A stretch of DNA of 20,956 nt from a virus, in the IMG/VR virus record IMGVR_UViG_3300030110_000007, positions 6,393 to 27,348 of that record; one strand, 5' to 3'. Shown piece after piece: positions 1 to 20,956 of the stretch. Positions within the stretch are counted from its first letter, which is position 1. The number at the start of each line of letters is the position of its first letter. Below the pieces are notes generated by a model, which was not told the origin of the DNA, did not search any database, and worked only from the letters and a program-made list of their open reading frames with translations. Both the position numbers and the translations under genes were made by a program.

Positions 1-159
1 CACGATGAATACATAGGTTATCTGCGTGGAAACTCTTTAAAGTACCGCTGGCGCTATCGCTATAAGGGTAAGCCCATAGAAGACTTGTGTAAAGCAGAAT
101 GGTATGAAGATCGTTTGAAGAACTATTTGTTGAGGCACCCCAGTGAGCAGCTACGATAG
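1..159 (+). CDS. DUF3310-type protein, C-terminal fragment
   Basis: This frame is open from the first base of the window to a TAG, leaving a 52-residue C-terminus with no start in view. It contains GNSLKYRWRYRYKGKP followed by IEDLCKAEWYEDRL. This pattern (Asn/Lys-Tyr-x-x-Arg-Tyr-x-x-Lys-Gly-Lys then Asp-Leu-x-Lys-Ala-x-Trp-Tyr-x-x-Arg-Leu) is what I know of the DUF3310 family, common in phages and often found near nucleotide-metabolism genes. Its biochemical role is unsettled; some members are annotated as nucleotide kinase-like. The next gene starts 17 bases before this one ends, so the two are probably translated together. The family call rests on remembered motif shape, not on a search. 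Confidence 0.72.
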   Translation, partial: HDEYIGYLRGNSLKYRWRYRYKGKPIEDLCKAEWYEDRLKNYLLRHPSEQLR

Positions 160-322
160 AAAGGCAGAGCGTATAGAAAGGTTCCATAAAAAGAACAAAG
201 CTAAAGATAAGAAACAAAACAAAGCACGTACACGTAGCTACAGGCAGTCTCAACTAAAAGAAAAGGATGACTTAGATGACATTAAAGATTGGCAAGCAGG
301 ATTATTTAGGGATACAGATTGA
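143..322 (+). CDS. Small highly charged protein (GTG start) overlapping nrdA
   Basis: This 59-residue ORF starts with GTG at 143, with a GAGG ribosome-binding site at 132-135, and ends at TGA 320-322. It overlaps the 3' end of the DUF3310 gene by 17 nt and the 5' end of nrdA by 47 nt. The first two thirds are crowded with Lys and Arg (for example RIERFHKKNKAKDKKQNKAR) and the tail is acidic (KEKDDLDDIKDW). There is no membrane segment and no Cys. The charge pattern suggests nucleic-acid binding or simply a disordered linker protein; I do not recognise a function. The long overlap with nrdA leaves some chance that it is spurious, but the ribosome-binding site and the full use of otherwise empty sequence favour a real gene. 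Confidence 0.6.
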   Translation: MSSYDRKAERIERFHKKNKAKDKKQNKARTRSYRQSQLKEKDDLDDIKDWQAGLFRDTD

Positions 323-2156
323 CTATGATAGAGAAGAACTGCTTGATACTTTTTCTTTAGAGACACTCAAAGACCGCTACTTTTGGGGAGATGAGACACA
401 TGCACAAGAAGCCTTCGCAAGAGCGTCCGTCTTTGGTGCAACGTATCAAGGATATACTGACTACAATCTTGCACAGCGACTTTATGGTTACGCAAGCAAG
501 GGCTGGTTCGGTTTTAGCACTCCTATACTTAGTAACGGGGGAACCTCGCGTGGCCTCCCTATTAGCTGTTTTCTCAATTATGTTCCTGATTCAAGGCGCG
601 GCCTCTCTGATCACTATGATGAGAACATATGGCTGGCAAGTGGAGGTGGAGGCTTGGGTGGATATTGGGGTGATGTTAGAAGTAATGGCGTTTCAACTTC
701 TAACGGTAGTCAGTCTACTGGTAGCATCCCTTTCATGCACGTAGTTGACAGTCAGATGCTTGCCTTCAACCAAGGCGTAACAAGGAGAGGCTCTTATGCT
801 GCTTATATGGACATTACTCACCCAGAAGTTGAAGAGTTCATCGCTATGCGGAAGACTACTGGCGGTGATCTTAATCGTAAGTGTCTTAACCTACACAACG
901 GAATTACAATAACAGATGACTTTCTTGCTGCTGTAAGAAACGATGACCAATGGCGACTGATAGATCCTAAATCTAAACAAGCAATCAAAACTTTAGATGC
1001 TAGAGACTTATGGTGGCAGCTAATATACACAAGAGCAGAGACAGGTGAACCATACATAGTAAACCTAGACCGCTGTAACGAGGCTCTACCGCAGTCTCAG
1101 AGGGACATGGGACTACAGGTGCATCAGAGTAACTTATGTTCTGAGATCACGCTACCTACCAGTGAAGAGCGTACAGCAGTGTGCTGCTTGTCTAGTGTTA
1201 ATCTAGAGTATTTTGATGAGTGGAAAGAAGACGATGTGTTTATTAGTGATCTAATTACAATGCTTGATAATGTATTAGAACACTTCATTGATAACGCTAC
1301 AGATGGAGATCATGCGTGGCATTGGTATGATACCTTCGAGGAGTTTAGTAAAGATGTTAAACAAGATAAAACAGGCTTTGCGAAAGCCGCTTATAGTGCA
1401 TATAGAGAACGGGCGATTGGTCTTGGAGCGATGGGTTTTCACAGTTACCTTCAACGTAATGGAATCCCTTTTGAAGGAATGTACGCCGCCAGCTTCAACA
1501 ATAGAGCTTTTAAACTCATCAAAGAAAGATCTCAAATTGCTTCCCAAATTTTGGCTAGAAACCGTGGGGAGGCTCCTGACATGGTTGGTAGTATCTGTCG
1601 TAATTCCCATCTGCTTGCTATTGCCCCTAATGCTAGTAGTAGTATTATATGTGGTGGAACAAGCCCTTCTATTGAGCCTACAAGGGCTAACGTATTTACG
1701 CACAAAACTCTTACGGGATCATACAAAGTAAAAAATAAATATTTGGAGGAGTTACTTGAGAAGAAAGGTATTAACAACGAACAAACGTGGAAAGATATTT
1801 CTGCTGCTGAAGGCTCTGTTAAAGACTTGGAAGAACTCACGGAAGAAGAAAAGGAAGTATTTAAAACAGCGCCTGAACTTAATCAGATTTGGATCATCGA
1901 ACACGCCTACCAGCGACAGAAGTACGTCTGCCAAGCGCAGTCAGTAAACCTGTTCTTTGAACCACCGCCAGCTACTGCACCACAGGAGGTACATGATGAG
2001 TATTTGGAATATGTTAATCATGTTCATTGGACAGGAGCTAACAAACTCAAATCTATGTATTACCTGCGAACTACAGCGGCTAGAAATACAGAGAATGTTA
2101 ACATTAAAATCCCAAGAATTAACTTAGAAGAGGAGTGTCTAAGTTGTGAAGGATAA
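276..2156 (+). CDS. nrdA: Ribonucleoside-diphosphate reductase large subunit, class Ia
   Basis: This catalytic alpha subunit reduces ribonucleotides to deoxyribonucleotides using a radical sent from NrdB. All key residues are visible. Cys98 (SCFLN) and Cys303 (VCCLSS) would be the active-site redox pair, and Cys288 in SNLCSE is the thiyl-radical Cys flanked by Asn286 and Glu290. Tyr595-Tyr596 (SMYYLRT) lie on the radical pathway, PNASSS (451-456) is the phosphate-binding loop, and Cys621/Cys624 form the C-terminal CxxC that relays reducing power from thioredoxin or glutaredoxin. At 626 aa it is shorter than the E. coli enzyme (about 760) because the N-terminal ATP-cone is missing, so dATP feedback at the overall-activity site should be absent. 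The start has AAGGA 8 nt upstream. The 3' end overlaps the next gene by 11 nt. Confidence 0.97.
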   Translation: MTLKIGKQDYLGIQIDYDREELLDTFSLETLKDRYFWGDETHAQEAFARASVFGATYQGYTDYNLAQRLYGYASKGWFGFSTPILSNGGTSRGLPISCFLNYVPDSRRGLSDHYDENIWLASGGGGLGGYWGDVRSNGVSTSNGSQSTGSIPFMHVVDSQMLAFNQGVTRRGSYAAYMDITHPEVEEFIAMRKTTGGDLNRKCLNLHNGITITDDFLAAVRNDDQWRLIDPKSKQAIKTLDARDLWWQLIYTRAETGEPYIVNLDRCNEALPQSQRDMGLQVHQSNLCSEITLPTSEERTAVCCLSSVNLEYFDEWKEDDVFISDLITMLDNVLEHFIDNATDGDHAWHWYDTFEEFSKDVKQDKTGFAKAAYSAYRERAIGLGAMGFHSYLQRNGIPFEGMYAASFNNRAFKLIKERSQIASQILARNRGEAPDMVGSICRNSHLLAIAPNASSSIICGGTSPSIEPTRANVFTHKTLTGSYKVKNKYLEELLEKKGINNEQTWKDISAAEGSVKDLEELTEEEKEVFKTAPELNQIWIIEHAYQRQKYVCQAQSVNLFFEPPPATAPQEVHDEYLEYVNHVHWTGANKLKSMYYLRTTAARNTENVNIKIPRINLEEECLSCEG

Positions 2157-2334
2157 AATAAAAAAAATTAAAGACATTATAGACTACTACGATCTGGCTG
2201 AAGATGAACGTAGATTAGAATTAAGAATATATAAAGTAAGATGGATATGGTATCACACTATACTTGCTGTAGGACTAGGCTTTGTGATTTGGCTACTATA
2301 CGAAATTAATAACAAACTTGGATTTTTAATATGA
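2146..2334 (+). CDS. Small single-pass membrane protein
   Basis: This 62-residue protein begins with GTG, with AGGAG 10 nt upstream inside the end of nrdA, which it overlaps by 11 nt. The first 34 residues are a charged helix (KDKIKKIKDII, then AEDERRLELRIYK). One hydrophobic segment follows at about residues 35-54 (WYHTILAVGLGFVIWLLYEI) and the tail is short. The positive charges before the segment suggest a cytoplasmic N-terminus. It belongs to the block of small genes between nrdA and nrdB and is immediately followed, with a 4-nt overlap, by a second membrane protein. I do not recognise the family. A role in envelope modification or superinfection exclusion is only a guess from its neighbours. 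Confidence 0.8.
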   Translation: MKDKIKKIKDIIDYYDLAEDERRLELRIYKVRWIWYHTILAVGLGFVIWLLYEINNKLGFLI

Positions 2335-2699
2335 AGTTTAAAGCAGCAATGATGTGGTTCTATTACACATGGGAATCTTTTATGAATTTGAAATACAATC
2401 CGTTTAGGTTCATTGGAGATGTAAGTATGCAGATGTATTTAATGGTCGTACTATCTATCGCATGGTCTGCCAGTTTCTGTGGCCTAATAGCTGGCTGGTC
2501 AGGGATCATACCCTTAATATGGGGTCATGTTCTAACAGTGTTTGCATTTTTTATGACCTATGCTACGTTTAAAGATGCTGAGAAAAACAACTCAGCATGG
2601 TTGATGAGGTGGAAAGAAGACTATAATCTACTTTCTGTATTTAAACGCCGGGGCAAGAATAAAAATATTTGCCAGTGGGACTTGGAGAAAGAAGCATGA
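2331..2699 (+). CDS. Two-helix integral membrane protein
   Basis: This 122-residue protein starts at an ATGA overlap with the preceding membrane protein. Its aromatic-rich N-terminus (MMWFYYTWESF) lies before two hydrophobic helices at about 33-54 and 58-79, joined by a very short Gly-Trp-Ser-Gly turn. A charged C-terminal tail of about 40 residues follows, containing KRRGKNK. The hairpin topology puts both ends on the same side, and the basic tail suggests that side is the cytoplasm. It is larger and less compact than a typical holin and is far from the lysis genes, so I do not call it a holin. It may work with the lipoprotein directly downstream. The function is unknown. Confidence 0.82.
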   Translation: MKFKAAMMWFYYTWESFMNLKYNPFRFIGDVSMQMYLMVVLSIAWSASFCGLIAGWSGIIPLIWGHVLTVFAFFMTYATFKDAEKNNSAWLMRWKEDYNLLSVFKRRGKNKNICQWDLEKEA

Positions 2700-2869
2700 A
2701 AATACTATTAGCATTATCTTTACTGTTGTTTACAGCGTGTAGCACTACGTCAGGCGACGTTAGCAAGTGGAAAAACATGGGGCCTGATCAGGTTCACTGT
2801 AAAAAACATGAATTTAAAATGTGCAGCTACTACGGCGCACTTTATATTTGTGAATGTAGGTTGGCATGA
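2696..2869 (+). CDS. Cysteine-rich small lipoprotein
   Basis: The start chosen is ATG 2696, which has GGAG at 2684-2687 and overlaps the previous stop as ATGA; a longer in-frame start at 2669 would bury the signal peptide. The 57-residue product has a classic lipoprotein signal (MKILLALSLLLFTAC) with lipobox Cys15. Ser at +2 predicts export to the outer membrane by the Lol system. The mature part, about 43 residues, carries four more cysteines (35, 43, 52, 54) that could form two disulfides in the periplasm. Phage lipoproteins of this size include Rz1 spanins and the T5 Llp superinfection-exclusion protein. It is not next to an Rz-like gene or the lysis cassette, so an exclusion-type role is the better guess, though unproven. 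Confidence 0.82.
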   Translation: MKILLALSLLLFTACSTTSGDVSKWKNMGPDQVHCKKHEFKMCSYYGALYICECRLA

Positions 2870-3123
2870 CGCAGCACCCAGCTTACAGAGCGCAGTTCTA
2901 CATACAGGAACTTAAAAAGTATTCAACTTGGCCTGAATATCTGGCATACTACAGGGAGCAAGATGATAAGATAATGCAGTTCAGTCACTACTGTATGCAG
3001 ATGTGGTCGAGCTACATGAATGACAAGATCAAGCAGAAAGAAGCGCCGCTTAGTTACAAGCAGTACATAAACAAGTACAAAGACTTATTGGAGGAGGGCT
3101 ACAATGATAGACCCAAAGATTAG
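2866..3123 (+). CDS. Hypothetical protein, aromatic-rich, 85 aa
   Basis: It starts with ATG in a 4-nt ATGA overlap with the lipoprotein gene, with AGG about 7 nt upstream. The 85 residues are soluble-looking and rich in Tyr, Gln and Lys (QFYIQELKKYSTWPEYLAYY is the most distinctive stretch). They are predicted largely helical, with no membrane segment and a single Cys (43). No catalytic motif is visible. The gene overlaps the next ORF by 20 nt, whose ribosome-binding site lies inside it. I do not recognise the family; it is supported as a gene by its place in an unbroken coupled operon. Confidence 0.72.
   Translation: MTQHPAYRAQFYIQELKKYSTWPEYLAYYREQDDKIMQFSHYCMQMWSSYMNDKIKQKEAPLSYKQYINKYKDLLEEGYNDRPKD
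3090..3098 (+). promoter_or_regulatory. Strong ribosome-binding site for the 67-aa gene
   Basis: GGAGGAGGG precedes ATG 3104 by five bases and lies inside the 85-aa gene. It is the strongest such site in the forward operon and settles the start of the downstream ORF. Confidence 0.75.
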
Positions 3124-3307
3124 CGCCATGAAACGCCTGTACAACGCTGAAATAGACGTATACAAGGCAGAGGTGCAGAACTATCTAGATAATCCTGTGG
3201 CTGTGGGTGAGCATGGTAACTTGATTGAGACTATGGACAAGCTTGTAGGTAAGATAGCTGAAGCTGAAGACAAGCTTATTGTGTTGGAGACACACTTTGA
3301 TGGGTAA
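3104..3307 (+). CDS. Small hypothetical protein, helical, 67 aa
   Basis: This is a 67-residue ORF with an excellent ribosome-binding site (GGAGGAGGG, 3090-3098) five bases before ATG 3104. The sequence is predicted almost wholly helical: an N-terminal helix (KRLYNAEIDVYKAEVQNYLD), a Pro/Gly-containing turn, and a second amphipathic helix (MDKLVGKIAEAEDKLIVLE). This suggests a helical hairpin that could dimerise. There are no Cys residues and no membrane segment. It overlaps both neighbours, as do the other genes of this operon. The function is not recognisable. Confidence 0.78.
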   Translation: MIDPKISAMKRLYNAEIDVYKAEVQNYLDNPVAVGEHGNLIETMDKLVGKIAEAEDKLIVLETHFDG

Positions 3308-3515
3308 GGTAATTAGTTTGATGCCTGAAGAAGCTACGGCTAACGAAGTTTTAGAGACTTGCAAAGATGAGTTTGAGCAGGTACTTATTATTGGCTGGAC
3401 TAAAGAAGACCTTATGAGTGCCAAGTCTACGGCTAGTTTAGATATAAAAGATATTATATACATGGTTGAAGTATTTAAGTCTGTTCTTATTACAGCGGGA
3501 CATAATGTAGAATGA
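3300..3515 (+). CDS. Small alpha/beta hypothetical protein, 71 aa
   Basis: The start is taken at ATG 3300 (MGKVISLMPEEA), with GGAG at 3286-3289; an earlier in-frame ATG at 3279 has no ribosome-binding site. The chain has a predicted beta strand with a Gly-Trp corner (QVLIIGWTKEDL), a Ser/Thr-rich loop (KSTASLD) and a final helix ending GHNVE. I recall short proteins of the same shape (an IxxGxxxDG strand, an SS/TAS loop, then an LLE-type helix) in many marine phage genomes, where they are annotated hypothetical. The gene ends in an ATGA overlap with the MazG-like gene. The function is unknown. Confidence 0.75.
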   Translation: MGKVISLMPEEATANEVLETCKDEFEQVLIIGWTKEDLMSAKSTASLDIKDIIYMVEVFKSVLITAGHNVE

Positions 3516-3817
3516 GTGATGAACTAATACACCTTATAAGCGTTTGGGCTATGCAGCGTGGTATAGTTAATAACAGCACACCTCTTGCACAGTTTGCCAA
3601 GCTTGTGTCTGAAATAGGAGAGCTAGGAGATAACATAGCCAAGCAGCGTGATGTTACTGATGACATCGGAGACTGTTTGGTGGTGTTAAACACATTAGCA
3701 ATTATGAACGACACCACCTTAGAACAATGCCTAAAGGTAGCGTATAATGATATTAAAGATCGTAAAGGACACATGAATAGTCATGGTGTCTTTATTAAAG
3801 AGGGAGATGTTGCATGA
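3512..3817 (+). CDS. MazG-like nucleotide pyrophosphohydrolase
   Basis: This 101-residue protein has the length and helix pattern of a single-domain phage MazG. Family members hydrolyse NTPs or dNTPs to the monophosphate with Mg2+ bound by an ExxE...ExxD acidic cluster. Here the cluster reads Glu34-I-G-Glu37 followed by Asp51-I-G-Asp54 in SEIGELGDNIAK and TDDIGDCLVVL. A helix LEQCLKVAYNDIKDRKG follows, which fits the usual LxxAxxEIxxRKG end. The canonical double Glu is Ser-Glu and the third Glu is Asp, so metal binding may be weaker than in the type enzyme. Between the reductase genes it could clean nucleotide pools or alter host ppGpp signalling, as proposed for cyanophage MazG. ATGA overlaps bind it to both neighbours. 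Confidence 0.8.
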   Translation: MSDELIHLISVWAMQRGIVNNSTPLAQFAKLVSEIGELGDNIAKQRDVTDDIGDCLVVLNTLAIMNDTTLEQCLKVAYNDIKDRKGHMNSHGVFIKEGDVA

Positions 3818-4785
3818 GCTTACTAGGAACTAGAGACTACTACAAACCGTTTGACCATCCTTGGATGTTCGACTACTACTCACAACAGAATCAGATGCAC
3901 TGGTTCCCAGAGGATGTGCCGCTGCACAATGATGTGAAAGATTGGCAGACAATGACTGATGAGGAAAAGAACCTATTGACTCAGATATTCCGTCTGTTTA
4001 CACAGTCTGATGTAGACGTAGGTGCTGGGTACGTTGACAGGTACATGCGTATCTTCAAAAAGCCTGAAGCGCGTATGATGATGTCTGCATTTGCGAATAT
4101 GGAGTCCATACATCAACACGCCTACAGCCTACTATTAGACACTGTAGGTATGCCAGAGGTGGAATATAAGGCGTTTGCAGAGTATGAGGCTATGGCAGAC
4201 AAGCATGACTATATTAACGCTGTAAAGGTTGCTAGGGGTGATAAGAAGTCTATTGCTAAAGCCCTCGCTATCTATTCAGGATTTACTGAGGGCTTGCAAC
4301 TCTTTAGCAGCTTTATCATATTGCTAAACTTCCCTCGCTTTGGGAAGATGAAAGGTATGGGACAAATCATTACTTACAGTATACGCGATGAGTCTATGCA
4401 CGTAGAAGCAATGACAAAGCTATTCAGGGAGTTCATGCAGGAAAATATTGACCTGTGGACTGATGACTTTAAGAAAGAAATATATCAGGCATGTCGAGAG
4501 ATGGTTGACCTAGAAGATAGGTTCTTGGACTTGGTGTTTGAGCAGGGTGACATACTCGGCCTAACTAAGAAAGAGATGCAACAATACATCAGATATATTG
4601 CTGACCGTCGCCTGTTACAGCTAGGACTGAAGCCTAACTATGGGGTTAAAAATAATCCGTTGAACTGGCTTGACGATGTGTTAGGTGTGGAGCATCAAAA
4701 CTTCTTTGAAGGCCGTGCAACTACCTACATGAAGGCTGGCTTACGTGGTGACGTTGGCAAAGTTTCCTTTAGTAAGGTTGCCTAA
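3814..4785 (+). CDS. nrdB: Ribonucleoside-diphosphate reductase small subunit, class Ia
   Basis: This beta subunit of class Ia reductase holds the di-iron centre and the tyrosyl radical used by NrdA. The full ligand set is present: Asp66 (TQSDVD), Glu97 and His100 (MESIH), Glu159 (GFTEGLQ), and Glu193 with His196 (RDESMH). The radical Tyr104 sits four residues after His100, the E. coli spacing. The length, 323 aa, is normal for the subunit without extra domains; there is no N-terminal ATP-cone. The C-terminal tail, used to dock on NrdA, ends KVSFSKVA. GGAG lies 7 nt before the start and ATGA overlaps the MazG-like gene. Together with nrdA it makes a complete reductase, but no thioredoxin or glutaredoxin gene is visible here. 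Confidence 0.97.
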   Translation: MSLLGTRDYYKPFDHPWMFDYYSQQNQMHWFPEDVPLHNDVKDWQTMTDEEKNLLTQIFRLFTQSDVDVGAGYVDRYMRIFKKPEARMMMSAFANMESIHQHAYSLLLDTVGMPEVEYKAFAEYEAMADKHDYINAVKVARGDKKSIAKALAIYSGFTEGLQLFSSFIILLNFPRFGKMKGMGQIITYSIRDESMHVEAMTKLFREFMQENIDLWTDDFKKEIYQACREMVDLEDRFLDLVFEQGDILGLTKKEMQQYIRYIADRRLLQLGLKPNYGVKNNPLNWLDDVLGVEHQNFFEGRATTYMKAGLRGDVGKVSFSKVA

Positions 4786-4786
4786 A

Positions 4787-4993
4787 ATGGAGGGTAATAT
4801 TATAAGCTTTAAAGTATTTGTAAACTCTAAGGGTCAGGTTATGAGTGAATATAGTAAACTGCCAGTTGAAAAGCTAGGCACTATATTTGAAGATGATGAT
4901 ATACCCTTAGTAAAAAAAATATTAAATGAAGTAGATACTAAAGTAGGATCACTACACAGTCATTTAGAAAAAGAACTAGAAGCTTTAAACTGA
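4787..4993 (+). CDS. Small hypothetical protein after nrdB, 68 aa
   Basis: The start is taken at ATG 4787, two bases after the nrdB stop, with AAGG at 4774-4777. The in-frame ATG at 4745 lies inside nrdB and adds an unlikely N-terminus. The 68 residues contain a beta-like N-terminal part (NIISFKVFVNSKGQ), an acidic linker (FEDDDIP) and a C-terminal amphipathic helix (SLHSHLEKELEAL). There is no known motif. It is the last gene of the forward operon, and its final 9 bases overlap the end of the oppositely oriented 69-aa ORF. The function is unknown. Confidence 0.72.
   Translation: MEGNIISFKVFVNSKGQVMSEYSKLPVEKLGTIFEDDDIPLVKKILNEVDTKVGSLHSHLEKELEALN
4985..4993. other. Convergent junction of the two transcription modules
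   Basis: The last forward stop (4991-4993) and the last reverse stop (4985-4987) overlap, so the early and late operons meet tail to tail with no spacer. I looked on both sides for a GC-rich stem followed by a T run, as expected for a bidirectional terminator. I found only a weak GTAC...GTAC stem near 5050, with no T tract. Confidence 0.6.
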
Positions 4994-5194
4994 AATGTTT
5001 ACGGTCTGGGATGATGAAGATACATTGCGTACACTTATTGTCCCATGATCGTACTGATAGTACACAGTTCTGAAAACAGTAGTATCAATTCTATTAGTAC
5101 CCCCAGTAGTATCACTAACCACGTTATGGCGTGTCTGCGTATCAACGTAGCTGTTCAATAACATGTTTGAGATAGGTGATACAGGGCCTACCAT
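4985..5194 (-). CDS. Ser/Thr-rich hypothetical protein, 69 aa
   Basis: This is a 69-residue reverse ORF whose ATG overlaps the previous stop in the sequence AAATGGTAG, consistent with translational coupling; no clear ribosome-binding site is seen. The composition is unlike the Lys-rich genes upstream: many Ser, Thr and Val residues and an alternating pattern at the end (VRNVSSSSQTVNISV), suggesting beta strands. This looks like a small beta-structured protein or a fragment of a virion surface protein. It runs right up to the convergent junction and overlaps the forward gene by 9 nt. The lack of a ribosome-binding site keeps confidence moderate. Confidence 0.5.
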   Translation of the reverse strand: MVGPVSPISNMLLNSYVDTQTRHNVVSDTTGGTNRIDTTVFRTVYYQYDHGTISVRNVSSSSQTVNISV

Positions 5195-5475
5195 TTGACA
5201 CGGTTCGCCCAGTATGCCGCACTCATCTTACCCTTCTTAATGTTCGCACGGTGCCTTGCTTTGAAGCTGGCACGTTTCTTTTTCATTCGATCAGACTCTC
5301 CGGGCTTAGGCTTCCCCGCTGTACTGGCTCCCTGCTGCCCAAAGCGTATCGTCTTTATTTTGTCTCCTTCCTTTGCCACAACAATATGCGACTTCGTAGG
5401 ATGCTTTGGAGTCCTTTTGGGTTTGTTAAAGCCTGATACACCTGCGCGTTCTAAACGTGGGTCTTTCTTACTCAT
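5188..5475 (-). CDS. Small basic conserved phage protein, 95 aa
   Basis: This 95-residue protein has 28 Lys/Arg against 6 Asp/Glu. It has a Pro/Lys-rich N-terminus (FNKPKRTPKHPTKSH), a short strand-turn-strand (HIVVAKEGDKIKTIRFGQQG), and a basic C-terminal end ARHRANIKKGKMSAAYWANR closing in VKW. I recall closely similar proteins, including the SAAYWA...VKW ending, in many marine phages, always annotated hypothetical. The small beta unit with basic tails suggests nucleic-acid binding, but no named domain is evident. AGGA lies about 8 nt before the ATG, which overlaps the preceding stop as ATGA. It is part of a run of consecutive basic genes placed after lysis. Confidence 0.82.
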   Translation of the reverse strand: MSKKDPRLERAGVSGFNKPKRTPKHPTKSHIVVAKEGDKIKTIRFGQQGASTAGKPKPGESDRMKKKRASFKARHRANIKKGKMSAAYWANRVKW

Positions 5476-5720
5476 GACTTTTTCCTATATTGTCGAGTCT
5501 TCTTTGCAATCTTTTTGGGTTGTTTACTAAACTGTTTACCCTTAGCTGTATCCTCACGTTTCTTTTTAGTAGTAGCCGCATACTCCTTAGATGACAAAGA
5601 CTTGATGGCCTTCTCAGGCAGATAACGCTCTCCAGTTTCACTAGACTTCTTACCTGACTTGGTACGCCACTTTTGTTTTGTCCAAGCTTTAAGACTTCTT
5701 TGACTTTTTTTCAGTGCCAT
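5472..5720 (-). CDS. Very basic small protein (DUF5872-like), 82 aa
   Basis: Of 82 residues, 29 are Lys or Arg and only 6 are acidic. Recognisable elements are SLKAWTKQKWRTKSGKKS, TGERYLPEKAIKSLSSKEYA and a Lys-rich tail (QPKKIAKKTRQYRKKS). The Trp-Thr-x-Gln-x-Trp-Arg-Thr-Lys-Ser-Gly then GERYLP then SSxEYAAT layout matches a family I remember from marine phages, other bacteria and giant viruses, possibly Pfam DUF5872; I am unsure of the number. The role is unproven; charge and aromatic content fit DNA or RNA binding. Its start overlaps the stop of the 29-aa microprotein as TAATG. Confidence 0.82.
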   Translation of the reverse strand: MALKKSQRSLKAWTKQKWRTKSGKKSSETGERYLPEKAIKSLSSKEYAATTKKKREDTAKGKQFSKQPKKIAKKTRQYRKKS

Positions 5721-5809
5721 TATTGGTTATGCCTTTTATCCTGTTGTTGTCTAATCCACTCTGCAAGTTCTTCTTTACTTTGTTTTTCTTGCTGTACTTG
5801 TTTTGCCAT
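5720..5809 (-). CDS. 29-aa microprotein
   Basis: This short ORF reads ATG at 5809-5807 to TAA at 5722-5720. The product is MAKQVQQEKQSKEELAEWIR plus nine residues ending in RHNQ. GAGGAGG sits four bases before the ATG, one of the strongest ribosome-binding sites in the window. The stop overlaps the next ATG as TAATG, and without this ORF there would be a gap between otherwise touching genes. It overlaps the 3' end of the 100-aa basic gene by 35 nt. The peptide is predicted to be one charged amphipathic helix. The strong site could instead serve only to bring ribosomes to the downstream gene, so its status as a protein needs proof. Confidence 0.55.
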   Translation of the reverse strand: MAKQVQQEKQSKEELAEWIRQQQDKRHNQ

Positions 5810-6077
5810 GCTTCCTCCTCAGAGACTCCTTTGCCTTCTTTGCAATCTCTGCTTGTTTAGATTTACCAGCAACCTTAGCCCTCTGCTCCATTACAGTTAA
5901 GATTTGTATCTTACGTGCGTATGGTTTATTGATACCTTTTACTTTACGCGCAGTGTCTCTAGCGTCTTGTACAGTGGCGTACTTAATACGAACAGTATCT
6001 TTAGGGTTCTCATCAGTGTACAGTCTTCTACCGCTACCTTTAGGCTTTTTACCTGTACCCTTCTTAGGATCAGCCAT
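5775..6077 (-). CDS. Small basic conserved phage protein, 100 aa
   Basis: This 100-residue protein has 31 Lys/Arg and 9 acidic residues. A Gly/Lys/Pro-rich disordered start (MADPKKGTGKKPKGSGRRLY) leads into a compact central part (VRIKYATVQDARDTARKVKG), an Asn-Lys-Pro-Tyr-Ala-Arg-Lys-Ile motif and helices continuing to a basic tail. I recall similar proteins, especially the GSGRRLYTDENPKDTV and KPYARKIQILTV segments, in marine phages as hypothetical proteins. The KPYARKIQ segment looks like a helix suited to binding DNA or RNA, but this is inference. The ATG overlaps the upstream stop as TAATG and the 3' end overlaps the microprotein ORF. Confidence 0.82.
   Translation of the reverse strand: MADPKKGTGKKPKGSGRRLYTDENPKDTVRIKYATVQDARDTARKVKGINKPYARKIQILTVMEQRAKVAGKSKQAEIAKKAKESLRRKHGKTSTARKTK
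5814..5820 (-). promoter_or_regulatory. Strong ribosome-binding site for the 29-aa microprotein
   Basis: GAGGAGG lies four bases upstream of ATG 5809, inside the coding sequence of the 100-aa gene. It is the main evidence that the microprotein ORF is translated. Confidence 0.7.
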
Positions 6078-6280
6078 TACTTGTAGCCGCCGCCTGCATC
6101 TTTATAAGCCTTTGCTAACATCTGGGCTTTACGCGCACTCCACTGTCCCGGCTTACCGCCTTTGCTACCAGCTTTGATACGATTGAACTGACGCTTACGC
6201 ATTTCAGGCTTGGTATAGTTTCCTGCTTCGTTAACCCTAGACTTTGCTTTCTTTTTTGCTGGCTTCTTTTTAGCTGCCAT
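6077..6280 (-). CDS. Small basic conserved phage protein, 67 aa
   Basis: The start is taken at ATG 6280-6278, not the in-frame ATG at 6292, because GGAGG (6286-6290) overlaps the earlier ATG and sits five bases before the later one. The 67 residues include 21 Lys/Arg and 3 acidic. An AAKKKPAKKKAKSR tail is followed by AGNYTKPEMRKRQFNRIKAG and GKPGQWSARKAQMLAKAYK, ending GGGYK. I remember this NEAGNYTKP...GQWSARKAQ layout as frequent in cyanophage, pelagiphage and marine bacterial genomes, without known function. The Ala/Lys N-terminus resembles histone-H1-like tails, which suggests DNA compaction, but that is inference. It shares TAATG with the next gene. Confidence 0.85.
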   Translation of the reverse strand: MAAKKKPAKKKAKSRVNEAGNYTKPEMRKRQFNRIKAGSKGGKPGQWSARKAQMLAKAYKDAGGGYK

Positions 6281-6281
6281 G

Positions 6282-6749
6282 TCATCCTCCAAAATTTCTG
6301 ATTACAATACCTACTGCAACAACTGCTATTATACTACCAATTAAAAACACAAGTCCACCTACTGCGAGTTGGTTCATAAGTATATCTCTTTCTTTTTTCT
6401 TTTTCGCTATAAGCCGTAGGTGTTGCTGCCTAGCAGCTTCTTGCTCTGCCTTGGCTTTTTTAAACGCTTCCAAAGTGTCTGGATCTGCGACTAATAATAT
6501 ATCGTGTACGTCCTTCCAGTATCTCTCATAGCTTTTCTTAATCTGGGTGAGCTTCAAGATTTCACTCTGACTAAGCGGCTTGAACGTACTAGACTTTCGA
6601 TCTACTTCAAAGTTTGTTAAAGCTTCTCCAAAGTCACTAATAGTACCCATAAGTTGCTGGATACCCTGCCCAGACTCGTTAGCTGTCTTTATCAGCCCAT
6701 TCAGACTCGACAAGATGGCAGAAGCGGCTGCAACTGATTCTATGATCAT
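6282..6749 (-). CDS. Coiled-coil protein with C-terminal membrane anchor, 155 aa
   Basis: The 155 residues form a hydrophobic, Ala/Ser-rich N-terminal helix (MIIESVAAASAILSSLNGLI), a charged helical middle, a Lys/Glu/Gln coiled-coil at about 94-125 (LEAFKKAKAEQEAARQQHLR), and one membrane segment at about 128-150. RNFGG follows it. The gene begins with an ATGA overlap behind the holin, so it belongs to the lysis cassette by position. Rz-type inner spanins are coiled coils anchored at the N-terminus; here the anchor is C-terminal, so it is not a standard spanin. Options are an inverted spanin-like or tail-anchored lysis accessory protein, or a virion membrane protein. I recall similar tail-anchored proteins in marine podoviruses without assigned function. 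Confidence 0.82.
   Translation of the reverse strand: MIIESVAAASAILSSLNGLIKTANESGQGIQQLMGTISDFGEALTNFEVDRKSSTFKPLSQSEILKLTQIKKSYERYWKDVHDILLVADPDTLEAFKKAKAEQEAARQQHLRLIAKKKKERDILMNQLAVGGLVFLIGSIIAVVAVGIVIRNFGG
6286..6290 (-). promoter_or_regulatory. Ribosome-binding site that decides the start of the 67-aa gene
   Basis: GGAGG is five bases from ATG 6280 but directly abuts the earlier in-frame ATG at 6292, so initiation at 6280 is favoured. Confidence 0.7.
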
Positions 6750-7135
6750 TTTCTGGTCTTCTCGAAGCTCCTCATTGCACCTAAACCTAGCATACCCATG
6801 AGAACAGGCATCATAGTTTCTAGCGGAACTAGAGGAATAACAATATCCATGCCTACTAGGGCGAGTACAAAGTTAGAGAATGGTATTGTGATGAAGTTTC
6901 CAAACATTCCCAACCCACATGTCCAGCCAATGAAGGGCCTCCAGCCAGCAACAAACAAATTAGAACTAGCTGCCTCTACTTTGTTGACCTCTATCTGAGC
7001 CTTCATAAGATCTTGATGATGTTCTTCTGACATCGTTGCAATCTTGTGGGCCAGCATAGCCTTTTGATCTTTGTCTTCAATGAACTTGTCTAGCAAGCCC
7101 GTTACAGGCCCTACTAGCTGTGCTACAATACTCAT
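6746..7135 (-). CDS. Holin, GTA_holin_3TM family
   Basis: The start chosen is ATG 7135 (MSIVAQLVGPV), with GGAG 8 nt upstream. A longer in-frame start at 7189 lies inside the endolysin gene and has no such site. The 129-residue product has a charged helical N-terminal half (LDKFIEDKDQKAMLAHKI), the sequence QIEVNKVEAASSNLFVAGWR characteristic of the three-helix holins of gene transfer agents and phages (PF11351 as I recall), and hydrophobic segments at about 65-85, 86-101 and 105-122. Holins pore the inner membrane to release the endolysin encoded one base upstream. It ends SFEKTRK with a cytoplasmic-type basic tail. Confidence 0.88.
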   Translation of the reverse strand: MSIVAQLVGPVTGLLDKFIEDKDQKAMLAHKIATMSEEHHQDLMKAQIEVNKVEAASSNLFVAGWRPFIGWTCGLGMFGNFITIPFSNFVLALVGMDIVIPLVPLETMMPVLMGMLGLGAMRSFEKTRK

Positions 7136-7136
7136 A

Positions 7137-7505
7137 TTAATAACTCCAGATGTGTGGTCTTGGACGGCCTTTAGAGGATTCAAGGTCATCGAGGTGTATA
7201 AACCTTGTAGGGCCTTTCTGACTTACACCAATCCCAGTAAAGCCTGCCTCTAGAGCGCCCTGTACGAGCTTGTAAGCGGCTTCACCACGCAACCCTATGT
7301 CTATGGCCCTACCTGATGCATGTGCGCCGGGAGAGGCTTTACGGGCCTCTATGGGGTGATCAGCACAACGGTACGCAGAGTTAACAGGGAAGCTAAATCC
7401 AAGCTTCTCACGCAAGGCATCTACCTTCTGCATGAACTCATCATCCATACCAATTTCATTGCAGTGTCTGCATACCAGTTCTTCTTCTGTGAAATACTTA
7501 TACAC
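7137..7505 (-). CDS. Endolysin, M15-type zinc peptidase
   Basis: This 122-residue protein matches the small phage M15A/M15_3 peptidases that cut peptide cross-links in peptidoglycan. Zinc-site motifs are visible: SAYRCADHP (43-51), then GAHASGRAIDI with His62 and Asp69 seven apart, then FIHLDD with His104. An N-terminal CRHC at 12-15 is common in this subfamily. There is no signal peptide, so export depends on the holin next door. The start is GTG at 7505, with GAGG 7 nt upstream, overlapping the end of the 1684-aa gene by 8 nt; the weak start may limit endolysin yield. It is the first gene of the lysis cassette. Confidence 0.92.
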   Translation of the reverse strand: MYKYFTEEELVCRHCNEIGMDDEFMQKVDALREKLGFSFPVNSAYRCADHPIEARKASPGAHASGRAIDIGLRGEAAYKLVQGALEAGFTGIGVSQKGPTRFIHLDDLESSKGRPRPHIWSY

Positions 7506-10500
7506 CTTTCTTCCTCTTTAAAGCTGCTAAAACTTTACCACCACTCTCAAAGTTCTTTCTAAAACTTAGATTAAACTGCGGATCGCCAGAGTTTGTAGAG
7601 GCTCCCAGAGACAAGAAAGAGCCTTCATCGCCTCTAAATGTTTTAGATAAACTATAATCATCTCCCTGTACACCTACATCTACAGGTAAGCGGCTACTTA
7701 ACTCAGAAGCTATGCGTTCTTTTATTAGATCTTGAGCATCTCTTTGAGATAAAGTTACAGGTAATCCTGATCTAGATAACACTTCTTCTTTAAGTTGTTG
7801 CTTAACTTCGCTCTTGGTGAGAGGTATGCCTCTGTCTGTAAAGTATCTCTGCTTAACTTGCCGCTCTAACGTATCTATATCTTCAGCAGTGCTTGAGCCA
7901 TACTTATAGCCTTGGGCTTCCGCAAAACTAGAATATTCGGGAGAACCATAACCCATGTGAAAACCACCTTGATTAAACTTCTCACGCTTTGTAACGCCTT
8001 CAGGTAGTGAGGGCGTACCGTCTACTTCAATGTAGTCATAGAGCGGGTGAGTCTTTTTACCTACCTTTATTGTTCCTATAATATCTCCAAGAACAATATC
8101 CCCAACTGTCTCAGGTCTTAAATTAGGCTGCGGAACCTTACCGTCCTTACCCTTTCTAGTCATTCTGTTCATACGCACAGGGCCTACAAACTGAGTATCT
8201 AGAGTATAAAAATGTTCAGAGCCTCTACCTTCTACGGCAACTATGGGGTTGTCTAATCTGCCTTCTTTACCGTCTTCTATGATTCTAAACTTCTCAGGCT
8301 GTAAAAGGTTAGTACGCACTGTCTGAGGAGACTTAACGCCTGTAGCTTTCTTATAGTTTTCTTTCATTTGTGCAAGAGTTAAGTTCTCACCATCATATTC
8401 ATTCACCCTAGCAACAGACTTGTTACTTCCTGATGATAGTTTTTCTGCTGTTCTTGCAGTAACAAACAAGTTTTGCACAGTTTGATTACTTATATCTTTA
8501 GGCTTCCCAGCCATGCCAATGTAATTACCAAACTCAAGATCAACCTCAATACCAGCCCCCGTCATACCCTCAACAAACTTATCTCCTTTGTATCCTCTAC
8601 TTTCAGGATCAAAGAACTTACCGGGAGCAGGCATAACACTAGAAGCTGTTTCAGCCTCCATAGCCCTAGTCATTCTAGGTTCTAAAGTTTCTTCAAGCTC
8701 CTCAGTCTGTGTCATAACTACAGGCTTGTCAGGGTCTTGTATGACACGTTTATCGCCTTTACTACCCACAGTCTTGGTAGGCGTGAACAACTCACGAAGA
8801 CCTTTCGCGATAACAGTACTTCCTGCAACAAACCCAAGACGCTGTAAAGGATCTACCTCTCCACCGCCTGTAAAGCCTAGCCTGCGTAGAGGATCTTCCT
8901 CATCCACAAAAGCTGTACCAGCCTGTTGATCGTAGGGCATACCTGTCATCTTGTCGATGCGCTGGTCAGGCTCTTTAGAGGCGTTAGGTACGTCAAGTAC
9001 TTCACCGCCTTTGGCCCTTCCTTCCCTATAAGTATCTGTATCAAGATCTAATTTGTAATCAGGCGTGTACAACGATGAGCCGTTTAGTTCCGACTGTACG
9101 TTTGATAAAGAATCTCTGAACTGCAAAGACTTTTTACGTGCTGTATCAGGGTCAATCTTTTTAAAAGCTCTAAAAGACTCTACAGTAAGAACTTCATCTC
9201 TAGGGTTAGTACCCTTAAATTGACCCAACACTATACTGGCAGCTTTAGATCTACTAATACCGTTCTCTCTTAATATCTTCATAGCATCTTTCTTGCCATA
9301 AAGAGTTACATAGGCATTAGTAATCTTAAATAAGTCTTGTTGTCCCTCGTATATTTTTTGCTGCTGCTCTCTGTACTCTGAAATATATTCTTCAGGATTT
9401 GTGTCATAAAGAAACTTTTGACTACGGTTAGAGTCTTCTATTCTGTTATAGTCTCTAACAGCAAACTGTAAATTTAAATCAGGATCGTATTTAGTAAACC
9501 TAACACCAGTTAAGTTAGCAATTAATTCATTTTGAGCGTTGCGTGGTTCACCTGAATATCTGTTAGGCTCTTCATTTAAAGCCTCTACATATCTTTGAAT
9601 AGAAGTGACGCTTCCCGGTACAAAAGTATTTAGTACATCACCAACAAAATCTTCTACTTCTATTTGACCCCTGTAAAGCTTTGTTCCTGAATTCAGCATA
9701 GCTTCAGTAATCATCTCTTGAGAAGCAAAAGGTTCTAACAAAGACGCAGCAGTATCTTTAGCGGCCTCAAATAAAGCATCATCTAAATCATCACCACGTA
9801 AAGCGCCCTCATTTATTCTGTCTACAGCAATCATTACAGGACGCTTAATAAACTCATAAGAATCTAAAAAGCGTGTGTCAACAAAGTAAAGCTGACCATC
9901 TTCATCCATACGCCAAAGCTTATTAGAGTCTTTGTTAAAAGCTCCTTCAGCTAAGTCTGTGTGCGCCCGTTGTTCTTCTTCTGTCCAACCAAGAGCGTCC
10001 ATAGTGGCCTTTGAAGCTTCGTTAAAACCTATAGCAGTAGCAGTAAATCCTGATAGTCTTCTAAGACCTCTGTTTCTTAAAACAGTATTACCAGAGTTAA
10101 TTTCTTCTGAAGCCTGTTTTACAATCTTTATAGATGTACGAGCTATCTCAGCAGGAAAAGATACGAAGTTACCCACAGGCATATCCCTCAACGCCTTAAT
10201 ACCCTTGGGTACTTTATCGTAGTTAGGTATTGTATCTTGAACAATTTGAGCAGCTTTTATTTCTAAAACATCTTCTGCTACGTCAGGAAAAGCCTTTTTA
10301 AGAGTAGCAAGCTCATTACCAAAAGCATTAAGTTTGTAGAAATCGTCAGTAGCCATGTAAGCTTTTTCAGCGCCCCTGAATACAGCCTTAACGCCCGTAT
10401 CAACCTGACGCACACCGGGAACACCCTCAACATATTTAATTTTTTCTAGTTGCTTTGTAATAAAACTAGGCTCACGCTCCATGCCTGCCTCAAGAAGCGC

Positions 10501-12552
10501 CCTAAACTCGTTAACTTTTACGTTAGTGTTTATTACCCCTAAACGCAAATACTTTTCATAAGCCTCATCAAACTCTTGATCTCCTTTGTTTAAAAGACTG
10601 TTAAATAAAGTACGTCCAGACTTTAATCCGCTGCTTGTAAAAGGCATCATACCGTTTGCAATACTAAACTGTGCGCCACCTAAAAAGTTTCTTATGTGCG
10701 TTACGTGATTTCCCACAGTTTTCATTTGTTGTGAAAAACCTTTAGCAGTTGCAAAGTTTTGAAGTAATACAGCTAAAGGATTATTACCTTCCATAACACT
10801 AGAGAACATTTCTTCTTTACGTTCTAATGCTTGCAGCATCTCAGGGGTGGTGTATTTACCATCTAATATTGAGTTAGTACCTGAAATCTTAGCAGTATTG
10901 CGGCCCCCTTCTCTTGCAGTGAGATAGCCACCAGTTTTTCCTAGTTCATTAAACTGTCTATAAAAGTTATTTACCTCATAAATTCTAGATGCCTTTGCAA
11001 CAGATAAAATAATACTTTCAGATGGAGAAGTAACTTCGCCCAATAAAGCTCTTATTGGCTCTGGAATATCTTTCTTTTGTTTAAAAGTGCTTACTCTACG
11101 AACCTGTGATAAATAATCTACTACTTCTGCATCATCTGCTTTACTAAGTATCTTATCTACCTGAGATTCTGCTTTAGAAAGAGCATCATCAATGTCCATA
11201 TCAGGTGTTGCTTCAAGTAAGTCATCTGCTAAAAATTGAACAGCGTTTTCTCTTACTTCACTTGAAGGCTTAAAGGCAGGGTCTTCAAACATCCTGTAAG
11301 ACCTACGCATGTAGTTACCTACATTAGCTGATATAGATTGTTTTACATCTGCACTAAACCCTTTACTGCCTACAATCTTTTTAGATAATCCATCCATCAA
11401 CTGACGGGCATTTATAACTTCATTAGCTACTTCTTCTGAGAGCCTGTATTGGCTTCTAAAAAACTCTACACGTTCTTGTTCAGGCATCTCATAAATAAAA
11501 CTTGCGTCAGCCTGTAAAGCTTCCTGCACACGGTCAGACATTTCTTTAGAAGACGTTTCATCTGTAATTTTCTTTAAGGCAATGTTAAGCCTATTGCCAA
11601 TGTTTTCAGCAGCCCTTATGGTTTGTCTTTGAGAATATTGTGTGTCTCTAAAAGCATTGTAAGCCTGTGGGGTCATATATCCTTCAGAAGTAAAGAAACG
11701 TCTTGCGAGTCTTTTTAAAACATTGCCTTGCCCTGCAACCTGTTCAATACCTTCTTGAGTCTCTCTTGTTACTTCTCTTGCAGCAGGAAGATCCTCACGC
11801 TCAACACCAACACGGCCTTCTCTGCGGGCTTCTATATCGGCACGTTTTGCTTCCTTACGGGCATCTCCCAGATAAGACATGAGAACTTCTGTTTGCTCTT
11901 CTTCAGACAACTGATCGTATTTTTTACTCTGCCCCATTCTTTTTAAAGTTGCTGCAAAAGAAACACCACGCTCTATAAGAGGTATCAAACCTACGTCCTG
12001 AATAACCATCTTCATTCTATTAGTTATTTCATCATCGTCTGCGTCAGCAGCCATGTACTCAATAAAAGTATTTTTTGATGCTTCAGGAAAAGTATCTTCT
12101 ACAATATTAAAAAGATTTTCTGTTGGGTCTGTTAAAAGCTGCTCAGTAATTGCAGCGCCTGCGATAGGAGCAGCAACTCTCTCTCCTAAACCTAAAGCCC
12201 TAGCACCTCTTGTGATGCCTGTAAATGGAACTGCATAAGCACCTATTTCTCCTGCAAGCTGGCCTACAGCGCCGGGAATTGTTTCAGCCTCACGAACCTC
12301 GCCTTCTTCTGTAAAAGCATCCTCCTCTTTTACTCCCAAGGCACTTAACATAGGCGCAGTTAAACCTTTAGAGATGCCTGCTTTTAATTTTCTACGCTCT
12401 TCAAGATCTTCTTCTGTAAGTTCTTCTAAGCCTTCACCTCCTAGTGTACGGATCTTTGAGTCCATTACATATCGGGCAGCATCATACAGGCTGAAAGGAG
12501 CTTCAACTAATGTCTCTCCAAACTTAGCTATAGATTTACCAAACTCATCCAT
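7498..12552 (-). CDS. Giant internal virion/ejection-type protein, 1684 aa
   Basis: This is the largest gene in the window and the last large virion gene before lysis, the position of T7 gp16. It begins with a helical region containing a hydrophobic Gly/Ala stretch near 90-140 (VGQLAGEIGAYAVPFTGITR), then about 1000 residues of mostly charged helix. After about 1180 comes a different Gly-rich part with AKGGEVLDVPN, KEPDQRIDKMTGMPYDQQAG and a duplicated DPLxRLGF octapeptide (1220-1227 and 1234-1241). The final segment is more structured and ends ESGGKVLAALKRKKGV. I recall the KGG...DVPN...RIDKMTG...PYDQQAG block from other marine phage giant proteins. No lytic transglycosylase or protease motif is clear. 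TAAATG joins it to the previous gene, with AGGA upstream. The ejection role is inferred from size, order and composition. Confidence 0.85.
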   Translation of the reverse strand: MDEFGKSIAKFGETLVEAPFSLYDAARYVMDSKIRTLGGEGLEELTEEDLEERRKLKAGISKGLTAPMLSALGVKEEDAFTEEGEVREAETIPGAVGQLAGEIGAYAVPFTGITRGARALGLGERVAAPIAGAAITEQLLTDPTENLFNIVEDTFPEASKNTFIEYMAADADDDEITNRMKMVIQDVGLIPLIERGVSFAATLKRMGQSKKYDQLSEEEQTEVLMSYLGDARKEAKRADIEARREGRVGVEREDLPAAREVTRETQEGIEQVAGQGNVLKRLARRFFTSEGYMTPQAYNAFRDTQYSQRQTIRAAENIGNRLNIALKKITDETSSKEMSDRVQEALQADASFIYEMPEQERVEFFRSQYRLSEEVANEVINARQLMDGLSKKIVGSKGFSADVKQSISANVGNYMRRSYRMFEDPAFKPSSEVRENAVQFLADDLLEATPDMDIDDALSKAESQVDKILSKADDAEVVDYLSQVRRVSTFKQKKDIPEPIRALLGEVTSPSESIILSVAKASRIYEVNNFYRQFNELGKTGGYLTAREGGRNTAKISGTNSILDGKYTTPEMLQALERKEEMFSSVMEGNNPLAVLLQNFATAKGFSQQMKTVGNHVTHIRNFLGGAQFSIANGMMPFTSSGLKSGRTLFNSLLNKGDQEFDEAYEKYLRLGVINTNVKVNEFRALLEAGMEREPSFITKQLEKIKYVEGVPGVRQVDTGVKAVFRGAEKAYMATDDFYKLNAFGNELATLKKAFPDVAEDVLEIKAAQIVQDTIPNYDKVPKGIKALRDMPVGNFVSFPAEIARTSIKIVKQASEEINSGNTVLRNRGLRRLSGFTATAIGFNEASKATMDALGWTEEEQRAHTDLAEGAFNKDSNKLWRMDEDGQLYFVDTRFLDSYEFIKRPVMIAVDRINEGALRGDDLDDALFEAAKDTAASLLEPFASQEMITEAMLNSGTKLYRGQIEVEDFVGDVLNTFVPGSVTSIQRYVEALNEEPNRYSGEPRNAQNELIANLTGVRFTKYDPDLNLQFAVRDYNRIEDSNRSQKFLYDTNPEEYISEYREQQQKIYEGQQDLFKITNAYVTLYGKKDAMKILRENGISRSKAASIVLGQFKGTNPRDEVLTVESFRAFKKIDPDTARKKSLQFRDSLSNVQSELNGSSLYTPDYKLDLDTDTYREGRAKGGEVLDVPNASKEPDQRIDKMTGMPYDQQAGTAFVDEEDPLRRLGFTGGGEVDPLQRLGFVAGSTVIAKGLRELFTPTKTVGSKGDKRVIQDPDKPVVMTQTEELEETLEPRMTRAMEAETASSVMPAPGKFFDPESRGYKGDKFVEGMTGAGIEVDLEFGNYIGMAGKPKDISNQTVQNLFVTARTAEKLSSGSNKSVARVNEYDGENLTLAQMKENYKKATGVKSPQTVRTNLLQPEKFRIIEDGKEGRLDNPIVAVEGRGSEHFYTLDTQFVGPVRMNRMTRKGKDGKVPQPNLRPETVGDIVLGDIIGTIKVGKKTHPLYDYIEVDGTPSLPEGVTKREKFNQGGFHMGYGSPEYSSFAEAQGYKYGSSTAEDIDTLERQVKQRYFTDRGIPLTKSEVKQQLKEEVLSRSGLPVTLSQRDAQDLIKERIASELSSRLPVDVGVQGDDYSLSKTFRGDEGSFLSLGASTNSGDPQFNLSFRKNFESGGKVLAALKRKKGV
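8830..8895 (-). repeat. Duplicated octapeptide DPLxRLGF in the 1684-aa protein
   Basis: Residues 1220-1227 (DPLRRLGF) and 1234-1241 (DPLQRLGF) are 14 residues apart and separated by TGGGEV. The codons differ at most third positions, so the copies are not a recent DNA duplication and are probably kept by selection on the peptide. Confidence 0.85.
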
Positions 12553-13866
12553 TTAAAGTTTTCCTAAGTCAGCTATCTCTTGCATTATTGTGAAATATTG
12601 AGTTCTTCCATTTCTCTTATCATCGTCCGTAGCCCCGTCCCCGAACATTAGCTCATTAGCAATCGCCAACCTATCTTGATATGCTTGAGATTTTAGCACT
12701 GCTTCTTGAATAGCTGTAAATTCTTGAGAGGGCGCAGTAATATAATCAACAGGATTATTTTGAGAATCTGTTTTAGCTTGGCCTACCTCATAGAAAATTT
12801 CTAAAGCTTTATTGTATTTATCTAATGTGTCTATATTCATACTAATATTTGCAGCACCAAGTCTGCGTTGAAACTCTCTAGACCCAGCATCATTAAAAAC
12901 AACTGTCATTTTATCAATAGGATTAAAAGATGTTTTAGCATTCCTCAGAGCTATCTTTTCAACAGCTTCTTGATCATCCATGTCGGCAGATTCTACTCTT
13001 TTAAGATCCGCTTTTAATTCTTCACCCGTTATTCTGTCAAACTGTTTTATTTGCTTAGAGTAGTTATACTTACCTGTAGTTGCATTAAATCCACCTTGAA
13101 AAGTTACTTCCTTTCTTGTGTCTCTTTCTAACTGACCTAAATCAGCTAAGTCTTGAGCTTCAATAATACTACCTGTAAGATCATAAGCCTCTTGAAGCCT
13201 TATAGCCTCAGACTGTTGGTTAGGTGACGCAGGCAAAGCTAAACGCCCAAGAGAACTTTCTCTCAAAGCTTGAATACTGCGACGATCAAGCTCTTCATTG
13301 GAAGTACCGTTTAAAAAATTTATAAAGCCTTTAAAAGCACTATCAGGTCTTTTGCTTGTCATTTTTAGTACATCTTCAAAACTACCCTGTGCCCTAAATC
13401 TATCAGCAAAGTCTTCTCTTGCTTTCTGTGCAGCAGACCTTTCTACTGCTACTGCTCTGGCATCTCTAGCTATAACAGCATCTTCTTTACCCGCATTAAT
13501 ATAAGCAACTCTATCTAGATCATCTGAGTATTTAGTTAAATATTCCTGTTTAATATCATCAAAAGCACTATTGTAATAATAGTTGTCAATACCCCCAGAA
13601 GCCATATACTTTTGGCGTTCTGCATCAGCAGCCTTAGCAATTCTTTCAGCATGGTTATATTGAATCCTTGCGTTCATAACGCCTTCGCTGTTCATAAAAG
13701 CTTGCTGTTTCTTTTGTAAATTACTTCTATACAGCCCAATACCTACAGCACCTGCAAGTCCTAACAGCGCATTACGTTCCTCACGCCTACGAAGCTTTCT
13801 AGCTTGATCTTCATCACGCTTACGTTTTTCAGATAATAGGGATTCCCCAAGTTGTTCAATAGCCAT
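12553..13866 (-). CDS. Internal virion-type protein, 437 aa
   Basis: This 437-residue protein opens with a very basic and charged helix (LLSEKRKRDEDQARKLRRRE), a short hydrophobic Gly/Ala segment at about 34-46 (LLGLAGAVGIGLY) and then long charged helices. The basic-hydrophobic-helical plan resembles phage internal core proteins such as T7 gp15, and it sits directly upstream of the gp16-like giant gene, as gp15 does. Later parts (FNPIDKMTVVFNDAGSREFQ and NNPVDYITAPSQEFTAIQE) look globular, but I recognise no catalytic motif. The start is preceded by AGAGG encoded in the last codons of the 185-aa gene. The virion role is inferred. Confidence 0.82.
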   Translation of the reverse strand: MAIEQLGESLLSEKRKRDEDQARKLRRREERNALLGLAGAVGIGLYRSNLQKKQQAFMNSEGVMNARIQYNHAERIAKAADAERQKYMASGGIDNYYYNSAFDDIKQEYLTKYSDDLDRVAYINAGKEDAVIARDARAVAVERSAAQKAREDFADRFRAQGSFEDVLKMTSKRPDSAFKGFINFLNGTSNEELDRRSIQALRESSLGRLALPASPNQQSEAIRLQEAYDLTGSIIEAQDLADLGQLERDTRKEVTFQGGFNATTGKYNYSKQIKQFDRITGEELKADLKRVESADMDDQEAVEKIALRNAKTSFNPIDKMTVVFNDAGSREFQRRLGAANISMNIDTLDKYNKALEIFYEVGQAKTDSQNNPVDYITAPSQEFTAIQEAVLKSQAYQDRLAIANELMFGDGATDDDKRNGRTQYFTIMQEIADLGKL

Positions 13867-13867
13867 A

Positions 13868-14425
13868 TTATTGCCTCTGCATTAAACTAGGTGGCGGTGC
13901 TTCCTGTGGAGGTGGTCGAGCCATTAAAGACTCCGTAGGACGTTCAGGAAGCTCTGCTGCCTCTACACGATCCATAGCCATTTGAGTCTCATCAGAAAGT
14001 TCTGAAGGCTGTGAAAGCTCTGGACGCTGTACAGTTACACCAAACATATCCTCTTCATCATCTTCCTGTACTACATACTCTATACCTGCACGTTCTGCAA
14101 GTCCCATGATCATATAGGCTACAGGCTCAACAAGAAGAAGCATCAAGTCAGGATTAAACTGGCCTTCATTGAAGCCTGAGAAAAGAATAAGGCGAGTGGC
14201 CTCCATTATGGTTGTGCCTTCTATAAGACTGTCCATCAAAGGAAGATAATTTTCTTCTGCCGTCATCTGATCAAATATAAAATCTATTGCCTCTTGTGCA
14301 ACAGTAAACTCTGTAGCGCCTGTATACGGCTCTTGTACATCAGGATCTAGCGTTAATGACTCACCCGGAATAGGCCGTTCCATCTTTGCAAAGTGTTCCT
14401 GTAGTTCTGGTGTAGTATCATCCAT
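13868..14425 (-). CDS. Acidic protein with Pro-rich tail, 185 aa
   Basis: This 185-residue protein is strongly acidic, unlike its neighbours: many Glu/Asp and few Lys. A disordered N-terminus (LTLDPDVQEPYTGATEF) leads to a central helical domain (AQEAIDFIFDQMTAEENYLP, then MLLLVEPVAYMIMGLAERAG), an acidic loop (VQEDDEEDMFG) and a low-complexity end with two PPP runs (MARPPPQEAPPPSLMQRQ). An acidic partner among basic ejection proteins could act as a chaperone or a small core component; this is inference. Its start overlaps the previous stop as TAATG with AGAGG 9 nt before, and its last codons encode the next ribosome-binding site. No family is recognised. Confidence 0.8.
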   Translation of the reverse strand: MDDTTPELQEHFAKMERPIPGESLTLDPDVQEPYTGATEFTVAQEAIDFIFDQMTAEENYLPLMDSLIEGTTIMEATRLILFSGFNEGQFNPDLMLLLVEPVAYMIMGLAERAGIEYVVQEDDEEDMFGVTVQRPELSQPSELSDETQMAMDRVEAAELPERPTESLMARPPPQEAPPPSLMQRQ

Positions 14426-15822
14426 TATGATATACCTCTAGCCATTTGTGGATTAAAGGGATCAAACATAAACTGCTGACCCCAAGCAGATAAGGGTGCG
14501 TTGTAAGTTGCTGGGGCTTGTAAGCCTTGAATAGGTGACTGCATTACTTGTGGCACTGATGAACCCAGCATTGCTTCTGGATTTTGTATTATACCCAGAT
14601 TAACCACTTCACCTGAACTTGCAAGCATTTGAGACTGCATATCTAAATACTCTTGTTCGGCTGCTAACTTTTGTGCAGCACTCGCACCTGCTTGAAGTAC
14701 GGCGGCGGGATCTGTAAGAGCCGCTTTCTTTTGTGCTATTCCTTCAGAAGTATAATCTATAAAACCAGTTCCTACGTTTTTAAGATCAGCAGCAAGGCGC
14801 TCACCAGTTCCTATATTATAAGTACTTCCTTGAAAATCAAAAGTTTTTTGACCAGAAACACTTAAAGCTTTCTGTTTAGCCGCCCTAAATCCTTCAGTAA
14901 TATCCATGCCTTGTGAAATGTCTGGCTGTAAACTTGTGTCAGGTGTAAAAGGTAGATCAGTAGATTTAGGCGTTAGTAAACTAGTATCTGCTTGTACAGT
15001 TAGATCTGTAACTGGTTGAGGCTCTACTGAAGTAATAGGACGCATAGTTTCTGGGGTAGCATTTAAATCTGCTGTACCGAATCTATAAATTTGTTCGTCA
15101 GTAATTCTAGCTACCTCTGGAAATTCCATATTCACAGCTTCAGAAACTTTTAAGAACTGAGAATCAACACCCTCTTTGGTTAGCAGTTGAGTAGCTTTAC
15201 GTGTTGCAATTTCTGCTCTAGCTGTAGCACTAAAAGGACTTCTTACAGACTGACCAACTCTTGAAATAGCAGAGTCTGGGCCAGTAAAAAAATTTTTAGA
15301 AGCAGTTTGCACATTCATTCCAAGCTTACTAGCGGCTGTTTTAGTAAACTCACCAATAGTGCTGGTTACTGCATTTGTAACAGACTGAAAGGCTTTGAAA
15401 GGTGAAGAGGCGACTTTTCCTGCAAACTGAAGAAAATGCCCTGCGGCCTGTGAAGCTGTACCTCCCGCAAATAAACCAGTAGCAGTTCCTTGAATACCTG
15501 CTTTAGTCGCTGCGGCTGCTGCGGTTTTAAAAGCTGCTTGACCTGCTGCGGCCTGTGCTGCTGCACTTGCCCCTGCTTGTGCTGCTGATGCTGAAGCCGC
15601 ACTTGCTGCTGCTGTTCCTGCGGCTTGTGCCCCAGCCTGTGCTGCTGTTTGTCCTATAAAGCCTTTTATAGCACCACCAATAGCTTGACCAATACCCGGA
15701 AGAATAAACATCATAGCTACTTGACCAAGTATGCCAATCTTGCCCATGAATTTACCAAAAGCTTTAAAAGCCTTTTTAATACCCCTACCAATTTTTTTAA
15801 ATACTTTTCTTAAAAATCCCAT
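14425..15822 (-). CDS. Cationic, Ala-rich ejection-type virion protein, 465 aa
   Basis: The first 28 residues carry ten Lys/Arg and no acid (MGFLRKVFKKIGRGIKKAFK then AFGKFMGK), forming an amphipathic helix like a membrane-active peptide. A hydrophobic stretch follows (29-48, IGILGQVAMMFILPGIG), then a region at 60-108 with 30 alanines in 49 residues. The rest is mixed helix and Thr/Pro/Gln-rich linker, ending DPFNPQMARG. Similar N-termini (GFL...KKIGRGIKKAFK...GILGQ) occur in other marine phage virion proteins, from memory. The layout suggests a protein that inserts in or crosses the host membrane during DNA delivery, like small core proteins of T7-type phages; this is inference. AGG, shared with the previous TAG stop, lies about 7 nt before the ATG. 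Confidence 0.83.
   Translation of the reverse strand: MGFLRKVFKKIGRGIKKAFKAFGKFMGKIGILGQVAMMFILPGIGQAIGGAIKGFIGQTAAQAGAQAAGTAAASAASASAAQAGASAAAQAAAGQAAFKTAAAAATKAGIQGTATGLFAGGTASQAAGHFLQFAGKVASSPFKAFQSVTNAVTSTIGEFTKTAASKLGMNVQTASKNFFTGPDSAISRVGQSVRSPFSATARAEIATRKATQLLTKEGVDSQFLKVSEAVNMEFPEVARITDEQIYRFGTADLNATPETMRPITSVEPQPVTDLTVQADTSLLTPKSTDLPFTPDTSLQPDISQGMDITEGFRAAKQKALSVSGQKTFDFQGSTYNIGTGERLAADLKNVGTGFIDYTSEGIAQKKAALTDPAAVLQAGASAAQKLAAEQEYLDMQSQMLASSGEVVNLGIIQNPEAMLGSSVPQVMQSPIQGLQAPATYNAPLSAWGQQFMFDPFNPQMARGIS
15499..15645 (-). repeat. Ala-rich low-complexity tract in the 465-aa protein
   Basis: Residues 60-108 contain 30 Ala in 49, mixed with Gly, Ser, Gln and Thr, encoded by runs of GCA/GCT/GCC codons. 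The tract lies between the hydrophobic segment and the rest of the protein. Confidence 0.85.
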
Positions 15823-15830
15823 ACTATTTC

Positions 15831-18800
15831 CTATAATTTTTTAAAGAACGATTCTGCTAGACCCATAAGTGTCGAAGTGGTGCCTTCACCTTTTTCAGCA
15901 GCAGAGTCATTAGCAAGAGCCGTAGCATATAGTGTAGCCTTACGCTGCTGATCATTCTCATACGCCTGCCTTATATAAGCAGCTTCATCTCTAAGGTTCT
16001 GCCACAAGAAAGACTGCTCTGCTGAATTAAGATTAAAAGCCATCTGTGCATTTTGTTGATTAGCCGCATTGATAGCTGCGCTGTTTATCGTATTAGACTT
16101 TCTGCGCCACTCTACATTAGACTGCTCTACGGCCTGTCTGTTGGCAGCATTCCACTGATCACGTTGAAAGTCTATTGTCGCATTAAATTGCTTTACTTGA
16201 TTTCTAATAGCAGCGTTAGCCTTATTAACTTCTAGTCGATTATTAGCATTTATAGCAGAAGCTTTATTCTTTTCTGAAACATTAAACTGCTTCATAGAGT
16301 TTGATTGACTAGTATTAAACTGAGACATCTGTGCGCCAAGACTAGCCATAAATTGATCTGCTTGATTTTTTGAAGCAGCATTAAACTGTCTAGCAGCGTT
16401 TGTAGCAGATTGATCTGAAAGAATACGTTGTTGCTTTAACTGCTGATCAAGAACTGTGGCTTGTTGTCTATTGTTAAGATTAGCCATGTCCATAGCTAAA
16501 AAATTCTGAGCATTTTGAATAGATACTTTAGTACGCGCATCAGCATTCGCCATATCCATAGCAGCCTGTGTAGTAGCATTTTGCATCGCTGCCTGTTGCC
16601 TAGCATTGAAGTTTGTCATTGTCATAGACTGCATAAACTTACTGTTTGTTAATTCTACTTGTTGTGCAGCGTTAAACTTAGTTAAATCTATGTTAGCAAC
16701 CATAGCTGCATTCTGTACTGCACGTTGCTGATCTACATTTAATTGAGCTATACCCATCTCTTGAGCTAACTTACCCTGTAACAAATTCGTCTGCATACGA
16801 GTATTAAGATTAGCTAACTCAGTCTGCTGGGCTGCACTAAGATTCTGTGCGTCTGCCTGATTCAGAGCAGAAAGATTTGCAAGCCTCATCTGTTGATCAT
16901 TACTTAGATTAGCAAGCTCCATCTGTTGTCTAAAGCCAGCATTCTTTGAAAGAAAATCAGCAGCTACTTGCATCTCTGCAAGACGCTCTTGATTCTGGGC
17001 AGTCATATTTTCACGCTGAGTAGCATCTTCTATTTGAAGATTAGCAAGCTCTATTTGCTGAGAATTACTTAAATTTTGAGCATTAGAAGCTTGTTGATTT
17101 TGAGCGTTTAATACAGCAGCTTGCTGTTGATTCTGAAGATTCTGAGTACGTGTCTGCTGCTGCTGTTGTGCAGTAGTAAGTACAGCCTGTTGACTAAACT
17201 GACTTTGAAGAGTAGCCATCTGCTGTGCATTTGCAGCAGTCTGTGAAGCCGCTGTCTGCCTATTAGACAAGTTAGCCATACGCCGCTGCATGTCTTGTGT
17301 AGACTGTGCAAGATTAGCCTGTTGCTCATTGCTTAGGTTCTGTGCGGCACGTTGCTGTAAGGCCTGTGCGTTGCTCTGAGCCATTGGAAGCGCACTCTGT
17401 ATGATTGCATTAAACAGTGCGTCACGGCCTACTGTGGAAGCTGAGAGGCCCCTCTGAGCTAAGTTAGCTTCAATAGCTGCTACTGCTGGTCTGGCCCATG
17501 CAGGAGTCTTGCCATCTTCCATACCACCTAGTAATGTTTCCATTTGAGATGAGACAAGAGCCTCTGTAGGCAATGCTGCAATAGCTGCACGTACTTCTAC
17601 AGGTTGATCGTCAATCTGTGCTTCTACAGTTGCAGGATCTTCTACAATGGCTGCTGTAATAGTAGGTGGTAAGTCGCCAACCTCTGCAATCATAGAGGCT
17701 GCTGCACCTTTAGCTGCTTCACCTTTTACTGTACGTCTTTGTGCAGCTTCATAACCTACAGTGCCTATAATCTGTGCAGCATTTCCATCTTCTGCTGGTT
17801 TACCTGTGATAGCTTCACGTTGTTTAGCTTCTGCTTCGCGTGTAGGAGCTACCTCAGTAGTCTGACCAGTAACTTTATCTACATAAGCACCGTCAGATAT
17901 TTCAAAATCTGTTACATCTGCTTTTGCTTTTGCTTCTTGTGCAGCGCTTCTTCTGGCTGCTGTTGCTGGTGCAGTCATGGTTGCGTCAAATGCTTCTGCC
18001 TCAACACTTACTTCACCTTGTGCAGCTTTTGTAGCTGCTAAGTTTTTTGCTTTATCAGCAGTGTAAGTATCAGCTTTTGCTGCTCTTCTTGCAGCGCCCG
18101 AAGGTACTTTTGCTTTAGTTGTTTTAGCAGTTAGTGCTTTAACTTTAGGAGCTTTACGAACTGTTGAAGCTTTTACATCTTTTTGAGCGCGTATCTTCTC
18201 TGCATCCCCCAGTGCAGTACCCTCTAGATCTACATCTTCTGTTTCTACTTCATCAATCTCAAAAAGATCTGGAGGTGTAATTTCTACTTGTGGTGGCCCA
18301 TCAGTACTCATATTGTCTCCTCCACCTTCGTTATCTTCATCATCTGTATCAGTATTAGCTCCATCAGTACCACCATCAGTATCTGATGTTCCCCCTGATG
18401 CTCCTTGTGTTGTAGCTTGTCTAGCCTTCCAAGCTTCAAGATCTGCCTCGTACTGCTTTACTTTTTCTTTATAGCTTCTACTTGACTGACCCATTCCTCC
18501 CGGTCTTTTCGGAGGCGTGGGCTTCGGATCATTTGTAGAGGTTGTTGAGGTTGTCGTAGTTGTTGTAGTAGGATTTGTAACGACTACATCGCCTGTGTCT
18601 CTTGGCGGGACACTCTGTTTCCCCGTTTTATTTTCTAGTGGATTATCACCGGGAACTATACTTTGTGTAGGAGCTACGCCAACTGTAACAGAACCCCCAG
18701 CATCTCCTGAAGGTTGAGTTGTTGTAGGTTGAGCAGGTTGTTGTTGGGCTTGTTCTGCTTGTTCAGCTATCATACGCTGAATATCTTCGTCACTAGGGCC

Positions 18801-18896
18801 ACCATTACGTCTATTTAAACGCCCACCATTAACCCTCTTCTGTCGAAGTGCTTTTAAAACTTTTTTATTGTTCCTATTTTTTCTTTTATTACTCAT
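15831..18896 (-). CDS. Hendecad-repeat virion protein, 1021 aa
   Basis: The start is ATG 18896 (MSNKRKNRNNKK), with AGGA 7 nt upstream and two bases after the previous stop. A longer in-frame start at 19031 would add a Cys-rich tail read antisense-like through the neighbouring gene. Four parts are visible. Residues 1-30 are basic. Residues 31-230 are disordered (Gln/Pro, a Thr run, Gly/Asp-rich). Residues 231-505 are Ala/Lys-rich helices with a compact segment TPAWARPAVAAIEANLAQRG. Residues 507-957 are 41 strict 11-residue repeats followed by a short C-terminal end. I recall related WA-PAV...RGL...NLxNxQQ...QFNA proteins in many marine phages, annotated as structural or hypothetical. The position, between tail and ejection genes, and the helical rod suggest an internal virion protein. 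The function is inferred. Confidence 0.85.
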   Translation of the reverse strand: MSNKRKNRNNKKVLKALRQKRVNGGRLNRRNGGPSDEDIQRMIAEQAEQAQQQPAQPTTTQPSGDAGGSVTVGVAPTQSIVPGDNPLENKTGKQSVPPRDTGDVVVTNPTTTTTTTSTTSTNDPKPTPPKRPGGMGQSSRSYKEKVKQYEADLEAWKARQATTQGASGGTSDTDGGTDGANTDTDDEDNEGGGDNMSTDGPPQVEITPPDLFEIDEVETEDVDLEGTALGDAEKIRAQKDVKASTVRKAPKVKALTAKTTKAKVPSGAARRAAKADTYTADKAKNLAATKAAQGEVSVEAEAFDATMTAPATAARRSAAQEAKAKADVTDFEISDGAYVDKVTGQTTEVAPTREAEAKQREAITGKPAEDGNAAQIIGTVGYEAAQRRTVKGEAAKGAAASMIAEVGDLPPTITAAIVEDPATVEAQIDDQPVEVRAAIAALPTEALVSSQMETLLGGMEDGKTPAWARPAVAAIEANLAQRGLSASTVGRDALFNAIIQSALPMAQSNAQALQQRAAQNLSNEQQANLAQSTQDMQRRMANLSNRQTAASQTAANAQQMATLQSQFSQQAVLTTAQQQQQTRTQNLQNQQQAAVLNAQNQQASNAQNLSNSQQIELANLQIEDATQRENMTAQNQERLAEMQVAADFLSKNAGFRQQMELANLSNDQQMRLANLSALNQADAQNLSAAQQTELANLNTRMQTNLLQGKLAQEMGIAQLNVDQQRAVQNAAMVANIDLTKFNAAQQVELTNSKFMQSMTMTNFNARQQAAMQNATTQAAMDMANADARTKVSIQNAQNFLAMDMANLNNRQQATVLDQQLKQQRILSDQSATNAARQFNAASKNQADQFMASLGAQMSQFNTSQSNSMKQFNVSEKNKASAINANNRLEVNKANAAIRNQVKQFNATIDFQRDQWNAANRQAVEQSNVEWRRKSNTINSAAINAANQQNAQMAFNLNSAEQSFLWQNLRDEAAYIRQAYENDQQRKATLYATALANDSAAEKGEGTTSTLMGLAESFFKKL
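16026..17378 (-). repeat. 41 tandem 11-residue (33-nt) coding repeats
   Basis: Residues 507-957 of the 1021-aa protein divide into 41 units of exactly 11 residues with no insertion or deletion. Asn is at unit position 3 in 30 of 41, and small or hydrophobic residues occupy positions 1, 2 and 4. Early units look like LANLSNDQQMR and AQNLSNEQQAN; later ones like QFNAASKNQAD and QWNAANRQAVE. Eleven-residue periodicity is the hendecad pattern of weakly right-handed or straight coiled coils. Confidence 0.92.
18297..18395 (-). repeat. Gly/Asp/Thr-rich disordered tract
   Basis: Residues 168-200 of the 1021-aa protein consist almost only of Gly, Asp, Thr, Ser, Asn and Glu (for example DTDGGTDGANTDTDDEDNEG). 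The tract is acidic and predicted disordered, between two short helical parts. Confidence 0.7.
18534..18569 (-). repeat. Thr-run trinucleotide tract
   Basis: Residues 110-121 of the 1021-aa protein read as seven Thr followed by STTST, encoded by a near-continuous ACx triplet tract (visible on the plus strand as GT-rich triplets). Such tracts can change length by slippage without frame loss and often act as glycosylation-like or flexible linkers. Confidence 0.75.
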
Positions 18897-18898
18897 AT

Positions 18899-19120
18899 TT
18901 ATCCTAAAAGTGAAACAATAACAGTTGCTGCTGTAGTAATAACAACAGTTACAACTAACCAAGCAAGCTTCTCCCAACGTGCAGCATGGTTGTCTGTAGC
19001 TTTGCGAAGCTGTCGCAACTCTACAGTACACTCAGCCCAACGCTCTCCGCACTCTTTTTCATGCTCTGCAATGCGCTCTAAGGCTTCTAAAGCTATATCC
19101 ATTTCTGTTTTAGTAGCCAT
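18899..19120 (-). CDS. Small coiled-coil/TM protein, XhlA-like, 73 aa
   Basis: The start is taken at ATG 19120 (MATKTEMDIALEAL); a GTG at 19132 is possible but has no ribosome-binding site. The 73 residues form an N-terminal charged helix (ALERIAEHEKECGERWAECT), a short linker (RKATDNHAARWEK) and a C-terminal membrane segment at about 51-72. This helix-linker-HAARWEKLAW-TM plan resembles the XhlA/haemolysin-like family that works with holins, and I recall near-identical small proteins beside tail genes of marine phages. Cys24 and Cys31 might form intermolecular bonds. It sits far from the holin, between tail and core genes, so a lysis role is only one option; a virion membrane component is another. 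Confidence 0.78.
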   Translation of the reverse strand: MATKTEMDIALEALERIAEHEKECGERWAECTVELRQLRKATDNHAARWEKLAWLVVTVVITTAATVIVSLLG

Positions 19121-19135
19121 ATTTAATTTCACTTA

Positions 19136-19348
19136 TTATTGAAGTTGGCCCGATACAATAGGTTCATCATCAAGAGTAGTTACATTATCTTGTGCTGGTG
19201 CTTGCTCTTTGAGTTCAGCCATAAAGCGATCACGCATTGCGCCCATGTGGCTCATGGCTTCGCCCGACACCATGCCGTTTTTGGCGGCTGCGTCGATTAG
19301 GTTTAGCACGTTAGCTAGATCGTGAAGTTGTATGTATTTTGTTTCCAT
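19136..19348 (-). CDS. Small hypothetical protein, 70 aa
   Basis: The start is taken at ATG 19348, which overlaps the previous stop as TAATG and has AGGAG 10 nt upstream; an in-frame TTG at 19354 is too close to that site. The 70 residues are helical (YIQLHDLANVLNLIDAAAKN, then SHMGAMRDRFMAELKEQ) with an acidic, disordered end (TTLDDEPIVSGQLQ). No catalytic motif, Cys or membrane segment is present. By position it could be a tail-fibre accessory or assembly protein. The family is not recognised. Confidence 0.78.
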   Translation of the reverse strand: METKYIQLHDLANVLNLIDAAAKNGMVSGEAMSHMGAMRDRFMAELKEQAPAQDNVTTLDDEPIVSGQLQ

Positions 19349-19683
19349 TACCAAGGTACTCCTGATGCGTCTACTGGGGTTGCTTTTTTATTGATCTGAC
19401 CTTGGAGGCCAGCTTCTTTGTCGGCGGCTGAGTCCTCATCTTCGTCAGCGTCCAGCGCAGCTTTGACCCACGCAATCGCGTTTTCTTTGGTCACATTATC
19501 GTAGGCAATAAAGTCTGATGAACTTGGATCACCAGACACGCCTTTTGAGCCGTAACAGTCTGCTTTGTATTCAGTACCGTTAATTGTTTCGACAGCCAAA
19601 AGCCGCCAGTGAATGTTGGTAATCAATCCAGAAGAGACTTGTCGGTCTACCTGCGGGATGTCCCATGTGAATGTCGCAGCCAT
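19348..19683 (-). CDS. DUF7936-like protein, 111 aa
   Basis: This 111-residue protein opens with MAATFTWDIPQVDRQ and continues with a beta-rich domain (NIHWRLLAVETINGTEYKAD, CYGSKGV). A helix with ITVENAIAWVKAAL-like spacing (here VTKENAIAWVKAALD) follows, then an acidic linker (ADEDEDSAADKEAG) and a C-terminus rich in Pro ending VPW. The MAATFTW start, HWR strand, YG-S-GV segment, WVK helix and PxW end match what I recall of DUF7936, a small phage family usually next to tail-fibre genes. Its role is unknown; an assembly helper or minor fibre component would fit. A near-perfect ribosome-binding site precedes it, and TAATG couples it to the fibre gene. Confidence 0.85.
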   Translation of the reverse strand: MAATFTWDIPQVDRQVSSGLITNIHWRLLAVETINGTEYKADCYGSKGVSGDPSSSDFIAYDNVTKENAIAWVKAALDADEDEDSAADKEAGLQGQINKKATPVDASGVPW

Positions 19684-20956
19684 TAGCTACCTCCTTTCAG
19701 TTTTGCTAGTTCTGTTTCCAGCGTTTCGATTCGGGCCATAGCTTCTTGCAAAGCCTTAGTAAGTTGCGGGGTAATTCTACCGTAATCTACCGCCCACGGT
19801 TCTTTTGCAGCTTCTTCCCCACCGACATAAACAACCTGTGGAATCTGCTCATGTATCTCTTGCGCGATGAATCCAGTTTCTTCATTGCCGTTACCAATCC
19901 ATTCGTAATCTCTTACCTGTAAGGCTTTAATAGTGTCCCACTGAGATGCTGTGTCTTGAATGTTGGTTTTTAGGCGCATGTCGGAAGATGTGTTGTAAGC
20001 AACACTGCCTGTGCCATCTCCCGTTATACTTCCTTGCTCGCCACCTATATCTCGAAAACTGATGTATTTTGCAGCAGAAAATGCGTTGTCATTAGAAAAC
20101 ATAACAGCCATGCAGATCGAGCCAGACTCAACACTAGTATCAGAGTCATCGACAATCAGCGAGGGGCCAGTGGTGGTTGCATTTGAGGCTATGTGACATG
20201 CTCTAGCAGTCATGTCATCGGCGGTTGTAGTAGTAGTATTTACAAGCAATACCCCACCGCTACTAATACGCATTGCTTCACTAGCGCCGACAGTAAACTC
20301 CATGACATCTGTGCTATGATTGTATTGAATCATACCTGCGTTGTTATCGTCAGGATCACCAAACGCAATATTACAAAGGCTGTCGTTAGGGGAGAGCATA
20401 CTGAAGCCAACATCGCCAGAGTTTTCAAGAACCAAATCATCGAGTGTTGTTCCAACAGCGGATACGCCAGACGCACCAGTAGCAACATGCAAAGCTGATA
20501 GCGGAGTATCAGTGCCAATTCCTACATGATTATTACCTCCATCAACAAAAATCATGTGCGTATAGCCGTTTGACTCAACGCGAAAGTCGAGGTTATGACT
20601 ATCTTGGTTAAATACAGTCTCATCCGTAGTAAGATCAACGCGATTTTGCAGCCCCGCTGATCCATCGTTAGTATTAATTTTTATTCGACCTTGTTCTGAA
20701 CCACTGGTAACTCCCGGCGAAAATACTGCAATTTGTGCGTATATGTCTCTATTACCATCGCTGTCATCTGCTTTGAAGTTGATTATCGCTATGTCATCTG
20801 TGGTGGCGGGAGAAGCCGAGTCACGAATAAAATCTAAGATCGGGCCATCATTAGCATCAGCGTCAGTACAGACGAGGGCAAGAGTTGTATTATTGTCAGC
20901 CCTAGCAATATTTACCTTAGCATCGTAATCAGTAGTGGTATTTATTAAAATATCGC
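19683..20956 (-). CDS. Tail fibre/spike with S74 chaperone, C-terminal part
   Basis: The frame is open to the window edge, giving at least 423 C-terminal residues; an internal ATG at 20555 is not the true start, since fibre-like sequence continues upstream (TVFNQDSHNLDFRVES). The body has repetitive beta-type Asp/Gly/Thr/Ser sequence, including the classic VGIGTDTPLSALHV. The end carries an S74 intramolecular chaperone domain starting at SDMRLKTNI, with GFIAQEIHEQIPQVV and AVDYGRITPQLTKALQE, closing in a trimer-forming coiled coil (ARIETLETELAKLKGGS). Such domains fold trimeric fibres and then cut themselves off. This is probably the host-recognition fibre; the attachment N-terminus is outside the window. 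Confidence 0.92.
   Translation of the reverse strand, partial: DILINTTTDYDAKVNIARADNNTTLALVCTDADANDGPILDFIRDSASPATTDDIAIINFKADDSDGNRDIYAQIAVFSPGVTSGSEQGRIKINTNDGSAGLQNRVDLTTDETVFNQDSHNLDFRVESNGYTHMIFVDGGNNHVGIGTDTPLSALHVATGASGVSAVGTTLDDLVLENSGDVGFSMLSPNDSLCNIAFGDPDDNNAGMIQYNHSTDVMEFTVGASEAMRISSGGVLLVNTTTTTADDMTARACHIASNATTTGPSLIVDDSDTSVESGSICMAVMFSNDNAFSAAKYISFRDIGGEQGSITGDGTGSVAYNTSSDMRLKTNIQDTASQWDTIKALQVRDYEWIGNGNEETGFIAQEIHEQIPQVVYVGGEEAAKEPWAVDYGRITPQLTKALQEAMARIETLETELAKLKGGS
19686..19985 (-). other. S74 self-cleaving chaperone domain of the fibre
   Basis: The 100 C-terminal residues begin at the Ser of SDMRLKTNI. The Ser and the Lys five residues later have the spacing of the Ser-Lys pair described for this family, so autocleavage just before the Ser is expected and would release this domain from the mature fibre. 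Confidence 0.85.
19689..19697 (-). promoter_or_regulatory. Near-perfect ribosome-binding site inside the fibre gene end
   Basis: AAAGGAGGT lies five bases before ATG 19683 and encodes the Lys-Gly-Gly of the fibre's last residues (LKGGS). It should drive strong translation of the DUF7936-like gene. Confidence 0.85.

Follow-up and report, generated by a model that had tools for sequence, protein, structure and literature searches.

The DNA packaged in tailed phages is usually thought to be nearly naked. Viral core proteins, such as V, VII and mu of adenovirus or P6.9 of baculovirus, are small and basic, are made late, and occur several to a virus. The domain Tlr6f, according to the available text of PMC4642659, has been retained by almost all PLVs, by several virophages and many Megavirales, and by some phages that are poorly characterised, and has no known function. 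It is described in much the same way in the available parts of PMC8547959 and of PMC12220804, the latter equating it with PF19058 (DUF5754). One haptophyte virus carries both DUF5754 and a second domain, DUF5872 (PMC12085832, available part).

Here we analyse the window, a stretch of 20,956 nt (positions 6,393–27,348 of the 27,348-base record IMGVR_UViG_3300030110_000007) that encodes four small basic proteins, which we call A, B, C and D. D resembles Tlr6f/DUF5754 in that some of its relatives match PF19058 and its predicted fold has putative matches in giant-virus proteins. The phage D, however, lies within a presumably late module with A and C, a linkage without mention in the available text of PMC4642659, PMC12220804 or PMC8547959. 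DUF5872 (PF19197) matches 8 of 15 proteins in which A and C are fused (best 1.6e-6); in one of them (L111) a single model runs across both halves (6–115 of 131), its score of 25.9 narrowly missing the curated cutoff of 27.5. In the window, in contrast, A and C have a gene each, and DUF5872 matches neither by itself at E 0.1. DUF6321, our family E, is found in the same neighbourhoods as D and has the same C-terminal motif, but the window cluster has no E and carries D in its place. Finally, the phrog_727 proteins Bellamy gp123 and S-SCSM1_29 both combine E with an A-like domain, Bellamy's also with B, in one virion-type protein adjoining TerL. These are single polypeptides of 517–618 aa, with DUF192 in Bellamy, whereas the window has separate small genes.

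Results

The closest DNA relatives of the window are CRP-13, HTVC033P and CRP-345, HMO-2011-type phages of marine alphaproteobacteria. The leftward late strand ends in the order M15 endolysin, 3TM holin, 155-aa ORF, A, B, M, C, D and a neutral 69-aa ORF (Table 1), and faces convergent rightward genes, among them those for ribonucleotide reductase subunits. Within nrdA, a 117-aa plus-strand ORF (391–744) is open in a different frame and is probably spurious. The 155-aa ORF has no Pfam or PHROG match at 0.01. The 69-aa ORF, of which one IMG/VR contig (L010/L090) has a copy with 87% identity, is probably the last gene of the operon, rather than D. A terminator scan of the operon gave nothing exceeding shuffled sequences, and a promoter scan revealed no clear promoter for it. 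By gene order, the sole basis for this assignment, A–D would be late genes.

Table 1. Genes at the end of the leftward strand of the window
Feature	Coordinates	Strand	Properties
M15 peptidase endolysin	7137..7505	minus	PF08291 4e-12, phrog_894
3TM GTA-type holin	6746..7189	minus	PF11351 3.4e-20, phrog_3427
155-aa ORF between holin and A	6282..6749	minus	hydrophobic stretch at C-terminus
A	6077..6280	minus	67 aa, K+R 31%, net +18
B	5775..6077	minus	100 aa, K+R 31%, net +22
M	5720..5809	minus	29-aa microprotein, strong Shine-Dalgarno, overlaps B's end
C	5472..5720	minus	82 aa, K+R 35%, net +23
D	5188..5475	minus	95 aa, K+R 29.5%, net +22
69-aa neutral ORF	4985..5194	minus	overlaps D's stop (ATGGTAG); a convergent plus-strand ORF ends at 4993

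As a sequence-only reading of this DNA had described, four consecutive basic genes follow the lysis genes, overlapping or abutting. Their products contain 29–35% Lys/Arg and have net charges of +18 to +23; for 12 other minus-strand ORFs compared, the ranges are 5–15% and −39 to +7. The junctions are TAATG between A and B and between M and C, and ATGA between C and D. GGAGGATG is located upstream of A, and GGAGGAAG precedes the start of M, which falls within the end of B.

The same reading had placed each protein in a recurrent but uncharacterised family. A, C and D match PHROG families of unknown function over their full length: D matches phrog_7595 (6e-42, residues 3–95 of 95), C phrog_14910 (2.8e-39, residues 1–80) and A phrog_17747 (5e-34, residues 8–67). 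For B the PHROG search gave no good match (best 0.024). The families have recognisable signatures: 'GKPGQWSARKAQ..AGGGY' in A, 'LYTDENPKDTV...KIQILTVMEQRA' in B and 'SLKAWTKQKWRTKSGK..GERYLPEKA' in C. The microprotein M, which had been counted with the set, is not a conserved member of it. M is lineage-specific and poorly conserved, with relatives in only 2 loci of a 409-locus set besides the window's own (69% in L170, partial in L215).

PF19058 matches 4 of 13 members of the D family (best 4e-11), and the window's own D gives no match to it at E 0.1. Twelve of the 13 D members match phrog_220, annotated 'minor head protein and DNA pilot' (best 1.4e-18). A match of D to a tail-tube initiator (0.019) was below the Pfam cutoff and was set aside as composition or chance.

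We then asked how the families are distributed. By tblastn against 50,697 phage records, D was found in 50, C in 19, A in 17 and B in 9. A and C occur together in 16 of these records, which span HMO-2011-type phages, pelagiphages and Zobellviridae. S-EIVl, A-only by tblastn, also has C nearby by profile; S-CRES1, C-only by tblastn, has A fused to C by profile (gp97). In HMO-2011 (L008) A and C lie ~2 kb apart, with a gene annotated as methanesulfonate monooxygenase alpha subunit in between.

IMG/VR was scanned with C, D and B as queries, and the best 80 of at least ~600 matching stretches were taken for each. Among these best matches, A is encoded in 75 of the 80 C-query loci, in 46 of 78 D-query loci and in 37 of 79 B-query loci; 31 of the 79 B-query loci have neither A nor C, partly because of contig ends. 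In the 409-locus set, unfused A and C on one locus are on the same strand with A first in 146 of 146 pairs, and the pair is fused in 99 further loci. A and D are on the same strand in 153 cases, on opposite strands in 4 and far apart in 2. D can flank A–C on either side (A before D in 77, D before A in 76), often with gaps of hundreds of bases. B and C share a strand in 54 loci, with B first in 53. The loci often come from related phages, so that these counts are not independent events. The scattered, unlinked distribution named beforehand as evidence against a common role was not what we found: across marine phages the families co-occur and are linked, ordered and co-directional.

Fusions tie A and C more closely. 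Profile searches found 16 A–C fusion ORFs in the first 246 loci, S-CRES1 gp97 included, and 100 in 409 loci, the latter count being inflated because one scan feeding the 409-locus set used a fusion as query. In these DUF5872-type polypeptides A is the N-terminal half and C the C-terminal half. A longer combination is gp123 of Synechococcus phage Bellamy (618 aa), encoded between TerS and TerL, which has an N-terminal B domain (1.9e-30), an A-like WPSAYASG domain (8.3e-12), DUF192 and a C-terminal E. Such A-like cyanophage domains show distant similarity to A of the window, a SARKAQ-only profile scoring 19 bits at best, and the link of A to this WPSAYA subgroup rests on an iterative profile together with that 19-bit single-profile match.

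D is fused as well. ORF125 of phage ICP1, encoded between the terminase/portal genes and the capsid genes, consists of a Peptidase_S78_2 domain (6.6e-10) followed by a C-terminal D domain (phrog_7595, 5.8e-11), and one 526-aa ORF also ends in a D domain. C forms the N-terminus of a 415-aa ORF (L051:8001-9248) and of a 320-aa ORF (L088:5559-6521); in the latter, the region of an SDGEFVF motif matches tail tape-measure PHROGs. A C-like segment (DWF...GKPC..., SMSKxER...KR) was noticed by eye only in the cyanophage chain proteins Bellamy gp123 and S-CREM2 gp160 (L251:3938-5794 and L412:19342-20235), where the C profile gave no match at 0.05, and we did not retain it.

D and E appear to replace one another. 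E is DUF6321 (PF19846), which 12 of 12 E members match and which gives no match at E 0.1 with A–D of the window. Each of ten complete phage records tested has exactly one of the two (D in six, E in four), none having both or neither. Among cultured phages, A and C are accompanied by D in CRP-13, CRP-603 and HMO-2011, and by B and E in HTVC033P. Among the C-query loci (best 80 of at least ~600), 46 have D only, 20 have E only and none of the 80 has both (Fisher 4e-10, computed ignoring relatedness). Both are present in one of 79 B-query loci, again from the best 80 of at least ~600. E can occupy a position next to the terminase, the gene order in MEP402 being E-A-C-TerL. The two families have a C-terminal motif, 'RRKSFxAR...W', in common. 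Homology between them is weak: hhalign aligned 14 shared columns with a probability of 5%, the E profile scored D members at best 2e-4, and DUF6321 matched 3 of 13 D relatives weakly (best 0.0039). A match of E to ribosomal protein eS30 (E-value 0.13) resembles shared lysine content and was set aside.

Taken together, the linkage, the fixed order, the natural fusions and the alternation of D and E support the earlier claim that the proteins act together; DNA condensation, one of the roles it had named for them, is conjectural.

We also compared the families with virion proteomes. The available parts of two publications report CsCl-purified cyanophage virions in which mass spectrometry identified 45 proteins for S-SCSM1 (PMC9602691) and 52 of 219 ORFs for S-CREM2 (PMC10665884). 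A search of all 3,601 ORFs of the two complete genomes, using the family profiles, gave exactly three with a domain: S-CREM2 gp137 (E), S-CREM2 gp160 (A-like) and S-SCSM1_29 (A-like and E). In the available virion table for S-CREM2, gp137 and gp160 are listed with 4 and 7 unique peptides (PMC10665884). S-SCSM1_29 is labelled 'virion protein' in its record, which has 48 such labels among 282 CDS as against the 45 proteins reported in the available part of PMC9602691, so that the labelled set and the published one do not coincide. By simple proportions, which ignore their location in structural regions, the three ORFs would all fall among virion proteins with a chance of ~0.009. The idea that proteins of this set are present in virions is supported indirectly, by relatives with A-like and E domains in two cyanophage proteomes; domains of B, C or D were not found in either genome by the profile scan. 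By way of these relatives and of the D/E alternation, A–D themselves may be placed in the virion.

Of 177 C loci, 67 have a terminase or portal gene no more than 5 kb away, in all cases on the same strand, and 35 have a holin or lysozyme family.

AlphaFold2 predicted a helical A–C fusion (pLDDT 87, pTM 0.53) and, for D, a beta hairpin plus helices (pLDDT 91, pTM 0.79). Fold searches of the PDB with these two models found no relative, and PDB profile searches with D, A–C, B and E alignments matched nothing. In BFVD, Foldseek matched the D fold to ICP1 ORF125, to an XkdF-like protein, to a Tunisvirus protein (TMq 0.60, prob 1.00, E 0.025) and, less surely, to a protein of Chrysochromulina ericina virus CeV-01B (prob 0.82, E 0.11). 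Compared by description only, the core proteins of adenovirus and baculovirus are like A–D in being small, basic, multiple and, for A–D by gene order, late; the phage proteins, however, are predicted to be folded. The prediction of D and A–C as folded domains with conserved Gly/Trp/Tyr motifs argues against a purely protamine-like role.

Discussion

We tentatively interpret A–D as a late, head-associated module of basic proteins that would probably bind packaged DNA or the head interior. This reading draws on the linkage, order and fusions of the families, on the alternation of D and E, on the D domain carried by a head-maturation protease, and on the A-like and E domains in virion proteins. 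The module would consist of A and C, often as one polypeptide, with D or E, and with B as an optional partner. Its proteins would be made alongside the packaging, head and lysis genes and would enter the capsid or its interior, where the folded basic domains would most likely attach to the packaged DNA or to the inner surface of the head. In this way they may help to package, organise or deliver the genome. Binding to DNA and late timing would both be part of such a role, and the exact step could be packaging, storage or ejection.

A different, and in our judgement unlikely, function would be that of cofactors in head assembly or maturation, whose basic domains would contact acidic scaffold, portal or terminase while the prohead is assembled and DNA enters, rather than chiefly organising DNA in the mature virion. 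The D domain on the ICP1 head-maturation protease fits such a function, as do E-A-C immediately before TerL in MEP402 and the multi-domain protein encoded between TerS and TerL in Bellamy. Against this, A-like and E-domain proteins are still found in virions after CsCl purification, according to the available parts of the two proteome papers, and in many cases the A-C-D cluster is instead close to lysis genes, 35 of 177 C loci having a holin or lysozyme family.

We consider it decidedly unlikely that the proteins serve host takeover, being made late or delivered by the virion and binding host DNA, RNA or ribosomes. Constant association on the late strand with packaging, head and lysis genes and the fusion to a head protease speak against it, and the weak eS30 matches of E (0.13) resemble shared lysine content. 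Folded basic domains without PDB relatives would nevertheless suit takeover proteins, relatives in virions would also suit delivery into the host, and related families exist in viruses of eukaryotes.

It seems slightly less probable again that these are late accessory genes in loose association, small mobile ORFs that each have a role of their own and have gathered at the late ends of phages. The placement of D on either side of A–C (77 A>D, 76 D>A), its often long gaps, the frequent solitary occurrence of B and the varying repertoire would be expected of such genes. They would not be expected to keep A ahead of C in all 146 unfused pairs, to have the two fused in 99 others, or to leave each of the ten whole genomes tested with one, and just one, of D and E.

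Disruptin of phage phiKT is a cationic lysis protein that disrupts the outer membrane. A similar role as lysis helpers is very improbable for the window genes, which are small, charged and located behind endolysin and holin, because the same families adjoin the terminase in other phages (terminase or portal in 67 of 177 C loci versus lysis genes in 35), include a head-protease fusion, virion-protein relatives and giant-virus family matches, and, rather than being amphipathic peptides, are rich in motifs and predicted to fold.

New here are the linkage, the fusions, the alternation of D with E and the connection between Tlr6f and head proteins; in the literature on DUF5872, DUF6321/DUF5754/DUF5824 and Tlr6F we did not find the module linkage, the D/E alternation or a mapping to virions described. 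A wider proposal, which we regard as doubtful, is that marine tailed phages have a modular virion nucleoprotein kit, made up of A–C, either D or E, and optionally B, and that giant and polinton-like viruses of eukaryotes have its parts in common with them, with Tlr6f/DUF5754 as a conserved head-interior DNA-organising domain in both virus realms. A conserved late set of folded basic proteins, recurring in abundant ocean phages, exchanging D and E one for one and having counterparts in giant viruses, would suggest a system of the head interior that these viruses share. The old question of Tlr6f, widely conserved and of unknown function, gains a concrete place to look: the capsid, with A–C and the head protease as partners.

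Follow-up and report, generated by a model that had tools for sequence, protein, structure and literature searches.

A phage protein with an unbroken 11-residue repeat array as a candidate ejection protein of HMO-2011-type podoviruses

The 20,956-nucleotide stretch of viral DNA analysed here (hereafter, the window), which belongs to a 27-kb viral fragment, encodes on its minus strand a 1021-aa protein (15831..18896, ATG at 18896) whose C-terminal half is a single array of 11-residue units that never changes phase. Our analysis somewhat favours the view that this is a virion-borne ejection (pilot) protein, acting as a helical tape or conduit in HMO-2011-type podoviruses and their wider relatives. 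The arrangement of the genes hints that the protein is co-injected with the DNA and takes part in building a passage through the envelope, but is no proof of this. When the protein and its homologs were searched by sequence against Pfam, PHROG and the PDB, no family or notable match was returned, and a PDB fold search with a low-confidence model of the protein gave nothing below E 0.2; similarity in sequence or fold to a known ejection protein was absent from all of these searches. In the literature we found neither a mass-spectrometry or structural record of the 1021-aa protein, nor virion proteomics for HMO-2011-type relatives, nor a characterisation of the HMO-2011 gp25 family, whose members are hypothetical proteins.

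An 11-residue array in a large phage family

Based on conservation, the protein begins with a poorly conserved, Pro/Thr/Gly-rich part with a basic start (aa 1-280, 18057..18896), followed by a conserved region (aa 281-506, 17379..18056) for which AlphaFold predicts helices from aa 340 onward. The array comes next, and the protein closes with a conserved tail carrying the motif LWQxLRDEA (aa 958-1021, 15834..16025); all of these lie on the minus strand. From residue 505 to the C-terminus there is no Pro.

A preliminary description of the sequence reported 41 unbroken 11-mers at aa 507-957 (window 16026-17378), with Asn at position 3 in 30 units and a drift from LANLSNxQQ to QFNxxxxN forms. We recovered the array at exactly these coordinates, with the same 30 of 41 Asn residues (the maximum at any position in 5,000 shuffles was 16) and with the change of unit type falling at about unit 30/31. 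Using a phase-tracking hidden Markov model that permits phase switches, each at a price, the array was extended to aa 505-966 (15999..17384, minus strand), or 42.0 units with no switch. These 462 residues would measure up to about 69 nm; the earlier figure of 68 nm (451 × 0.15 nm) is arithmetically correct, provided that the rod is one helix. Residue identity within the protein is 0.24 at lag 11 and 0.27 at lag 22, compared with about 0.10 at most other lags. At the DNA level, no tandem repeat was detected within the array-coding stretch, and for 32-39 of the 41 units the best match is the same-numbered unit of a relative, with 69-83% identity as opposed to about 20% to other units. Amplification must therefore be old, and the units have become individually fixed. 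A 22-residue super-period of alternating units (e.g., LAN and AQN starts) is superimposed on the 11-residue period in window 16389-17378; it is confined to the N-terminal and middle zones of the rod defined below and is absent from the C-terminal zone.

Homologs were found by tblastn in 27 phage records, which include the Pelagibacter phages HTVC103P, 104P, 115P and 033P, the roseophage CRP group, HMO-2011 (gp25), Vibrio phage CHOED, Pseudoalteromonas phage Slicky01, Aeromonas phages MQM1 and 1233, Sinorhizobium phage phiM6 and Rhizobium phages. IMG/VR contributed 79 close loci, and a profile of distant members matched at least 577 stretches; the distant set analysed here comprises 80 of these. 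The window protein belongs to the HMO-2011 gp25-type family, with which it shares both homology in the pre-repeat region and the 11-residue array, and the family as a whole is a large and undescribed one among phages. HMO-2011 gp25, CHOED_13, MQM1_18 and SmphiM6_25 are members by sequence and by gene position, although they have 17-33 units, compared with 42 in the window protein. A scan of genome contigs gave three matches only, all in binned metagenomes. These homologous phage contigs (L093-L095) sit in bins labelled Maricaulis, Campylobacteraceae and Sphingobacteriales; they are probably free phage binned with hosts, so a host assignment would be unsafe.

Relatives do not break the phase freely. 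A single unbroken 11-residue phase was found in 144 of the 146 homologs tested, namely, 64 of 66 non-redundant close and phage-isolate sequences and all 80 distant ones, and each of the two remaining proteins has one shift at the extreme C-terminal end of the array. Unit number nevertheless varies from about 11 to 46 (18-76 nm), and it does so by whole units. Between a conserved site N-terminal of the array and another C-terminal of it, the distances were 461, 450, 395, 351 or 340 residues, whose differences are exact multiples of 11 in 35 of 35 homologs. With a second pair of anchors, the rule was held by 68/68 close and 58/64 distant homologs; the six exceptions are probably mis-picked anchors, because phase tracking of the same 80 distant proteins showed no break. 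The sequences are related, so these counts are not independent. Most gains and losses of units map to the N-terminal portion of the array; alignment occupancy there drops to 57-64%. In the arrays of 171 homologs (53,411 residues) there are two Pro and no Cys, compared with 6.7% Pro upstream, the Pro count being slightly biased by array boundaries drawn with a model that disfavours Pro; Gly accounts for about 1% of the same residues.

The preliminary description had read the length of the rod as sufficient to span a Gram-negative envelope. With unit numbers of about 11 to 46 among relatives, 68 nm cannot be taken as a measured requirement, and the length does not support envelope spanning.

In Roseobacter phage CRP-235 (L012, 6303-8834), the repeat protein carries an N-terminal LysM and a C-terminal Peptidase_S74 domain. 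A Pfam scan of 95 homologs (15 + 80) found neither domain in the other 94, and the C-terminal S74 chaperone domain is likewise absent from the window protein. Judging from these domains, LysM is suggestive of contact with peptidoglycan and S74 of trimerisation, the latter for the CRP-235 member only. The CRP-235 protein also matched phrog_4287, "DNA ejection protein"; this match runs solely through the S74 domain, so it was discounted and is not counted as evidence for ejection.

Helix geometry and zoning of the rod

AlphaFold2, run with 50 sequences, placed only helices and no strands in the protein, albeit at low confidence (pLDDT 59.6, pTM 0.28). The longest confident helix spans aa 843-999 (157 residues) and covers the C-terminal zone. 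Together with the near absence of Pro and the phase kept by relatives, this all-helical prediction supports the long helical rod of strict 11-residue phase that had been proposed. The C-terminal half would then be a Pro-free alpha-helical rod in which each 11-residue step makes three helical turns and adds about 1.65 nm.

The rod is zoned. In its N-terminal zone (units 1-13, aa 507-649, 16950..17378, minus strand), recognised from alignment occupancy, spectra and the 22-residue super-period, the sequence is Gln-rich and the hydrophobic faces are weak. The middle zone (units 14-30, aa 650-836, 16389..16949, minus strand) has two nearly opposite hydrophobic faces, 161-171 degrees apart: one is formed by positions 1 and 4, the other by positions 6 and 10 and, in some units, also 2. 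In the C-terminal zone (units 31-41, aa 837-957, 16026..16388, minus strand), which is made of QFN-type units, the 1/4 side is lost and the hydrophobic 2-6-10 side is retained as the one main face. The switch from two faces to one lies 12-13 units from the C-terminal end in the close set and in 12 distant phages; the drift in unit type, which had prompted the idea of at least two amplified ancestors, is thus seen as two zones that keep a conserved distance from the C-terminus.

A hendecad coiled coil throughout the rod, as implied by the preliminary description, does not agree with the hydrophobic spectra. For the rod as a unit, the power at a period of 11/3 is only 0.0-0.2, or about zero, whereas 11/4 and 11/5 give strong signals; on an 11/3 helix, 11/5 aliases the second harmonic, which corresponds to two faces per turn. 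The 11/3 peak appears only in units 31-41 (7.4) and is about zero in the middle zone. A classical hendecad coiled coil with one stripe of period 11/3 was consequently rejected for the rod as a whole. The suggested polar core of Asn residues is not supported either: Asn-3, at 196 degrees on the 11/3 wheel, lies outside the core, beside the 2-6-10 face and next to the charged side. That charged side (positions 7/11, 35-41% charged in the middle zone) is opposite a 5/9 side, located between the two hydrophobic faces, with 53-54% Gln/Asn and 72-76% Gln/Asn/Ser/Thr in the middle zone, and with 53-60% Gln/Asn over the middle and N-terminal zones. This layout of the middle zone seems suited to several helices packed side by side, with one side bearing amides. 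The helices may form a barrel or sheet around an amide-faced lumen, similar to the phiX174 H tube, while the C-terminal 12 units would form a more ordinary one-faced bundle.

The same zone can be read differently, as helices of about 22 residues folded into hairpins or a bundle, with no single rod; the phase would then persist owing to the need for every helix to contain a whole number of units. The 22-residue super-period of the N-terminal and middle zones agrees with such folding back, as does the AlphaFold model, in which the helix breaks of the middle zone fall mostly at unit positions 3-5 and some lie 22 residues apart. Most of these breaks, however, fall in low-confidence sequence, and the scarcity of Pro and Gly in the 53,411 array residues would be unusual for a protein of many turns. 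We therefore consider this arrangement rather unlikely.

The conserved late cassette

The repeat gene heads a conserved series of minus-strand genes. Immediately downstream of it lies the gene of a 465-aa protein (14425..15822) with a basic amphipathic and Gly-rich hydrophobic N-terminus that is conserved in 73 loci; judging from this N-terminus, the protein is probably a membrane-acting ejection component. It is followed by a 185-aa protein with the motif PIPGxSLT (13868..14425), which matched no family and is a constant partner of the repeat gene: among distant loci that extend at least 2.5 kb downstream, it lies downstream of the repeat gene in 70 of 70, and it also occurs in 14 phage records. 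The next protein (437 aa, 12553..13866) is mostly helical according to AlphaFold and resembles T7 gp15-type ejection proteins in size and position. Its best PDB fold match is the PhiM1 ejectosome, at an E value of 0.077 that is not significant and serves as a lead only. The cassette ends with a giant protein of 1684 aa (7498..12552), whose residues 406-1020 are related to gp123 of Cellulophaga phage phi18:3, a protein annotated as a virion protein from MS/MS. The counterpart of the giant protein in HTVC033P contains the LPD38 domain, known from large polyvalent phage proteins. In phi18:3 itself, the source of the MS-proven protein, no such repeat protein was found in the 16 kb examined, a point that weighs against the ejection reading.

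This order (repeat protein, usually a basic membrane-type protein, PIPGxSLT protein, mid-size protein and giant protein) is common to close relatives and to the annotated genomes of phages of Pelagibacter, Roseobacter, Vibrio, Aeromonas and Rhizobium. It therefore spans phages of alpha- and gammaproteobacteria, the second gene being shorter or different in some of them. The repeat gene thus heads a conserved cassette that contains a relative of an MS-proven virion protein. This argues against the protein being an assembly factor or an internal scaffold and absent from the mature virion, and so do the large size and strong conservation of the repeat protein; such a role, for which it can be said that direct proof of virion presence was not found, is highly improbable.

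As an ejection protein, the repeat protein would be stored in the head of the particle alongside its cassette partners and, during infection, would pass the short tail as an extended helix. It would help to build the passage through the envelope together with the membrane-acting 465-aa protein and with the 437-aa and 1684-aa proteins. An unfolding and refolding of the rod in the portal, as earlier supposed, would not be required, since a single helix should be thin enough to pass extended.

The neighbourhood of the gene also allows for a rod on the outside of the virion, i.e., a coiled-coil neck or tail fibre or a needle. The repeat gene lies directly downstream of a Peptidase_S74 fibre gene in the window and of tail-fibre genes in relatives, and the CRP-235 version ends in an S74 domain, which is typical of homotrimeric fibres. 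Nevertheless, S74 occurs in only one of the 95 scanned homologs, no receptor-binding or beta-structured tip was recognised, the middle zone does not show the one hydrophobic stripe that marks a coiled coil of two or three strands, and the downstream cassette partners resemble ejection proteins. An external rod is, on this evidence, unlikely.

Comparison with known ejection and tape measure proteins

By analogy, the nearest functional likeness to the repeat protein appears to be protein H of phiX174, although by sequence the repeat protein lies outside the H family and the named ejection families. H is a decameric alpha-helical tube (PDB 4JPP), a Gln-lined hendecad/heptad tube for DNA (PMC7354561). 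Both proteins have a long, Pro-free, Gln-rich helix with 11-residue units, 19% Gln and an amide-rich side, and for both the carriage of DNA across the envelope has been proposed. They differ in that H has three hendecads followed by 11 heptads (121 residues, 17 nm), whereas the window protein has 42 hendecads; moreover, H belongs to a microvirus and the repeat protein to a dsDNA podovirus, and no sequence relation was found between them. Contrary to expectation, H did not show the two-faced hydrophobic spectrum, so this signature is not validated as the mark of a tube. For T4 fibritin, a known coiled coil, the helix band led in 18 of 27 windows, as expected.

In T7 and DEV, as outlined in PMC10925440, the ejection machinery is encoded in operons of membrane or small, mid-size and giant proteins, and DEV gp72:gp73 is presented as a nonameric channel with a 25-angstrom lumen (PMC10925440; PMC8954989). 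Our late operon, with its membrane-type, mid-size and giant genes, has a T7 gp14/15/16-like composition. More generally, its likeness to T7 gp14/gp15/gp16, DEV gp73/gp72/gp71 and PhiM1 consists in the short tails of the phages, the helical nature of the proteins and a late cassette that ends in a giant gene preceded by membrane-type and mid-size genes. In contrast, there is no sequence match, and the repeat gene is an extra at the head of the cassette; the text available from the literature on the T7, DEV and PhiM1 ejection proteins describes no 11-residue rod in them.

In some siphophages, tape measure proteins contain tandem 11-residue units with F/W markers and gain or lose such units (PMC3271669). 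The period of 11 and the whole-unit gain and loss are shared with the repeat family, and there is a weak match (E 5.5e-4) between the adjacent 465-aa protein and a tape-measure PHROG, so that the unit number might likewise set the length of some virion part. However, the siphophages have long tails, whereas podoviruses have no long tail tube, and the constant residue of the repeat family is Asn, accompanied by Gln, instead of F/W. Additionally, the 20 units of MQM1 would predict 33 nm, yet its tail measures 9.2 nm. A tape-measure-like ruler is accordingly quite unlikely.

A bolder version of the ejection reading, which we regard as unlikely in its entirety, is that the DNA conduit is a continuous hendecad helix tens of nanometres long, assembled into a large amide-lined barrel. 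Its length would evolve in 1.65-nm steps, each lineage tuning the reach of the channel as complete units are added to or removed from the rod's N-terminal end. In-phase repeats of up to 46 units in highly divergent phages, with length changing by whole units only, make the protein a directly testable molecular ruler or conduit, and the natural variants of about 11 to 46 units constitute a ready-made length series. If present in virions, the protein would represent a new architecture among ejection proteins.

The remainder of the late operon and the region beyond it offered several further observations. The cassette is followed by an M15 endolysin and a holin; the latter (window 6746-7189, minus strand) matches GTA_holin_3TM (3.4e-20), a holin family of gene transfer agents. 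At the end of the late operon (window 5188-6292, minus strand), four consecutive genes encode small Lys-rich proteins (71-100 aa) with no Pfam match. Finally, the window encodes the large chain of a ribonucleotide reductase and a separate small chain (276-2156 and 3814-4785; Ribonuc_red_sm, 1.1e-79), and this two-subunit enzyme contrasts with the annotated B12-dependent reductase of HMO-2011, which adjoins the same structural region.
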